This document shows positions 1 to 64,000 of a stretch of DNA of 64,000 nucleotides, one piece after another; position 1 is the stretch's first letter; each line of letters opens with the position of its first letter. The translations under genes were made by a program, and so were the position numbers. The notes beneath the pieces were generated by a model. The model was not told where the DNA came from. It saw only the letters and a program-made list of their open reading frames with translations, and ran no database searches. Origin of the DNA: Reichenbachiella sp. (GTDB lineage Bacteria; Bacteroidota; Bacteroidia; Cytophagales; Cyclobacteriaceae); the NCBI RefSeq assembly GCF_033344935.1, contig NZ_JAWPMM010000001.1, positions 558,001-622,000 on the forward strand, read 5' to 3'.

Positions 1-1577
1 CCTTTCATTTTGCCAAGCAAGAATTCCATCGCTTCGTTTGAGTTCATGTCGTCCATGAATTTTCTCAAAATCCAGATACGAGCCAATTCTTCTTTGTCGA
101 TAAGCAAATCTTCTCTTCGAGTACCAGAAGCTGGAATATCGATAGCAGGGTACACACGCTTGTTGGATAGTTTTCTGTCCAACTGGAGCTCCATGTTACC
201 CGTTCCTTTGAATTCTTCAAAGATCACTTCATCCATTTTAGATCCAGTCTCGATCAATGCTGTAGCAAGGATGGTCAATGATCCACCGTTCTCTACATTT
301 CTAGCCGCTCCGAAGAATCTCTTAGGCTTGTGAAGTGCATTGGCATCTACACCACCAGAAAGAATCTTACCGCTTGATGGCACTACTGTATTGTGTGCTC
401 TTGCCAGACGGGTAATCGAATCCAAAAGGATCACTACATCGTGACCGCATTCCACCATTCTTTTGGCTTTCTCTAGAACGATGTTAGCTACTTTCACATG
501 TCTTTCTGCTTGCTCATCAAAAGTAGAAGCGATTACTTCTGCTTTTACGCTTCTAGCCATATCAGTTACTTCCTCAGGTCTTTCATCGATCAATAAGATC
601 ATTAAATAAACCTCTGGGTGATTTTCAGCAATGGCGTTAGCCACATTTTTAAGCAAGACAGTTTTACCTGTTTTCGGCTGAGCTACGATCATACCTCTTT
701 GCCCTTTTCCGATTGGAGAGAACATGTCCATTACTCTTGTAGAGTAATCACTAGGCTTGTAGCTTAAGTTTAATTTTTCCTCAGGGAAAAGAGGAGTCAA
801 GTATTCGAAAGGAACTCTGTCTCTAATTTCTTCAGTAGTCTTTCCGTTTACAGAACTTACTCTTAGTAGTGCAAAGTACTTTTCACCGTCTTTTGGAGGT
901 CTGATTTGACCCAATACAGAATCACCAGTTTTCAGACCAAACAATTTGATTTGAGAAGGCGATACATAAATATCATCTGGACTAGCCAGGTAGTTGTAAT
1001 CACCAGACCTCAAGAAACCATAGCCATCTTGCATGATTTCCAATACACCGCCGTTTTCGATGACACCATCGAATTCTTTAACTTTTTCGTTGTATTCAGC
1101 TCTTTTAGACTTTTGATCGGGTCTTTTTTCTCGTCTTTCTCCTCTGTCGTTTCTATCGCCTCTGTCCTTTCTTTCTTCTTTTTCTCTAGGCTCTTTGTCC
1201 TTAGCCTCAGGTTTAGAATCGTCTTTTTTATCAGCCTTTGGTTTGTCGGCCTTTGGTTTGTCAGACTTGTCTTTTGCCTCTGGCTTTTTAGATTTTGATT
1301 CCGCTTCCAGATTGAAATCACTCAATAAGTCATCAGATGATTTCTTCTTTTCTGGTTTTGATTCTTTTTTGTTTTCTGCTTTTTCGGCAGGCTGTTCTTT
1401 CTTTTGTTCTTCAGCCTTTCTTTCAGCTGCAGGCTTAGGGTTGATGGCCTGCTCGTCTAGAATTTTGTATATCAGATCCTTCTTCGCAGCTTTCTTGTAG
1501 TTTTTGATGCCCAGACTATCTGCAATTTCTTTAAGCTCAGATAGCAGTCTGTCATTCAATTCTTCAATTTTATACAT
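1..1577 (-). CDS. rho: Transcription termination factor Rho (partial, C-terminus beyond left edge)
   Basis: Rho is a hexameric RNA-dependent ATPase that ends transcription of untranslated RNA. About 525 codons are visible with no stop before the left edge; by comparison with the family only a short C-terminal tail is missing. Residues 1-45 form the Rho N-terminal helical domain. Roughly residues 46-165 are a highly charged Lys/Glu/Asp/Arg low-complexity insert with a repeated KADKP unit, as is common in Bacteroidetes Rho. From about 170 the cold-shock-like RNA-binding domain follows, then the ATPase core with Walker A (QPKTGKT, near 300) and Walker B (ILLDSITR, near 385). The ATG at 1577 is taken because it starts the N-terminal domain directly. 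The gene is divergent from serS. Confidence 0.97.
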
Positions 1578-1846
1578 GATAATTAATTAGTAGAAATTGT
1601 GCTTAATGATATAAGCGTCTTGAAATGAAATATTTTTTGAAATATTATAGTAATGAAGATTGGCCTATTGTGAATAGCTGGATGGCTACCTAAGCCCAAA
1701 TGCATATAAGTGCCACAATTATATGACAACTAATATTATAACACAAATTTACTCAAATTTATTTGTATTGCCTCTAAATGCACGAAAAGTACTTTTTTAT
1801 TAATTGATTCTTTATGCTTCTATAGCGTACGTGTCGGATGTTCATA

Positions 1847-1854
1847 TAAATTTG
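1847..1854 (+). promoter_or_regulatory. Putative -7 element (TAnnTTTG) upstream of serS
   Basis: TAAATTTG matches the Bacteroidetes primary sigma -7 consensus and lies 23 bases before the serS ATG. No convincing -33 TTG is seen at the usual spacing. It sits in the 300-base divergent spacer between rho and serS, which otherwise shows only AT-rich sequence and no gene. Confidence 0.4.
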
Positions 1855-1877
1855 CCTTTCAAAAAATTTAGAACCTT

Positions 1878-3152
1878 ATGTTAATTGTTTCAGACATTAG
1901 AGAAAACAAGACGGAATTCACTGCAGGATTAGTAAAAAGAGGCATTTCTGATGCTGAAGCCTTGCTAGATGAAGTACTTGCGTTGGATGAAAAAAGAAAA
2001 AGTACACAGGCTCAGCTTGATGAGCTTTTAGCTGAGTCTAACAAAATCTCGAAGTCGATTGGTCTGCTGATGAAAGAAGGCAAGCAGGATGAGGCCAATG
2101 AAGCAAAAGCAAAAACATCTGAGCTTAAAGCAAAAACCAAGGAACTAGGACAGGTTTTGGAAGAAACTAAGCAGTTGCTTGATGATAAACTATACCAAAT
2201 TCCAAATATTCCGAACGAAGAAGTACCAGCTGGTAATTCAGAGGATGACAATGAGGTACTATTTACTGTTGACCATTTGCCTGAAGTTGGTGAGGATGCG
2301 TTACCGCATTGGGAACTTATTAAAAACTACGACATCATTGATTTTGATCTTGGAGTGAAAATCACAGGTGCTGGCTTTCCAGTGTATAAAGGAAAGGGAG
2401 CTAGACTTCAGCGTGCATTGGTGAATCTCTTTTTGGATGAAGCAAGTAAGGCTGGATATGATGAAGTACAGCCTCCTGTGGTTGTAAATGAAGCCTCAGG
2501 TCGTGGTACGGGTCAACTACCTGACAAAGAAGGGCAGATGTATCAAATCACAGATTCTGATTTGTATCTGATTCCTACAGCTGAAGTACCGATCACCAAT
2601 TTGTATAGGGATGTAATTATTGACGAAAAGGATTTACCAATCAAAAATGTTGGTTTCACACCTTGTTTCAGAAGAGAAGCAGGTTCTTGGGGCGCACATG
2701 TAAGAGGCCTTAATAGATTGCACCAGTTTGATAAAGTAGAAATTGTGCAGGTGCAACATCCGGATAAGTCTTTTGATACTTTGATCGAAATGAGAGATCA
2801 TGTGGAGGGACTATTGAAGAAATTAGAGTTGCCTTATAGAATATTGAAACTGTGTGCTGGAGACTTAGGCTTTACATCAAATATCACTTATGATTTTGAA
2901 GTGTATTCTGCTGCTCAAAAAAGATGGTTGGAAGTAAGCTCTGTAAGTAATTTCAAAGCGTATCAGGCGAATCGTTTAAAATTGAGATATCGTGACGCTG
3001 AAAATAACAAACATTTGCTTCATACCTTAAATGGAAGTGCCTTGGCTCTCCCAAGAATCATAGCTGCAATACTCGAAAATGGTCAGACACCAGAGGGTAT
3101 CAAAATACCGACGGCTTTGCATCAGTACGCCGGCTTTGAAACTATTTCGTAA
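1878..3152 (+). CDS. serS: Seryl-tRNA synthetase
   Basis: Charges tRNA-Ser with serine in the cytoplasm. The 424-residue length is normal for bacterial SerRS. Residues about 25-105 are the long antiparallel coiled-coil arm that contacts the tRNA variable loop, rich in Lys, Glu and Ala. The class II catalytic core follows, with motif 2 (TPCFRREAGSWG) and motif 3 (LNGSALALPRIIAAILE) near the C-terminus. The start MLIVSDIREN matches the family's usual N-terminus. A GNAT acetyltransferase gene begins 18 bases downstream on the same strand, so the two are probably cotranscribed. Confidence 0.97.
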   Translation: MLIVSDIRENKTEFTAGLVKRGISDAEALLDEVLALDEKRKSTQAQLDELLAESNKISKSIGLLMKEGKQDEANEAKAKTSELKAKTKELGQVLEETKQLLDDKLYQIPNIPNEEVPAGNSEDDNEVLFTVDHLPEVGEDALPHWELIKNYDIIDFDLGVKITGAGFPVYKGKGARLQRALVNLFLDEASKAGYDEVQPPVVVNEASGRGTGQLPDKEGQMYQITDSDLYLIPTAEVPITNLYRDVIIDEKDLPIKNVGFTPCFRREAGSWGAHVRGLNRLHQFDKVEIVQVQHPDKSFDTLIEMRDHVEGLLKKLELPYRILKLCAGDLGFTSNITYDFEVYSAAQKRWLEVSSVSNFKAYQANRLKLRYRDAENNKHLLHTLNGSALALPRIIAAILENGQTPEGIKIPTALHQYAGFETIS

Positions 3153-3170
3153 GGAATACGATCAATAGGG

Positions 3171-3617
3171 ATGAATTTAAGAAAAGGAACGGAAGCAGAT
3201 CTACCTAGATTACTCGAGCTCATTCGCGAGTTAGCAATCTATGAAAATGCAGAAGATCAGGTATCCAATACCATAGAAAGAATGAAGAAGGAGGGCTTTG
3301 GCCCTTCTGCTGTTTTTGGGTTTTTTGTGGTTGAACATCAAGATGAAATAGTAGGCGCAGCTGTTTACTACTGGCGCTATTCTACCTGGAAGGGTAAACG
3401 ACTCTATCTCGAAGATTTGATAGTGACAGAAGCCGTCAGAGGTATGGGGGCTGGAAAAATGCTCTTCGATAAAATGCTTGAATTTGGTAAAGCCGAAGAT
3501 GCCAGCGGCATGATGTGGCAAGTCCTGGATTGGAATGAATCTGCCATCAACTTCTATAAGAAATACAACACCTCCTTCGACGAAGAGTGGCTCAATTGCC
3601 ACATTGATTTTGATTAA
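3171..3617 (+). CDS. GNAT family N-acetyltransferase (diamine acetyltransferase-like)
   Basis: A 148-residue single-domain GNAT enzyme that would transfer acetyl from acetyl-CoA to a small amine. It starts with the typical LRKGTEADLPRLLELI strand-helix, has the central LEDLIV strand followed by the RGMGAG pyrophosphate-binding turn, and ends with a WNESAINFYKKY segment typical of spermidine/spermine and thialysine acetyltransferases. That resemblance suggests a polyamine or amino-acid-like substrate, which is inference. It follows serS by 18 bases. Its 3' end overlaps the convergent DUF4286 gene by 4 bases. Confidence 0.85.
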   Translation: MNLRKGTEADLPRLLELIRELAIYENAEDQVSNTIERMKKEGFGPSAVFGFFVVEHQDEIVGAAVYYWRYSTWKGKRLYLEDLIVTEAVRGMGAGKMLFDKMLEFGKAEDASGMMWQVLDWNESAINFYKKYNTSFDEEWLNCHIDFD

Positions 3618-3919
3618 TCAACATGCTCCAGCATGGTTCGGAAGGCAACAAACTTGTCCTTGAACTTTTCTGTATGTTCAGTTTGCAAGGCCTCTGCATG
3701 CTTTTCCTGATACTCATGAATATGATTGATACTATCAGCGAAATATTGGATGGCATAGGTGATAGCGCCTTCCTGTTCATGAGAAAGTAGCCTGAAGATT
3801 TTACGATCCACAAACATACCTGTATCCATCACTTTTGGAATGTGATCTTCTTTCATCCAAGTCAGCCAATCCGTTTCAATGTTTTCGTCCAGGCTTACTG
3901 TTACGTTGTATAATATCAT
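3614..3919 (-). CDS. DUF4286 family protein
   Basis: A 101-residue cytoplasmic protein with no signal peptide or membrane segment. It begins ILYNVTVSLDENIETDWL and has the WMKEDHIP motif that marks DUF4286, a ferredoxin-like-fold family frequent in Bacteroidetes and resembling antibiotic-biosynthesis-type monooxygenases in size and pattern. No function is established. It lies 9 bases downstream of fhs on the same strand, so it is probably in the same transcript, and it overlaps the convergent GNAT gene by 4 bases. Confidence 0.8.
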   Translation of the reverse strand: MILYNVTVSLDENIETDWLTWMKEDHIPKVMDTGMFVDRKIFRLLSHEQEGAITYAIQYFADSINHIHEYQEKHAEALQTEHTEKFKDKFVAFRTMLEHVD

Positions 3920-3928
3920 GGTGTAAAA

Positions 3929-5599
3929 TTAAAACAACCCCTCAATAGTGCCGTCATCTGTGATATCAATTTTCTCTGAAGCCGGGAAGGCTGGTAGTCC
4001 AGGCATACGCATAATGTCTCCGGTAATAGGAACTAAGAACCCAGCACCAGCGGCAATTTCAATTTCCCTGACAGTCACCACAAAATCCTTTGGCCTTCCC
4101 AAAAGGGCAGGATTATCTGACAAAGATTTCTGAGTCTTGGCAATGCAGACAGGTAAGTTAGATAAGCCTAGTCGTTCGATTTTTCTAAGATTTGCTTTGG
4201 CTTTGGCCGTATAGTCGATGGCCTTAGCACCGTAGATTTTCTTGGCTATAATGTCAATCTTTTCTTCTACGGGTAGCGACCAATCATACATGGGTGTGAA
4301 TTTGACATTGTTAGCTTCAACAGTTGCGGCAACGTCTTTGGCTAATTCGATAGCACCATCTCCTCCCTTGGACCATACATCTGCTATCTCTACTTTGACT
4401 CCGAGTGATTCACATCGAGCACGGATGTGCTCTATTTCAGCATCAGTATCTGAGGTGAATTTGTTGATAGCCACCACAGGTAGGATATTAAATAAGCCTA
4501 TGTTTTCGATATGCTTTTCCAGATTGGCTAGTCCTTTATCCAGAGCTTTCACATTTTCTTTTTGTAAGTCATCCACTAAAACTCCACCATGATATTTAAG
4601 CGCACGGACAGTAGCGACCAATACGACTGCCTTCGGCGACAGTCCACCAGACACACATTTAATGTCAAAGAATTTTTCAGCTCCGAGATCGAAACCAAAT
4701 CCTGCTTCAGTCACCACGTATTCGGAGAGGGATAGACCTGTTTTAGTAGCAATAATGGAATTCGTGCCCTGTGCAATATTAGCAAATGGTCCACCGTGAA
4801 TGATGGCTGGATTTCCTTCCATCGTTTGAACGAGGTTGGGCATGATGGCATCTTTGAGCAATGCCGCCATTGCACCATGCGCTTTCAAATCCCGCGCATA
4901 GATAGGCTGTTTGTCGTAGGTGAATCCTATGAAGATATTGCCGAGTCTCTTCTTAAGGTCAGAGAAATTTTCAGCCAAGCAGAGGATTGCCATTATTTCT
5001 GAAGCTGCGGTGATATCAAACCCTGTTTCACGAGGTACCCCTGAAGTAGTACCACCCAGCCCCACGATGAGGTTCCTCAATGACCGATCATTCATATCCA
5101 TGACCCGTTTCCAGGTCACTGTCCTTGGGTCTATGCCTAATGAGTTCTTTTTGTTTTGGATATTGTTATCAATGAGTGCGGCTAGCAAATTGTTGGATTT
5201 TTCTATGGCGGAAAAGTCACCTGTAAAATGAAGGTTGATATCCTCCATAGGCAACACTTGTGAATAACCTCCACCTGTGGCCCCTCCTTTGATCCCAAAC
5301 ACCGGCCCTAAGGAGGGTTCTCTTAGTACAACGGTCGTTTTCTTTCCGATTTTATTCAGTGCTTCTGTCAGTCCGATAGACATAGTGGTTTTGCCTTCTC
5401 CAGCTGGTGTTGGAGAAATGGCGGATACCAAAATCAGATTGTTATTGCTATACTTTTCCTTGTCAATGTATGTCAGTGGAATTTTTGCCTTGGTTTTCCC
5501 ATAGGGTATGAGGTCTTCGGGAAGGATGTTCAGCTTGTTGCCAACTTCACTAATAGGCAATAGGGTAGCCTTTTTAGAAATTTCTAAATCAGAGTTCAT
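3929..5599 (-). CDS. fhs: Formate--tetrahydrofolate ligase
   Basis: Makes 10-formyl-tetrahydrofolate from formate, ATP and tetrahydrofolate for one-carbon metabolism. With the ATG at 5599 the protein is 556 residues, the usual family length. An in-frame TTG at 5623 would add 8 residues but is less likely. The ATP-binding P-loop is in SPTPAGEGKTT. The highly conserved EPSLGPVFGIKGGATGGG and PMEDINLHFTGD blocks follow, and the C-terminal PGLPAFP segment is present. DUF4286 follows 9 bases downstream. No neighbouring folD or glycine-cleavage gene is in the window. Confidence 0.96.
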   Translation of the reverse strand: MNSDLEISKKATLLPISEVGNKLNILPEDLIPYGKTKAKIPLTYIDKEKYSNNNLILVSAISPTPAGEGKTTMSIGLTEALNKIGKKTTVVLREPSLGPVFGIKGGATGGGYSQVLPMEDINLHFTGDFSAIEKSNNLLAALIDNNIQNKKNSLGIDPRTVTWKRVMDMNDRSLRNLIVGLGGTTSGVPRETGFDITAASEIMAILCLAENFSDLKKRLGNIFIGFTYDKQPIYARDLKAHGAMAALLKDAIMPNLVQTMEGNPAIIHGGPFANIAQGTNSIIATKTGLSLSEYVVTEAGFGFDLGAEKFFDIKCVSGGLSPKAVVLVATVRALKYHGGVLVDDLQKENVKALDKGLANLEKHIENIGLFNILPVVAINKFTSDTDAEIEHIRARCESLGVKVEIADVWSKGGDGAIELAKDVAATVEANNVKFTPMYDWSLPVEEKIDIIAKKIYGAKAIDYTAKAKANLRKIERLGLSNLPVCIAKTQKSLSDNPALLGRPKDFVVTVREIEIAAGAGFLVPITGDIMRMPGLPAFPASEKIDITDDGTIEGLF

Positions 5600-5767
5600 G
5601 GGTAGTACTGTTGTTAATGTCAATCCAGGGTTTTCATCAATTCTAAAAACCCTTAGTCTTGTTTAGAAACCAAGTTATCAATTTTTTCCAGAGGTTCATC
5701 GAACTTTTTTACAATTGGCAATTGCCGTTTCTACATTTATTCAAGTAAATCTTAAACCCACCGTATT

Positions 5768-6262
5768 ATGGAAGCGCACAAGATCGAACGAATGGCAGAA
5801 GTATGGAAAACTATTGATGGTTTTTCAAATTATGAAATATCCAATTTGGGAAGGGTTCGCCGAAAGGCACGCAAGACATTTCATGCCGGCTCTAACAAGG
5901 ACATTTTTTTGAAGGAGAAAGTAATGAAGCAGCGATGGAATAAAACGTGCAAATGTTATTTCATGGATTTGCTCAATGATGAAAAGAAAAGAAAGACAGT
6001 CTACCCTCACCGAGAAGTAGCTTCTGCTTTTTGTATTAATATTTTACCAGAAGAGTATACTATGATTGTTCATTTGGATAATGATCCAAAAAACAATGAT
6101 AGCTCGAACCTGGAATGGGTTTCGCCATCAGAGCACATGGCTTTTCAATTTGAAGTGGGAAATAAAAATAACTTCAAAGTATGGCGTACTCGCAAAGAGA
6201 AGTATAAAAATGGGTTTAAAGCAGGCACGATCTTCAAAGGTCGTCCAAGAAAATTGGCCTAG
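5768..6262 (+). CDS. NUMOD4 / HNH endonuclease-like protein (free-standing)
   Basis: A 164-residue protein. Its N-terminus carries a NUMOD4 motif (WKTIDGFSNYEISNLGRVR, about residues 13-31), a DNA-binding module of homing endonucleases. An HNH-type centre follows (VHLDNDPKNNDSSNLEWVS, about 100-118), with the His and the Asn-Asn pair in family-like places. The C-terminus is basic. Such genes are usually carried by phages or act as free-standing homing endonucleases. Here there are no phage genes nearby; it stands alone between fhs and an ABC exporter and ends in a strong terminator. The start could instead be the ATG at 5792 (residue 9). Confidence 0.8.
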   Translation: MEAHKIERMAEVWKTIDGFSNYEISNLGRVRRKARKTFHAGSNKDIFLKEKVMKQRWNKTCKCYFMDLLNDEKKRKTVYPHREVASAFCINILPEEYTMIVHLDNDPKNNDSSNLEWVSPSEHMAFQFEVGNKNNFKVWRTRKEKYKNGFKAGTIFKGRPRKLA

Positions 6263-6276
6263 TATGGATAAGTAAA

Positions 6277-6305
6277 AAGGGCAGCTATTCAGCTGCCCTT
6301 TTTTG
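6277..6305. terminator. Bidirectional intrinsic terminator
   Basis: A perfect 9-base stem (AGGGCAGCT, 6278-6286, with 6291-6299), an ATTC loop, a T-run on the + side and an A-run on the other. It serves the HNH gene on + and the convergent ABC permease on -. Confidence 0.85.
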
Positions 6306-7613
6306 TTATATCTTCATTACAAACCACTTGGCCAATGTCTTATAATTGACCTTGGTGCCATGCATAAATATCCCGATTCGATAAATCCTACCGGCCATCC
6401 ATGTCGTACCGCAGAAGCCTGCGATGAGCAAGGAAACTGATAGTGCCAACTCCCACAGCGGCACGTCAAATGGCAATCGCATCATCATGATTACCGGAGA
6501 GGTGAAAGGGATCATGGACAACCAAAACGCCATTGTACCATGGGGTTCTTGAATGACGATCGAAATCATCATCATTGAGAAAATGAGCGGTAGCGTGACT
6601 GGCAACATAAATTGCTGAGAGTCGGCTTCGCTGTCCACTGCTGACCCAATCGCCGCAAGCAATGCGCCATACAGCAAATAACCTCCTAGAAAGTAGATCA
6701 AAAAGCTAACCAGTATCTTTGGCACGTCAATCTTATCTAAAACACCTGAGAGATCAAATGCTTGGTTTTGAGCTTCGATTTGTTCGGCATCTACGCCGGT
6801 CTCGTTGGCCATTTGTTCGGTGATAGTAGGCTGATCCAATATTAATGTAGAAGTAACTGAGGTGAGAGCCGTAGTCATGACCGCCCATAACACAAACTGA
6901 GTAAGACCAACAGCTGCTATTCCTAATATTTTGCCCATCATTAGCTGAAAGGGGCGTACCGACGCGATCATTACTTCTATGATTCGACTTGTTTTTTCTT
7001 GAGTGACCCCACGCATGATTTGCATGCCATAGATAAAGATGAACATATAGAGTAGAAATGAGGAAACATATCCCACACCAAAGGCAATCCCAGAATTGCT
7101 TTCGCTTTCTCCACCGGTATCAGACAGATTGATAGTTTGAATATCTACATAAGATCTCAGGTTGTCGATAAGCTCTTGGTCCAAGCCTGAATTAGCCAAT
7201 TTTTCATCTTCAATTATTCCACGTACTCTTTTTTCGATTCCCCCTTCTATGGCTATTCCTGGACTTTGCGTGGAGTAGAATTTTATACCTTCTGGATTAT
7301 CAAGATCAATTTTCGGTATATGGAGAATTCCGAAGATGGCTTCGCTCCTTAGGAGCGACTCCTTGGATTCTTCAATATCTGCTTGTATAAATTGATAGGT
7401 GATGGTTTCTGTGTTTTCAATTTTATTTTCGAAGAATCCACTTTCATCAATGACTTGAATGAGCTTTTGGTCACCTTCCCTTGTCGCTGACCAAAATACG
7501 ATAGCCATCATTCCTGCGAATAGAATTGGCCCTAGGATGGTCATGATAATAAATGACTTTTTCTTTACTCTAGCGATGTACTCGCGTGCGACGATGAGTC
7601 CAATCTTATTCAT
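6306..7613 (-). CDS. ABC-2 type exporter permease (NatB/YhaP-like)
   Basis: The membrane half of an ABC-2 exporter, 435 residues. One membrane segment lies at about 20-42, followed by a large extracytoplasmic region to about 175. A cluster of five to six hydrophobic segments fills the C-terminal half, the layout of the NatB/YhaP sodium-export-like family. The substrate cannot be read from the sequence. Its start overlaps the end of the ATPase gene by 8 bases, so the two are translationally coupled and form one transporter. A bidirectional terminator follows immediately. Confidence 0.88.
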   Translation of the reverse strand: MNKIGLIVAREYIARVKKKSFIIMTILGPILFAGMMAIVFWSATREGDQKLIQVIDESGFFENKIENTETITYQFIQADIEESKESLLRSEAIFGILHIPKIDLDNPEGIKFYSTQSPGIAIEGGIEKRVRGIIEDEKLANSGLDQELIDNLRSYVDIQTINLSDTGGESESNSGIAFGVGYVSSFLLYMFIFIYGMQIMRGVTQEKTSRIIEVMIASVRPFQLMMGKILGIAAVGLTQFVLWAVMTTALTSVTSTLILDQPTITEQMANETGVDAEQIEAQNQAFDLSGVLDKIDVPKILVSFLIYFLGGYLLYGALLAAIGSAVDSEADSQQFMLPVTLPLIFSMMMISIVIQEPHGTMAFWLSMIPFTSPVIMMMRLPFDVPLWELALSVSLLIAGFCGTTWMAGRIYRIGIFMHGTKVNYKTLAKWFVMKI

Positions 7614-8520
7614 GGTTGGTAGGCTTTACAGTGGAAATAAAAATGTCATTGATAGATGGGATTTTTTCGTTTATAGAAACAATCTTCGTTTTTGAAGTAA
7701 TGAAGTTTGTCAAGTCATTCACCGAATGGTTGTCTGCAATTTTCACTTCTGACCTGACGATGCCATCTTCTAGTTGGGTTGATTTCAGCATTTCGAATCC
7801 ATTATCAGACATCGGGATATCTCCTTGATATTCGGCTATGAAAGTATTGTCTCGATACTGGTTTTTGATATCTTTTTTAGCTCCATGTATGAGAATTTTG
7901 GAGTGATGAATCAACGTGATTTGGTCACACAATTCTTCTACGGATTCCATCCTATGCGTTGAGAAGATGATGGTAGCTCCTTTCTCTTTCAATTCTAGAA
8001 TTTCGTCTTTGATCAAATTGGCGTTTACAGGGTCAAACCCTGAAAAAGGCTCATCTAGAATGATAAGAGAAGGATTGTGTACGACAGTAGCAATGAATTG
8101 AATCTTTTGCTGCATTCCTTTAGAAAGGTCTTCTACATTCTTGTTGTGCCAGGCCATGATGTCCAGTTTTTCCATCCAGTGTTTGATAGACGCAACTGCA
8201 TCTGGTCGGGTCATGCCTTTCAATCTCGCCAAGAAAATGAGTTGGTCCGAGACTTTCATTTTTTTGTAAAGACCTCTTTCTTCTGGTAGGTATCCAATCT
8301 TTCGTACGTCTTCGGCTAGCATAGGTACATCTTTAAAAAGTACCTGGCCGTTGTCGGGCATAATGATTTGAGTAATGATTCTGATCAATGTGGTTTTACC
8401 AGCCCCATTGGGTCCTAATAATCCAAAAACACTGTTTTCTGGGATGCCAAAGTCAATATTGTCCAAGGCTTGATGATCTCCATAGGATTTAGAGACACCA
8501 TTGATTTTTACTAAATTCAA
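7606..8520 (-). CDS. ABC transporter ATP-binding protein (partner of the ABC-2 permease)
   Basis: A 304-residue cytoplasmic ATPase. It shows Walker A (GPNGAGKTT, about 37-45), the signature motif (LSKGMQQKIQF), Walker B (LIILDEPFSGFDP) and the switch histidine (FSTHRM). The C-terminal ~80 residues form the extra domain typical of NatA-type ATPases. It is transcribed first and overlaps the permease gene by 8 bases, so it powers that permease. The substrate is unknown. Confidence 0.93.
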   Translation of the reverse strand: MNLVKINGVSKSYGDHQALDNIDFGIPENSVFGLLGPNGAGKTTLIRIITQIIMPDNGQVLFKDVPMLAEDVRKIGYLPEERGLYKKMKVSDQLIFLARLKGMTRPDAVASIKHWMEKLDIMAWHNKNVEDLSKGMQQKIQFIATVVHNPSLIILDEPFSGFDPVNANLIKDEILELKEKGATIIFSTHRMESVEELCDQITLIHHSKILIHGAKKDIKNQYRDNTFIAEYQGDIPMSDNGFEMLKSTQLEDGIVRSEVKIADNHSVNDLTNFITSKTKIVSINEKIPSINDIFISTVKPTNHE

Positions 8521-8584
8521 GTTGATTGTTTTTGATTTGCTACATGAGTAGCTAAATCTAAAGAAATATTACAGCAGAGTAAAA

Positions 8585-9475
8585 TTACTTCACGTATTCA
8601 AAGATGATATTGCCGAGTGCTACGTCAACGTTGAATTCCATCAAATTTTTTGCACTTGCCGTATAGCTGCGATTGACGTAGACATTTTCTGAAACTTCTT
8701 CGAAGGCTTGGCTGAGAGAAATATTGCAAAGCGGTGAGCTTTTGAAATGAATGATGGCTGGATAGTCTTCTTCAGGAACTATGATCTTTAGCTTGCCAGC
8801 TCCAACACTCACATTGATTTTACAAGCTTTTTCTACTCCCTTGCTAAAGTCGAGTACAGCCGTTCCAAAGCCAACATCAGCGATGACGACGTTTGCATTC
8901 GACTTGTTCACATTTTTAGTCATGATATTGCCTACATCTACATTGACATAAAAAGTATCCATGGCACATTTGTTCATAGAGTTGTCGTCGTACATGATTT
9001 TCACATTGGCACTTCCAGACTCTATTTTAAATTTAGAAACCGATAAGTTCGATAAATTCACAAAGGCATCGCCGACTCCATATTTCAAATCCAGATCGTA
9101 AATTTTTTGATCCGCTAAAAACACTTTCCAGAAGTTTTTTTCAGATTTTTCATTGCCAAACATACTGTAGGAAATGGCCTGACTTAGCCCTTTCTGATTG
9201 TAGTCTTCAAGAAAGAGGTTGACTTCGTTTCGATTGTTGGAGATATTCGTATGAAAGGTAGGGTTGACTTCAGAAAAGGAAGGATTGCCATAGATAGTGA
9301 CTGGGTCGTTGTTGTCGGAAGGGTTGATAAAGCAGGTGCCTGAGGTAGCTTTCAGCGAAAAAGCGACCGTATCAAAAGAGGCTTCGTCCTTTACAGTATA
9401 GAACTTTTTCAGTTGGCAATGCCCCTTCATCCCACAAACCAATGTTGCTATTACAACAATATAAACCCTTAGCAT
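8585..9475 (-). CDS. Secreted hypothetical protein, DUF4097-like beta-rich repeats
   Basis: A 296-residue protein with a signal peptide (about 1-20, ending near HCQ) and no later membrane segment. The rest alternates short beta-type stretches. In the C-terminal half, repeated runs such as VNVDVGNIM, VVIADVGFGTAVLDF and INVSVGAGKLKI look like the stacked strands of DUF4097/DUF2807 putative adhesin or lipoprotein-associated domains. The function is unknown. It is downstream of dnaJ on the same strand but separated from it by a terminator, so it should have its own promoter. Confidence 0.6.
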   Translation of the reverse strand: MLRVYIVVIATLVCGMKGHCQLKKFYTVKDEASFDTVAFSLKATSGTCFINPSDNNDPVTIYGNPSFSEVNPTFHTNISNNRNEVNLFLEDYNQKGLSQAISYSMFGNEKSEKNFWKVFLADQKIYDLDLKYGVGDAFVNLSNLSVSKFKIESGSANVKIMYDDNSMNKCAMDTFYVNVDVGNIMTKNVNKSNANVVIADVGFGTAVLDFSKGVEKACKINVSVGAGKLKIIVPEEDYPAIIHFKSSPLCNISLSQAFEEVSENVYVNRSYTASAKNLMEFNVDVALGNIIFEYVK

Positions 9476-9559
9476 GTCCCTACGTACGGAATTTCTCTCA
9501 TTCTGGTTCGATTCGTTCGACGATTGTCGAGATTCAAGCGTCGAAAATAGACTGAATCT

Positions 9560-9580
9560 GTCTAAATCAAAAATTTAGAC
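9560..9580. repeat. Inverted repeat upstream of the 8585-9475 gene
   Basis: A perfect 8-base inverted repeat (GTCTAAAT / ATTTAGAC) around CAAAA, about 85 bases before the start of the secreted-protein gene. It could be an operator; nothing in the sequence proves this. Confidence 0.3.
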
Positions 9581-9591
9581 CGTTATGTACC

Positions 9592-9631
9592 AAAAAAAGA
9601 CCTCTTATCGATAGTGACAATAAGAGGTCTT
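9592..9631 (-). terminator. Intrinsic terminator of grpE-dnaJ
   Basis: A perfect 12-base stem (AAGACCTCTTAT, 9597-9608, with 9620-9631) with an 11-base loop. On the minus strand it is followed by a run of T (A-run 9592-9598 on +). It lies 20 bases after the dnaJ stop. Confidence 0.85.
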
Positions 9632-9650
9632 TGTAGTCTTTGAGCAATTC

Positions 9651-10778
9651 CTAAAAGAATTCCTTGATCTTTTCGAAGAAACCTTTTTCTCCTTTGCCAG
9701 GATTTGGCGTGAAGTTGTCGGAATCTCTCATACTCTCCAGCTTTTCCTTTTCGTCTTTCGACAGGGTCTTAGGCGTCCAGATATTCACATGAATCAACTG
9801 ATCTCCTTTGCCGTAGCCATTGATGTCTTTGATACCCTTGCCACGCAATCTCAAGATTTTGCCGCTTTGGGTGCCTTGATCAATTTTGATTTTCACTTTG
9901 CCGTCAATAGTTGGTACTTCCACAGAAGTGCCTAATACCGCATCTACAAAGTTGAGATACAAGTCGTAAACAATGTTATTGCCTTCACGCTTTAGTTCAT
10001 CTCCTTCTTGCTCCTCGATTACGATCAAAAGATCTCCAGGCATTCCACCACCTGGGGCTTCGTTTCCTTTACCAGACATAGAAAGCTGCATGCCATCTAC
10101 TACACCAGCTGGTATTTTCACCGGTATGACTTCGTCTTTGTACGTCAAGCCAGAATTGTCAACACCATTTGGCTTTTTGTCAATGCTTTGACCTGCACCA
10201 TTACAAGTAGGACAAGTAGAAGCAGAAACCATCTGACCCAGCATGGTATTAACCACTTTTTTCACTTGGCCGCTTCCATTACATGACTGACAAGTCTTGA
10301 ATGTCACGCCATCAGCTACTACTAAACGATTGACCTTAATTTTCTTTTCTACGCCGTGTGCTATGTCTTCTAGCGTAAGCTTGAGCTTGATGCGAAGGTT
10401 GGTGCCTTTGCGAGCTCGGCCTCTACCGCCGCCGCCTCCACCAAAGAAGCTATCGAAAGGGCTGCCGCCTCCGCCACCGAAGATATCGCCAAATTGAGAG
10501 AAGATATCGTCCATAGACATACCTCCACCACCAAAGCCACCGCCGGCAGCTCCGCCCATTCCGGCATGACCGAATTGGTCGTAGCGCTGCTTTTTCTGGG
10601 CATCACTCAAAACTTCATAAGCCTCTGCAGCCTCTTTGAAGTTTTCTTCTGCTTGTTTGTCGTCTGGATTTTTGTCTGGGTGGTACTTGATAGCAAGCTT
10701 TCTATATGCTTTTTTGATCTCATCTGCAGAAGCAGATTTGGATACACCCAGTACTTCGTAATAATCTCTTTTTGCCAT
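9651..10778 (-). CDS. dnaJ: Chaperone DnaJ
   Basis: The Hsp40 co-chaperone that delivers substrates to DnaK and stimulates its ATPase; 375 residues. The J domain (1-70) has the HPD motif at 33-35. A long Gly/Phe-rich linker spans about 74-122, then the substrate-binding domains follow. The zinc region is reduced: only two CxxCxGxG repeats are present (Cys 163/166 and 189/192), against four in E. coli DnaJ. The spacing fits repeats 2 and 3, so zinc centre II is kept and centre I is lost. grpE lies 2 bases upstream, and both are served by the sigma-54-like promoter before grpE. Confidence 0.96.
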
Positions 10779-10780
10779 AA

Positions 10781-11359
10781 CTATGCTCCGGTTACTACTT
10801 TCGCAAATCTGATCACCTTGTCGTTGAGTTGATAGCCTTTCTCAATTACATCTACTACTTTCCCTTTCAACTCTTCCTCAGGTGCTGGAATCTGTGTGAT
10901 AGCCTCATGGTATTCCACATCAAACTCGGAACCTTTGTCGGCTTCGATTTTTTTCACTCCTTTTTGCTCAAGGATGCCCTTAAATTTATTGTATATCAAA
11001 TCCACACCTTCTTTCACAGATTTAATGTCTGCCTCTTCGGTCATCGATTGATCCGCTCTTTCGAAATCATCTAATACAGGAAGCAAGTCCTTAATTAAAT
11101 TCTCATTAGCAGAATTGATAAGCTCTAATTTCTCTTTAGAAGTTCTTCTTCTGAAGTTTTCGAATTCAGAATATAGTCTTAGGTACTTGTCTTTCGACTC
11201 CGCCACTTCTGCTTGAAGTTTTTCTTCAGCACTTAATTCTACCTGCGGTTCTTCATTCTGCTCCTCTTGCTCTTCCACAGTTTCTTCGTTCTTCACCTGT
11301 GGTTCTTCCACGACAGTCTCTTCCGACTTCTTGTCAGCTTTTTTATTATTTTTTGCCAT
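10781..11359 (-). CDS. grpE: Nucleotide exchange factor GrpE
   Basis: Releases ADP from DnaK in the chaperone cycle; 192 residues. The first ~65 residues are a very acidic, disordered Glu/Lys region. A long coiled coil follows to about residue 120, including the conserved [15 protein letters not shown] segment. The C-terminal beta domain ends with [16 protein letters not shown], a GrpE hallmark. It is the first gene of the grpE-dnaJ operon, 2 bases before dnaJ. A sigma-54-type promoter lies about 32 bases before the ATG. Confidence 0.95.
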
Positions 11360-11390
11360 TAGTATTCACAATTAAATGCGCTATTGGTTT

Positions 11391-11407
11391 GGCAATTACT
11401 TTGCCAA
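11391..11407 (-). promoter_or_regulatory. Sigma-54 (-24/-12) promoter of grpE-dnaJ
   Basis: Read on the minus strand, TTGGCAAAGTAATTGCC fits the RpoN consensus TGGCAc-N5-TTGCw: the GG and GC doublets are exactly 10 bases apart. The predicted start of transcription is near 11380, giving a leader of about 20 bases before the grpE ATG at 11359. The window also encodes RpoN (56645-58072). The element is also a 7-base inverted repeat (TTGGCAA/TTGCCAA), so a coincidental palindrome cannot be excluded. Confidence 0.6.
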
Positions 11408-11412
11408 TGGAA

Positions 11413-11427
11413 AATCTGTGACAGATT
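11413..11427. promoter_or_regulatory. 15-base palindrome next to the grpE promoter
   Basis: AATCTG-TGA-CAGATT is a perfect 6-base inverted repeat only 5 bases upstream of the -24 element. It is a candidate site for a repressor or an enhancer-binding protein. It does not match the CIRCE element of HrcA. Confidence 0.35.
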
Positions 11428-11464
11428 GTCCTAAAATTTATTAATTCAATAAAATATTGTCATG

Positions 11465-12457
11465 TTAGGCGTTGATGGCATCCCAAATCATATCCTTCAA
11501 TGGGTTCAGGTTTTTCTGCGCCACACTCGATATAAAAATAGAAGGCAATTCGGTCGGTACTTCCTTTTTCATTTCTTCCATCAGTTCATCATCCAGCATA
11601 TCCGATTTGGTAATTGCGAGCATGCGCTGTTTATCTAAAAGCTCAGGGTTGTATTTGGTCAATTCTTTGAGAAGAATTTCATATTCTTTCTTGATGTCAT
11701 CGGAATCGGCGGGTACCATAAACAACAAGATCGAATTTCTTTCGATATGCCGTAAGAATCTAATGCCTAGTCCTTTGCCTTCTGCAGCTCCTTCGATGAT
11801 ACCAGGAATATCGGCCATCACAAATGACTTGTGATCTCTATAGGCCACTACACCAAGGTTCGGCACGAGCGTGGTGAAAGGATAATTGGCGATTTCTGGT
11901 TTGGCCTCGGACAACACTGAAAGCAATGTGGACTTTCCAGCATTAGGAAACCCAACTAAACCGACATCGGCCAAGACTTTCAGTTCAAGAACGATCCATT
12001 CTTCTATGCCTAATTCACCTGGTTGAGCATAATGTGGCGTTTGATTAGTGGCGTTTTTGAAATTGTCGTTGCCAAGGCCGCCACGTCCCCCTTGAGTAAG
12101 AATGATCTCCTGACCATCTTCTAATATTTCTACTCTTCGCTCTCCAGTTTCGGCATCTTTAGCGATAGTACCCAATGGCACTTCTAGGATGATGTCTTTG
12201 CCTTCGGAACCACTTCTATTGCCTCCTTCCCCTGGTTTGCCATCTTCGGCAATCGCATGTTTTTTATACCTCAGATGAAGCAAGGTCCACAGCTGCCTGT
12301 TGCCACGAAGAATGATATGGCCGCCACGGCCACCATTGCCTCCATCAGGCCCGCCTTTCGGAACATGTTTTTCTCTTCGGAAATGTACAGAACCAGGTCC
12401 GCCATTTCCCGATCGGGAACAAAACCTTACGTGATCAATGAAGTTTGAAGATGCCAT
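11465..12457 (-). CDS. obgE: GTPase ObgE/CgtA
   Basis: Ribosome-associated GTPase acting in 50S subunit assembly and stress signalling; 330 residues. The N-terminal glycine-rich Obg fold (about 1-158) has the [15 protein letters not shown] start and repeated GGxGG turns. The G domain (about 159-325) has G1 GFPNAGKST, switch [10 protein letters not shown]3 DIPG and G4 TKSD. There is no C-terminal extension beyond the G domain, as in the short Obg forms of Bacteroidetes. It lies downstream of adk, with a terminator-like hairpin between the two. Confidence 0.96.
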
Positions 12458-12471
12458 TTACTTAAAGTTGA

Positions 12472-12521
12472 AAAAACAAATGGCAAAACCCTAAGCCCTT
12501 GCTTAAGAATTTTGCCATTTA
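12472..12521 (-). terminator. Probable intrinsic terminator of adk
   Basis: On the minus strand an 11-base stem (AAATGGCAAAA with TTTTGCCATTT) encloses a second inner hairpin (CTTAAGC/GCTTAG) and is followed by a run of six T. It lies about 20 bases after the adk stop. Confidence 0.65.
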
Positions 12522-12542
12522 AAATTTTATTTGAATGCCTAA

Positions 12543-13115
12543 TTAGAGCCCATCCATCACTCGGCGAATGGCCAAGTAGATTTCTTCGATAGCTCCTACA
12601 CCATGAATTTTGTTGTATTTGCCCTGTTTCTCATAAAATTCAGCGACTGGCAACGTTTCGTTTTTGTATACCTGAATACGGTTATCGATTTTAGCCTCGT
12701 CCTGATCGTCCGCTCTTCCAGAAGTTTTACCTCTTTCGAGTAATCTAGTTTTTAGCTCTTCATCTGGCACATCAAGTGCAATCATACCACTGATAGAAGT
12801 ATCAAAATCATTGAGCATATCTTCAAGTGCAACTGCTTGAGCAACTGTTCTTGGGAATCCATCGAAAATGAACCCTTGAGGATCGATGGTGGTGGCAATT
12901 TTGTCTTTTACCATTCCGATGACTACTTCATCAGGAACCAGATTTCCTTCATCCATGTATTTCTGAGCTAGCTTGCCTAGTTCAGTGCCTTCTCCTAAGT
13001 GCTTTCTAAATAAATCACCTGTAGAAAGGTGAACCAATTTGTATTGCTCTATTATTTTTTCACTCTGTGTGCCTTTGCCAGCACCGGGAGGGCCGAATAA
13101 TACGATGTTTAGCAT
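12543..13115 (-). CDS. adk: Adenylate kinase (short-LID type)
   Basis: Interconverts AMP + ATP with 2 ADP. The 190-residue protein begins LNIVLFGPPGAGKGTQ with the P-loop at about 7-15. The AMP-binding STGDLFR segment follows, then the FDGFPRT motif and the LLERGKTSGRADD lid hinge. The lid is short and lacks the four-Cys zinc insert seen in many Gram-positive enzymes, and the overall length is below the 214 residues of E. coli Adk. It is followed by a terminator-like hairpin before obgE. Confidence 0.96.
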   Translation of the reverse strand: MLNIVLFGPPGAGKGTQSEKIIEQYKLVHLSTGDLFRKHLGEGTELGKLAQKYMDEGNLVPDEVVIGMVKDKIATTIDPQGFIFDGFPRTVAQAVALEDMLNDFDTSISGMIALDVPDEELKTRLLERGKTSGRADDQDEAKIDNRIQVYKNETLPVAEFYEKQGKYNKIHGVGAIEEIYLAIRRVMDGL

Positions 13116-13160
13116 GATTTATTTATTAGTGTGTATTATTAGTATTCTACAAAAAAGGGG

Positions 13161-13168
13161 CAAATATA
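13161..13168 (-). promoter_or_regulatory. Putative -7 element upstream of adk
   Basis: On the minus strand TATATTTG matches TAnnTTTG, 45 bases before the adk ATG and just after the hpt stop. No clear -33 element is seen. Confidence 0.35.
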
Positions 13169-13188
13169 ATAAATTAATTGGGGTGAAT

Positions 13189-13719
13189 TTAAGGCTTCAA
13201 TTGATACAATCCGGTAAGATTTCTACCCTTGCCCAAGTAGTCCATACCATAGCCTACCACGAATAGATTTGGGATTTCCTTCCCAACATATTGAAGTTCG
13301 ATGGATTGTTGGTAGGCTTCAGGCTTAAAAAAGAGAGTAGCGGTATGGATTGAAGCTGCCTTTTTATCACTGAGTATTTCCAAAATATGAGCTAAGGTAT
13401 TCCCGCTATCCACAATGTCTTCTACTATCAAGATGTGTTTGCCGGTAAGGTCTTCATTGAGGCCGATTAATTCATTGACTTTTCCTGTGGACGAAGTGCC
13501 TTCGTAGGAAGCGAATTTCAAAAAACTAATTTCTGGATCTGAAGTCATATACTTCACCAGATCAGCCATGAATAGAAATGCACCATTCAATATGCCAAGA
13601 ATCAGCAGGCCCTTTCCTTGATAATCGATATCAATTTGATGTGCGAGCTGTTTGACACAATCCTGAATTTGATCAGCCGTAAGGTACTCTTCGAATTTTT
13701 TGTCTCCTACTTGGATCAT
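13189..13719 (-). CDS. hpt: Hypoxanthine phosphoribosyltransferase
   Basis: Purine salvage enzyme making IMP/GMP from hypoxanthine/guanine and PRPP; 176 residues, the usual length. The PRPP-binding motif is ILIVEDIVDSGNTLA (about 95-109). The N-terminal ILNGAFLFMADLV loop is typical, and the C-terminal VVGYGMDYLGKGRNL segment is the conserved purine-contacting end. The start overlaps the end of the M42 peptidase gene by 4 bases (ATGA type), so the two are translationally coupled. Confidence 0.95.
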   Translation of the reverse strand: MIQVGDKKFEEYLTADQIQDCVKQLAHQIDIDYQGKGLLILGILNGAFLFMADLVKYMTSDPEISFLKFASYEGTSSTGKVNELIGLNEDLTGKHILIVEDIVDSGNTLAHILEILSDKKAASIHTATLFFKPEAYQQSIELQYVGKEIPNLFVVGYGMDYLGKGRNLTGLYQLKP

Positions 13720-14639
13720 AAGTGTTTCATTAAATATTTATATAGATTGATCATGGCTTCAATGTCACTTTTGTGGACAATTTCACCTGGCGAATGTACA
13801 TGATCTTCTGGAGCACCTACAAAGCACCAATCAATCGGGTAAGGCGATTGCTGAATTTCGCGTCCATCGCTGCCTCCACTTCGTTCGACTTCAATTTGGT
13901 AATTGACCCCAGAAGTTTCGGCTAATGCAATAATTTTATCTACATACTCTCTTCTCGGAATACTCATGTCTCGCAATGAAATCGCTACTCCATTTCCATG
14001 AGTTACTCCTTCCGTGACCCAAGTGATATCAGAAACTAGTGCTTGCCTGATTTGGTAATTTTCATACATCCATTTGCATAGAAATGGAACCGTACCTCCA
14101 CCGTGCTCTTCCCAACAAGAAAATATGATAAGACCATCTTCGAGTGTTTCCGCTACTTTTAGCGCGTTGAATACACCCAAACGATTATCCATATAACAGG
14201 ATTGCACATATTCGTCAGTTTCACGGAAGTCAGATTTGAATACCAGATCAGTGCCAGATTCGATCCCACGGCCAAAATCGTAGAACAAATCTCGGTCTTC
14301 TACTTTCAGTTTGCATTCGATTGGCCCCATGACATCATGCCCTACTAGGGTGTAACCATCCTCGGTCTCAGGTCCGCCTATTGGTATTAGTTGATTTTCA
14401 TAGCGTACTGTAAAACCAATGGAATCTATGTGAGCGAAAATGGCAGTACGTGGTTTACCAAACTTAAGAACCAAACAATCCTGAAACTCTTCACCATAGA
14501 TGAGTTCGGGTTGAGTTTTCCAATGGTCCTTATTTTGATTGACATAGCCAATAAGAAATTCCGTCATGGCGGACTCATTGCCCGAAGGGGCAAAAATCTC
14601 ACAAAGTGTCTTTAGTAATTTGATATCTGCAGCTTGCAT
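13716..14639 (-). CDS. M42 family metallopeptidase (glutamyl aminopeptidase-like)
   Basis: A 307-residue cytoplasmic di-metal aminopeptidase-type protein. Metal-ligand motifs in order are FAHIDSIGF (His), SCYMDNRLG (Asp), CWEEHGGG (Glu-Glu) and SDITWV (Asp), with the GGSDGREIQ loop near the C-terminus and a final VHSPGEIVH. These fit the M42/M20 fold (tetrahedral aminopeptidase, PepA, FrvX). The ATG at 14639 is chosen; a TTG 33 bases upstream would add residues unlike the family. hpt overlaps its stop by 4 bases. Substrate range is unknown. Confidence 0.85.
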   Translation of the reverse strand: MQAADIKLLKTLCEIFAPSGNESAMTEFLIGYVNQNKDHWKTQPELIYGEEFQDCLVLKFGKPRTAIFAHIDSIGFTVRYENQLIPIGGPETEDGYTLVGHDVMGPIECKLKVEDRDLFYDFGRGIESGTDLVFKSDFRETDEYVQSCYMDNRLGVFNALKVAETLEDGLIIFSCWEEHGGGTVPFLCKWMYENYQIRQALVSDITWVTEGVTHGNGVAISLRDMSIPRREYVDKIIALAETSGVNYQIEVERSGGSDGREIQQSPYPIDWCFVGAPEDHVHSPGEIVHKSDIEAMINLYKYLMKHL

Positions 14640-14731
14640 GTATTCTTTTGAAAATCGAAGCACAAAAATCAATGTTTTTAGTCTAAATCAAATAGGCGAG
14701 ACTAATTTTACCGCTGAACTCACAAATCACT

Positions 14732-15187
14732 ATGCTCGAAGAATTTCTGAAGTATCTATTGATCTATAGCACAAGCGGAATCAAGTTTGTTTTTGGGCCG
14801 GTGTTTGGGGCTTCTTTTGGGTACAGCGTTTTCCTCACGGGTACATTGACTATCTTGGGAATGATGACTACGGTGTATCTTTTCACCTACTTTGGCACAT
14901 ACATTCGGCATTTTACGCAAAGTATTTTTCGATCAAAAGACAAAAAGATTTTCACTAAGAAAAACAGAAAGTACGTTCAGCTTTGGTTGAAGTATGGCGT
15001 AGCCGGCATGTCTTTTCTCACTCCGGTATTACTTTCTCCCCTTGGTGGTGCCATCTTGGTAAATGCTTTCGGTGGACGAAAAAAGGATATTATTAAATAT
15101 ATGTGGGTGAGTAGTATCTTTTGGGGATACCCGATGACATGGGCGGTAAAATTCGCTGGGCACATGATTCCGTTTTTGGATCTTTAG
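14732..15187 (+). CDS. Small integral membrane protein (small multidrug export protein-like)
   Basis: A 151-residue membrane protein with about four hydrophobic segments (roughly 5-30, 34-58, 85-112, 122-145) and a basic cytoplasmic loop (RSKDKKIFTKKNRK). The TPVLLSPLGGAILVNAFGG motif resembles the small multidrug export family (PF06695) and, more distantly, DedA-type re-entrant loops. The family call is tentative and no substrate can be inferred. It is divergent from the M42 peptidase gene. Confidence 0.5.
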   Translation: MLEEFLKYLLIYSTSGIKFVFGPVFGASFGYSVFLTGTLTILGMMTTVYLFTYFGTYIRHFTQSIFRSKDKKIFTKKNRKYVQLWLKYGVAGMSFLTPVLLSPLGGAILVNAFGGRKKDIIKYMWVSSIFWGYPMTWAVKFAGHMIPFLDL

Positions 15188-15188
15188 T

Positions 15189-15278
15189 GGAGGCACGACT
15201 GGATTCTAAATATTTCGGTTTACATTCCACATACTAGCCGGATAAACAGAAGAGCTTAAAACTTCAAGTCGTACCTCC
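15189..15278. repeat. Long-range inverted repeat before polA
   Basis: GGAGGCACGACT (15189-15200) pairs with AGTCGTACCTCC (15267-15278) with one mismatch across a 66-base spacer. A third partial copy (AGTCGTATCTC) follows near 15320. It could be a structured RNA or a degenerate mobile-element end; no gene is seen in the 176-base spacer. Confidence 0.35.
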
Positions 15279-15363
15279 ATGGATAGCGAAATTTTCCAAT
15301 GATCTGTATTAATCCATCGAGTCGTATCTCAACAGTTCAGATCATTTTCTTACCTTTACTCAC

Positions 15364-18174
15364 ATGAGTAAACCTGAAAAGAAACTGTTCCTGCTGGATG
15401 CATTTGCCCTGATTTATCGTGCACATTTTGCTTTTAGCAAAAACCCAAGAATCAACTCCAAAGGCATGAATACGAGTGCCGTTTTTGGATTTATGAATTC
15501 ATTGTTGGAGATACTAAAAAAAGAAAAACCAACCCACATTGGCGTAGCATTTGACACAAGCGCGCCAACTTTTCGTCACGAACAGTTTCCTGAATACAAA
15601 GCCCATCGGGAAGAAACACCCGAAGACATCAGAACCGCTACCCCGATTATCAAAGACATTTTGAAGGCGTTCAATATTCCTATACTTCAAATGGACGGTT
15701 TTGAAGCGGATGATGTGATTGGAACCTTGGCGAAAGCCGCTGCACGAGATGGCTTCGAAGTATTCATGATGACGCCGGATAAAGATTATGCACAGCTTGT
15801 AGAAGAGCACATTTATCTATACAAACCAGCCTACATGGGTAATGGTGTAGACGTGCTCGGTATCCCAGAAGTATTGGCCAAATTCGAAATTGAGAAAGTA
15901 GATCAGGTAAGAGATATTTTAGGGCTGGAAGGCGATGCGGCTGATAACATTCCGGGTATACCCGGGGTGGGTAAGAAAACTGCGATTAAGTTTCTTCAAG
16001 CCTACGGAACTGTAGAAGGGTTACTCGAAAACACCGCCGACCTGAAAGGTAAGATGAAAGAAAAGGTGGAAGAATTTGGACAGCAAGGGATCTTGTCAAA
16101 AGAACTAGCTACTATCAAGATTGATGTACCGATCGATTTCAATGCAGAGGATTTAGAGCATTGCGAACCCAATGAAGCCAAGGTGAAAGAGATCTTCGAA
16201 GAACTCGAATTTCGTACAATGCTCAAGCGAATTTTCGACATAGATGATGCGCCATCCACCCCCACAAAAGCCCCGGCAAAAAAGAAAGCAGCTGAACCAT
16301 CTCAATTGGGGCTTTTTGGTGATTCGCCCTCCGATGTCACTACCCAAGTGGCCGTGCAAGAGAAGAAAAATGCTAAGAATCATAAGCACGACTACCATTG
16401 CATTGATACACCAGCATTGAGAAAATCTCTGGTGAAATACTTGTCTCTACAGGACGAATATTGTTTTGACACAGAGACTACCAGCGTAAACCCTGAAGAA
16501 GCTGAGCTGGTAGGGATAGCATTCTCTTACATCGCAGGCGAGGCTTATTATGTGCCGATACCAGCGGATCAAAAAGTAGCGCAAAGCATCGTGGAAGAGT
16601 TTAGGTCGGTACTGGAAAATGATGAAATTTTGAAAATCGGTCAAAACCTGAAGTACGACATTCAGGTGATGAAAAACTACGGGGTAGAGGTGAAAGGCAA
16701 AATGTTTGACACCATGCTTGCACATTATCTTATCGATCCAGAGTCCAGGCACAAGATGGACGTGCTGGCTGAAAATTATCTGAATTACACTGCAATCCCT
16801 ATTGAAGAGCTAATCGGAAAAGGCAAGTCACAAAAGAACATGCGTGATATACTAGTGGCCGACGTTGTGGACTATGCATGTGAAGATGCGGATATCACTT
16901 TGCAGTTGAAATTGAAATTAGAGAAGGAAATCAAAGAGCGAGGACTTGAGAAACTGCTTCATGAAGTGGAAGAACCATTGAGTGTGGTACTGGCTGATGT
17001 AGAGTATGCTGGGGTGAAAATAGACACTGATGTACTTGGAGAAATGTCTAAGGACCTGAACGAATTGAGCGTGACCGCTCAGGACAAAATTTATGAATTG
17101 GCCGGGCAGGAGTTCAACATCAATTCACCTAAGCAGATGGGTGAGATTTTGTTTGATCAAATGAAGCTGGTAGACAAGCCCAAAAAAACCAAGACAGGAC
17201 AATACGCTACGGGCGAAGAAATCTTGTCTAAACTAGCCGGTGAGCACGAAATCGCCGAGCGTATTCTTGAGTTTAGAGAATATCAAAAATTGAAGTCCAC
17301 TTATGTGGATGCCCTGCCTCTTTTGATTAGTAAAAAGGATGGACTGATTCACACGGACTATAGGCAAGCCGTGGCGGCCACGGGTCGTTTGAGCTCAAAC
17401 AACCCGAATCTTCAAAATATCCCTATTCGAACAGCCAAAGGTCGGGAGATTCGAAAGGCATTTGTGCCAAGAAGTAAGGATTACACCATATTCGCAGCGG
17501 ATTATTCTCAGATCGAGTTGAGAATCATTGCAGCATTTGCTAAAGATGAGAGCATGATTCAGGCATTCAAGGATGGCCAAGACATTCACTCTACCACGGC
17601 TTCCAAAGTTTTTGACGTGCCGATGGCCGACATGACTCCAGACATTCGCCGAAAGGCCAAGGAGGTCAACTTTGGTTTAATTTATGGAATTTCGGCTTTT
17701 GGATTGTCTCAAAATATCGGAATCTCGCGCACGGAAGCAGCGGAGATTATCGACGCTTATTTTACGCAATTCCCTAATATCAAAAGGTATATGGATGATC
17801 AGGTCAATTTTGCCAAAGAGCATGAATATGTGGAGACCATTTTAGGTCGTCGTCGATACTTACGCGATATCAATTCCAGAAATGCGACGGTTCGTGGATT
17901 TGCAGAGCGAAATGCGGTGAATGCACCGATTCAGGGTAGTGCCGCCGATATAATCAAAGTGGCGATGATCAACATCCACGACTGGATGAAAAAAGAAAAA
18001 CTGCAATCCAAAATGATTATGCAGGTACATGATGAATTGGTTTTTGATGCTCATAAAGACGAGCTAGCTACTCTTCAAAAGAAAGTGGAAGAGCTGATGA
18101 AAAATGCACTGCCGATTGATGTACCCATGGAAGTGGGCATGGGTATTGGAGATAATTGGTTGGAGGCGCATTAA
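15364..18174 (+). CDS. polA: DNA polymerase I
   Basis: Repair and Okazaki-fragment polymerase, 936 residues with all three domains. The 5'-3' exonuclease (about 1-290) has DGFEADDVIGT and the PGVGKKTA helix-hairpin-helix. The 3'-5' exonuclease (about 350-530) keeps its acidic residues (FDTETTS, NLKYDIQVM, YACEDADIT), so proofreading should be active. The polymerase domain has motif A DYSQIELRI, motif B RRKAKEVNFGLIYGIS and motif C VHDEL. A low-complexity Ala/Lys linker lies near 297-310. It is a single gene followed by a terminator. Confidence 0.97.
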   Translation: MSKPEKKLFLLDAFALIYRAHFAFSKNPRINSKGMNTSAVFGFMNSLLEILKKEKPTHIGVAFDTSAPTFRHEQFPEYKAHREETPEDIRTATPIIKDILKAFNIPILQMDGFEADDVIGTLAKAAARDGFEVFMMTPDKDYAQLVEEHIYLYKPAYMGNGVDVLGIPEVLAKFEIEKVDQVRDILGLEGDAADNIPGIPGVGKKTAIKFLQAYGTVEGLLENTADLKGKMKEKVEEFGQQGILSKELATIKIDVPIDFNAEDLEHCEPNEAKVKEIFEELEFRTMLKRIFDIDDAPSTPTKAPAKKKAAEPSQLGLFGDSPSDVTTQVAVQEKKNAKNHKHDYHCIDTPALRKSLVKYLSLQDEYCFDTETTSVNPEEAELVGIAFSYIAGEAYYVPIPADQKVAQSIVEEFRSVLENDEILKIGQNLKYDIQVMKNYGVEVKGKMFDTMLAHYLIDPESRHKMDVLAENYLNYTAIPIEELIGKGKSQKNMRDILVADVVDYACEDADITLQLKLKLEKEIKERGLEKLLHEVEEPLSVVLADVEYAGVKIDTDVLGEMSKDLNELSVTAQDKIYELAGQEFNINSPKQMGEILFDQMKLVDKPKKTKTGQYATGEEILSKLAGEHEIAERILEFREYQKLKSTYVDALPLLISKKDGLIHTDYRQAVAATGRLSSNNPNLQNIPIRTAKGREIRKAFVPRSKDYTIFAADYSQIELRIIAAFAKDESMIQAFKDGQDIHSTTASKVFDVPMADMTPDIRRKAKEVNFGLIYGISAFGLSQNIGISRTEAAEIIDAYFTQFPNIKRYMDDQVNFAKEHEYVETILGRRRYLRDINSRNATVRGFAERNAVNAPIQGSAADIIKVAMINIHDWMKKEKLQSKMIMQVHDELVFDAHKDELATLQKKVEELMKNALPIDVPMEVGMGIGDNWLEAH

Positions 18175-18242
18175 TACCTGATCCGTACATGTTGCATTAC
18201 ATGCATTATTCTGTTTTTTGACAGAATTAAATTGTACTATAC

Positions 18243-18272
18243 AAAGACCATATTTAAATATAGGTCTTTTTT
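18243..18272 (+). terminator. Intrinsic terminator of polA
   Basis: A 7-base stem AAAGACC (18243-18249) with GGTCTTT (18263-18269), extended by an inner TATTT/AAATA stem, followed by a T-run. It lies about 70 bases after the polA stop. Confidence 0.7.
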
Positions 18273-18413
18273 GGACTGATAAATATAATTTATCGGGCAA
18301 TAGATATATTTCGTCGAAAACTTCTTTTTTTCTCATTCTTTTAAATCTCTTTTGCAGCCTTACTTCGTAAGTCTTGCCTGTCAAGACAGAAGAAAGAAGC
18401 AGAATAAAGAATA

Positions 18414-19880
18414 ATGAAGAGAAAAATTATATTATGCGCCAGCATACTTGTTATAAGTATGCGTGTGTCAGCGCAATGCCCAACTAGTGGTACTATTTCA
18501 GCAGATTGTACTACAGTTGGTGATTTGACAGTAAGTGGTACTTTGAATATTAACCCAGGGGTAACTTATGAAGTCACTGGTAGAATTACGTACACAGGTC
18601 ATACCATTAACGCTTCTGGTGCGATAATAGAGGCAGGGTCCATGCGCGAACAATGGGCTTCTAGTACTTTAAATGGAGGCACATATAACGTTGCAGGAGA
18701 TTTTACAACTTCCGGAGATTTTTTCTCCATAGATATCACAGCGAACATTGGTGGCGATTTGTCCATTGGAGGGAATTCAACATCTCACACCAATTCAAAT
18801 TACAATGTGGATGGGGATTTAAGTTTTGGAAGTGGGCCTCACGAACTCAATGGAACATCATTTGATGTTGGGATTGGCTATGCGGGTACTACAGGAACGT
18901 TTGTAGTAAGTCTTAATGGTAGTTCTATTCTGAATTTTTCTAATGGTGCTTCTATGGATGTTAGGGGAGATGTAGATGCAGGAAGTGGTGCGCAAATAAA
19001 CATTAACGCTTCAGATGTATATGTTACTGGAAACTTTGATAATTCTGGAACTGGCAGTGTCACTGTCACTAATGGAGGAACTTTTAAGGTTGATGGGGAT
19101 TATGATAACTCTGGAACAGGGCATACTACAGTCGAAGATGGTGGAACGCTAGAAGTAGGAGGTGATTTTGATAATTCTGGTGGTGGATCAGAGTTAGTTG
19201 TAGATGGCGGAGGCGTAGTGGTAGGAGGCGATTTTGAAGGGAATGACCCCGATGTGACTGGCGGAGCAGATGCACATTGCAGCGGAGGTGGAGGAGGCTG
19301 TTGTGGAGCAGCATGTTCTGCAATGCCTGTGAGTTTGATTTCGTTTGATGCTCAAGCGATGCTGGATCATGTGGCTTTGAGTTGGTCAACTGCGTCAGAG
19401 TTAAACAATGATCATTTTAATATCCACCGCTCAACGAATGGAGTAGATTTTGAAATTATTGATTGGAAAGCAGGTCACGGCACTACAAACGAGAAAAAGA
19501 AATACGAATTAAAAGATTACCCAACCCAAAAAGGGATTTACTATTATCAACTCGAACAAGTGGATTATGATGGTACTAATGAGTTTTTTCCTATCAAGGA
19601 AGTGAATTTCAATTTAGGTGGTCAAGAGCAAATAAGCATATACCCTGTTCCATTTATAGCAGGAGATGACTTTTATGTTTCATTTCCGGGACATGATCAA
19701 ACAAGTGTGACAGCGAAAATTTATGACTTGTCAGGTGGTTTGAGTATGGAATTGCCTTTTGAGATAGGTGAGAGGAATATCAAGGTAAATTCTTCAGAGT
19801 TGGGGATAAAACCAGGTGTGTATGTGATTAAAATATCGACAAGCAATAAGCTATATACAAAGAAATTCAGAGTGATCTAG
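18414..19880 (+). CDS. T9SS-secreted repetitive protein, adhesin-like
   Basis: A 488-residue secreted protein. The signal peptide covers about 1-21 (ends VSAQ). Residues about 30-285 are Gly/Asn/Thr/Ser-rich beta-solenoid-like repeats built around V-x-G-D-F/Y-D-N-S-G-T-G units of roughly 22 residues, visible in the DNA as near-repeats between 19030 and 19230. A short Gly/Cys linker (CSGGGGGCCGAAC) follows, then a fibronectin-like domain (SLISFDAQ... to about 395) often seen before T9SS tails. The T9SS type A sorting domain (about 403-488) starts ISIYPVP and ends KKFRVI. It is likely anchored or released at the cell surface; its ligand is unknown. Confidence 0.8.
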   Translation: MKRKIILCASILVISMRVSAQCPTSGTISADCTTVGDLTVSGTLNINPGVTYEVTGRITYTGHTINASGAIIEAGSMREQWASSTLNGGTYNVAGDFTTSGDFFSIDITANIGGDLSIGGNSTSHTNSNYNVDGDLSFGSGPHELNGTSFDVGIGYAGTTGTFVVSLNGSSILNFSNGASMDVRGDVDAGSGAQININASDVYVTGNFDNSGTGSVTVTNGGTFKVDGDYDNSGTGHTTVEDGGTLEVGGDFDNSGGGSELVVDGGGVVVGGDFEGNDPDVTGGADAHCSGGGGGCCGAACSAMPVSLISFDAQAMLDHVALSWSTASELNNDHFNIHRSTNGVDFEIIDWKAGHGTTNEKKKYELKDYPTQKGIYYYQLEQVDYDGTNEFFPIKEVNFNLGGQEQISIYPVPFIAGDDFYVSFPGHDQTSVTAKIYDLSGGLSMELPFEIGERNIKVNSSELGIKPGVYVIKISTSNKLYTKKFRVI

Positions 19881-20302
19881 TCACTTCCTAATAGAGTAAT
19901 CACTACTTTTCTAGACCCACTATAATCTCGATGTTCACAGAGGTATATGCCTTGCCAAGTGCCAAGGTTTAGTTTTCCATTGCTGATTGGAATAGAAACT
20001 GAGCTGCCTAGCAATGAAGATTTGATATGTGCCGGCATATCATCTGGCCCTTCATAAGTATGTCGATAGTAGGGTGCATTCTCCGGTACAAATTCATTGA
20101 AATGACTTTCAAAATCTTGACGGACTGTTGGGTCTGCGTTTTCGTTGATAGTAAGGCTAGCAGAAGTATGCTTGATGAACACTTGCATGATGCCGATAGA
20201 TATTTTCCCGATTTCGGGAATAGCATCCAAAATCTCACTGGTGACTAGATGGAAACCTCGTGAACGAGGGTTGAGAGCTATTTCTTTTTGAAAACTTGGC
20301 AT
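19877..20302 (-). CDS. yjbQ: YjbQ family protein (UPF0047; secondary thiamine-phosphate synthase-like)
   Basis: A 141-residue cytoplasmic protein covering the whole UPF0047 family. Conserved blocks are FIKHTSASLTINENADPTV, the YRHTYEGPDDMPAHIKSSLLG metal-site region and GTWQGIYLCEHRD near the C-terminus. Members can complement thiamine-phosphate synthase mutants at low level, but the true role is unsettled. It is convergent with the T9SS protein gene, overlapping by 4 bases, and divergent from the AraC regulator. Confidence 0.9.
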   Translation of the reverse strand: MPSFQKEIALNPRSRGFHLVTSEILDAIPEIGKISIGIMQVFIKHTSASLTINENADPTVRQDFESHFNEFVPENAPYYRHTYEGPDDMPAHIKSSLLGSSVSIPISNGKLNLGTWQGIYLCEHRDYSGSRKVVITLLGSD

Positions 20303-20521
20303 ATTCTAAATTCTACCATTCTTCTGATTAATCAAAACGAAAGCTTCATATTAATTGAATATTGGTATAGATGTAAGTCGTAATTTCTGTGTAAATTGTA
20401 GCTTCAAAAAGCACGTTTTATTTCAATCAGCGCATTAGATCAAAGGTGAATCAAGCGCTTCACTTTTGTTGTTTAAATGCTCAGGTTGAATTTGTCAAAG
20501 TCAATTTGAATCTAGACAACA

Positions 20522-21952
20522 GTGAAAAACTATTACGGGCTTTTGATCCTTCTTTATTTGTCTTACCCATCTTTTGGTCAGGTCAAATTTATCATTGAGT
20601 CTCTTCCGGAGACCACTCCAGCCCAAGATTCTATCTTTATTACAGGCACTTTCAACAGCTGGAATACAAGTGACCCAAAATATCTCTTGCGAAAGCAGCC
20701 AAATGGTCAATTAGCTGTTATCCTAAATATCAACGAGCCTGTAATAGAATATAAATTTACCCGAGGGGATTGGTTGAAAGTAGAAACTGGGGCACAGAAT
20801 GAATACATTCCTAATCGAACTTTGGTCAAACGTTCTTCATTAGAGCCTATTCCCATAAGAATAAAAAATTGGCAAGATTTAGGTGGTGCGCGAAGTTTTG
20901 AATACTTGATTTTTTACTACTTCTCTATTGCATTCTTGTCCATTATTCTGTTGATACTTTCATTTAGAATTTTCAAAAAAGATCCGATTGGAAGGCAAGT
21001 TTTTGTGACGCTTCACGGATTTTTAGCCGTTCTTTATTTGAGCGCTGTAACCTATTTTGTTGTTAATCCTATATGGCAGAGTTATTTGACTATTTTGGGG
21101 CAAGCACTCATTTTTGTTTGGGGTCCTATGGCTTATTTTTTTATCAAACACGTTGAAAACAAGGAAAATCTGCCAGTTACCTATTCTTATTTTCTACCTG
21201 TTATTCTTGCTTCTTTGATAGCTCTATTGAGATTGATGAATTTTGAATTTTTCAGTTTCTTTTCTGTATCAATAAGGGGGTTTTTAACTTGGGGTAAGGT
21301 GTTATTGATGGGAGGTGGGGCCATGTTCACCCTTTACTTTTTGGTAAAGATAATTGTGAATTTGAATTGGAGTAAAACAAAAGGAAGACCGTTCTCATTT
21401 TTCCTTTGGGTCTTAATTCTTAATTGTGTTTGTCTATGTTTTGTTTTTTTAAGTCTTTACGCCGATGGGTATGGTCTATTTTCTGAGAACTTGGGTGAAT
21501 ACAAATGGTTCTTTGTTTTGCTTTCGTTATGGGTTTGGACGGAAGTAATTGTGTTATGGAAAGACCCGCAATTTTTTAAAGAAAAATCACAGGTGCTACA
21601 CATTGACAATGCCGACCGGCTACTGCTCAAACTCCGTGAACTAATGGAAAAAGAAAAAGTGTATCACAACGCAGAATTGAGCGTTAATCGCTTGGCTGAA
21701 TTGATGGAGACAAAGCCTCATATACTTTCGAAGCTATTGAATGAACATTTTGAACAAAATTTCAGAGACTATGTCAATGGATATAGGGTTGAAGAATTTA
21801 TTGATTTGGCTAATGATGGTAGGTTAGAAAAACTCACGTATTTGGGTTTGGCTCATGAGGTGGGCTTCAATTCCAAGTCTACATTTAACCTAGCCTTCAA
21901 AAAATTCACTCAAAAAAGCCCTCGAGATTTTTTCAAATCTTACGCTCTTTAA
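20522..21952 (+). CDS. Membrane-bound AraC-family regulator with N-terminal starch-binding-like domain
   Basis: A 476-residue protein with three parts. Residues 1-19 are a signal peptide. Residues about 20-115 form a beta-rich domain (IFITGTFNSWNTSDPKYLL, FKFTRGDWLKVE) that resembles CBM20/CBM48 starch or glycogen-binding modules. About 122-345 hold seven hydrophobic segments. The C-terminal ~110 residues are an AraC-type helix-turn-helix (LSVNRLAELMETKPHILSKLLNE and a second helix-turn-helix around LGLAHEVGFNSKSTFNLAFKKF). The start is a GTG, because an in-frame TAG lies 9 bases upstream. A GH13 amylase gene follows 176 bases downstream, so it probably senses starch products and controls that gene (inference). 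Confidence 0.8.
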   Translation: MKNYYGLLILLYLSYPSFGQVKFIIESLPETTPAQDSIFITGTFNSWNTSDPKYLLRKQPNGQLAVILNINEPVIEYKFTRGDWLKVETGAQNEYIPNRTLVKRSSLEPIPIRIKNWQDLGGARSFEYLIFYYFSIAFLSIILLILSFRIFKKDPIGRQVFVTLHGFLAVLYLSAVTYFVVNPIWQSYLTILGQALIFVWGPMAYFFIKHVENKENLPVTYSYFLPVILASLIALLRLMNFEFFSFFSVSIRGFLTWGKVLLMGGGAMFTLYFLVKIIVNLNWSKTKGRPFSFFLWVLILNCVCLCFVFLSLYADGYGLFSENLGEYKWFFVLLSLWVWTEVIVLWKDPQFFKEKSQVLHIDNADRLLLKLRELMEKEKVYHNAELSVNRLAELMETKPHILSKLLNEHFEQNFRDYVNGYRVEEFIDLANDGRLEKLTYLGLAHEVGFNSKSTFNLAFKKFTQKSPRDFFKSYAL

Positions 21953-22028
21953 CTTTCAAATTATCAGCTAGTTACGATCTGATTACAAGTGATGTATTCT
22001 TTTAATTTCTTGGCTGATTTTAGAAAAT

Positions 22029-22085
22029 AGGACGTTTTTCATTGTCCTCAAGGGCACATTTGAAGACTTGATTAATAGTTAATCA
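22029..22085. promoter_or_regulatory. Two inverted repeats upstream of the amylase gene
   Basis: AGGAC-N10-GTCCT (22029-22048) and a perfect TGATTAA-TAG-TTAATCA palindrome (22069-22085) lie between the AraC regulator and the amylase ATG at 22129. They are candidate operators for the neighbouring regulator. No -7 consensus was found here. Confidence 0.4.
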
Positions 22086-22128
22086 GGCGGCATGTGAGAA
22101 ATGCTGTTACTTTCAAAATCTAATCGAC

Positions 22129-24459
22129 ATGATCAAAAAAATTACTTTAATTATTTGTTGCGCCTTTCTGTTTGCCACGGCCAGTACGGCACAGAATGAT
22201 GTAATGATGCAGGCATTTTACTGGGACCTGCCAGTAGATGAAGCCAACCTAGATGGCAACTGGTGGGACAATCTCGCAGACAAATCCACATACCTAAAAA
22301 ACGCAGGATTCACCGGACTCTGGTTACCCTCTCCAGCCAAAGGTAATTGGGGAATTGTAGACATGGGCTATGGCATATACGATCACTATGACCTTGGCAA
22401 TTACAACCAAAAGGGCTCAACCGAAACTCGTTTTGGCAGCCGGGCGGAGCTCGAAGCCATGATAGCGGATATGCACGATACCAGCGGCGGCCAACCTAAA
22501 ATAGAAGTCTACGCCGACATCGTGCTCAACCATGTTTATTCGAATGAAGAAGACGAAGAAGCCAATCCCGCCGTAAAGGCTTACACTTTTGCTGAGGCAT
22601 TCACCAATGGCTCGCAGCACGTACCCTACCCATCCAACGAAATCAAGTGGGTGATCCCTAATGCCAGTACGGGAGACTATTACATCAAGATCAAGGGTTT
22701 TGAAATGGACTGGAGCAGCTATGACAAACGTGGCTATGAAGTGACTATCGACTGGACCGGCGCAGGTGACAACTCCACCTATTCATGGGAAAGCGAACCC
22801 AATGGAGGCAATGGAGATACGGACGTATTCCCCGGATCAGGTCAAATCATGCGTGGGTTTATCGGTTCGTCTTCAGACATAGATGAATACCAGGTCACGT
22901 TATCTAGCGCGCATGATATCGTGATCAAATTAAAAGCGATTGACAATACCAATGGTTGGAATTGGGGGAACCAAAATCACGGACTGTACCCAGTAGAGAT
23001 ATGGTATAATGGCAACAACCTGGCCAGTACCACGCTCGAAGCACGAACCAACACGGGCATCAGCTATGTGAACCACACAGGTAGTGGCGAGGCCAATTAC
23101 AGTTGGAATTATTCCCACTTTCATCCCGTGGATGGCAACGATTGGTTAGGAGACTGGGGAGGAGATGAGATTATCCCTAATACCAAAGGCTTCGGCAACG
23201 ATTTTAATACTTACAGCACGGTGGTAAAAGATCGCTTTCAAGATTGGGGTGAATGGCTGTCTGATGAAATCGGGTTTGATGGATATAGACTGGATTTTGT
23301 CAGAGGTTTTCAGGCCGACTATGCAGCAGATTGGATCAACAGTTTGCCACTGCTCAACGGTAGCCAGCGATTTATCGTGGGAGAATATTGGGGCTCGGAT
23401 TCACGAATTAATGACTGGGTCAATGACTTGGCTGTCGATGGCGCCGATGCTGATGGATTTGATTTTCCATTAAAATCTTCATTGACAGATATGTGTAATG
23501 GCTCTAGTAGCTACGACATGCGATGGCTCAATAATGCCGGGATGGTAAGAAACGGAAACGGACATTCGCTGCCTGGCACTTCGGTGGTGACTTGGTTGGA
23601 CAATCATGATACTGGCAAAGAGCACGACAAATGGGTGACCAAAGATTGGAAAATGGGCTATGCCTATATTCTGACTCATGAAGGACGACCATGTGTATTC
23701 TACCCTCACTATTACAATGTGACGCTGGTAGACAATCATGACTCGAATAATACAGTTACCTCACCGGCCAGCTTGCAGGAGGATATCAACAAACTGATGT
23801 TTGTAAGGACCACTTACTTAGGTGGCACGCTGGAAGTACTCAGTGACATTGGCAATCCATACCCATCAGGCGATGCACACGATGTGTATGTGGCCAGACG
23901 CGGTGGCAATGGCTCCAAAGATGGCGCTATTGTGGTAATCAATAATAGCAATTCTACCAAAGGGCTTTGGGTAGATATCACACCTTCTGGATGGTCTAGC
24001 TGGAGCAATACTGTCTTGGTCAATGCATTTGACAACAGTCAGACGACGCAGGTGTATGGCAGTGGCAGAGCGTGGGTAGAAGCACCGGCCCGTGGTTATG
24101 CCGTATATGTAAAACAGGGTGAGTATGTGGCATATTCAGCACCTACTGCCAGAACAAGAGACTTGGGCGTGGGTCAATATTTGCAGGATAATATTGAATT
24201 CAATGTATCTGATATTTTTCCTAATCCTGTAGTAAATGGTTTTTCCAGCCTATCGGTGGATTTGCCTGAGGACGGACTAGTTTCGATTCAGATCGTAGAC
24301 CTTTGGGGCAGAACGGAGAGATCTATTGAAATACAAAAGCCAGCTGGTCATCACAACATTGAGTTGGATGTACAAAATCTAAGAACCGGTTATTATCTCT
24401 ACAGATTTTCATATAGAGATTATGTAACTCAGACTAAACCATTTCTAGTGAAGAACTAG
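22129..24459 (+). CDS. Secreted GH13 alpha-amylase with T9SS sorting domain
   Basis: Hydrolyses alpha-1,4 bonds of starch; 776 residues. The signal peptide is about 1-21. The GH13 barrel has region I DIVLNHV (130-136), nucleophile Asp389 in GYRLDFVRG, acid Glu419 in FIVGEYWG and Asp494 in WLDNHDTG. Residues about 155-330 are an all-beta insert in domain B, Trp/Asn-rich and PPC-like (DEYQVTLSSAHDIVIKLKA), that lengthens the enzyme well beyond simple amylases. The C-terminal ~80 residues are a T9SS type A domain (DIFPNPVVNG... PFLVKN), so export to the surface or medium is expected. It is controlled probably by the upstream AraC protein and ends in a strong terminator. Confidence 0.93.
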   Translation: MIKKITLIICCAFLFATASTAQNDVMMQAFYWDLPVDEANLDGNWWDNLADKSTYLKNAGFTGLWLPSPAKGNWGIVDMGYGIYDHYDLGNYNQKGSTETRFGSRAELEAMIADMHDTSGGQPKIEVYADIVLNHVYSNEEDEEANPAVKAYTFAEAFTNGSQHVPYPSNEIKWVIPNASTGDYYIKIKGFEMDWSSYDKRGYEVTIDWTGAGDNSTYSWESEPNGGNGDTDVFPGSGQIMRGFIGSSSDIDEYQVTLSSAHDIVIKLKAIDNTNGWNWGNQNHGLYPVEIWYNGNNLASTTLEARTNTGISYVNHTGSGEANYSWNYSHFHPVDGNDWLGDWGGDEIIPNTKGFGNDFNTYSTVVKDRFQDWGEWLSDEIGFDGYRLDFVRGFQADYAADWINSLPLLNGSQRFIVGEYWGSDSRINDWVNDLAVDGADADGFDFPLKSSLTDMCNGSSSYDMRWLNNAGMVRNGNGHSLPGTSVVTWLDNHDTGKEHDKWVTKDWKMGYAYILTHEGRPCVFYPHYYNVTLVDNHDSNNTVTSPASLQEDINKLMFVRTTYLGGTLEVLSDIGNPYPSGDAHDVYVARRGGNGSKDGAIVVINNSNSTKGLWVDITPSGWSSWSNTVLVNAFDNSQTTQVYGSGRAWVEAPARGYAVYVKQGEYVAYSAPTARTRDLGVGQYLQDNIEFNVSDIFPNPVVNGFSSLSVDLPEDGLVSIQIVDLWGRTERSIEIQKPAGHHNIELDVQNLRTGYYLYRFSYRDYVTQTKPFLVKN

Positions 24460-24481
24460 AGACTACCAGTTTCAAAAAGGT

Positions 24482-24518
24482 GAGCTCCTCAGATCATATC
24501 TGAGGAGCTCTGTTTTTT
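24482..24518. terminator. Strong intrinsic terminator after amylase
   Basis: A perfect 13-base stem GAGCTCCTCAGAT (24482-24494) with 24498-24510, a CAT loop and a T-run on +. It lies between the convergent amylase and SPFH-protein genes. Confidence 0.9.
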
Positions 24519-25872
24519 ATTGTGTAAATCCTCCTTTTGAATCAAGCAATTGCTTGGCCATAGCGGCTCCAATTAGAGATTCTAGTGGTGTTCCTCCTTT
24601 TTCTCCTCCACCAGTGATCATCGTTTGAGGGAATTGGATTTTAGAAATTTCCTGAGCCACACCTACAGAAGTTTTGTACTGCCATTCGGCTTTTTCCTGA
24701 GGCGTAAGGCCTGCAGAAACTAATTTGGCATTTTCATAGGCCTGTGCATCGGCAGCTACTTTGCGTTGCTGAGATTTGAGACGCTCCGTCTCCAAAGCTA
24801 TCGCTGCCAATTCCTTATTGGTTTTTTCTTGCTTGAGCTTAGTTTCGATCGCGATCAATTGTTTGACCTGCTCTGTTTCCTGTGCTACTCTTTCAGCGGC
24901 TTTATCTCGCTCTCCTTCTGCAAGGATCCTTTGCTGAGAGGATTTTGCCGTTTCGATTTTTTGCTGTTCTAGTTGCCTTTTGGCCGATTCATCTCGCTGT
25001 GCTTCCAGTCTTTCTTTGAAAGCTCCTTCTAGCACCACATCATCTACGATCACCTGTGAAACGATAATGTTGTTTTCGGTGATTTCATGAGAGATTCGTT
25101 TAGGCACGCCATTTATTAGAATTTTATTTACGGAATACGAAGTTTGTATCTCTTTGATTTTCCTGGTTTCGTTAGCTTGTTGGATATCTGCATAGACCGT
25201 ATCTCGATTTTCAAGTTTCTCCACAGCATAAGCACCATCTTTTAATTGTTCATCGAGCGTCTGACGAAAACTTTGTGCCTCCCCTGAGATATAGTCCTGC
25301 GCGGCAAACATATAGCCGGTGTTGTTGGTCTGCTCTCTAACAGTTGGTATCAGCGTGTTATTCACTAAGTTGGACATGCTTCTAAATTTGATGGCAAGCG
25401 TTTCAAAACTCTCCTCATCTAGTGGAAGTTGAAATCGACAGGAGATATAAACCGTAGCTGTCACCTGATCGATGAATCGAATAGGAATGGGTTTCATTAC
25501 GCCTTCTATACCGTATTTGCTACCTTTGTCATCCACCACTTTTACATCAATATATTTTTGCCATGGAGTAATTTTGGCAAAGCCTCGAAATTTAATACCC
25601 TGACTGGTTACTACGCTTGTATTACCCGTAGGATATACGAGGAAGTACTGCTCAGTAGCATCAGCCCAGAAAAACAAATAAGGTAGAAGGGCCATGGTGG
25701 TACCCGCCACCATGATCACTGTGGCAATTTTTTTATTGAACATTAGAAGAAAAGGAGGAGCCTTCGAGCGAACTTTTTGTTCTCCTTCAAATACATTTTC
25801 TTCAGCCAATTGCGGACGAAGTAAATAAATAATCAGACCGATGACGGCCAGGATGATTCCTATTGTACTCAT
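24517..25872 (-). CDS. SPFH/Band 7 domain membrane protein
   Basis: A 451-residue protein with two N-terminal hydrophobic segments (about 4-20 and 48-70). An SPFH/prohibitin-type domain follows (about 75-300, including TVYISCRFQLPLDEESFETLA), then a long Gln/Glu/Lys/Ala coiled coil (about 285-385). Such proteins form membrane-associated rings or scaffold microdomains, as stomatin, HflK and flotillin do. The C-terminal segment (GLTPQEKAEWQYKTSVGVAQEISKIQFP) is conserved-looking. No NfeD partner is adjacent, and the role here is unknown. Confidence 0.8.
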   Translation of the reverse strand: MSTIGIILAVIGLIIYLLRPQLAEENVFEGEQKVRSKAPPFLLMFNKKIATVIMVAGTTMALLPYLFFWADATEQYFLVYPTGNTSVVTSQGIKFRGFAKITPWQKYIDVKVVDDKGSKYGIEGVMKPIPIRFIDQVTATVYISCRFQLPLDEESFETLAIKFRSMSNLVNNTLIPTVREQTNNTGYMFAAQDYISGEAQSFRQTLDEQLKDGAYAVEKLENRDTVYADIQQANETRKIKEIQTSYSVNKILINGVPKRISHEITENNIIVSQVIVDDVVLEGAFKERLEAQRDESAKRQLEQQKIETAKSSQQRILAEGERDKAAERVAQETEQVKQLIAIETKLKQEKTNKELAAIALETERLKSQQRKVAADAQAYENAKLVSAGLTPQEKAEWQYKTSVGVAQEISKIQFPQTMITGGGEKGGTPLESLIGAAMAKQLLDSKGGFTQ

Positions 25873-25958
25873 ATTTTAGTTAGTTATTTTTTCGGAATAT
25901 AATAATAATTCTCAATTCCTTCTTGTTTTCTCAAATGAGAATCTGAGGATCAAATTTT

Positions 25959-28124
25959 TCATAAATTCTCCAACAAGAAATTGGTCATCATCGAGTACAA
26001 ATGCATTTTGGTCTTTGTGCCTGTCAGGCTGTGGTCTTTATCTGGATAATAGAAAGATTGAAACTGTTTGCCCTGATTAATCAATTCATTTTGTAATGCG
26101 ATGGCATTTTGAAAATGGACATTGTCGTCGCCAGTGCCATGTATCAGCAAATACTTCGAACGCAATTTTCCGGCGTTTCTGACGATCGAATACTCGTTGT
26201 ATCCTTCTGGATTGTCTTGTGGTCTTCGCAAATACCTTTCTGAATATATGGTGTCATAATACTTCCATAAAAAAGGTGATACCGCTATGCCCGCTTTGAA
26301 GACTTCCGGACCGGTTTCTAAGGCCAGCGTGGATATATAGCCGCCATAACTCCATCCCCAAATACCTATTCTGTCCTGATCTACAAACGGCAAAGTGCCT
26401 AAATATTTAGCAGTAGCTACTTGATCTTCGGCTTCCATTTTACCCATTTTCATATAGGTCATTTTTTTGAATTCTTCACTCTTTCCTCCCGTTCCTCGGC
26501 AGTCTATACCTACTACGATAATGCCTTTCTGTGCAAGCAATTGGTGCCACATGAAATGCTTATCTCCGTACCAGTCATTTTTGATTCGCTGTTTACCCGG
26601 ACCACTGTATTGATAAAGGAGCAAAGGATATTTTTTGGTACTATCCATATTTGCAGGGCGAATCATATAGGCATTGAGAAGCTTCTTGTCTGCTGCTTCG
26701 ATTTCGAACATGATCTTTTCGGTGAGCCCATATTCAGCAATAGTTTCTTTTAATTTGGCATTGTCCTTCAGTACTTTGACCAATTTATTGCCTTTTGTCA
26801 TTATTAAAGAGACTTCTTTTGGACTAGTGGCCGAGCTATTGTAGCTGACATAATACTTAAAATCTTTGCTCATATCAGCGGTATTCACCCCTGGTTTGGT
26901 GCTGAGTTGTATTTTGCCTTTTCCTTTAAAATCTACCTGATAGACATGTCGTTCTGTTGAACCATTTTCTGTAGAGGTGTAATAGAGAACCGGTGTCTTC
27001 GAACGTTGATCTAACGCGATTAATTTTTCAGCATTATAGGCTCCTGAGGTGGCCTTGTATTCCAGCTGCCCATCCATACGGTGAATGTAGAAATGCTTGT
27101 ACCCTTCTCGCTCAGATGACATTAAAAAGTGAGTGCCATTGTCGAGATATATCCATTCGTCCGTATAGGTAGCATGTATGTAGGTTTTAGACTTGTCTGT
27201 AAGGATGTTTGTCGCTGATTTGAACTTTGTGCTGTAGTGAAAAATATCCTGCTGATTTTGCAATCGATTGAGTCGTTTGATCGCCAGGATATCTGAGTTT
27301 TTCGTCCACTGGATATTTGGTATGTAAATATCCGTTTCCTTACCCAAGTCTACGGTTTGTGTGGTGTTGTCTTTGAGGTTATACACCTTAATGGTGACGG
27401 TGGAGTTTTCCTCTCCTGCCTTTGGGTATTTGTATCGGTAGTCTCTAGGGTACAGCGCGCCATTATCCCAATATTGCAGATTATATTCTTTCACTGCTGT
27501 CTCATCAAATCTATAGAAGGCCAGCTTCTCCGAGTTGGGAGACCAGAAGAAAGCCTTAGTGATGTATAGTTCTTCTTCGTACACCCAATCAGTCGATCCA
27601 TTGATGATACTGCCCAACTTTCCATCGGAGGTTACCTGATGCTCACTCATGTTGGAGAGTTTCACGAAGTACAGATTATTGTCGCGAACGAAGGCCACAT
27701 TTTTATTGTCTGGCGAAATGGTAGCGTAGGATTGTCGGCCTTTTGACGAGAGCTTTTGGAGCTCCTTGCCTTCAAATGTGTAGATGTAATACACGGCTGT
27801 GAATGATCGTCTGTAAATTTTTTGCTTGTCGGTGAGGATAAGCAGCTTGGACTCATCTGTGGTAAAACTGTAGTCGTCGATTTTAAGGTTAAGCGCTTGG
27901 CCATCGATGATCACCGAATCGGACTTGCCAGAGGTGACGTCATAGCGCAAAATTTTATTGTCCTCAAGTGCCGTATAGTACTGGCCGTCGTTCATCCAGT
28001 TGAGGCTTTTTATGGTTTCTTCTTTAAAGAGTTCCTTTTCATAAATATCACTAATGGTGAGTTTTTTTTGTGCGAAGGAGATAAAAGTGATGAGCAATAG
28101 CAGGCCAGTGAGGTTCAGCTTCAT
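25959..28124 (-). CDS. S9 family dipeptidyl peptidase (DPP IV-like)
   Basis: A secreted or periplasmic serine peptidase removing N-terminal X-Pro-type dipeptides; 721 residues. The signal peptide is about 1-18. Residues about 30-470 are the DPP IV N-terminal beta-propeller (WSPNSEKLAFYRFDE is characteristic). The alpha/beta-hydrolase domain has Ser592 in GWSYGGY, Asp666 in GTGDDNVH and His698 in DKDHSL; the spacing matches human DPP4. The paired Glu of the propeller that binds the substrate N-terminus fits VYEEELY. It is a single gene. Confidence 0.93.
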   Translation of the reverse strand: MKLNLTGLLLLITFISFAQKKLTISDIYEKELFKEETIKSLNWMNDGQYYTALEDNKILRYDVTSGKSDSVIIDGQALNLKIDDYSFTTDESKLLILTDKQKIYRRSFTAVYYIYTFEGKELQKLSSKGRQSYATISPDNKNVAFVRDNNLYFVKLSNMSEHQVTSDGKLGSIINGSTDWVYEEELYITKAFFWSPNSEKLAFYRFDETAVKEYNLQYWDNGALYPRDYRYKYPKAGEENSTVTIKVYNLKDNTTQTVDLGKETDIYIPNIQWTKNSDILAIKRLNRLQNQQDIFHYSTKFKSATNILTDKSKTYIHATYTDEWIYLDNGTHFLMSSEREGYKHFYIHRMDGQLEYKATSGAYNAEKLIALDQRSKTPVLYYTSTENGSTERHVYQVDFKGKGKIQLSTKPGVNTADMSKDFKYYVSYNSSATSPKEVSLIMTKGNKLVKVLKDNAKLKETIAEYGLTEKIMFEIEAADKKLLNAYMIRPANMDSTKKYPLLLYQYSGPGKQRIKNDWYGDKHFMWHQLLAQKGIIVVGIDCRGTGGKSEEFKKMTYMKMGKMEAEDQVATAKYLGTLPFVDQDRIGIWGWSYGGYISTLALETGPEVFKAGIAVSPFLWKYYDTIYSERYLRRPQDNPEGYNEYSIVRNAGKLRSKYLLIHGTGDDNVHFQNAIALQNELINQGKQFQSFYYPDKDHSLTGTKTKMHLYSMMTNFLLENL

Positions 28125-28149
28125 AGTCTTTCGGTTGTTTGATGATCGA

Positions 28150-28157
28150 CAAATATA
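28150..28157 (-). promoter_or_regulatory. Putative -7 element upstream of the DPP IV-like gene
   Basis: TATATTTG on the minus strand matches TAnnTTTG, 25 bases before the ATG at 28124. No -33 element is evident. Confidence 0.35.
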
Positions 28158-28194
28158 AAATAATTGACGAATGACATTGGAAATCTAGAATAAG

Positions 28195-28233
28195 CTCAAA
28201 CCTTCCAAGTTTTCAAAACATGGAAGGTTTGAG
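28195..28233. repeat. 39-base near-perfect palindrome
   Basis: A 13-base arm CTCAAACCTTCCA (28195-28207) pairs perfectly with 28221-28233, and an inner GTTTT-c-AAAAC extends the hairpin to almost full palindromy. It has no T-run and lies next to a REP-type transposase remnant, so a REP-like dispersed repeat is likelier than a terminator. Confidence 0.6.
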
Positions 28234-28241
28234 TTCTCCAG

Positions 28242-28305
28242 CGTTCTCTGGCGAGTGACTCTGGACTAGGTGGTTGGGAGTTGGTTTTTTACCACTCAGA
28301 GTCAC
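28242..28305. repeat. REP-like repeat pair, first cluster
   Basis: GTGACTCTG (28255-28263) and its complement CAGAGTCAC (28297-28305) form an inverted repeat around about 33 bases. The second arm lies inside a 17-base segment (28295-28311) found again at 28825-28841. The left arm belongs to a segment ending GAGTGACTCTG that recurs at 28554-28564. Confidence 0.55.
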
Positions 28306-28559
28306 CTGAAAAGGAGAAGGAAAAGGGGAAGAAGCATCAGGTGTTCCGGTTGTCATTCGATGCCAAGCCGATTGACTTAAGCGAAGTCGGGAGAGTTTTG
28401 GATTATATCCATCGCAATCCGGTGAGTAAGAAATGGCAATTGGTTCAAGAATATGTAGACTATCCGCATTCAAGCGCTGCATTTTATGAAGGGGGACAAG
28501 AGCCTGAGTTTGGTTTGGTGGATTTTAGAGGTTTGCTGCCAGAATCCTCTAACGAGTGA
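28281..28559 (+). pseudogene. C-terminal remnant of a REP-associated tyrosine transposase (RAYT, IS200-like)
   Basis: The readable frame encodes about 92 residues matching only the end of a Y1/RAYT transposase: SDAKPI-like FDAKPI, then LDYIHRNPVSKKWQLVQEY and YPHSSAAFYEGG, the usual C-terminal signature. The HUH motif and the catalytic tyrosine, which lie further upstream in intact proteins, are absent, and no ATG fits. Both ends run into the GAGTGACTCTG repeats, so the fragment looks truncated at repeat elements. It is a non-functional relic. Confidence 0.7.
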
Positions 28560-28568
28560 CTCTGAGGG
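28546..28568. repeat. REP-like repeat, second copy
   Basis: CCTCTAACGAGTGACTCTGA is a second copy of the unit at 28246-28263, sharing GAGTGACTCTG. It overlaps the last codons of the transposase relic. Confidence 0.5.
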
Positions 28569-28639
28569 GGTAGCTAATTTGTATTTGATGTAGTATCTAT
28601 TATGCTCAAAATAAATGTTATTAGACTGTTTTAAGTACT

Positions 28640-28807
28640 ATGATAATTAAAAAACATTTTTCTAAAATTTCTATGTACGCTTTATTACTGATCATTTGTT
28701 TATGTGCATGTGATGATGATGAAGAAACAATTTGTTACGCTGAGGATGGGAGTGGAAATGAACTTATTGATAATAATGGTGATCCTATTCCTGTTGCATG
28801 TCCTTAA
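28640..28807 (+). CDS. Small lipoprotein (55 residues)
   Basis: ATG at 28640, TAA at 28805. The protein has a basic start (MIIKKHFSK), a hydrophobic core (YALLLIICL), and a lipobox-like LCAC with the acceptor Cys at residue 24. DDDEE follows at once, the acidic run that marks surface-exported lipoproteins in Bacteroidetes. The mature part is only ~32 residues, with two more Cys that could pair. I recognise no family. It lies between two REP-like repeats. A signal peptide of this quality makes it likely real, but short chance frames are possible. Confidence 0.55.
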   Translation: MIIKKHFSKISMYALLLIICLCACDDDEETICYAEDGSGNELIDNNGDPIPVACP

Positions 28808-28823
28808 GTAAACCATTCATATC

Positions 28824-28853
28824 CCTCAGAGTCACCTGAAAGGGACTCTGAGG
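28824..28853. repeat. REP-like hairpin, third copy
   Basis: CCTCAGAGTC (28824-28833) pairs perfectly with GACTCTGAGG (28844-28853) around a 10-base loop. It shares 17 bases with the segment at 28295-28311. It lies just past the stop of the convergent LysR gene and may double as a transcription stop. Confidence 0.6.
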
Positions 28854-28867
28854 AGATAAGATCATTT

Positions 28868-29779
28868 TCAACAATCCCCTTCACACTCACAAACTCCGCC
28901 TACATTGCACCGAAGATGCTCAATGAAATTATTGATATAGGCAGGTGCTTCCGGTTGATTGAGATGAGCGGCATACCAAGTCCTGTATAAGCCTTTTTTA
29001 GTGACTGGAACAAGCTCCAGGCTGTTGTCCGATAGATATGGATCAACCATCCAGCGAGCCATAACTTGAACACCCAAACCTGCTTTGATCATTTGTAACA
29101 CGGCATCTGTGACCTGTATAGGCATAACTTTTTTCGGTTTCACACCTTCGGGCATAAGCACCTGATTGAATAATGTTACAGATTCAATGGGGTAAGAGTG
29201 AATAAATACATTTTGGTCTCTGAAGTCCTCTGCCTCCACATAGGGCTTTTTAGTCCATGGGTGACCAGACGGCACTACCACCATCATTTCATCTCTGAAA
29301 AGTTCTGTATAAGTAAGCGCCGGGTGGTCGTTGTGATCGCTCGTGATCGCCAAATCCAATTCTCCATCCAGAATCAATTTGTCCGGATTTTCAGTGACTC
29401 CGGGGAAAATCTCAATGTCTACTTTTGGGAATTCTTTATTGAAATCAATCATCAGTGTAGGTAACCAATGGTAGCAGGTGTAGCATTGAGTGGCCAGTCG
29501 AACCAACCCTTTGTCTCCATTCACATATTTTTTAACTGAATTTTCGGTTTTGTCAATTTCATTCAAAATCTTCTTGGCAGAGTCGAGAACAATTTGACCT
29601 GCGCCAGTCAGTATCAATTTTTTGTTGACACGGTGAAAAAGCTGTGCGCCTAAATGAGTTTCAATTTCCTTGAGCTGGTGGCTGAGTGCCGATTGAGATA
29701 AATAAAGGTTTTCCATGGCTTTGGTCAAGCTGCCTTTGTCGGCAACCTCCCGTACCAGTTTGAGGTGACGTAGTTCCAT
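28868..29779 (-). CDS. LysR-type transcriptional regulator, MetR-like, with cysteine-rich tail
   Basis: A 303-residue DNA-binding regulator. The winged helix-turn-helix is at about 1-60 (SLTKAMENLYLSQSALSHQLKEIE). The effector domain carries RLATQCYTCYHWLPTL and LDGELDLAITSD, which match MetR, the homocysteine-responsive activator, better than other LysR proteins. The C-terminus is odd: residues 291-303 contain four Cys (C-x5-C-x-C-x3-C), absent from typical MetR, suggesting metal or redox sensing. It is divergent from a 58-residue ORF and an EamA transporter, its probable targets. No methionine gene is in the window. Confidence 0.88.
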   Translation of the reverse strand: MELRHLKLVREVADKGSLTKAMENLYLSQSALSHQLKEIETHLGAQLFHRVNKKLILTGAGQIVLDSAKKILNEIDKTENSVKKYVNGDKGLVRLATQCYTCYHWLPTLMIDFNKEFPKVDIEIFPGVTENPDKLILDGELDLAITSDHNDHPALTYTELFRDEMMVVVPSGHPWTKKPYVEAEDFRDQNVFIHSYPIESVTLFNQVLMPEGVKPKKVMPIQVTDAVLQMIKAGLGVQVMARWMVDPYLSDNSLELVPVTKKGLYRTWYAAHLNQPEAPAYINNFIEHLRCNVGGVCECEGDC

Positions 29780-29804
29780 TGGTTTGCTTTGAGGTATTAG
29801 TTTT

Positions 29805-29845
29805 ATTCATGGAATTGACTAAATCAATTCATCCAATTCATGGAA
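29805..29845. promoter_or_regulatory. LysR-type operator candidate in the divergent spacer
   Basis: A perfect 7-base inverted repeat GAATTGA-CTAAA-TCAATTC (29812-29830) has the TNA-N5-style symmetry of LysR/MetR sites (MetR: TGAA-N5-TTCA). It is flanked by two identical ATTCATGGAA boxes (29805-29814 and 29836-29845) 31 bases apart, about three helical turns. It lies 26 bases before the regulator's own ATG. Confidence 0.5.
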
Positions 29846-29930
29846 CGAAAATTTTGGTCGGGCGTTTCATTCCTCATCATTTAATTTTTTAAGGTGGAAT
29901 GATTTTCACCAAACGCTAAACATAACCGAT

Positions 29931-30107
29931 ATGGAAACACCAGCACTACATTTAAAAATTGCCAAGCTGAATGGACATGGGTGCATTCAGATCGAGCAAC
30001 CTGAGAAACTACAAAGAAGAGCTACTGCAAGTAGCGAGTTTGACTTGGTAGAATATCTCAAAGAAGTGAAGACTCCTCATATAGGACTAATGTCTTTTAC
30101 TAAATAG
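29931..30107 (+). CDS. Small unknown protein (58 residues)
   Basis: ATG at 29931, TAG at 30105. It encodes a soluble, mixed-charge protein (METPALHLKIAKLNGHGCIQ at its start) with no signal peptide or membrane segment and one Cys. I recognise no family. It is divergent from the MetR-like regulator, downstream of the operator candidate, and 86 bases before the EamA gene on the same strand, which suggests joint regulation. The position supports a real gene; the sequence alone does not settle it. Confidence 0.5.
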   Translation: METPALHLKIAKLNGHGCIQIEQPEKLQRRATASSEFDLVEYLKEVKTPHIGLMSFTK

Positions 30108-30193
30108 CCAACGAAAGTCTCGTTGGTGTTATCGCCAACGGGATCAAATGCTGTTGGCGATAGCCATTCCTTAACCAATAAATCAACATACAT

Positions 30194-31102
30194 ATGAAAC
30201 TAAAAAATCTACTCTCTCTATTGTTTTTGGCTACCCTTTGGGGACCATCTTTTTTGTTCATAAAAATTGCAGTAGTTGAGATCTCACCAATCACATTGGC
30301 AGCTTTGAGGATTGGGTTGGCGGCCGTTCTATTGAATATTTGGTTATTAATTAAAGGCTATGAGTTTAATAAGTCTTGGACTTTTTGGAAGCACGTGACT
30401 ATTGCAGGCTTTTTCGCTCATGCGGTACCTTTTGCCTTGATTAATTGGGGGGAGCAATATATTGATAGTTCTGTTGCTTCAATCTTAAATGGCCTGACAC
30501 CATTGGCGACGGTGCTGATTGCCAATTTTGCTATTGCTGATGAACGCATGACTGTCGAACGAATAATAGGAACCACTCTCGGCTTTATTGGTTTATTGGT
30601 TCTGGTTTCGCCAGAGTTAGTATCGGGAGTAGACGCTTCGGTATTAGGGATCGTAGCTGTGGCTGTGGCGGCTATATCGTATGGAGTTGCTTTGGTGTAT
30701 TCCAGATTAAATTTAATGAAGGAGAAACCGCTATATGCTCCCAGTTCGCAGTTGCTGGTGACGTCTATTTATTTGATCCCATTTGCTTTGATGGTAGAAG
30801 GCCCAGTATCCTGGTCTACGCTTTCTTGGGAATCTATTGGTTCATTGGTTATTTTGGGAACGCTGGGAACTGCTTTGGCCTTCGTGATTTATTATAAGAT
30901 ATTGGCTAGCGCTAGCGCATCTTATTTATCCCTTGTGACTTATCTGATGCCAATTTACGGTGTCGCCTTAGGTGTAATTTTTCTCGATGAAATTCTGGCT
31001 GTTGAGGCTATTATCGGTGCGGCCCTAATTCTCTTCGGAATAATGATTGCCAACAAAACTATTAGCATTCCTCTTGGTAGGAAAGCAATTAAAGTGACTT
31101 AA
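30194..31102 (+). CDS. EamA/DMT family transporter
   Basis: A 302-residue inner-membrane protein with ten hydrophobic segments arranged as two EamA repeats (about 5-140 and 150-290). Family landmarks are LATLWGPSFLFIKIAV at the start, the PLATVLIANFAIADERMT end of repeat one, and YLMPIYGVALGVIFLDE in repeat two. Such transporters usually export amino acids or other metabolites. With a MetR-like regulator next door, a sulfur amino acid or homocysteine-related compound is a plausible substrate (inference). An intrinsic terminator follows. Confidence 0.9.
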   Translation: MKLKNLLSLLFLATLWGPSFLFIKIAVVEISPITLAALRIGLAAVLLNIWLLIKGYEFNKSWTFWKHVTIAGFFAHAVPFALINWGEQYIDSSVASILNGLTPLATVLIANFAIADERMTVERIIGTTLGFIGLLVLVSPELVSGVDASVLGIVAVAVAAISYGVALVYSRLNLMKEKPLYAPSSQLLVTSIYLIPFALMVEGPVSWSTLSWESIGSLVILGTLGTALAFVIYYKILASASASYLSLVTYLMPIYGVALGVIFLDEILAVEAIIGAALILFGIMIANKTISIPLGRKAIKVT

Positions 31103-31195
31103 TTAAGTTTCATAACCCTGACAAAGCAAGGCTTTCGTCAGCCACTGGTTAATCACAGCAGGTGATTTAGGTTTATCTTAGTTTGGTATAGATAG

Positions 31196-31228
31196 GCAGC
31201 CGGCTAACGAGTCGGCTGCTGTTTTTTT
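31196..31228 (+). terminator. Intrinsic terminator of the EamA gene
   Basis: A 7-base GC-rich stem GCAGCCG (31196-31202) with CGGCTGC (31213-31219), a 10-base loop and a T-run. It touches the stop of the convergent gene. Confidence 0.8.
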
Positions 31229-31805
31229 AGAACATCTCTAATGCTTCTTTATAAAGCTCAATCAGATTTTGTTCCGCAGTTATAAAATCTTCAAAAATTG
31301 GCGCCCACCCTCGTTTGTAATCTTCGCTAAACGCTTTAGCTTCTTCTTGGCTTACGTCCACACCCACTATATAAAAAGGGCTAAGAACATTCACATGAGA
31401 CATCATGGCACTTGCTTCTTTATTACTTAGTTTGAGATCATCTTGAGTTTCATATATTTCAGCTAGTCTTCTATATAAATCGTATGGAATGTGTTGGCTA
31501 ATGGAGTTTTCCTGAGCGATTTGCCATGCAAAATCCTTTACTCTTGATGTTTTGAGTCTCAAGATTACCTCTGATGGATTTATGTTTAAGGTATCTAGTA
31601 TACCCTTATGATAGGTTAATTTTTGTGTAACCTCTTTAGTGTTTTCTTCAATTTCCAACCGAATACCCTCCAGAAAATGAAGAGCACGCTCTTCTTCTAC
31701 TTTGTTGTTGTAATAGGTGTTGAGCCCAAAAGCCAGAAGTATACCTAGAACGACGGTAAAAAATTCGATCAGGTGATTGGTCCAAGTTATATTTTTCATG
31801 CTCAT
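31227..31805 (-). CDS. Single-pass membrane protein of unknown function (DUF6090-like)
   Basis: A 192-residue protein with one N-terminal membrane segment (about 11-32, LIEFFTVVLGILLAFGLNTYYN). A mostly helical soluble region follows, starting EEERALHFLEGIRLEIEEN. The segment just after the membrane anchor resembles small Bacteroidetes membrane proteins of the DUF6090 type, but I am not certain of the family. It lies 39 bases upstream of icmF on the same strand; whether they are cotranscribed is unclear. Confidence 0.6.
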   Translation of the reverse strand: MSMKNITWTNHLIEFFTVVLGILLAFGLNTYYNNKVEEERALHFLEGIRLEIEENTKEVTQKLTYHKGILDTLNINPSEVILRLKTSRVKDFAWQIAQENSISQHIPYDLYRRLAEIYETQDDLKLSNKEASAMMSHVNVLSPFYIVGVDVSQEEAKAFSEDYKRGWAPIFEDFITAEQNLIELYKEALEMF

Positions 31806-31844
31806 TATGTTTTATGAGCATGAAAATACAAAATCTGGGTTGAA

Positions 31845-34800
31845 TTACATATTCCTTCTATACTGACCACCTACTTCAAATAGGGCATTCGTAACCTGAC
31901 CGAGAGAACAATGCTTGACACATTCCATCAGGGTTTCGAAAATGTTTTCGTTGTGTACGGCCGTTTCCTGCAATTTACTCAAGGCTTTTTCAGACTCATT
32001 GCTACTGAATTCTTTCAAGTTGTTTAGCATCTCAATCTGATACTCCTTCTCGTCAGTAGTAGCTCTGATTACTTCCTGAGGAATCACCGTAGGTGAACCT
32101 TTAGAAGACAAGAATGTATTTACCCCTATAATTGGGAATTCGCCTGTATGCTTCAAGGTCTCATAGTATAAACTTTCCTCTTGAATTTTGCTACGCTGGT
32201 ACATGGTTTCCATAGCACCCAATACACCGCCTCTTTCAGTAATTCTGTCGAATTCATCCAATACCGCTTCTTCCACCAAATCAGTTAATTCCTCAATGAT
32301 GAATGAGCCTTGAATTGGATTCTCGTTTTTCGCTAGCCCAAGTTCTCTGTTGATGATCAACTGAATCGCCATGGCCCGTCTTACAGATTCTTCTGTAGGT
32401 GTCGTGATGGCTTCGTCATATGCGTTGGTATGTAATGAATTACAATTGTCATAGATGGCATACAAGGCCTGCAATGTGGTTCTGATGTCATTGAAATCGA
32501 TTTCCTGTGCATGCAACGATCTGCCACTGGTCTGGATATGATACTTCAGCATTTGCGAACGGCTATCAGCACCATATTTCAACTTCATGGCTTTTGCCCA
32601 AATTCTTCTGGCTACACGTCCAATCACTGCATATTCTGGATCGATACCGTTCGAAAAGAAGAAAGACAAGTTTGGCGCAAACTTATTGATATCCATGCCA
32701 CGCGATACATAGTATTCCACGAAGGTGAAACCATTTGAAAGTGTCAATGCCAGCTGTGTAATTGGGTTAGCGCCAGCCTCTGCGATATGATAACCAGAAA
32801 TGGAGACAGAGTAGAAGTTTCTCACATTTTGATCAATGAAGTACTGCTGCACATCGCCCATCACTCGAAGAGAAAATTCTGTTGAAAATATACAAGTATT
32901 CTGCGCTTGATCTTCCTTAAGAATATCTGCTTGTACTGTTCCTCTTACTTTGGCTAAGGTCTCTATTTTGATCTTGTTGTAAATCTCAGCATCCAAAACC
33001 TGATCGCCTGTTACGCCAAGCAACATGAGACCGAGTCCATCATTGCCTTCTGGTAAGTCTCCATTATATCTTGGCCGTTTGTCTTCGCGACCTTTGTAGA
33101 TCGCAGCGATTTCCTTTTCAACCTCTTTTTCAAGCCCATTTTCTTTGATGTACAATTCACATTGTTGGTCAATAGCTGCATTCATAAAGAAAGCCGCTAT
33201 CGTAGCTGCCGGACCATTAATGGTCATAGATACTGATGTGGTTGGAGCAGAAAGGTTGAAACCAGAGTATAGTTTTTTGGCATCATCCAAGCAGCAGATG
33301 TTAACCCCAGAGTTTCCAATTTTACCATAAATATCCGGACGGTGATCTGGGTCTTCTCCATAGAGCGTTACTGAATCAAAAGCCGTAGACAAGCGTGCTG
33401 CAGGCAGTCCTTTTGACACGTAGTGAAATCTTCTATTGGTTCTTTCTGGACCACCTTCGCCAGCGAACATTCTGGTTGGATCTTCACCTTGTCTTTTGAA
33501 GGGGAATACACCGGCTGTGTAAGGAAATTCACCTGGTACATTTTCTTGCAGATTCCATTTCAATACATCGCCCCAGCCTTCGTACTTCGGTAAAGAAACC
33601 TTTGGGATTTTGGTGTGAGAAAGGGACTCTGATTTGGTTTGTACCTTAATGTCTTTTCCTCTTACTTGATAGACAAACTCATCTGAATTATAGTTGTCAA
33701 CTTTGCTCTGCCATTCGTCAAGAATTTGCTGATTTCGAGGATCGAAATCAAGTGAAGTTTCTTTGTAAAGTTCTTTGAGTTTGTTGTTTAACTCTTCGTC
33801 TTTGGACAAACGCATGGTTTTGTCGATACCGTAGAGATTCTGCGCGATCTCTCTTTGCTTCTCCACCCACTGATCATATTCACGAATACTGTCAGAAATT
33901 TCAGATAGATATCTGGTTCTCTTAGGAGGAATGATGAATACTTTCTCTGACATTTCTTCTGATGCTTGAAATGAAGATTTCAAATCAGCACCTGTCTTTT
34001 CCGCAATAGAGTCCATGATCACTCGATAAAGCTTATTCATGCCCGGGTCATTGAATTGTGAGGCAATGGTGCCAAAAACAGGCAAGTCATCTATATTGGC
34101 ATCAAAGAGTTGATGATTTCTTTGGTATTGCTTTTTCACATCACGAAGCGCATCCAGGGCACCTCTTTTGTCAAACTTATTGAGTGCAATGATATCTGCA
34201 AAGTCCAGCATATCGATTTTCTCCAACTGAGTGGCTGCCCCATATTCTGGAGTCATTACATACAGAGACAAATCAGAATGTTCGATGATCTCGGTATCTG
34301 ACTGACCAATTCCACTGGTTTCCAAAATGACCAAGTCATAGCCGGCAGTCTTTACCACATTTACGGCCTCCTGCACATATTTTGAAAGGGCCAAATTCGA
34401 CTGCCTGGTAGCTAACGAACGCATATACACGCGTGAATTGTTGATGGCATTCATTCTGATTCGATCTCCTAGCAGTGCGCCTCCAGTCTTCCTTTTAGAA
34501 GGATCTACGGAAATGATGGCAATATTTTTATCTTCAAAGTCAATCAAAAATCGCCTAACTAATTCATCTACCAATGAAGATTTTCCGGCGCCGCCAGTTC
34601 CGGTAATTCCTAATACAGGTGTTTTCGAGGTTTCAGATTTCGCGTTAATGTCCTTCAACAAGTCAACCGATTGTTCGGGAAAATTTTCAGCTGCTGAAAT
34701 GATTCGAGCGATTGATTTCGCGTCTTGATCATTGATCTGTTTGAATTCGCCATTCAAGTTTTCGCCAATGGCAAAATCACTCGATTCCACCATGTCATTA

Positions 34801-35213
34801 ATCATGCCTTGAAGTCCCATGGCTCGACCATCATCTGGTGAGTAAATTCTGGAGATGCCATATTGATGTAGCTCGTCTATTTCGGTTGGAAGAATAGTTC
34901 CACCACCACCACCGAAGATTTTGATGTGACCACTTCCATTTTCCTTTAACAGATCGTACATGTATTTGAAATATTCTACATGCCCTCCTTGATAAGAGGT
35001 AATGGCGATGGCTTGTGCATCCTCTTGAATAGCGCAATTTACGATTTCGTTTACGGAGCGATTGTGTCCAAGATGAATCACTTCTACACCGGTAGATTGG
35101 ATGATTCTTCGCATTATATTTATTGCTGCATCGTGGCCATCAAAAAGTGACGCTGCAGTAACAATTCGAATGTGATTTTTGGGTTGATATGGGGCGATTT
35201 TGTCTTGGGTCAT
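31845..35213 (-). CDS. icmF: Fused isobutyryl-CoA mutase IcmF (B12-binding, GTPase chaperone and mutase in one chain)
   Basis: Coenzyme B12-dependent isomerisation of isobutyryl-CoA and n-butyryl-CoA; 1122 residues. Residues about 15-150 are the B12-binding domain ([12 protein letters not shown] with the cobalt-ligating His, and the GGGGTI loop). About 190-430 are a MeaB/ArgK-type G domain ([13 protein letters not shown] Walker A, NKFD specificity motif). About 550-1122 are the TIM-barrel mutase. Gln771 in AQNTCIF occupies the place of the CoA-carboxylate-binding Arg in the RNTYIF motif of methylmalonyl-CoA mutase, which supports IcmF rather than MCM. The DxHxxG motif ends in Ala. It is probably used in valine or butyrate carbon metabolism. 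Confidence 0.93.
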
Positions 35214-35234
35214 GCCTGTGATTTTTTAAGACCG

Positions 35235-35242
35235 CAAAACTA
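35235..35242 (-). promoter_or_regulatory. Putative -7 element upstream of icmF
   Basis: TAGTTTTG on the minus strand matches TAnnTTTG, 21 bases before the icmF ATG. The rest of the 176-base spacer to the next gene shows nothing recognisable. Confidence 0.4.
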
Positions 35243-35389
35243 ACCAATTAATTGTTTTTCGCTGATTGATTTAAAGAAAGGAGTAAGTCCAAAAAGTAAT
35301 CCTATTAACTAATTTGGCCAGTTATTCAATGTGCGAATAAAAGTTCAGATATTCTGAAACGAGAATTTTCGCTAAAACGGCTATAAGGA

Positions 35390-36625
35390 TTATATGTACC
35401 TCTCGAGCTTAAAGGAGGTTTTTTGGACCTCACCATCTCTTACATATTTTACTACAATTTTTTTACCGGGCTTATTTCTTAGCAAGGTGGAAAAATCAGA
35501 AAATTTTAGACTTTCCAGAGAGTAGCCATTGATTGATTCGATTTGATCTCCTGCTCGAATTCCTGCTCGATAGGCTGGAGAATCATCACGAACATGATTT
35601 ACTTGGAGTTCATCTAGTTGTTCCCCATAAGCTGCAATATTCATTCCGCTCATGTCATGTTCGAATCCTTGATGATACATTTTGCTTTTTCTCAAATAGA
35701 GGTACCCTCCGAAATAATCAAACGCCACATTAAACCTGCTCAACAACTCCCCTCCAATGGTTCCATTTCTACTTCCTCTTTTTATCGCTTCGCCATAATC
35801 TCCGCTGACAGGAAAGGAGGCGATAGGTTCTTCGAATTCAAATTTCCCCATTTTAATAGAAGTCATTCTGCCTAAATAGCCTTTGATATTACCTCCAAGG
35901 CCCCGCCCAATGACTGAGGTAATATTTTGTTTTGGAATTAGTGAGTCGTCCTCAGGGTTGTCTAACAATACCGCATGACTAGCTCCTGAGTCTACCATTA
36001 AATGCATGCGCCGCCCTTCATTTTCATTTTTCATGATGGTCAATTCAACATACGGTTTTGTATTGACCACTTTCATAGGAATTCTTTTATATGATCTTTT
36101 GGCATGAAACTTTTTTGGTTCATGCAGGACCAAATAGTTTTCGTCATAATTGATTTCCACAATGAACCGACTGAAAATATCATATCCAATCACGCCAAAT
36201 ACATCAGTTCCTAAATTGTTTCTGAGTTTTAAATAATCTTCTTCAAGCACGAGGAGGGCTTGGTTTATACCGGAATCTATTCCACCTGGTAAGCTAAGTG
36301 TTATTTCTTGAGCCACTTTGGCCTTAATAGAATCTGCAGAGCCTGGACCCTGGATCGTGATATTTCGTGTGTAATTTAGATTCAGGTAATCCCCAAACAT
36401 TTTCTCGGTGAGGATTGGATACTGAACACCGGTGTCTAAGATAAATTTTAGGGTTAGAGAATGATTGATGGTAACCGGAATGACCATCAGGTTATTATAT
36501 CGCTCGAATGGAATGATAACCTTGTGAACATCTGGTGGCATATCAAAACCTATCTGCTGAGACATACCTTGCCTTGCAATAAAAAGTAAGAAAAATAATA
36601 TGCAGTATGTTCTCAATTGTTTCAT
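35390..36625 (-). CDS. Secreted two-lobed aspartyl protease with PDZ domain
   Basis: A 411-residue protein with a signal peptide (about 1-22). It has two retropepsin-type Asp motifs: FILDTGVQYPIL (about 63-74) and HLMVDSGASHAVLLD (about 208-222), so both lobes of a pepsin-like active site lie on one chain. The C-terminus (about 325-405) is a PDZ domain (YRAGIRAGDQIESINGYSL). This matches the Bacteroidetes aspartyl-protease/PDZ family annotated only by domain; the substrate is unknown. It is divergent from hemB. Confidence 0.82.
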   Translation of the reverse strand: MKQLRTYCILFFLLFIARQGMSQQIGFDMPPDVHKVIIPFERYNNLMVIPVTINHSLTLKFILDTGVQYPILTEKMFGDYLNLNYTRNITIQGPGSADSIKAKVAQEITLSLPGGIDSGINQALLVLEEDYLKLRNNLGTDVFGVIGYDIFSRFIVEINYDENYLVLHEPKKFHAKRSYKRIPMKVVNTKPYVELTIMKNENEGRRMHLMVDSGASHAVLLDNPEDDSLIPKQNITSVIGRGLGGNIKGYLGRMTSIKMGKFEFEEPIASFPVSGDYGEAIKRGSRNGTIGGELLSRFNVAFDYFGGYLYLRKSKMYHQGFEHDMSGMNIAAYGEQLDELQVNHVRDDSPAYRAGIRAGDQIESINGYSLESLKFSDFSTLLRNKPGKKIVVKYVRDGEVQKTSFKLERYI

Positions 36626-36802
36626 ATCTCTCGCCTCAGTGTCTGAATATTTAACAATTCGGGACAGAAGAATCCCTTACAGGAACTAATAATTTACAAT
36701 AAAAAACGTCAAATAGCTATACAAACGGTAGATAATTAGGATGAATGTCAATTTCTTACCCTTCGAAAAAAGATTTGGATGATGGGTTTGCTTTCATCTT
36801 TT

Positions 36803-36810
36803 TACATTTG
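36803..36810 (+). promoter_or_regulatory. Putative -7 element upstream of hemB
   Basis: TACATTTG matches TAnnTTTG and lies 13 bases before the ATG at 36824. If used, transcription starts after the alternative upstream ATG at 36779, which supports the 36824 start. Confidence 0.4.
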
Positions 36811-36823
36811 TAAAAAAAGCCTC

Positions 36824-37795
36824 ATGCTAAGACGACCAAGAAGAAACAGAAAGACAGCTGCGATTAGAAGTATGGTAGAAGAGAACAAACTCGCTACTGC
36901 TGATTTTATGTATCCGATGTTTTTATTGGAAGGAAAGTCGAAATCAATTGAAGTGGAGTCGATGCCTGGTATCAATAGGCTTTCTTTAGACCTTATGCTT
37001 AAAGAGATAGAGTCTTGTCTCAACCTTGGAATCATGTCATTTGATGTTTTTCCTGTGGTTGATGAAAAGCACAAGGATAAATTAGCAACACAAAGTCACA
37101 ACCCTGACTTTTTCTATTTGAAGGCTTTGTCCGAGATCAAAGATAAATTTCCGGAGGCTTGTATTATGACTGATGTGGCGATGGACCCATACAGCACAGA
37201 TGGTCATGACGGTATCGTCGATGAGTACGGAAACATACTCAATGATGAATCATTGGAAATATTAGGAGCCATGGCACTAACTCAAGCCGAAACAGGAATA
37301 GATATTATTGGCCCATCGGATATGATGGATGGACGAGTAGAATACATTCGTGATATTTTGGATGATAACGGATATGAAGACACCTCAATTATGTCATACA
37401 CCGCGAAGTACGCAAGTGCTTTTTATGGCCCATTTCGAGATGCCTTGGATTCTGCGCCGAAATCAGGAGACAAAAAGACTTATCAAATGAATCCGGCCAA
37501 TTTGCGGGAAGCCATTATTGAAGCCGAGTTGGATGAAGAGGAGGGTGCTGATTTTCTTATGGTCAAACCTGCGCTCGCTTATTTGGATGTGATAAAATTG
37601 TTGAGAGATAATTTTGATTTGCCAATTGCTGCCTACAATGTTTCGGGTGAATATGCCATGATCAAAGCGGCTGCCCAGAAAGGATGGTTAGATAATGACG
37701 CTACTATGATGGAGACTTTACTCAGTATGAAGCGAGCGGGTACAAAAGTGATATTGACCTATTTCGCTAAAGAAGCTGCTCTACTGATGAAATAA
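36824..37795 (+). CDS. hemB: Porphobilinogen synthase (delta-aminolevulinic acid dehydratase)
   Basis: Joins two 5-aminolevulinate molecules in haem synthesis; 323 residues from the ATG at 36824. The start MLRRPRRNRKTAAIR is the usual N-terminus, whereas the in-frame ATG at 36779 would add an unrelated hydrophobic stretch. The two active-site lysines are in SYTAKYASAFYGP and FLMVKPALAYLD. The metal region reads DVAMDPYSTDGHDG, with Asp instead of the zinc-binding Cys of the mammalian type, so a magnesium-dependent type is likely. No other haem gene is adjacent. Confidence 0.95.
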   Translation: MLRRPRRNRKTAAIRSMVEENKLATADFMYPMFLLEGKSKSIEVESMPGINRLSLDLMLKEIESCLNLGIMSFDVFPVVDEKHKDKLATQSHNPDFFYLKALSEIKDKFPEACIMTDVAMDPYSTDGHDGIVDEYGNILNDESLEILGAMALTQAETGIDIIGPSDMMDGRVEYIRDILDDNGYEDTSIMSYTAKYASAFYGPFRDALDSAPKSGDKKTYQMNPANLREAIIEAELDEEEGADFLMVKPALAYLDVIKLLRDNFDLPIAAYNVSGEYAMIKAAAQKGWLDNDATMMETLLSMKRAGTKVILTYFAKEAALLMK

Positions 37796-37917
37796 AAAAC
37801 ACCTTCCCAGAATCTGAGAAAGTGTTTCAAAATTCCAATTCATACAACCTATCCCGAATCTTTCCAATAGCTAATTAATTCGGACCTTGCGGTAATTTCT
37901 TGAGTTTAAAAGAAAAC

Positions 37918-37940
37918 CCAAGTTCTATTCCCGAACTTGG
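37918..37940 (-). terminator. Terminator-like hairpin in the hemB downstream gap
   Basis: A perfect 8-base stem CCAAGTTC (37918-37925) with GAACTTGG (37933-37940). On the minus strand it is followed by a T-rich run, so it could end the 38118-38336 transcript. The 322-base gap 37796-38117 otherwise holds no gene; a weak hairpin lies just after hemB and a CTTGATA/TATCAAG repeat near 37962. Confidence 0.5.
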
Positions 37941-38117
37941 ATTCTCATAAACTGCGCTTTCTTGATACAAGTATATCAAGCAATCCTGAGGGTAAATTTT
38001 ATATTCGACCGATAGGTAGACAGACTCGATCACTGCCTATAAAAAAACGTTGATTCGATCAGAAGAAGTCTAACATCGATCAATGAGAGTATTTTAAGGA
38101 TAAGAAAATTTTGAGGT

Positions 38118-38336
38118 CTAAATAAACTCCATAACGCCTGATTTGTTCATTGAATTGAGAAATCTAAGCTTGGATATGAGCTTATTTCTGAAGTCAACTG
38201 TCAGGTTTGAGAATCGGTCTAAGATGACAAAGTTGTGAGACTGGTTACTATTTCTAATAGTGTCTATATATTGTTCTTTGTCTCCGAACTGATATTCTTT
38301 CTCAGCAGGATTGTACCAAATAAACTCAGTCTTCAT
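38118..38336 (-). CDS. Small conserved-looking hypothetical protein (72 residues)
   Basis: From the ATG at 38336 it encodes a soluble, Asn/Lys-rich 72-residue protein starting MKTEFIWYNPAEKEYQFG, a pattern seen in small uncharacterised Bacteroidetes proteins. The open frame runs further upstream to 38510, but that part overlaps the end of the BASS transporter gene and encodes an unlikely Phe/Ile-rich stretch. The shorter form is therefore preferred. Function unknown. Confidence 0.5.
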   Translation of the reverse strand: MKTEFIWYNPAEKEYQFGDKEQYIDTIRNSNQSHNFVILDRFSNLTVDFRNKLISKLRFLNSMNKSGVMEFI

Positions 38337-38431
38337 TCTAAATGGGATAGTAGAATTAGTAAATAGAATATTCCAAAAATACAAAAAAGGTGGAATTATA
38401 AAAAATGACAGAAAACTAAAAAATGAAATTA

Positions 38432-39343
38432 TTATCGGACAGCTAATGAAGGTCTCGAGGACCATTGCCATGAAATGATAGCGCCGGAAATTAAGTGCCA
38501 GACACCCCACCAGGCAGCAATGATAGCCATTCCTCCTAGCCCATTAAAGTATTCGAAAATGATTACAAGAGCTAAGCCTGAATTTTGAATTCCAGTTTCG
38601 ATGGTAATACTTCTTGTTTCTGCTTGTCCTAATTGAAAAACTTTAGAGATTGAAAATCCCGTAGTCAACGCAAGCGCATTGTGAATGAGGACTAGCGCAA
38701 GGAAATTGAGTATATAATTGACAAAATGATCAAAATTAGAAGATAACGCTCCAACCACGAAACCTGCAAAAATCACAATCGAAAGCCTTTTAATGGGCTT
38801 CGCTATTTTCAACGTGGTATTTGGAAATTTTTTACTCACATACATGCCTAATGAGAGGGGAATAACCAAAATGAAAACAACTGTGATGATCACATCCAAA
38901 ATGTCCAGTTCAACAGCTTGTAAAATCGCGGCCGTTGGAGCGTATTGATTAGCCCAAAACATAAAATTTAGGGGAGTAGCCAAAAATGCTAAGGAAGATG
39001 TAATGGCCGTTAAGCTTACGGATAGAGCAACATTACCATTGGAAAGACTAGCGTAAAAGTTAGATACGTTTCCTCCCGGACAAGCAGCGACTAGCATCAT
39101 GCCAAGTGCCATACTAGGTGACGGTTCCAGGGAATAAACAAGAACAAAGGTGAGCAAGGGTAGCAAAATGAGTTGAGAGATTAAGCCTACGAATATGGCT
39201 TTCGGAGACTTTAGCAGATATTTGAAATGATCTATTTTTAGATCAAGCGCTACCCCAAACATGATGAGAGCAATACATACATTTAGCAAAAGCAAAGACT
39301 CTCTATTGAAAGAGAGGACAACATGATCCAAATTTTCGTACAT
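38432..39343 (-). CDS. Bile acid:sodium symporter (BASS) family transporter
   Basis: A 303-residue inner-membrane protein with eight to nine hydrophobic segments. It shows the BASS landmarks ACPGGNVSNFYASLSNGN and ETGIQNSGLALVIIFEYF. Bacterial members carry bile-acid-like organic anions, pantoate or other carboxylates with sodium; the substrate here cannot be read. The S41 protease gene ends 52 bases upstream on the same strand, so the two may share a transcript. Confidence 0.9.
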   Translation of the reverse strand: MYENLDHVVLSFNRESLLLLNVCIALIMFGVALDLKIDHFKYLLKSPKAIFVGLISQLILLPLLTFVLVYSLEPSPSMALGMMLVAACPGGNVSNFYASLSNGNVALSVSLTAITSSLAFLATPLNFMFWANQYAPTAAILQAVELDILDVIITVVFILVIPLSLGMYVSKKFPNTTLKIAKPIKRLSIVIFAGFVVGALSSNFDHFVNYILNFLALVLIHNALALTTGFSISKVFQLGQAETRSITIETGIQNSGLALVIIFEYFNGLGGMAIIAAWWGVWHLISGAIISWQWSSRPSLAVR

Positions 39344-39394
39344 AATAATCGGAATGAGCTCGCAATATATCAGATCAGGACGAAATGAAATATT

Positions 39395-41053
39395 CTAGCC
39401 AGAGAGTTTTGCAGTATAGGCTTCGGTATCCGTCAAAACACGAATGGCCTCTTTTATTTCTTCATCCTTATTTAGGGCAGCTTCTACTTGCCCAGAAGTG
39501 TAATAGTATCTTAATATGATTTGTTTTTCAAGCAGAGACTTTATTTCAGGCTTGAATGAAGTAAGTCCATTAGTTTTGATTTTTTCCACTGAGGCTGTGA
39601 TGTCGTCTATTTCTGTAATTAATTTATTGTAGACATCATCTTCGGTAGCGGCGTACTTCAATACTTCTAAAGTGTTTTCTACTTGTGAAGGGTTATCGAA
39701 AGTTTTACTTTCCATCCATTTAGTAAAGGATGCATATTCATCATCGGATAGAGCGAATTTCTGTGGACTTTCAATACTATCATGTTCATAATAGTATTTA
39801 GTGGCATAGTCGAATATTAGTCCACTCTCCGAAAGGTTTTTGGCAAATGATGAGGAGGTTACTTCTTCTATGAAAATATCAGGGTCTATTCCATCTCCAT
39901 CGTATACTATGCGATTGTTTGTGGTTCTGAACTCTGTTTTTAAGGAGTCCGCCATTTTAGTTGCACTGCCGTCGGCTTTCCTTTTGGCATAGTCTAATGC
40001 TTGGATGCATCTACCACTTGGAATGTAGTATTTCGCCGTCGTGACTTTTAGCGCAGAGTTGAATGACAATTCTCTTTTTACCTGCACTAGACCTTTGCCA
40101 TAAGACTTTTGCCCAATGACCACAGCACGGTCGTAGTCTTGCAGTACGCCAGACACTATTTCAGAAGCTGAAGCGCTGCCGTTGTTGATAATAACGGCAA
40201 TTGGAATATTTAAATCCAATGGTTCGGCACTAGCTGTATAAGAATGGCTTTGCGCATCAATTTTCCCCTTGGTATCAACTATTTTGGATCCTTTAGGGAC
40301 AAACAAATTGCAGATGTCGACAGCTTCATTCAATAAACCTCCCGGGTTTTCTCTCAAATCAATAATAAGTCTGGTTGCACCATCTTTCTTTAATTCTAGG
40401 ACCGTTTTCTTTACATCTTCTGCTGCATCTCTGGTGAACTCACTAAGTCTTAAATAACCAACAGATTCTTCAAGAACGGTACTATAACTAATGTTCGGAA
40501 TTACAATTTTCTCTCTTTTGGTAATGAAGCTAAGTTCTTCACTATTATTTCGTAGTATGTCTACTTTGATATCAGAACCGGACTGACCTTTCATAAGTTT
40601 ACCGGCCTGTTCATCAGATAGATTGGCCAAAGGCACTCCATCAACTGCTGTAATCACATCCCCGATTTTTATTCCGGCATTCATGGCAGGAGAATTTTCG
40701 TAAAGGTTTAATACAATATGTTTTTCATTGATTTTATTGGACTGAATACCAAGACCGCCATATTCTCCGGTCGCATTGGTTCTGAAGTCTTCAATATCGT
40801 CCTCTGGGATGTAAACAGTATATGGGTCTAATTTTTCAAGCATAGCATCTATACTTGTTCGGATCAGCGTATTAGGATTTACATCGTCCACATAATATTT
40901 GTTCACTTCGGAATATAAAGAGGCAAAAATCTCGAGGTTCTTCGCCATTTCGAAATGCTTGTCGTCTGAGGAAAATGCAAATATTCCTAACAGTAGCGCT
41001 GGAACTGCCAGTCCAATCGCAATTACATTTTTCACCTTACCCTTCAATTTCAT
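39395..41053 (-). CDS. C-terminal processing peptidase (S41, CtpA/Tsp-like)
   Basis: A periplasmic serine protease, 552 residues. One N-terminal membrane/signal segment lies at about 9-28. The PDZ domain is at about 85-175 (GEYGGLGIQ, SPAMNAGIKIGD). The S41 domain follows, with the serine in GSASASEIV (292-300) and the general-base Lys320 in SYGKG. A C-terminal helical region of ~170 residues resembles the tails of Bacteroidetes S41 proteases. It likely trims or degrades envelope proteins from their C-termini. Confidence 0.93.
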   Translation of the reverse strand: MKLKGKVKNVIAIGLAVPALLLGIFAFSSDDKHFEMAKNLEIFASLYSEVNKYYVDDVNPNTLIRTSIDAMLEKLDPYTVYIPEDDIEDFRTNATGEYGGLGIQSNKINEKHIVLNLYENSPAMNAGIKIGDVITAVDGVPLANLSDEQAGKLMKGQSGSDIKVDILRNNSEELSFITKREKIVIPNISYSTVLEESVGYLRLSEFTRDAAEDVKKTVLELKKDGATRLIIDLRENPGGLLNEAVDICNLFVPKGSKIVDTKGKIDAQSHSYTASAEPLDLNIPIAVIINNGSASASEIVSGVLQDYDRAVVIGQKSYGKGLVQVKRELSFNSALKVTTAKYYIPSGRCIQALDYAKRKADGSATKMADSLKTEFRTTNNRIVYDGDGIDPDIFIEEVTSSSFAKNLSESGLIFDYATKYYYEHDSIESPQKFALSDDEYASFTKWMESKTFDNPSQVENTLEVLKYAATEDDVYNKLITEIDDITASVEKIKTNGLTSFKPEIKSLLEKQIILRYYYTSGQVEAALNKDEEIKEAIRVLTDTEAYTAKLSG

Positions 41054-41250
41054 ATTTATACTATACGAGAAAATGAGATTTTGTTGCCAATAGTATCAAT
41101 CAGGTTGTCATTCCAGAGATTTAGCAAGTCAAAAATAAGAATTAATTAGCTAAGCAGCTTTTTTTAGAATGGATTTGAAATATTTCTATTATCGATAATA
41201 ATGAATGAGATGTTTTTTAAATTAATGGCTTCGTACAAAATACTCAAACC

Positions 41251-41943
41251 ATGACTGCTACCTTCGACAGAACTAAACAACTCTTATTATTACTAGGGAT
41301 ATTATTTGTAACTCAGCAGTCAATAGCTCAAGAGTCGATCGCAACTGAGAGGCCTACCCTTTCTATTGGCCCATGGGTGTTGCCAGAGCACAGTCTACAG
41401 TGGGAACAAGGAGCGCAGTATTCTGATATTAAAGGAAATGAATGGGCTTACGACGCTTTTATTAGAGCATCTATTTCCAGGTCTACAGAAATTAGGTTTT
41501 TGGTCCCTACGCTAGAAAGCAGAGAGGTGATAGCTGGTGTAAAGTGGATGATGATGCAACCAAGAGATGGTAAATTGGGCGTTGGATTTTCTATGGATGT
41601 GGGCAATGAAGGTGGGGCCCTGAATTTGGTTGGATATAGGGTTTCACTTGAAAAGGGGTTGACTGATAATTTGACAGGCTATTTTAATACAGGGTATACA
41701 TCCGGGGGATATTTTGGTGATTTTACTCTAGCCTATGGAATAGGGGATAAATTAACTGTTACAGGCGAATATTGGCATCATGAGGATTGGAAGCAGCTGC
41801 ATACTTCTGTTATTTATTTGATCAATTCTGAAACACAAATTGATTTGAATGCCGGGTATTTATTAGATGCTGGCAATGATTATACATTCGGTTTAGGCAT
41901 TTCAAGAAGGTTCAAATACAACGGGCCAAGGAACGATGGTTAA
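41251..41943 (+). CDS. Outer-membrane beta-barrel protein (transporter/phenol-degradation MetA-like family)
   Basis: A 230-residue protein with a signal peptide (about 1-26, ending IAQ). Alternating amphipathic strands follow and the protein ends SRRFKYN, in the manner of small beta-barrels. It opens with ATERPTLSIGPWVLPEHSLQWEQG, a pattern typical of the MetA-pathway-like outer-membrane family. Function unknown. It lies 30 bases before the first of two sensor-channel genes on the same strand, so it may bring their ligand through the outer membrane (inference). Confidence 0.7.
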   Translation: MTATFDRTKQLLLLLGILFVTQQSIAQESIATERPTLSIGPWVLPEHSLQWEQGAQYSDIKGNEWAYDAFIRASISRSTEIRFLVPTLESREVIAGVKWMMMQPRDGKLGVGFSMDVGNEGGALNLVGYRVSLEKGLTDNLTGYFNTGYTSGGYFGDFTLAYGIGDKLTVTGEYWHHEDWKQLHTSVIYLINSETQIDLNAGYLLDAGNDYTFGLGISRRFKYNGPRNDG

Positions 41944-41973
41944 TTTACATATGAGAATAACTGGCTGGCTTTC

Positions 41974-44082
41974 ATGATTAATCTTCGAAACAAGACTTTT
42001 ATAGTTATCACCGTTGTACTCGTTGTACTTAGCGGTTTTTTCATATATGATTTGATGAGTTATATGAATGACCGTGAGGCAAAAAGCATTCAAGTGGGTA
42101 ATGAATCGTTGCAAAAAGTTCAAAGTGAAGTCGAGGAAATTCTGAATGGTGTCATCGAAGAAGGAGCCAAACTAAAAGAGATTGTAGAAAACCAGAAGCT
42201 GACGGCAGCAGAGGTTAGAAAATTAGTCGAAACAAGTAGCAGAGATTTATTTTATCTACAAGCTGTCGCTATTGCCTACGAGCCCTATGTTTTTGATTCC
42301 ACCAAGCTTCTTTTTGCCCCATTCTATGACAAACGAAAGGGCAGAGTCATTCAACTCGAAGATAAATATGATTATACTGTAGATACTGTTTCGACTAATA
42401 TTTGGTACCATGGACCTCTCCAAAACGAAGGGCCTGAGTGGAGCGATCCGTTTTTTGGCACGGCTTCTAAAGTTTTGGTAGCTGATTATGGAGTCCCCTT
42501 TTACCTTGAGGGTTCAAGTAAGCCCTCTGGGGTCATATCTCTAATTATGGATCTGAAAAAACTGGGTGCGAAAATGGATTCGTTGGCTATTGGCTCGACG
42601 GGCACAGCCATGATTTTTTCTGAAGGTGGGCATGTGGTTGCTCATCCTATTTCTGAGTACATACTGGATGTGGATTTACAGTCCATGGCTGAAGAGTTGG
42701 GGCTGGCAGATATGGTTGATGTCATGCTATTGACTAAGGAGGGTTATACAGAATTTACCAGATATTTAGGAAGAACGGTCTATGCCTTTTATGCCGAAGT
42801 TCCGCACGTACAATGGAAAACACTTGTTGTTTTCAATTCGGAAGATTTGCTTGGGCAAGCTGAAAAATTACACTTCAAATTAATTAGACTATGTCATGGA
42901 TTGTCTGGGATAGTTTTTATGCTGTTTCTATTTATTCTCCGCCCTAAGGCAAGTATTAAGCGAAAGCTATGGTCTATATCTGTCTTTCTCTCAATTATTA
43001 TAGTGGCCAATATAATGGTGATGTGGTATTTAAACCTCAATTTCAATAGTTCTCGGGGTTCAAAGAATGAAGTATTTATTGATAGTCGAACAAGTTTGGC
43101 TGCTTTTATAAATAGTGAAAATCAGAAAGTGTCGAAGTTGGGTTTACAAAAATTTATACCCGTGGCTACTGGTATTTTTGTTGAAGAATTCGAATTTAGA
43201 GACTCCTACAATGTGATTATAAGGGGAGAAGTTTGGCAGAAATGGCCCAAGCACTTAGCAAGGTTTTATGATGCAGGTATTCGTTTTCCACAAGAGGCTT
43301 TGGCCGCAAGAACGTTGATTACAAAATTTTCGGAGCAAGAAGACAAGAATTTCGTAACACATACCTGGACTGTTAAGGTGATGCTGAAAATGCCTTTCGA
43401 TTATTCGAAGTATCCTTTTGATGTTCGGGATGTAAAGATTGAAATAATGTATCCAGATGTAGAATCAGGAATTTTGTTGGTGCCTGATGTGGATGGCTAT
43501 TCCGATATTTTTCCTTATAGTTTTCCTGGTATCAATAAAGACATCTATCTGAATGATTCGAAATTGTTGTCTACCCAATTTTCCTTCAATTTGGTGAATT
43601 TTCACGATCGATTTGGAAACAAAAGATTCAATGGCTTGAATCAGTTCCCAATCATGAAGTATTCAATTAATCTGAAAAGAAGATTATTGAATGTAATGGT
43701 GATGAATATTATTCCGATTTCAGTTGTAGCCTCAATGATTTTTCTGATTTTTTATAGCCTTACAAAAGATAAAGATGACAAGTCAGGTGTGAGTATGATG
43801 GGTGCGGTGCAAAGTTCGGCTGGCTTTTTCTTTGTACTTCTTGTAGCCCACATAGGCCTCAGGAGGCGTTTGAGTACACCTTCATTGACCTATATTGAAA
43901 GCTTTTATCTGATTATGTATGTTATTTTGGCTTTGCTCGCTATTAATGTGGTGGCATTTACTAAAAGCAAAGTTCAATCTGGACTACTGCACTATGAAGA
44001 TAATTTGATTGTTAAAGTGTCGTATTGGCCTGTGCTGTTACTAGCCTGGATGATAATTACACTTTTAGTGTTTTATAATTAG
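41974..44082 (+). CDS. dCache sensor fused to a pentameric ligand-gated ion channel, copy 1
   Basis: A 702-residue inner-membrane protein. A first membrane segment (8-27) is followed by a periplasmic dCache-type domain (about 30-298; IWYHGPLQ, WSDPFFG, PSGVISLIMDLKKL). Two membrane segments (306-324, 333-353) are joined by a Lys/Arg loop. Residues about 365-565 form a Cys-loop/pro-loop receptor ligand domain with the MPFDYSKYPFD signature at 473-483. A four-helix channel domain follows: M1 570-595 with its Pro581, M2 605-628, M3 638-662 (SLTYIESFYLI), M4 682-701. The loop charges put both sensor and receptor domains in the periplasm. It would open an ion pore on binding a ligand; ligand and ion are unknown. 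A paralogue follows after 16 bases. Confidence 0.78.
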   Translation: MINLRNKTFIVITVVLVVLSGFFIYDLMSYMNDREAKSIQVGNESLQKVQSEVEEILNGVIEEGAKLKEIVENQKLTAAEVRKLVETSSRDLFYLQAVAIAYEPYVFDSTKLLFAPFYDKRKGRVIQLEDKYDYTVDTVSTNIWYHGPLQNEGPEWSDPFFGTASKVLVADYGVPFYLEGSSKPSGVISLIMDLKKLGAKMDSLAIGSTGTAMIFSEGGHVVAHPISEYILDVDLQSMAEELGLADMVDVMLLTKEGYTEFTRYLGRTVYAFYAEVPHVQWKTLVVFNSEDLLGQAEKLHFKLIRLCHGLSGIVFMLFLFILRPKASIKRKLWSISVFLSIIIVANIMVMWYLNLNFNSSRGSKNEVFIDSRTSLAAFINSENQKVSKLGLQKFIPVATGIFVEEFEFRDSYNVIIRGEVWQKWPKHLARFYDAGIRFPQEALAARTLITKFSEQEDKNFVTHTWTVKVMLKMPFDYSKYPFDVRDVKIEIMYPDVESGILLVPDVDGYSDIFPYSFPGINKDIYLNDSKLLSTQFSFNLVNFHDRFGNKRFNGLNQFPIMKYSINLKRRLLNVMVMNIIPISVVASMIFLIFYSLTKDKDDKSGVSMMGAVQSSAGFFFVLLVAHIGLRRRLSTPSLTYIESFYLIMYVILALLAINVVAFTKSKVQSGLLHYEDNLIVKVSYWPVLLLAWMIITLLVFYN

Positions 44083-44098
44083 CTGATTGTCTATTAAC

Positions 44099-46207
44099 GT
44101 GATCTATATTAGAAGCAAGACATACTATATACTTACTGTAGCGCTCACTTTGCTCAGTTCATATTTTATCTATGATTACATGGATTATATGAATGATCGG
44201 GAAATAGAAAGTGTACGGTTGGGTCAGGAGTCATTGGAGCTTGTGCAAAGTGAAATAGCCTCCATTCTAGATGAGATAATAGTAGAAGGAGAAAAAGTAA
44301 AGAACATTGTAGAATCCCAAAATTTATCTCGGGAAGAGACTCGTGCACTAGTTGAAAATAGAAGTAGGGATTTGTTTTATCTTCAGGGCATCACAGTGGC
44401 TTATGAACCAAACGCTTTCGATAAAACAGTTGAACTTTTTGCCCCTTATTATGATAAGCGCCAAGGCAGGGTTATTCAGCTGGAAGAAAAGTATGATTAT
44501 ACATCAGATACGATTGCGACCAATGAATGGTACTTGGGTCCTCTGGATGAAAATGGGCCTCAATGGACGGATCCGTATTTTGGTATTGGCGCAAAGCTGT
44601 TGGTAGCAGATTATGGCTTGCCATTTTATCTAGATGGAGCGTCTCAGCCTTCAGGTGTCATATCTCTGACGCTTGATCTAAAGAAATTGGGTGCTAAGAT
44701 GGACTCATTAGCCGTTGGTCAAACAGGCACGATCATGGTGTTTTCTGAAAGTGGAAACTTAGTGGCACATCCAATATCTGAATATATCCTTGACCTCTCC
44801 TTACAAACAATGGCAGAAGAGCTTGGATTTGAAGAATTAGTGGATGTCATCTTATTGACCAAAAATGGAAACTTAAGTTACAGTAGATATTCGGGAAAAA
44901 AGTCATACGTTTTCTATACAGAGATTCCAAATGTGTCTTGGAAAACGCTTGTGATTTTTAACTCTTCGGATCTTCTCGGAGGAGCAAGTTTATTGCACGT
45001 CAAATTAGTACGCATATGCTTGGGCGTATCGGGTGTTATTTTCTTACTGCTGTTGCTTTTGATTAAGAAGAATGCTTCAGCGAGGAAGAAGTTGTGGTCC
45101 ATTTCAATTTACCTCTCGATTGTGATCGTTGGGAATATTGTGGTAATGTGGTATCTCAACCTGAACTATGACGATGAACGGGGGAGTGATGCTGAAGTTT
45201 TTATTGATAGCAAAACAAGTCTGGGCTCATTCATAAACAACGAAAACCAAAAAGTTGTCAAGTTGGGCTTGCAGAAATTTATTCCAGTGGCCACTGGGAT
45301 TTTTGTTGAAGAGTTTGAATTTAGAGACTCCTATAATGTCATCATCCGAGGTGAAATATGGCAAAAATGGCCCAAACAACTGGCCAGGTTTTATGACGCT
45401 GGTTTGAGGTTTCCTCAGGAAGCTCTGGCCGGTCGTACCTTGATTACAAAAATCTCCGAGAAGGAAAGTAAAAACTTCATCACTCATACCTGGTCGGTTA
45501 AGGTGATGCTCAAAATGCCTTTTGATTATTCGAAATACCCTTTTGATGTTCGAGACGTAAAGATTGAAATTATGTATCCGGATGTGGATTCGGGTATATT
45601 ATTGGTGCCAGATGTAGATGGTTACTCAGATATTTTACCTTATAGTACGCCAGGTATAAATCAAGACATTTATCTGAATGATTCTGAGCTTCTGTCCACT
45701 CAATTTTCTTTTGATTTGGTGAATTTTCATGATCGATTTGGCCATCAAAAATTTAGTGGGTTAAATGAGTTTCCGATCATGAAGTACTCCATTAATCTGA
45801 AGCGTAGGTTGTTGAATGTTCTGGTCATGAACATCATTCCCATTCTCGTAGTGGCCTCTATGATATTCCTGATTTTTTATAGTAATACAAAGGACAAAGA
45901 TGATAAATCAGGAGTGAGTATGATGGGCGCAGTACAGAGTTGCGCCGGTTTCTTTTTTGTGCTTCTTGTAGCGCATATCGATTTGAGAAGGAGACTTAAT
46001 ACGCCTTCCCTGACCTATATAGAGAGTTTCTATTTGACCATGTATGTAATTATGGCCTTATTGGCGATTAATGTGGTGGCCTTCATTAAGAGTAAGAACG
46101 AGAAAAGATTTTTACACTATCAGGACAACCTATTGGTTAAGATTTCTTACTGGCCAGTACTGCTATTCACTTGGATGATAATCACCTTATTGGTTTTTTA
46201 TACTTGA
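44099..46207 (+). CDS. dCache sensor fused to a pentameric ligand-gated ion channel, copy 2
   Basis: A paralogue of the preceding gene with the same seven membrane segments and domains in the same places. The GTG at 44099 is chosen because it gives exactly 702 residues and aligns end to end with copy 1 without a gap (IYIRSKTY against INLRNKTF); a TTG at 44087 is the alternative. By eye the channel half is much more alike than the sensor half, with near-identical stretches around KMPFDYSKYPFDVRD and M1-M3. Differences in the pore region include Ser-to-Cys at residue 615 in M2 and Gly-to-Asp at 628. Hetero-pentamers with copy 1, or sensing of two related ligands, are possible (inference). Its end overlaps the convergent potassium channel by 21 bases. 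Confidence 0.78.
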   Translation: MIYIRSKTYYILTVALTLLSSYFIYDYMDYMNDREIESVRLGQESLELVQSEIASILDEIIVEGEKVKNIVESQNLSREETRALVENRSRDLFYLQGITVAYEPNAFDKTVELFAPYYDKRQGRVIQLEEKYDYTSDTIATNEWYLGPLDENGPQWTDPYFGIGAKLLVADYGLPFYLDGASQPSGVISLTLDLKKLGAKMDSLAVGQTGTIMVFSESGNLVAHPISEYILDLSLQTMAEELGFEELVDVILLTKNGNLSYSRYSGKKSYVFYTEIPNVSWKTLVIFNSSDLLGGASLLHVKLVRICLGVSGVIFLLLLLLIKKNASARKKLWSISIYLSIVIVGNIVVMWYLNLNYDDERGSDAEVFIDSKTSLGSFINNENQKVVKLGLQKFIPVATGIFVEEFEFRDSYNVIIRGEIWQKWPKQLARFYDAGLRFPQEALAGRTLITKISEKESKNFITHTWSVKVMLKMPFDYSKYPFDVRDVKIEIMYPDVDSGILLVPDVDGYSDILPYSTPGINQDIYLNDSELLSTQFSFDLVNFHDRFGHQKFSGLNEFPIMKYSINLKRRLLNVLVMNIIPILVVASMIFLIFYSNTKDKDDKSGVSMMGAVQSCAGFFFVLLVAHIDLRRRLNTPSLTYIESFYLTMYVIMALLAINVVAFIKSKNEKRFLHYQDNLLVKISYWPVLLFTWMIITLLVFYT

Positions 46208-47050
46208 GTCGAGTTGCGAATCTACTTTTCGATGGAACCCAGCCCCACAATTCAAGCAAAACCTGGAGTGATTAGGCAGGTCTTCTTCCCCACAATTCGA
46301 ACAAGTGATAGTACCTATTCTTTTAGCATCCGCCATCATTTGGCTCGTGACTATTCCAGTAGGTACTGCAATAATTGCATATCCAAGAATCATTAATATT
46401 GATGCAGCAGTTTGACCAAAAATGGTTTGCGGAGCAATATCTCCATACCCCACTGTAGTGATGGTGACGATGGCCCAATAGATACTTTTAGGGATACTAG
46501 TAAAGCCATTTTCTCCTCCTTCGATTAAGTACATCATGGTGCCAGCTATCACCACAATACATACCACCGTACCCATGAAGACAACAATTTTATGTCTACT
46601 ACCCCATAATGCAGTACCAAGCTGTTGCGCTCCGCCCATGAAGTGAGTAAGCTTTAAAATCCTAAATACCCGAATCAATCTGAATGACCGAATAACAGAT
46701 AGTGAATGTGTGCCAACAAAGAAGAAGCTGAGATAGGTTGGTATCAATGACAATAAATCCACTATCCCCATAAAACTGGTCATATATTTTAGGGGTCTTG
46801 GAGATGATAAAATTCGAGCAAGGTATTCAATAGAAAAAAGAAAAGTAAAACCCCATTCTATCATTCTTAGTTCTTGGCCAAAATGCTCTTCAATGTCATT
46901 TACACTTTCTAACATGACCACAAGCACACTAGTAACAATAGCTACTAACAAGGCTAAGTCAAACATTTTTCCAGCAGTTGTATGATAGCCAAAGATTACT
47001 TCATGTATCTTTTGTTGCCATTTTTTCATGTTAGAATAATCTCGATCCAT
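46187..47050 (-). CDS. Voltage-sensor potassium channel with C-terminal zinc ribbon
   Basis: A 287-residue six-helix cation channel (Ion_trans family). S1 lies at about 30-50 and S2 at 65-82. S4 at about 119-136 has spaced Arg residues (RSFRLIRVFRILK). The pore carries the canonical potassium filter TTVGYGD (198-204), and S6 is at about 212-238. After S6 a four-Cys zinc ribbon (Cys 250, 253, 265, 268) replaces the RCK domain many bacterial channels have. It is convergent with the sensor-channel pair, overlapping by 21 bases. Confidence 0.92.
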   Translation of the reverse strand: MDRDYSNMKKWQQKIHEVIFGYHTTAGKMFDLALLVAIVTSVLVVMLESVNDIEEHFGQELRMIEWGFTFLFSIEYLARILSSPRPLKYMTSFMGIVDLLSLIPTYLSFFFVGTHSLSVIRSFRLIRVFRILKLTHFMGGAQQLGTALWGSRHKIVVFMGTVVCIVVIAGTMMYLIEGGENGFTSIPKSIYWAIVTITTVGYGDIAPQTIFGQTAASILMILGYAIIAVPTGIVTSQMMADAKRIGTITCSNCGEEDLPNHSRFCLNCGAGFHRKVDSQLDSSIKNQ

Positions 47051-47269
47051 ATTGATAGAACTTGCTGGGACTAATAAAACTAGTTCGTTGTTGAAATTGC
47101 CTTAAAAGTAATAATTTAAGCTTAATCTAGCGTGAAATGTAGACATTGAGACCATGAATACCTCGTACAATATTTTCAATATTTCAGCATGAAATTTATA
47201 ATAATTCAAAATAATGAGTTGCCATAGAAAAGTACCTTTAAGCTAAAGGTGATTATGTTGTTAAATCCA

Positions 47270-47277
47270 TAATTTTG
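47270..47277 (+). promoter_or_regulatory. Putative -7 element upstream of the FAD/Fe-S dehydrogenase
   Basis: TAATTTTG matches TAnnTTTG and lies only 5 bases before the ATG at 47283, so the transcript would have almost no leader. The rest of the 232-base spacer shows nothing else clear. Confidence 0.35.
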
Positions 47278-47282
47278 CCGCC

Positions 47283-50204
47283 ATGGAAAGTGCACTAAAA
47301 GGATTGGCGAAGAAGCTCGAAGGGGAGTTGTATTGGGATGACACATTGCGCAAGCTTTATGCGACTGATGCTTCGGCCTACAGAGAGATGCCTTTGGCTG
47401 TTGCACTTCCTAAAACCAAAGCAGATATTCAGGCGCTTATTGCATTCGCCAATGAGCAAGGAACCAACTTGATTCCTAGAACTGCCGGCACCTCTTTAGC
47501 TGGCCAGGTAGTAGGCAGCGGAATTGTAGTAGACGTTTCCAAACATTTTAACAAGGTTCTGGAAGTCAATGAAAAGGAAAACTGGGTAACGGTTCACCCA
47601 GGTGTAATCCGTGATGACTTAAACAGACACCTGAAACCCTATGGACTGTATTTTGGGCCAGAGACCTCTACTGCCAATCGAGCCATGATTGGCGGGATGG
47701 TGGGCAACAATTCCTGCGGTTCCAATTCCGTGGTTTATGGCAGTACTCGCGAACATTTGATAGCAGTAACGGGCTATTTGTCAGATGGAAGTGAAGTTAC
47801 TTTCTCGAGCCTTTCGGCAAACGAATTTGAGGAGAAACTCAAGCTTCAGACCTTAGAGGGTGAAGTCTATAGAAATGTTCAAAAAATGCTTTCATCGCAA
47901 GCGCATCGAGCAGAAATAGAAAGAGAATTTCCAAAGCCATCTATTCCAAGAAGAAACACAGGATATGCGATAGATCTTTTGGCGATCAACCAGCCTTTCA
48001 AAGAAGACGGTGAGCCATTCAACTTTTGCAAACTTGTCGCAGGTTCTGAAGGGACCCTGATGTTCATTACGGAAATTAAGGTTGGAACCATTCCACTTCC
48101 ACCGAAAAACAAAGCTCTGGTTTGTATTCACTGTAATGATGTGAACGAGTCGTTATTGGCCAACTTAGTTGCGCTCAAATATGGCCCGCATGCTTGCGAG
48201 TTGATTGATCATTACATCCTTGAGTGCACCAAAGAAAACATTGAGCAGCAGAAGAATAGGTTTTTTATACAAGGAGACCCAGGTGCCATTTTGGTGGTTG
48301 AGTTGGCAGCTGACAATGATGAAAATTTGGACAATCTGGTATTGGACTTAATTTCAGATTTAAAAAAGGAAAAACTGGGTTATCATTTCCCTGTGCTTAA
48401 AGGAAGCGATATAGGTAAGATTTGGAACCTTCGAAAGGCGGGACTTGGCTTGCTGGCAAACATACCTGGAGATGCTAAAGCTCAGCCAGTAATAGAGGAT
48501 ACGGCTGTAGATGTCAATGATCTCCCTGCCTATATCAAAGAATTCAACGAGACCCTTGACAAGTACAATATGAGCTGTGTGCACTATGCACATGCAGGCT
48601 CTGGCGAATTGCACTTGAGGCCTATTCTAAACCTGAAGACAGAGGAGGGCCATAAGATGTTTAGAGTGGTAGCTGAAGAGATTTCTAAACTCGTAAAAAA
48701 ATACAAGGGCTCATTGAGCGGTGAGCATGGCGACGGCCGATTGAGAGGAGAATTCATTAAAGAACAAATAGGTGAAAAGAACTACGAATTACTCAAAGAA
48801 GTAAAACAAACTTGGGATCCGAAAGACATCTTCAACCCGGGAAAAATCACCGACACCCCACCAATGGATTCTTGTCTGCGCTACACGGCGGATCAGAAAG
48901 ATGATGAAATCAAAACCTATTTTAACTGGGATAAGAATCAGGGCGTGCTTCGTTCGGCTGAGTTGTGTAACGGTTCAGGGGATTGTAGAAAGTCAGCAGG
49001 TAGTGGAGGCACGATGTGTCCTAGCTATATGGCTACCCAAAATGAAAAGGATACTACTCGGGCTCGGGCTAATATCTTGAGGGAAATTCTTACGAATTCA
49101 GATAAGGCCAATAAGTTCGATAATGAAGAAATCAAGGAGGTCCTAGACTTGTGTCTGTCCTGCAAAGGGTGTAAATCAGAATGTCCGTCGAATGTGGACA
49201 TGGCCCGCCTCAAGGCTGAATTTCAGCAGAACTACTATGATGCGAATGGCTTGCCGATTCAGACTCGCATGATGGGGGAGTTTGCTACCAATATGAAACT
49301 GGCCTCTAAGGTGCCTGCACTTTACAATTTTGTATTTGGCAACAAACTGACAGGAGGAATCGCCAAGGCTGTCATGGGTGTACATCAGGATCGCTCTATG
49401 CCACCCATTGCTTCTCGGACCATGAGCAGCTGGTATGATCAAAAGAAAGGAAAGTTTCTGAGCCGACAATCGGATAAAAAGGTGTACGTCTTTTGTGATG
49501 AGTTTACCAATTATCTGGATGCAGAAATTGGTATTAAAGCCATCAAGTTGTTGGACAAATTGGGTTATAATGTCATTATACCTGAGCACAAAGAATCTGG
49601 CCGAGCGCTGATATCTAAGGGCATGGTGAAGAAAGCTAAAAACATTGCGGATCAGAATGTAGAGTTGTTGGCTCATTTGGTATCCAATGATGTGCCACTT
49701 GTTGGTATTGAGCCCTCTACAATTTTGACCATTCGAGATGAGTACCCTGACTTGGTCAACGACCAATGGAGAGAAAAAGCTAAATCATTGGCAGATGCTT
49801 CCATGACCATCGAGGAGTTTTTGGCAAGGGAAACCCGAAGAGGAAATATCAAAAAGGAGAAATTCTCCAGAGTGCAGCGAAACCTGAAAGTGCATGGGCA
49901 CTGTCATCAAAAGGCGCTGTCTTCTATTCAAACTTTGAAGGATACTTTATCCATTCCAGAAAACTATAAGGTGGAGGTTATTCCATCTGGCTGTTGTGGT
50001 ATGGCTGGTTCGTTTGGTTATGAAAAAAACCATTATGATGTTTCCATGAAAGTAGGTGAATTGGTACTATTTCCAACAGTGAGGAAAGCCCCATCAGACA
50101 CGATCATTGCGGCACCAGGTACCAGTTGTCGTCATCAGATCAAAGACGGCACGGGTAAAGTCGCGAAGCACCCGGTGGAGGTGCTATGGGATGCTTTGGT
50201 CTAA
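47283..50204 (+). CDS. FAD-binding / 4Fe-4S dehydrogenase (YdiJ, D-2-hydroxyacid type)
   Basis: A 973-residue fusion. Residues about 35-265 are a PCMH-type FAD-binding domain (PRTAGTSLAGQVVG; GPETSTANRAMIGGMVGNNS). About 270-535 are the FAD-oxidase C-terminal domain (GELHLRP, SGEHGDGRLRGEF). About 555-670 hold two cysteine clusters for Fe-S binding (CNGSGDCRKS...MCPSY and CLSCKGCKSECPS). The C-terminus has a CCG domain (HGHCHQKAL, PSGCCGMAGSFGYEK). The layout matches E. coli YdiJ (D-2-hydroxyglutarate dehydrogenase) and D-lactate dehydrogenases with attached GlpC-like parts. The exact hydroxyacid is not certain. Confidence 0.9.
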   Translation: MESALKGLAKKLEGELYWDDTLRKLYATDASAYREMPLAVALPKTKADIQALIAFANEQGTNLIPRTAGTSLAGQVVGSGIVVDVSKHFNKVLEVNEKENWVTVHPGVIRDDLNRHLKPYGLYFGPETSTANRAMIGGMVGNNSCGSNSVVYGSTREHLIAVTGYLSDGSEVTFSSLSANEFEEKLKLQTLEGEVYRNVQKMLSSQAHRAEIEREFPKPSIPRRNTGYAIDLLAINQPFKEDGEPFNFCKLVAGSEGTLMFITEIKVGTIPLPPKNKALVCIHCNDVNESLLANLVALKYGPHACELIDHYILECTKENIEQQKNRFFIQGDPGAILVVELAADNDENLDNLVLDLISDLKKEKLGYHFPVLKGSDIGKIWNLRKAGLGLLANIPGDAKAQPVIEDTAVDVNDLPAYIKEFNETLDKYNMSCVHYAHAGSGELHLRPILNLKTEEGHKMFRVVAEEISKLVKKYKGSLSGEHGDGRLRGEFIKEQIGEKNYELLKEVKQTWDPKDIFNPGKITDTPPMDSCLRYTADQKDDEIKTYFNWDKNQGVLRSAELCNGSGDCRKSAGSGGTMCPSYMATQNEKDTTRARANILREILTNSDKANKFDNEEIKEVLDLCLSCKGCKSECPSNVDMARLKAEFQQNYYDANGLPIQTRMMGEFATNMKLASKVPALYNFVFGNKLTGGIAKAVMGVHQDRSMPPIASRTMSSWYDQKKGKFLSRQSDKKVYVFCDEFTNYLDAEIGIKAIKLLDKLGYNVIIPEHKESGRALISKGMVKKAKNIADQNVELLAHLVSNDVPLVGIEPSTILTIRDEYPDLVNDQWREKAKSLADASMTIEEFLARETRRGNIKKEKFSRVQRNLKVHGHCHQKALSSIQTLKDTLSIPENYKVEVIPSGCCGMAGSFGYEKNHYDVSMKVGELVLFPTVRKAPSDTIIAAPGTSCRHQIKDGTGKVAKHPVEVLWDALV

Positions 50205-50218
50205 AGCTTCCAAGGAAA

Positions 50219-51010
50219 CTACATGCCAAAGTACTCCTTGAGTTTGACTCGAAACTCGTCAAAATTTAAGATATTTTGCTCTTCTTTTTTCCCAGCGATG
50301 GTGGTGATGAGTTTGGAGTCGGTTAGCGTTATTCGACCAGTGGAAGTGGCACGGGTGATTATTTTTTTCTTTCTGAAATGAGAGTTCTCGTGAGTTTGAT
50401 GATAATCACACATATCAATAAATTCAATGAGCTGTCGCTCCTTATCGGAAAAAAGATACTTTTCTTCAAAGTCAATGGAGTTTTCTGAGAGACGAAGAAC
50501 GTATTCATCGTCTATGGTTTTATCGATTCTGAAATATCGATTGAAATCCATCTGTACTAGACCAGGTTGTAACAATTTGGGTTGTAGAAAAAGATCGCCG
50601 AAACCGACATCCACTAAATACACCTGATCTTCAAAATATACGAGAATAGCCGCATGTTCGAAAGGTAGACCCCAATCTCCATCTTGATACACCTGAGCGG
50701 ATATGAGGTGGCAGGTAAATCCAAGTTGGGAAAGTAAGTGATAAAATAGCCCATTCAATTCAAAGCAAAAGCCACCGCGTTTATTCAGGATTACTTTGGT
50801 GAAGATTTTTTTTACATCCAATATGATCTGATTGCCCAAATGAATATCGAGATTTTCAAAAGGCACATGAAGTATATGGTTCTTATGCAACGCTTTTAGA
50901 TACCGAAGATTAGGCACTCTTTCTCTTTGACATTTTATTCGCTGCAGATATTGGTCGACATCAATTTTGGGCAACTTAGATTGGTTTCCTAAAGAATCGA
51001 AAGGGGGCAT
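50219..51010 (-). CDS. Arylamine N-acetyltransferase
   Basis: Transfers acetyl from acetyl-CoA to aromatic amines or hydrazines through a Cys-His-Asp triad. From the ATG at 51010 it is 263 residues; a TTG 21 bases upstream would start inside the preceding gene. The triad is Cys82 in KRGGFCFELNGLF, His119 in FEHAAIL and Asp134 in YLVDVGFGD. The C-terminal half is typical but poorly conserved. The ATG follows the stop of the channel gene by 1 base, so it is translationally coupled to it, an unexpected pairing with no obvious shared role. Confidence 0.9.
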   Translation of the reverse strand: MPPFDSLGNQSKLPKIDVDQYLQRIKCQRERVPNLRYLKALHKNHILHVPFENLDIHLGNQIILDVKKIFTKVILNKRGGFCFELNGLFYHLLSQLGFTCHLISAQVYQDGDWGLPFEHAAILVYFEDQVYLVDVGFGDLFLQPKLLQPGLVQMDFNRYFRIDKTIDDEYVLRLSENSIDFEEKYLFSDKERQLIEFIDMCDYHQTHENSHFRKKKIITRATSTGRITLTDSKLITTIAGKKEEQNILNFDEFRVKLKEYFGM

Positions 51011-51011
51011 A

Positions 51012-51746
51012 CTACTTATTGAGTTGATCAATTTTACTAGTCATCAGATCGATCTTATGCTCTAGAGATTCTACTTTTTCCTTGAGTTCATCGATATTTT
51101 CCTGAATGTCTTCATCTTCAATAAAATAATCCGTGATTGTTCCTGTAAGTGTAGAAAACATAATCATTCCTAATAAAATCAAAGCTACACTGAGAAATTT
51201 TCCCTCGACGGTTACTGGTGGTATATCCTGGAGGAATCCTACGGTGATGGTCGTTACGGTTGTCCACCAAAGACTATCAGACATAGAAGTGATATGCGGA
51301 TTGGCATGTCTTTCCAGATGATAAAAACTGAGTGTGAAAAACAGAATGATCATCCCACTGATAAGCATCAAATTCCTGAACGTATTGAAACTGTTCTTTC
51401 TGCTAAAAGCGTTGAAAATATATTTCGCTGATCTCAGAACTCGAAGAATCCTAACCACTCTTACTATTCTACCCATACGAAGGGCTTCCACCGTTGGGAT
51501 CGAAGAAATCAAATCAATCCAATTGCCTTTGAAGTATTTCCATTTGTCATCAGATCTGAAGAACCCATTGAAAAAGTCATAGAGGAAGAGCATGCATATG
51601 GCAAAATCAATCCAAGACAGAATCTCTTTTAGCTCTGGTGGATAATCAACTATGGTTCCTACATACAATTCGATGACCACATATATGGAGAGAATAAGAA
51701 GGACAGATTGAAATCGTGATGATTTTTGGTACGCTTCAGTTTCCAT
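51012..51746 (-). CDS. Voltage-sensor-type ion channel with non-canonical filter
   Basis: A 244-residue six-helix Ion_trans protein. S1 lies at about 12-32, S2 at 46-62 and S3 at 75-85. S4 at about 90-108 is Arg-rich (RMGRIVRVVRILRVLR). The pore helix and S6 (about 183-207) follow the potassium-channel pattern. The filter, however, reads TVGFLQD (168-174) instead of TVGYGD: the second Gly is lost and one residue is inserted. The tail (about 208-244) is a heptad coiled coil likely to join subunits. Ion selectivity is therefore uncertain. The N-acetyltransferase gene starts 1 base after its stop. Confidence 0.85.
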   Translation of the reverse strand: METEAYQKSSRFQSVLLILSIYVVIELYVGTIVDYPPELKEILSWIDFAICMLFLYDFFNGFFRSDDKWKYFKGNWIDLISSIPTVEALRMGRIVRVVRILRVLRSAKYIFNAFSRKNSFNTFRNLMLISGMIILFFTLSFYHLERHANPHITSMSDSLWWTTVTTITVGFLQDIPPVTVEGKFLSVALILLGMIMFSTLTGTITDYFIEDEDIQENIDELKEKVESLEHKIDLMTSKIDQLNK

Positions 51747-51867
51747 TTGGTCAAAATATGATGTCGAAAATGATGGTTAGTTTTAAAGCACTCAAGCGAA
51801 TATAAAAAATATTTAATCTTTCTAAGTTTGCAGCTGCTTATCACTATGTTAAATCATCCCATTCAAA

Positions 51868-52776
51868 ATGAAAATATTGATCACTGGATCTAATGGCCTT
51901 TTAGGACAAAAATTAGTCAAACTGCTATTAGATCAAGGAGTAGACTTCATGGCCACAGCTCGTGGAACGAACAGAATTGACTATCTGTCTACTCCATTTG
52001 AATATTGTGAATTAGATATTACAAATCAGGATCAGGTGAATGAGGTGATCGGGAAGTATCAGCCGGATGCCGTAATCCATACGGCGGCCATGACCAATGT
52101 AGATCAATGCGAGCAAGAGCAGGCAGGTTGTAGAAAACTAAATGTGGATGCTGTAAAGTATTTGGTAGTAGCTTGTGAGAGACACAATGTACATTTCGTT
52201 CACCTTTCCACTGATTTCATTTTCGATGGAGAGAACGGTCCTTACAAAGAGGATGACAAAGCAAATCCGATAAGCTACTATGGTCAGAGTAAGTTGGATG
52301 CAGAAGAGATTGTCAAAGCAGCTAAATGCAAATGGGCTATTCTTCGAACGGTCTTGGTATATGGCATTACTCCTGGCATGAGCCGTTCGAACATTATTCT
52401 TTGGGTGAAAGAAAATCTGGAAAACGGTAAACCGCTCAAGATAGTTGATGATCAGTGGAGGACACCAACGTTGGCAGAAGATTTGGCGATGGGCTGTTTT
52501 TTGACTGCGACAAAAGGAGCTGCGGGAGTGTTTAACATTTCAGGAGAGGAAATGCTTACGCCATTTGATATGGCCAAAAAAACGGCAGATTATTTCGATC
52601 TGGATTTTTCTTTAGTAACAAAAGTCGATGCAAGTACTTTCTCTCAGCCAGCTAAACGTCCCCCTAAGACTGGCTTCATCTTAGATAAAGCAAAAGAAGT
52701 GCTGGGCTATCAGCCTCATACTTTTGAAGAGGGGATTAAAATATTAGATCAACAAGTACAACGTATGGGAGAATAA
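51868..52776 (+). CDS. RmlD-like NAD(P)-dependent sugar nucleotide reductase
   Basis: A 302-residue extended short-chain dehydrogenase. The Rossmann motif ITGSNGLLGQ (about 5-14) binds NAD(P); HTAAMTNVDQCEQ and the catalytic SYYGQSKLDAE (Tyr-x3-Lys) follow. The C-terminal half resembles RmlD (dTDP-4-dehydrorhamnose reductase), but no other rhamnose gene is nearby, so the substrate is open. It stands alone on + between two minus-strand genes. A hairpin overlaps its stop. Confidence 0.85.
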   Translation: MKILITGSNGLLGQKLVKLLLDQGVDFMATARGTNRIDYLSTPFEYCELDITNQDQVNEVIGKYQPDAVIHTAAMTNVDQCEQEQAGCRKLNVDAVKYLVVACERHNVHFVHLSTDFIFDGENGPYKEDDKANPISYYGQSKLDAEEIVKAAKCKWAILRTVLVYGITPGMSRSNIILWVKENLENGKPLKIVDDQWRTPTLAEDLAMGCFLTATKGAAGVFNISGEEMLTPFDMAKKTADYFDLDFSLVTKVDASTFSQPAKRPPKTGFILDKAKEVLGYQPHTFEEGIKILDQQVQRMGE

Positions 52777-52787
52777 TCTCTCATACG
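52762..52787. repeat. Hairpin across the stop of the RmlD-like gene
   Basis: An 11-base stem (CGTATGGGAGA, 52762-52772, with TCTCTCATACG, 52777-52787; one G-T pair) with an ATAA loop containing the stop codon. No T-run follows on either strand, so it may stabilise the mRNA end or be a weak terminator. Confidence 0.45.
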
Positions 52788-52799
52788 CTGACTGTCCAA

Positions 52800-55187
52800 T
52801 TATTCATTTCTTAAGGCATTTACAGGATTGGAGGTGGCAGCTTTAACTGCATGAAAACTCACCGTGAGCTGCGAGATAACCAAAGCGAGTACAGAGGCTA
52901 AAACAAAAGCCACCCATGGCATATCCACATGATAGGCAAATCCTGAAAGCCATTCATTCAAAAAATAATAGGCGATTGGCATGGCAATCAAGCATGCGAT
53001 CAAAACTGGTTTCGTAAACTCGGTAGAGAGCAACAAAGTAATTGTTTTGATGCTTGCACCTAGCACTTTTCGGATGCCAATTTCTTTGATACGTTGTTCT
53101 GCTGTGAACATAGATAACCCGATCAAACCTAAACATGCAATAAAAATGGCTAGCCAGGTGAAGCTTACGATGAGTGTAGCAAAGTTTTCGTCGTTTTCAT
53201 ATTGCTGTCCAAATTCTTCATTAAAGAATGCATATTCGAATGGATAGTTTGGATTTACTTCTGTCCATATTTCTTCTACTTTTTGGAGCGTACTTTTTAT
53301 GTTTTCCTGTCGAATTTTCAATGACAAAACGCCATTGCTAAGTGCAGTGGGCTGATAGGGTAAGATGATCGGCTCAATTTGGTGCCTCATGTTGGCGAAG
53401 TGGAAGTTTTTCACGACCCCAACAACTGTTTTTTCGTTTGGCCCCTGACTAATTTTCTTGCCAATGGGATCGTCCCAACCAATGGCTTTTACGGCTGCCT
53501 CATTCATTATAATAGCTGAAGCTGAGTCTGATTTGATCTCTCTGGAGTAATTGCGACCTGCTACGATTTCCATGCCCATCAGATCAAAATACTCATGGTT
53601 GACACCCATCGTACTCACAATCCAAATATCGTCTTCATCCGACCCTTCTGGCAACATACCCGTTCGGCCCACGCCTCTGCCCGGCATTGAACCAGAAAGT
53701 CCCATCATTTCGATATTCGGTATTTGAGAAAGTTTGTTTTTTAACCGTTCTCCTGAAGTTCTCAAGCTTTGATCACTAAAGTTGATGGATAGGATTTGTT
53801 CATCCTTGAAGCCCTTATCTGCTGATTTCAAATAGTCTAGTTGATAGTAAACTGTAATGGTTCCTATAATCATGGCTATAGAAGCTGTAAACTGTACAAC
53901 TACCAATATTTTTCGTAACCAAACACCAGAAGTGCCGGTTTTGAAATTGCCCTTCAGTACTTTTAGAATAGAAAACCCTGAAAGCAAAAACGCGGGGTAA
54001 AGCCCTGAAAGAATACCCAACCCAAGTACTGACCCTACGATCCATATCACGGTCGTGTTTTCACTCAGCAAGTACACAAGAAGGTTTTGATCAATTCCGA
54101 AATCCAAAAATGAACTGGATAAGAATAGTGCCACTAGAGCCAATAAAAGTGAAAAGAAACAGATCACTATAGACTCGGATAAAAACTGTGCAGCTAGCTG
54201 TCTCTTGCTCGCTCCCATCACCTTTCGCATACCTACTTCCTTGGCTCGGTTGGCTGAACGAGCAGTAGAGAGATTCATAAAATTGAAAGCGGCAATAAGT
54301 ACAACAAAGAGCCCCACAATAGCTAGGGTATATAAATAATTGATATCTCCTTTGTTTGCATTGAAAACGTCAAACAGAATGCCTGTGGAACTTAAATGAG
54401 TTTCACTCAATGGCTGTAGCGTTACTTTGAAATTATCCCCAACGCTATTCTTGCGAATGATTTCCTCCATTTTAATTTTTACTTCCTCCGGATTGGTCGT
54501 TGGGTTCAAAGAAACATATTCGACCATCGAGATGCTGTTCCAGCTATTGAGATAGTTGATGGTATTGCTGTCGCTTTCACTGGGAACCATAGAGACCAAA
54601 AGGTCAAATTCCATCGAAGTAAATTTTGAAGGGTCTTTCATCACGCCTACTATTTCTAAGTCGGTAGCATTATCCACTTTGATGGTTTTACCAATCGGGT
54701 CTTCTTTGGAAAATATTTTTCTCGCCATGGTTTCAGTAAGCACAGCCGTATTAGGTGCCTGCAGGGCAGTTGGCTGGTGACCAGCCACAAGTTCATAATC
54801 GAAAACTTCGAATAGGCTGGGTTCTACATATACCATGTTTTCTGTGTAGAGTGGAATTTTATTGTACTCTACCAGCGATCTTCCATTCGTGCTAATCCGA
54901 ACACTGTTTTCTACATCCGTCAATTCGTTTTTCATGGTTTCGCTCAGCGCAGGCAAGGTGATACCTACCAAATTACTAGTGACCCCTAGCGCTTCATCGA
55001 TGGTGAGCACTCTGTAAATATTGTCAATGTTGGAATGGAACCGGTCGTAAGACAATTCCTTTTTGATATAGGTGAAAATGAGCAGTGCGCACAGAAATCC
55101 TATGGTGAGGCCACCAATATTAATAAAGGCCGTGGATTTACTTTTGAAAAGGTTTCGAATCGCGAGTTTAAAATAGTTTTTGACCAT
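52800..55187 (-). CDS. MacB/FtsX-type ABC transporter permease
   Basis: A 795-residue permease of the long Bacteroidetes type. A first membrane segment (about 20-42, TAFINIGGLTIGFLCALLI) is followed by a MacB-type periplasmic core domain. FtsX domain one follows (three segments, about 280-405; GMRKVMGASKRQLAAQFL). A further segment and second periplasmic domain come next, then FtsX domain two at the C-terminus (EIGIRKVLGASIKTITLLL). Such proteins pair with a LolD/MacB ATPase, but none is adjacent. Substrate unknown. Confidence 0.9.
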   Translation of the reverse strand: MVKNYFKLAIRNLFKSKSTAFINIGGLTIGFLCALLIFTYIKKELSYDRFHSNIDNIYRVLTIDEALGVTSNLVGITLPALSETMKNELTDVENSVRISTNGRSLVEYNKIPLYTENMVYVEPSLFEVFDYELVAGHQPTALQAPNTAVLTETMARKIFSKEDPIGKTIKVDNATDLEIVGVMKDPSKFTSMEFDLLVSMVPSESDSNTINYLNSWNSISMVEYVSLNPTTNPEEVKIKMEEIIRKNSVGDNFKVTLQPLSETHLSSTGILFDVFNANKGDINYLYTLAIVGLFVVLIAAFNFMNLSTARSANRAKEVGMRKVMGASKRQLAAQFLSESIVICFFSLLLALVALFLSSSFLDFGIDQNLLVYLLSENTTVIWIVGSVLGLGILSGLYPAFLLSGFSILKVLKGNFKTGTSGVWLRKILVVVQFTASIAMIIGTITVYYQLDYLKSADKGFKDEQILSINFSDQSLRTSGERLKNKLSQIPNIEMMGLSGSMPGRGVGRTGMLPEGSDEDDIWIVSTMGVNHEYFDLMGMEIVAGRNYSREIKSDSASAIIMNEAAVKAIGWDDPIGKKISQGPNEKTVVGVVKNFHFANMRHQIEPIILPYQPTALSNGVLSLKIRQENIKSTLQKVEEIWTEVNPNYPFEYAFFNEEFGQQYENDENFATLIVSFTWLAIFIACLGLIGLSMFTAEQRIKEIGIRKVLGASIKTITLLLSTEFTKPVLIACLIAMPIAYYFLNEWLSGFAYHVDMPWVAFVLASVLALVISQLTVSFHAVKAATSNPVNALRNE

Positions 55188-55402
55188 GAGAGTTGATTGA
55201 GATGTACCTAATCTAGAAAAAGTTGTGCTTCAGGTCAATGAATTTGTGATGGGTGGTATCTCAGTATGAAATAGATTTTTTTGAATATAGCAAGGTTGAA
55301 TTCTGGTCAGACATGAAATAATCTAATAATATTTATAGTTTTATGTAATTCATCAATTTGACCATGAATAATTTCAATAACCAACTATAACATTTGAATT
55401 AA

Positions 55403-55765
55403 ATGCCAATCAACAAACTCGAACACAAAGGAAAAGAAGTAATTTATGTGGATTACCAGTCTTGTAGATCTGACTTCGAAAGATTAAAACAATTAGAAGA
55501 GACTGCACAGTTTCTCTCTCAGCATCAGGGGAATGCACTTGTCCTTGTAGACTTGCGAGGGCAGTCTGGAAGAAGTAAAGAATTTATGGAACGAGCAAAG
55601 GAACTCGAGCCAAATTATGGTCATAATGTGAGCAAAAGAGCTATTCTAGGTATTGACGGTTTGAAAAAGGTATTGCTTATGGCCTTTAACCGATTTAGTA
55701 AAAATTCCACGAAAACGGTACCATTTGATACAAAAGACAAAGCTTTGGACTTTTTGATTACTTAA
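55403..55765 (+). CDS. SpoIIAA/STAS-like small protein
   Basis: A 120-residue soluble protein. The pattern of an early strand (KEVIYVDYQSC), helix, LVLVDLRGQSG strand-loop, and late ILGIDGLKKVLLMAFNRFS helix followed by KDKALDFL resembles the SpoIIAA-like/STAS family. There is no signal peptide or catalytic motif. It is convergent with the DUF547 gene, 12 bases apart. The role is unknown; family members may bind hydrophobic ligands or act as switch proteins. Confidence 0.6.
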   Translation: MPINKLEHKGKEVIYVDYQSCRSDFERLKQLEETAQFLSQHQGNALVLVDLRGQSGRSKEFMERAKELEPNYGHNVSKRAILGIDGLKKVLLMAFNRFSKNSTKTVPFDTKDKALDFLIT

Positions 55766-55777
55766 ACTATGAAATGG

Positions 55778-56506
55778 CTATTGCTCATTCAACGCCCAAT
55801 CATAATCCATAAAGGATGTTTTGGCCTTTTTGTCAATTTCAACAGTAGTATATTGATTTAAGAAATCAACCAGGGTGCCATTTTTTCGAAAGTCGCCTCC
55901 GTACCAGTTGAAAATCTTTGAAAGCTCCAATCGGTCTGTGCTGATTTTGTTTTTGCTGGTGTTGGCCAAAAATGATTTGGTTTGAGCTGTTAGCTGTGCG
56001 TCCAGACGACTGGCTTCATAGGCTTCATTCAACAATTTCGGACATGAAACGGCTGCGCAAACCAAGGCAAAATGAATCCGTGGTTCTTCAAAGTCTTTTC
56101 TAATAATGCCATGTTCAATGTTATTGAGTGAAAGCTCTTCGTCATCAATTTCAAAACACTTAATGTCCCAAGGCGTGTTTACATAGGGAATTTGTATGGA
56201 AGAGCCAATGTCCTTAATGCTTTTTACTGGGTAATATTTTAGAATCAATTGGATAGTCAGTGCGTTGTATACATTAATCCAATAGGTCAATTTTTCGTTG
56301 TCATTCCAGGAGTTGGCAGGCGAATTTTGCTTCATGACGTCTAGATAGGTGTTGAGTTTTTGCTCATCGCTTTTGAAGGCCTTGTAATTGACTCCGCCCT
56401 GGGTGTTGACATGTTTTTTGAGCAAGATATCAAAATTATCATGTGAGGGTTGAGCTTTAATCAGAAAGGGCGCAGTTGATATAAGTAGTGCAAGAAGGTA
56501 TTTCAT
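55778..56506 (-). CDS. DUF547 domain-containing secreted protein
   Basis: A 242-residue protein with a signal peptide (about 1-18, ending KAQ). The DUF547 core is seen in LTYWINVYNALTIQLILKYYPVKSIKDIG (split: LTYWINVYNAL, then ILKYYPVKSI), DIEHGIIR-like NNIEHGIIRKDF, and HFALVCAAVSCPKL. The family is common in bacteria and plants, its conserved Cys and His suggesting an enzyme-like fold, but no reaction is established. It is divergent from rpoN. Confidence 0.88.
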   Translation of the reverse strand: MKYLLALLISTAPFLIKAQPSHDNFDILLKKHVNTQGGVNYKAFKSDEQKLNTYLDVMKQNSPANSWNDNEKLTYWINVYNALTIQLILKYYPVKSIKDIGSSIQIPYVNTPWDIKCFEIDDEELSLNNIEHGIIRKDFEEPRIHFALVCAAVSCPKLLNEAYEASRLDAQLTAQTKSFLANTSKNKISTDRLELSKIFNWYGGDFRKNGTLVDFLNQYTTVEIDKKAKTSFMDYDWALNEQ

Positions 56507-56605
56507 AGTAAAAAAGTTATTGATATTGACCTAACAAGTAACGTGCAGATAAAATTCCGTTGATCAAATTAATAATAAGACAGCGTTTCTTTTTGTTAAA
56601 AAGAA

Positions 56606-56613
56606 TAAATTTG
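56606..56613 (+). promoter_or_regulatory. Putative -7 element upstream of rpoN
   Basis: TAAATTTG matches TAnnTTTG, 31 bases before the rpoN ATG at 56645. No -33 element at the usual distance was found. Confidence 0.4.
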
Positions 56614-56644
56614 ACTTTCTACAACTAGTGCAAAATAGTAGCCA

Positions 56645-58072
56645 ATGCAAAATCTAAGTTTAATTCAGTCTTTAGGCCAGAAGCTGTCGCCACAACAGAT
56701 TCAGTTTATCAAACTGCTTCAAGTACCTACTGCCGAATTGGAAGCTAGGATAAAGGAGGAGTTGGAAGTGAATCCTGCACTGGAGGAAGGAAAAGAAGAG
56801 TCCACAGAAGAGCAAGGGGAAGAGTCTACTGAAGAAGTAAGTGATGAACTAGACATTGATGATTATCTCAATGAAGATGATTATGCAGGATATAAGATGC
56901 AGGGAGATGGCAACGGGCAAGAAGAAGAGCGCGAAATGCCAATATCTTCTGGGTCATCCTTGCAAGAGCAATTGATCGTTCAGCTGGGTTTCGAAAAACT
57001 AGATGAGCGACAGACTCAGATTGGTTTGCAGCTATTGGGTAGCATTGAAGCCGATGGGTATATCAGAAGAGATTTGGAGGCTATTATGAATGATCTGGCT
57101 TTTTCGCAAAACATAGAAACCACAGAAGAGGAGCTTGAAGAAATATTATACAAAATTCAAACTTTCGATCCTCCGGGAATAGCCGCTAGAAACTTAAAGG
57201 AATGCCTTTTAATCCAGCTAGAAAAGCGAGATGATCATTCTGAGGAGAATCAATTGGCTCATAAGATTATCTCGAGTTGTTTCGATGAGTTTACTAAGAA
57301 GCACTATGATAAAATTCAGAAAAAGCTAGGTATAGACGATGAGCAGCTCAAATGCGCTGTACAGCTTATAACAAAGCTAAACCCAAAACCGGGGGGCATC
57401 ACCGATGGGTTAGTTAAAACCCAATACCTGATGCCAGATTTTATTCTGACCAATACTGATGGGAAGTTAGACCTGACTTTAAATTCACGCAACGCCCCTG
57501 AATTGAGAATTAGCCGATCATATGCAGATATGTTTCAGAGCTATCACAAGAGCGATAAAAAGGACAAGAAGCTGAAAGAGACTGTATCTTTCGTTAAGCA
57601 AAAACTCGATTCTGCCAAGTGGTTTATTGATGCCATACGTCAAAGACAGAACACTTTGCTCAACACCATGAATGCGATTATCAAATATCAGTATGATTTC
57701 TTTCAAGAAGGTGATGAAAGCAAATTGAAGCCAATGATTTTAAAGGATATAGCTGAATTGATCAGTATGGATATTTCAACAGTCTCAAGGGTGGCCAACA
57801 GCAAATCCATTCAAACTGAATTTGGAATTTACCCATTAAAATATTTCTTCTCGGAAGGCATCGCTACGGATTCAGGTGAGGATGTAAGTAGCCGAGAGGT
57901 GAAACAAAAATTGAAAAAACACATAGAGGAAGAGGACAAGTCTAAACCTCTATCAGATGATAAGTTAGAAAAATTATTGAAGGCTGATGGCTACAACATC
58001 GCCCGCAGAACAGTGGCTAAATACAGAGAGCAGCTCAACCTGCCTGTGGCCAGATTGAGAAAAGAACTGTAG
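56645..58072 (+). CDS. rpoN: RNA polymerase sigma-54 factor
   Basis: The alternative sigma factor that recognises -24/-12 promoters and needs AAA+ enhancer-binding activators; 475 residues. The N-terminal activator-interacting region I (1-48) has the LSPQQIQFIKLLQVPTAEL glutamine/leucine pattern. An acidic region II follows (about 49-95), then the core-binding domain (about 100-290), a DNA-contacting helix-turn-helix and the RpoN box ARRTVAKYREQL near the end. A promoter of this class precedes grpE-dnaJ in the same window. The PAP2-like gene starts on its last stop base. Confidence 0.96.
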   Translation: MQNLSLIQSLGQKLSPQQIQFIKLLQVPTAELEARIKEELEVNPALEEGKEESTEEQGEESTEEVSDELDIDDYLNEDDYAGYKMQGDGNGQEEEREMPISSGSSLQEQLIVQLGFEKLDERQTQIGLQLLGSIEADGYIRRDLEAIMNDLAFSQNIETTEEELEEILYKIQTFDPPGIAARNLKECLLIQLEKRDDHSEENQLAHKIISSCFDEFTKKHYDKIQKKLGIDDEQLKCAVQLITKLNPKPGGITDGLVKTQYLMPDFILTNTDGKLDLTLNSRNAPELRISRSYADMFQSYHKSDKKDKKLKETVSFVKQKLDSAKWFIDAIRQRQNTLLNTMNAIIKYQYDFFQEGDESKLKPMILKDIAELISMDISTVSRVANSKSIQTEFGIYPLKYFFSEGIATDSGEDVSSREVKQKLKKHIEEEDKSKPLSDDKLEKLLKADGYNIARRTVAKYREQLNLPVARLRKEL

Positions 58073-58680
58073 TGGCGTATAGAGTGAATACTATTATCTC
58101 CTACATTTTTCATCCACTGCTCATGCCGTCGATGACATTTTTGATCTTGTATTGGCTGATGCCTGAGCTGATCAAACCACTTACATTGGTTACGCTGCCA
58201 TTTTTGTTTATTACCACATTTCTGATCCCACTTCTCAGCATTTCAATGCTAAGAGTTTTAGGGTCGATTTCAAGCTTGAAGCTTGAAAACAGACAAGAGC
58301 GCATTATGCCATTCTCTTTTGTGTCGATTTTTTATGGAATGACAACTTATTTGTTTGTAGTTAAGATCCAGGTCAATGAAACCATTGCGATTATACTAGT
58401 CTCAACTACTATATTAATTTTGGTATTGACGGCAATAACGTTTTGGGTGAAAATAAGCATCCATGCTGCTGCTATTAGCGGGGTAGTTGGCTATTTTTTA
58501 GTCTTTGGGTTAAAGTCCCCCAATAGCCATGCACTATACCCTTTGTTGGTATTGATACTGGCTGCGGGAATAGTAATGAGTGCCAGACTTCAGTTAAATG
58601 CCCATTCGCCAAAAGAGATATTAGCCGGTACGATCACCGGCTTGGGCATTTGTTTTAATATTTTGTATTGGTTTGTTTAG
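58072..58680 (+). CDS. PAP2-like integral membrane protein
   Basis: A 202-residue membrane protein with five to six hydrophobic segments. The C-terminal SARLQLNAHSPKEILAG resembles the last motif of PAP2 phosphatases (SR-x5-H-x3-D), but the Asp is Glu and the other two catalytic motifs are not clear. Enzyme activity is therefore doubtful. It starts with GTG overlapping the rpoN stop by 1 base (TAGTG) and is translationally coupled to it. It overlaps the convergent barrel gene by 4 bases. Confidence 0.6.
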   Translation: MAYRVNTIISYIFHPLLMPSMTFLILYWLMPELIKPLTLVTLPFLFITTFLIPLLSISMLRVLGSISSLKLENRQERIMPFSFVSIFYGMTTYLFVVKIQVNETIAIILVSTTILILVLTAITFWVKISIHAAAISGVVGYFLVFGLKSPNSHALYPLLVLILAAGIVMSARLQLNAHSPKEILAGTITGLGICFNILYWFV

Positions 58681-59405
58681 AGACCAGTCAGAGAGACTCC
58701 TATTGTCGAGTACAGCATGTCAGCAGTACCTGTAGGGCCATCTGAGTTGAACACATTGGTGAAGTAGGTTTTGTAAAAAACGCTAAAGCTTCTATAACCT
58801 AATCGGCCGTAGGCCCCTAATCTGATTTTGTTCAAACCAAAATCATTCTTCTGCTTGTCTTTCATCTTGTTGCCATACTCGTCGGTATATTTTATTTTGG
58901 TATGAGATTCGAATCGGTAAGCTGCAGATCCGCCGATAGCTAAGAAAAGTCCGTCTTTTTTCTCATTACCATTGAAATTAAATCTAACCTCAACTGGAGC
59001 TTCAAAATAGTTGACGGCCAATTGGTTTTTCTTCAGACCAGAACCCGGTATGGTATCAAACTCTATGCTCACCGAACCATTGGCGTCTTCCTGATAGCTA
59101 AAAACTCCCATATTATCGACATGCCCAAATTTTTCAAGACTAACCCCAATTCCAGGACGTAGTTCAAGTTTTTTTGAAAACTCGAATGATTTCACAAAAT
59201 AGATACCGACAGATTTAGATCTCCACCAGTGATACGGCATGTTTGATGGAGCATCAGTAGTAGAATTGAACCCAAAGTCCACCATGATTTGGCCAGGTAA
59301 CTCAGGTGTTTTCTTTTTTACTTCTTCAGTTAGTTGTGCTTTAACTAGGTGACTGGAAGTCAACAATAAAATTGCAAAAAAGGGAAAAATAATTTTCTTC
59401 ATCAT
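58677..59405 (-). CDS. Outer-membrane beta-barrel protein (PorT-like family)
   Basis: From the ATG at 59405 the protein is 242 residues and begins with a classic signal peptide (MMKKIIFPFFAILLL, cleavage near KAQ). An ATG at 59423 would add six residues before it. The mature part alternates polar and aromatic residues in beta-strands (KLELRPGIGVSLEKFG, YFEAPVEVRFNF, IRLGAYGRLGYRSF) and ends in a strand with YSTIGVSLTGL. This is the usual pattern of PorT/outer-membrane protein beta-barrel family members. Function unknown. Confidence 0.75.
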   Translation of the reverse strand: MMKKIIFPFFAILLLTSSHLVKAQLTEEVKKKTPELPGQIMVDFGFNSTTDAPSNMPYHWWRSKSVGIYFVKSFEFSKKLELRPGIGVSLEKFGHVDNMGVFSYQEDANGSVSIEFDTIPGSGLKKNQLAVNYFEAPVEVRFNFNGNEKKDGLFLAIGGSAAYRFESHTKIKYTDEYGNKMKDKQKNDFGLNKIRLGAYGRLGYRSFSVFYKTYFTNVFNSDGPTGTADMLYSTIGVSLTGL

Positions 59406-59512
59406 GTATCTGCTGTAGAGCATTCTAAAATTTGAACTGGCAAAGATAGATTAATTTTCAAATTAACGACTCTGAGGTAAAATTATCTCGAAGCTCTGTT
59501 TTGCCATTGTTG

Positions 59513-60229
59513 TCATAATGTAGAATTAAGTAGTTGAAGTTGCCTACACCGCTGGAATAATTTTGATTTAGTAGCTTTTTTGACTTGGTTCAAATGCTTT
59601 TGGTTGTGGATATCTGAAGCTAAAAAGTGAATTTGATTCGTATTAATGAGGTATTTGGCTAATTTCTGCGCTTCCTTCGAATAGTAACCTGTGAGTGAAC
59701 TTATATTGACTTGCATAAAAAGACCTAGAGAAGTCAAACTGTGAACCAACTCTAAGTTGTTTTGCAGATAGGTGTATCGCTCGGGGTGAGCGAGTATGGG
59801 TTTGAAACCATTGGCTTGAAGGTTGAATATGGTTTCCTCCAAAAATAAGGGTTTGTTCATGAATGGAGTTTCGATGAGAATATATCCATCTGCAAAGGAC
59901 AAAAGCTCCTGTTTGTTTTTGACTTGCTTAGCAAAATGGTCATCAAGATAATATTCTGCGCCAGCTTCGACTGATATTGATAAATCAATTTCTGCTATTT
60001 TTTTATTCAACTCGATGGTTCCTTGACGAATATTGTCGGGTGTGTTCGGATAGTAATTTTGAATGATATGAGGAGTGGTGATTACTTTTTTATATCCCAA
60101 CTCGTTCAGTTGACTTAGAATACTCAGCGATTCATCCCAAGATTTTACACCGTCATCGATACCCGGAATAAGATGAGAGTGGAGATCCACTTCAAGAAAA
60201 TTAGATGTAGGTTTTAGCCAACTAAACAA
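59513..60229 (-). CDS. CpsB/CapC-type PHP tyrosine phosphatase
   Basis: A manganese-dependent phosphatase that reverses tyrosine phosphorylation of the polysaccharide co-polymerase kinase; 238 residues. PHP metal motifs in order are DLHSHLIPGIDDG (about 15-27), EAGAEYYLDDHF, LAHPERY and LASDIHN. It lies 26 bases downstream of the Wzc-like kinase gene on the same strand, so kinase and phosphatase are paired in one exopolysaccharide operon. Confidence 0.9.
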   Translation of the reverse strand: MFSWLKPTSNFLEVDLHSHLIPGIDDGVKSWDESLSILSQLNELGYKKVITTPHIIQNYYPNTPDNIRQGTIELNKKIAEIDLSISVEAGAEYYLDDHFAKQVKNKQELLSFADGYILIETPFMNKPLFLEETIFNLQANGFKPILAHPERYTYLQNNLELVHSLTSLGLFMQVNISSLTGYYSKEAQKLAKYLINTNQIHFLASDIHNQKHLNQVKKATKSKLFQRCRQLQLLNSTL

Positions 60230-60255
60230 TGTGGTCAGATTTAATAATGACTCTG

Positions 60256-62586
60256 TTAATCCTCATAGTACCCATAGCCATATCCGTAGCCATAGGACCC
60301 TTTACCAGATTTCACTCCGTTGAGTACGACGGATAGATGTTCAAATTTATTATTAGAAATCAGGCTATGTACCGACTTGAGATAAGATCGCTTAGAATAG
60401 TCTGCGCGAACCACATATATGGGCAAGTCAGCTTTTTTCATTACCAAGATTCCATCAGTGACTAACCCTACCGGTGGTGAATCAAGAAATATAACATCAT
60501 AGGTTTTTTTCAGTTTCTCCAAAAACTCATCAAACCTAGGGCTAAGTAATAATTCTGATGGGTTTGGCGGCATTGGGCCAGCGGATATGAAATGTAGATT
60601 TTCTAATTCAGATTCCTGAATGCAGTCTTCAACTTTTTCTTTTCCAATAAGTATGGTACTCATCCCCTTTTGTACTTTTTCAGACTCAAAGGCAATGTGC
60701 ACTTTTGGCTTTCTCATATCCAAATCCACAATCACTACTTTTTGCCCTGCATAGGCGAAAACAGCACCTAGGTTAACCGCAATGAAAGTTTTGCCCTCTC
60801 CACTAACTGTAGATGTAACAGATATCAACTGATTCTTTCCTGTGGTCGCCATAAATTCCATGTTGGTTCTTATTGACCGAAGAGACTCGCTTATTGATGA
60901 CTTAGGGTTGTTGGTAACAATAAGTTTTGAATTAGCTAATTTCTCTTGTTTGTAGTTCGGAATCAGACCTAGAATAGGGGCATGCATGATTTTTTCTAGT
61001 TCTCGTTGACTTGTGATTTTGTCATGAAGTAAAAACTGAATGGCAACAAAGAAGAGGCTGAGTATGATTCCTGCTACTAATCCTAACCCATAAATTAATA
61101 GTTTTTGAGGATGTATGGGAATACTTGATACAGCTGCTGGAGAAAGAATAACAAAATTTGTTACCGTACCTGCTCGAGCTATTTCCAATTCGATTTTACT
61201 CTGGATAAGTGAAAAGTAGAACTCTTCCTGGAGCGTATATAGTCTCCTATTCTTATTGTATGAGGTGCCCATAGAAGGCAACTCAATAAAATTACTCTCA
61301 AGAATGGAGCGCTTTTCATTGAGCTCTTTCAAGTCCTCGATTAAGTTGTTCTTGTAGGCGATGAGTCTATCATTGGCAGAGCTTTTGGCGATTACGATTT
61401 GCTGGTCTATTCTTTTAATGACTTGAGTATTTTCATTATAAGAATTGAGTTTAAGATTTTTCTCATTTACTAGGTCATTATAGTTATTGATAAGCTCTGC
61501 AATTCTCGCAGGCATTCGAAATACACTTACCGGCTGATCATTTCTGAAATTTTCACCAACAAGGTCTACTTCCGCCAAATGTTCGCGCATATTGTAGCGT
61601 TGAGAATCGAGATCATTCAATAGCGCTATGGTTTTCGTCAAGTCACTAGAAAGATCTGTAGTTCTATTTTGAATAGTAAATTTTTCAAAATAGTCTTCAT
61701 ACTCTACAAGTTCCTTGGAGGTTTTTTCCATTTGAGTTTCTAGAAACTTAATCTTTTGTTCTACTGCCTGATTTTTTGCGTCTTTAGTGAACGCCAAATA
61801 GATGGTATCAATGGCAGCAAGTAAGTTTCTGGCCTTTGTTTGATTAAAATCAGAGAGTGAAATTTTTATGGTATTGGCGTTGAAGTTGACTGGCTCGACC
61901 GTGACATGCGATACCAGATAGTTAATCAACGAGGACTTACTGTTGATTACAAAATAGAAATCCACCAAGTTTTTTTGTTCTTCGAAGTAACGGGTTTTTT
62001 CGACAATGAAACTAAAATCTCTCGTAACAATTTCCTTTCCGAATTTTTGAACGTCACCTATTTGTCCTCCAAACTGAGCGCATGAGAGGTAAAAATCTGT
62101 GTCGTTGATGATTTCAATGTCAAATTGTTTGTCTTCGACGTTTTGGTTTTCTAGTTTATACTTTACCTCAAAAGGGGAGTTGCCATACCTTTCATCGACC
62201 AAATGGCTTCGACCTGGATGGTAATAAGATATATCCATACCTATGGCGTCAACCACCTTGCTAAAGAAAAGTCTTGATCTTAAGATTTCTATTTCGCCAG
62301 CTAATCCTTTGATGTCTTGTTCGAGAGGGTTTTGAAGGCCAAGTAAGTTGGCATCGTTTTTAATATCGAGTTTTAAAATTGATTCGGCACTGTAGATTGG
62401 CTTGGTATATCTTACATATAAAAAGGCAAGACTCATCGTAATAACAAGTATTGCCAAAACCCAAGGCCAAACAGAAACAAAAACCTGTCTTAGTTTCTCA
62501 AAGTCAAAATCATCAAATGGTCCGTCTCCAGCATTTGTTTGATGGCCTTGAATTTCTTGTGGAATATGTACGTTTCTAGGATTCAA
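60256..62586 (-). CDS. Wzc-like polysaccharide co-polymerase and tyrosine autokinase
   Basis: Controls chain length and export of surface polysaccharide; 776 residues. Two membrane segments (about 36-55 and 490-510) flank a long periplasmic Wzz-type region with coiled coils (about 260-430). The cytoplasmic BY-kinase has Walker A GEGKT (596-600), Walker A' VVIVDLDMR (617-625) and Walker B VIFLDSP (698-704). The tail is a run of alternating Gly-Tyr with six Tyr between 765 and 774, the autophosphorylation cluster. The start is TTG, three bases after the Wza-like stop; no ATG precedes the first membrane segment. Confidence 0.93.
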   Translation of the reverse strand: MNPRNVHIPQEIQGHQTNAGDGPFDDFDFEKLRQVFVSVWPWVLAILVITMSLAFLYVRYTKPIYSAESILKLDIKNDANLLGLQNPLEQDIKGLAGEIEILRSRLFFSKVVDAIGMDISYYHPGRSHLVDERYGNSPFEVKYKLENQNVEDKQFDIEIINDTDFYLSCAQFGGQIGDVQKFGKEIVTRDFSFIVEKTRYFEEQKNLVDFYFVINSKSSLINYLVSHVTVEPVNFNANTIKISLSDFNQTKARNLLAAIDTIYLAFTKDAKNQAVEQKIKFLETQMEKTSKELVEYEDYFEKFTIQNRTTDLSSDLTKTIALLNDLDSQRYNMREHLAEVDLVGENFRNDQPVSVFRMPARIAELINNYNDLVNEKNLKLNSYNENTQVIKRIDQQIVIAKSSANDRLIAYKNNLIEDLKELNEKRSILESNFIELPSMGTSYNKNRRLYTLQEEFYFSLIQSKIELEIARAGTVTNFVILSPAAVSSIPIHPQKLLIYGLGLVAGIILSLFFVAIQFLLHDKITSQRELEKIMHAPILGLIPNYKQEKLANSKLIVTNNPKSSISESLRSIRTNMEFMATTGKNQLISVTSTVSGEGKTFIAVNLGAVFAYAGQKVVIVDLDMRKPKVHIAFESEKVQKGMSTILIGKEKVEDCIQESELENLHFISAGPMPPNPSELLLSPRFDEFLEKLKKTYDVIFLDSPPVGLVTDGILVMKKADLPIYVVRADYSKRSYLKSVHSLISNNKFEHLSVVLNGVKSGKGSYGYGYGYGYYED

Positions 62587-62589
62587 AGA

Positions 62590-63366
62590 CTAAAGATTCT
62601 GTAAAACTAATACGAGTGCAAGTGTACTGCTAAGAAGGCTTAAAATTGGTGCAATATCTTTGGTTGCTTCTATGAATGGTCTTCTCCAAGGTTCGACATA
62701 TATAATATCTCCAGGCTCTATGTCTAACATGGATTGCTTCATGCCTGATACTGTTGATAGATTTATTTGATACACTTCAGGGTTAGATAGTTTCCCCCGG
62801 ATCACCTTGATATTCTGTGATTTGGATCCCATGTCAAGTCCACCTGCCATGGCGAGAACCTCAACTAAAGACACGTTTTCATTCATTAATGGAATTATTT
62901 GCCCTCCAGTAGGGGTGGCACCCAATACAACCACTCTTTTATTATTAAATGTTAGTTTAACAAACGATTGCTTATAAAACTGGTCGTATCTTTTTTGTAA
63001 CATTAATTCGGCCTGATCCAAGGTCAAACTGTCTACTTTCACTTGACCAACAATTGGAAATTTTACAGTTCCATCCGTTTTTACTAAATAGTCGAAGGTC
63101 GGTCTATTTTGCATGCCCTGCATATTCTGCTGTAGTTCATTGTTCGGGTCTACAATTCTTTCCCCATCGTTTGTAAAGACCTCTAAAGAAAGCATGTCAT
63201 CGATCTGAATTACATAATTTCGTTCGGCTTGGTTGACGGCAGAAGACAGGTCTTGTTCGGTAAACTCTTCGTCGAGTTTGAACATTACATCCTGCTTATA
63301 GGCCTTACAGCTGATAAGTGAAATTATAATTGGAAAATAAAATATAAGAGAGTTAAACCTTTTCAC
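62590..63366 (-). CDS. Wza-like polysaccharide export lipoprotein
   Basis: Outer-membrane translocon component of the exopolysaccharide system. From the GTG at 63366 the protein is 258 residues and begins with an ideal lipoprotein signal (KRFNSLIFYF, lipobox LISC, Cys20). A TTG at 63396 would add ten residues in front. The Poly_export domain is at about 55-150 (VIQIDDMLSLEVF, FPIVGQVKVDSLTL), followed by a SLBB-type domain (VVVLGATPTGG, LVEVLAMAGGLD, GDIIYVEPW) and a C-terminal hydrophobic segment. It lies 3 bases before the kinase gene, in one operon. Confidence 0.9.
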   Translation of the reverse strand: MKRFNSLIFYFPIIISLISCKAYKQDVMFKLDEEFTEQDLSSAVNQAERNYVIQIDDMLSLEVFTNDGERIVDPNNELQQNMQGMQNRPTFDYLVKTDGTVKFPIVGQVKVDSLTLDQAELMLQKRYDQFYKQSFVKLTFNNKRVVVLGATPTGGQIIPLMNENVSLVEVLAMAGGLDMGSKSQNIKVIRGKLSNPEVYQINLSTVSGMKQSMLDIEPGDIIYVEPWRRPFIEATKDIAPILSLLSSTLALVLVLQNL

Positions 63367-63420
63367 TATGGGTAGTTTGGGGAAAATTCCATTCAAACGG
63401 TAATATAAAACAGAACAAAT

Positions 63421-64000
63421 TTATTCATTAGGTATTTGATTCATAATATTTGACAGATGTTTTAAATATTGATTGATCACAATTTGTTCATCAAATTTTC
63501 TTTCGACGAGTGCCCTACTCTTTCTACCCATTTCTTGTAGTTTATCTTCAGGCGTTTCGCAGATATCCATCATTTTATTCGATAGGTCTGTCGGACTTTT
63601 GACTTTGCATAAGTAACCATTTTCACCATCTTCCACTACCTCTCTACATCCGGGAACATCCGTAGTTACAATTGGTTTGCCTAAAGCGGCGGCTTCCAGT
63701 AGCGTGCGTGGAGTTCCTTCCCGATAGGAAGGTAATACCACACAATGAGATGATTTTATAAAGGGTCTAACATCCTCTACTTCTCCAAGATATTCTAAGA
63801 AGCCATTATCCACGGCTTCAGAAATAGTTTCTTTAGGAATACCTCTTGCATGACCAGTATCCAACTTCCCCAATAGTTGAAAAGTTACATCCGGGTATTT
63901 AGCGTGCACTTGTTTTGCTGCTTCTATGTATTCTAAAATTCCTTTATCAATGATCACTCTGGAGATCATCAAAAAGGTTTTATTTTTTTGATTTGGAATT
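63421..64000 (-). CDS. Glycosyltransferase family 4 (partial, N-terminus beyond right edge)
   Basis: The C-terminal ~192 residues of a GT4 enzyme; the frame stays open to the right edge, so the true start lies outside. Visible are the FLMISRVIIDKGILEYIEAA nucleotide-sugar-domain start (read through the edge), the VLPSYREGTPRTLLEAAALGKPIVTTDV donor-binding block (PSYREGTP; E-x7-E type), and a final helix. It is the first visible gene of the exopolysaccharide operon with Wza, Wzc and CpsB-like proteins, so it probably builds the repeat unit. Confidence 0.93.
   Translation of the reverse strand, partial: IPNQKNKTFLMISRVIIDKGILEYIEAAKQVHAKYPDVTFQLLGKLDTGHARGIPKETISEAVDNGFLEYLGEVEDVRPFIKSSHCVVLPSYREGTPRTLLEAAALGKPIVTTDVPGCREVVEDGENGYLCKVKSPTDLSNKMMDICETPEDKLQEMGRKSRALVERKFDEQIVINQYLKHLSNIMNQIPNE

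Follow-up and report, generated by a model that had tools for sequence, protein, structure and literature searches.

The window analysed here, a 64,000-nucleotide stretch of Reichenbachiella sp. DNA, carries two tandem genes, A and B, whose products each join a dCache sensor to a full channel subunit, as sequence and fold comparison establish. It is probable that A and B are subunits of Cache-fused bacterial Pro-loop pentameric channels (pLGICs), in which a ligand of the Cache domain tunes the pore through membrane helices. The cell roles of bacterial relatives of nerve receptors are poorly known. The Cache-channel family of Reichenbachiella places a well-studied sensor type on a pore and offers natural paralogue pairs, by which the function of accessory domains in pLGICs would become directly testable.

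Layout of the gene pair

The features considered in this work are the following:

41251..41943, + strand: 230-aa protein directly upstream of A (30 bases to A), possible partner
41974..44082, + strand: subunit A, 702 aa, with TM1, dCache, TM2-TM3 hairpin, pLGIC LBD and M1-M4
42055..42873, + strand: dCache sensor domain of A, residues ~28-300, from profile match and fold
42880..43023, + strand: TM2-TM3 hairpin of A, residues 303-350, with a joint of ~10 residues between TM2 and TM3
43030..43683, + strand: Pro-loop LBD of A, residues ~353-570, from profile, alignments and fold
43693..44073, + strand: M1-M4 channel helices of A, residues 574-700
44099..46207, + strand: subunit B, layout as A, 702 aa from a probable GTG start at 44099
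46187-47050, - strand: Ion_trans channel gene, neighbour of B

The initial annotation described tandem genes of 702 residues each, and this is probably right. The open reading frame list starts B at TTG 44087 (706 aa, end 46207), and reading from GTG 44099 yields 702 aa with the N-terminus MIYIRSKTYY; since the GTG start aligns with the starts of the relatives L007 and L001b, the shorter length is the probable one. The two proteins are 74% identical.

Hydrophobic segment scoring (cut-off 1.5) reveals seven segments in A (9-27, 303-321, 332-350, 574-592, 606-624, 644-662 and 682-700) and six in B, whose N-terminal segment peaks at 1.22, under the cut-off. Together with the profile matches, the scoring confirms the order read initially from the letters, namely one membrane segment, dCache, two segments, LBD and four segments, and the MPFDYSKYPFD pattern, the M1 proline (P581) and TYIESFY were all found. 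Promoter and terminator scans gave counts not above those of shuffled sequence.

The N-terminal half is a dCache domain

Searched against PDB sequences, the profile of 20 aligned sequences matches the dCache structure 3lib with an E-value of 1e-19, and Foldseek with the full-length AlphaFold2 model, which is of low confidence, returns dCache 3lic at 4.8e-10. This profile match, the fold and the placement between two membrane helices identify the N-terminal half as dCache. The proposed assignment to dCache_1 (PF02743) holds for B, which passes the Pfam cut-off (52 vs 45 bits), but not for A, which stays below it (38.4 vs 45 bits), though both proteins exceed the cut-off of MCP-like_PDC_1. A dCache_1 match (E<=0.1) was obtained for 15/20 aligned sequences; the Cache region is present in 15 and absent in 5.

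A and B thus share with dCache chemoreceptors and kinases (3lib, PctA, PctD) a dCache fold between two membrane helices, but the output half is a channel in place of a methylated or kinase domain. In amino-acid sensors the binding motif includes R126 and D173 of PctA, and the D173 position is shared by amine sensors (PMC10104139). Across the 15 Cache regions, in a register taken from a weak PctA match (E 0.12), the R126 position is occupied by N in 7, A in 4, S in 3 and T in 1, never by Arg, and the D173 position by T in 12 and by I, V and A in 1 each, never by Asp. The family pocket therefore differs from that of PctA in both motif residues, and an amino-acid (dCache_1AA) or amine (dCache_1AM) ligand is unsupported, as the pocket lacks the key contact residues.

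The C-terminal half is a pLGIC subunit

We take pLGIC homology as settled because the family profile matches GLIC chains: the 20-sequence profile found them among PDB sequences with E-values of 1e-7 to 1.4e-6 (among 60 of 95 matches listed). A channel-only profile built from 26 sequences returned GLIC-type names at 2.7e-6 to 4.1e-5 (60 of 82 matches listed, E<=10), with a GLIC score of 27.0 bits that carries a bias of 12.3, a large composition correction. The NCBIfam model LGIC_1 matched A with an E-value of 4.4e-6 and B with one of 2e-7, both far under its curated cut-off of 500 bits. At E<=0.1 it reached 9/20 aligned sequences, with 1.3e-8 as the best value.

Four residues are invariant in 26/26 sequences, A and B included: P481 and D483 in the Pro-loop, R569 before M1 and P581 in M1 (the A4 position in the 26-sequence alignment is the residue number minus 327). 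An acidic Cys-loop residue and a basic residue before the membrane segments are universal in the superfamily (Tasneem et al. 2005, PMC549065).

Foldseek with the low-confidence full-length model retrieved GLIC 6zgk at 3.1e-10; with the channel-part model, 49/50 listed matches are titled pLGIC and the remaining one 'SsCl', and DeCLIC is among those listed. Neither AlphaFold2 model is strong enough to show how the domains pack (mean pLDDT 59.1 and 51.4; pTM 0.46 and 0.39), and their TM-scores to GLIC within the match lists are low (0.18-0.45). The fold predicted earlier for this half, a beta-sandwich followed by four helices, is seen in the secondary structure and Foldseek results of these low-confidence models.

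The expected matches to channel families came in part: Neur_chan_LBD (PF02931) and Neur_chan_memb (PF02932) of Pfam had no hit with E<=1 in either protein, and the Pfam channel models matched 0/20 aligned sequences (A and B included) at E<=0.1, but the family profile did reach GLIC. The Pfam result would suit a channel half that is not a pLGIC and a YPFD match that arose by chance. We consider this next to impossible and rule it out, since the LGIC_1 and GLIC profile matches, the Foldseek results and the invariant residues all agree on pLGIC. As the Pfam channel models overlook this class, Cache-pLGIC proteins may be undercounted.

Relatives in Cytophagales and divergence of the paralogues

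The suggestion that the architecture recurs in other Cytophagales was borne out: of 390 genomes, 2 others carry full-length relatives elsewhere in the order, and L002 and L003 belong to Cyclobacteriaceae. Matches of any kind were obtained in 56 of 395 genomes, many of them to Cache alone and excluded from the channel counts; 11 matches lie in shorter frames (156-412 aa), L022 (804-aa frame, G056) matched in the Cache region only and was kept out of the alignments, and L006 and L012 are repeats of the L001 pair. Among genomes of family f37, 14 carry the long form; 8 of these were retrieved and 6 are represented in the 26-sequence alignment. Seven segments were scored in 11/13 Cytophagales-side proteins (the scoring covered 13 of the 20 aligned) and also in a relative on a Vibrio plasmid. 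The five relatives without Cache retain the extra N-terminal helices and the remainder of the chain.

Identity between A and B is 64.8% in Cache, 55.8% in the hairpin, 85.8% in the LBD and 84.8% in M1-M4. Because Cache and hairpin have diverged and the channel half has not, the pair may, judging from its sequences, let one pore type sense a wider variety of molecules. The concentration of differences in hairpin and Cache would also fit mixed pentamers with differing sensors. Old paralogues in two genomes retain 66-72% identity in M1-M4 vs 36-42% in the other parts.

Proposed coupling of sensor and pore

In the mechanism that we favour, the pore would be built from five subunits, from A only, B only or a mixture. 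A small periplasmic molecule would bind Cache and shift the two helices that flank it, TM1 and TM2, in the manner of dCache receptors. This shift would pass through the short cytoplasmic turn to TM3, which leads into the start of the LBD, and movement of TM3 would alter the ease of pore opening. A second ligand at the LBD interfaces perhaps acts jointly with Cache, and the output would be ion flow. Cache and the LBD have the two-helix hairpin between them, so Cache signals probably cross the membrane. The initial annotation had proposed two stacked periplasmic sensor domains controlling the channel; both domains are present, but their stacking is doubtful since the TM2-TM3 hairpin sits between them.

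An alternative is that Cache only influences how the channel assembles, how densely it stands at the surface or how ligand is captured locally, while the LBD alone gates. A concentrating or preliminary sensing role was proposed by Tasneem et al. (PMC549065), and the five relatives without Cache keep all else, whereas the linkage of Cache to the LBD by the hairpin and the concentration of A/B divergence in these two regions make this reading unlikely. Gating tuned by Cache through the membrane helices could extend to a seven-helix pLGIC class, in which the three extra helices ring the pore, Cache gates via the membrane and not from above, and A and B form mixed pentamers with a common pore and distinct sensors. 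We advance this only tentatively; the three-helix module is retained in relatives without Cache.

Comparison to known systems

A and B have in common with GLIC and ELIC the LBD and M1-M4 (for GLIC, by profile and fold). To our knowledge, GLIC and ELIC carry neither Cache nor extra N-terminal helices, and DeCLIC has no membrane helices between its N-terminal domain and the next domain. The membrane layout of the Cache-fused channel is unusual. Like A and B, DeCLIC is a pLGIC that carries a large periplasmic domain at its N-terminus (PMC9897478, PMC12664993), and a 2025 paper describes it as the sole pLGIC with an N-terminal domain that is even partly characterised (PMC12664993). That domain consists of two lobes resembling calcium-binding regulatory domains (PMC12664993), in contrast to the Cache of A and B; no DeCLIC-type N-terminal domain was found in A or B, whose N-terminal half matches dCache structures.

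The Cache-pLGIC architecture is not new. Fusions of 'MCP-N and Cache' to the superfamily were published in 2005 for related bacteria such as Cytophaga and also for Methanosarcina and Microbulbifer (Tasneem et al. 2005, PMC549065), and MCP_N has since been counted within Cache (Upadhyay et al. 2016, PMC4822843). A and B agree with these Cache-fused ART-LGICs (PMC549065) in placing MCP-N and Cache, which are now treated as one dCache, on the N-terminal side of the LBD and the 4-TM channel. Nor is the idea of a chemoreceptor with direct ion output new: chemoreception by ion flux was already suggested there, a role as proposed for A and B. Two helices between Cache and LBD, tandem copies and paralogue divergence, which are features of A and B, do not appear in the parts of the ART-LGIC account available to us (PMC549065). 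Beyond that paper, a literature search, with most subscription papers outside it, yielded among the papers listed no description of Cache-fused pLGICs and no report of their function.

Neighbouring genes

The Ion_trans gene beside B has an orthologue in 8/8 genus genomes, and in G007, which is without the Cache channel, the permease, S41 peptidase, Ion_trans channel and FAD oxidase genes still stand together. Since the gene is thus general in the genus and its cluster stands without the Cache channel, we do not count its adjacency as evidence of partnership.

On the other side of the pair, the 230-aa upstream protein looks secreted and barrel-like from its sequence, and has no Pfam match at E<=1. 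Its gene is found in 3/8 genus genomes, every time adjoining the channel, and a homologue (33% identity over 204 aa) lies beside the distant L002 channel. This recurrence, together with an aligned M2 stretch rich in Gly, Met and Phe (M2 register relative to GLIC being uncertain), is consistent with a channel fold that serves as a non-conducting receptor scaffold, with Cache and LBD as sensors whose signal goes to another protein, for instance the upstream one. We judge this quite unlikely: the upstream gene is missing in 4/7 channel-bearing genus genomes, and sequence conservation between the old paralogues is highest in M1-M4, as a working pore predicts.

Homology of the second half to pentameric channels

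Two tandem reading frames were recovered in the ORF listing at the positions of the initial annotation: A (41974-44082, + strand) encodes 702 residues, and B, which ends at 46207 on the same strand, encodes 706 residues if TTG 44087 is the start or 702 if GTG 44099 is, the latter agreeing with the starts of the relatives L007 and L001b. The two proteins are 74% identical. As anticipated by that annotation, Pfam Cache models match the sensor region of both, while the Neur_chan-type match also expected did not appear: neither A nor B matched a Pfam channel family at E<=1, and none of 20 aligned sequences, A and B included, did so at E<=0.1.

The NCBIfam channel model LGIC_1 matches A at 4.4e-6 and B at 2e-7, both far under its cut-off, and 9 of the 20 sequences at E<=0.1. 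Searched against the PDB, the 20-sequence profile reached the dCache structure 3lib (1e-19) and chains of the bacterial channel GLIC (1e-7 to 1.4e-6), and a channel-only profile of 26 sequences reached GLIC again, at 2.7e-6 to 4.1e-5 among the 60 matches listed, with a large composition correction. Two AlphaFold2 models built from six-sequence alignments are weak; even so, the top Foldseek matches of the full-length model are GLIC and dCache structures, and 49 of the 50 matches listed for the channel-part model are titled as pentameric ligand-gated ion channels (pLGICs), the remaining one being titled 'SsCl'. P481, D483, the pre-M1 R569 and the M1 P581 are invariant (26/26 sequences). Taken together, the LGIC_1, profile, Foldseek and residue results make homology of the second half to pentameric channels secure, upholding the pLGIC half first proposed, and we infer a channel function for A and B.

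Passages of Tasneem et al. 2005 (PMC549065) describe the same fusion, of MCP-N and Cache with the channel superfamily. Their examples come from Methanosarcina, Cytophaga and Microbulbifer, and the authors predict that such proteins act in chemoreception through ion flux. Since MCP_N is counted within Cache in Upadhyay et al. 2016 (PMC4822843), where the ion-channel category of a legend lists VWA_N and VGCC_alpha2 only, the Cache-channel fusion in A and in B is a new member of an already known kind, described in 2005; their layout details go beyond what the passages cited from the two papers mention. Among the papers listed in the literature searches, no experiment on Cache-fused pLGICs was seen.

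Membrane topology

By hydropathy, with a cut of 1.5 for calling a segment, seven hydrophobic segments were scored in A and six in B, whose N-terminal segment peaks at 1.22; 11 of 13 Cytophagales-side proteins have seven. TM2 and TM3, with about ten residues between them, separate the Cache from the ligand-binding domain, which makes the two stacked periplasmic sensor domains originally envisaged doubtful. In five relatives that have the channel part only, TM1 is still followed by a short loop and then by TM2 and TM3 (in one, TM2 peaks at 1.47, slightly under the cut). The extra helices thus seem to form a separate module, with the Cache lying in the TM1-TM2 loop or lost from it. This topology suggests that the Cache is probably coupled to the channel through the membrane, and argues against a simple stack of periplasmic domains.

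Sensor pocket and divergence of the paralogues

The pocket was compared with that of the amino-acid chemoreceptor PctA in a register taken from one weak pairwise match (E 0.12). In all 15 sequences the W128 equivalent is retained, those of R126 and D173 are both lost, and the T155 position holds D or E; the D173 position is T in 12 of the 15 and I or V in the A copies. In this weak register, and by published motifs (PMC10104139), the Cache resembles neither amino-acid sensors nor amine sensors.

Midpoint-rooted trees of the channel part and of the Cache both divide the genus copies into two groups, the first of four rows and the second, including A and B, of seven. The values for the channel and Cache trees are 97/97 and 95/94 for the first group, and 89/95 and 100/100 for the second. 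A and B are products of a younger duplication, common to R. faecimaris, and the A copies cluster together (93/89 and 100/98). Identity between A and B is 64.8% in the Cache and 55.8% in the hairpin, against near 85% in the ligand-binding domain and pore. Such divergence beside a conserved channel half fits different ligands acting on a common pore; alternatively, gene conversion in the channel half could have produced the same identity pattern.

Distribution

The Cache channel is present in 7 of 8 genomes of Reichenbachiella, the genus to which the genome carrying A and B belongs by kinship; four of the seven have two copies. R. faecimaris, of this genus, is placed in the Cytophagales. Across the order, 9 of 390 genomes matched, own genome counted; the others comprise two full-length cases, which bear out the architecture elsewhere in Cytophagales, five with the channel part only and one Cache-only match. 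In the phylum, the channel profile matched 22 of 395 genomes: our own, 14 of another family (f37) that carry long frames, and seven in which all matching frames are shorter. Eight f37 proteins were read, and hydropathy gave seven segments in four (one oddly placed) and six in four. Pfam supports their Cache half weakly: in seven a Cache model matches at E<=0.1, always below cut-off, and in the eighth no such match was found. Beside the long Cache channel, f37 genomes G487, G476 and G669 (loci L099, L098, L100) carry shorter frames of 358-412 aa that match the channel profile; these may be canonical pLGICs present alongside it in one cell.

A search of 72,556 plasmid records gave four matches: three from Vibrio, covering 93% of the query, and one from Acaryochloris, covering 51%, the channel part. 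The Vibrio protein has seven segments and lies above the MCP-like_PDC_1 cut-off and below that of dCache_1. The Acaryochloris gene (L110:2492-3952, conjugative plasmid, annotated as hypothetical) matches the channel half of A; its protein has five segments and a long tail beyond the last, and neither a Cache match (Pfam) nor a hairpin (hydropathy) was found.

Gene neighbourhood

Features near A and B
41251-41943, +, 230-aa protein without Pfam match, beside the Cache channel and also at L002
46187-47050, -, Ion_trans/Ion_trans_2 channel (Pfam), weak zinc-ribbon matches at the C-terminus
51012-51746, -, second Ion_trans family channel (Pfam E 7.5e-20)

The seven channel-bearing genus genomes share the order permease, S41 peptidase, channel gene(s) and Ion_trans channel, followed in six by an FAD oxidase; the part of G001 that was read showed none. 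All four neighbours are kept in G007, which has no Cache channel; we therefore regard them as background synteny. The upstream 230-aa gene behaves differently: three of the 8 genus genomes have a single copy, always adjoining the channel, and it also adjoins the channel in the distant relative L002. The first Ion_trans gene is convergent with B, their ends overlapping by 21 bases, and has an orthologue in 8/8 genus genomes; the second is about 25% identical to it. In G002 and G003 a 364-365-aa frame immediately follows the channel gene (L010:3619-4716, L007:398-1492), one with a weak Porin_O_P match (0.006, under cut-off) and the other with none in Pfam. Our own genome has six MCPsignal matches above cut-off, and dCache_1 matches it seven times, A and B included, with two of these above cut-off; ordinary chemoreceptors are thus present as well.
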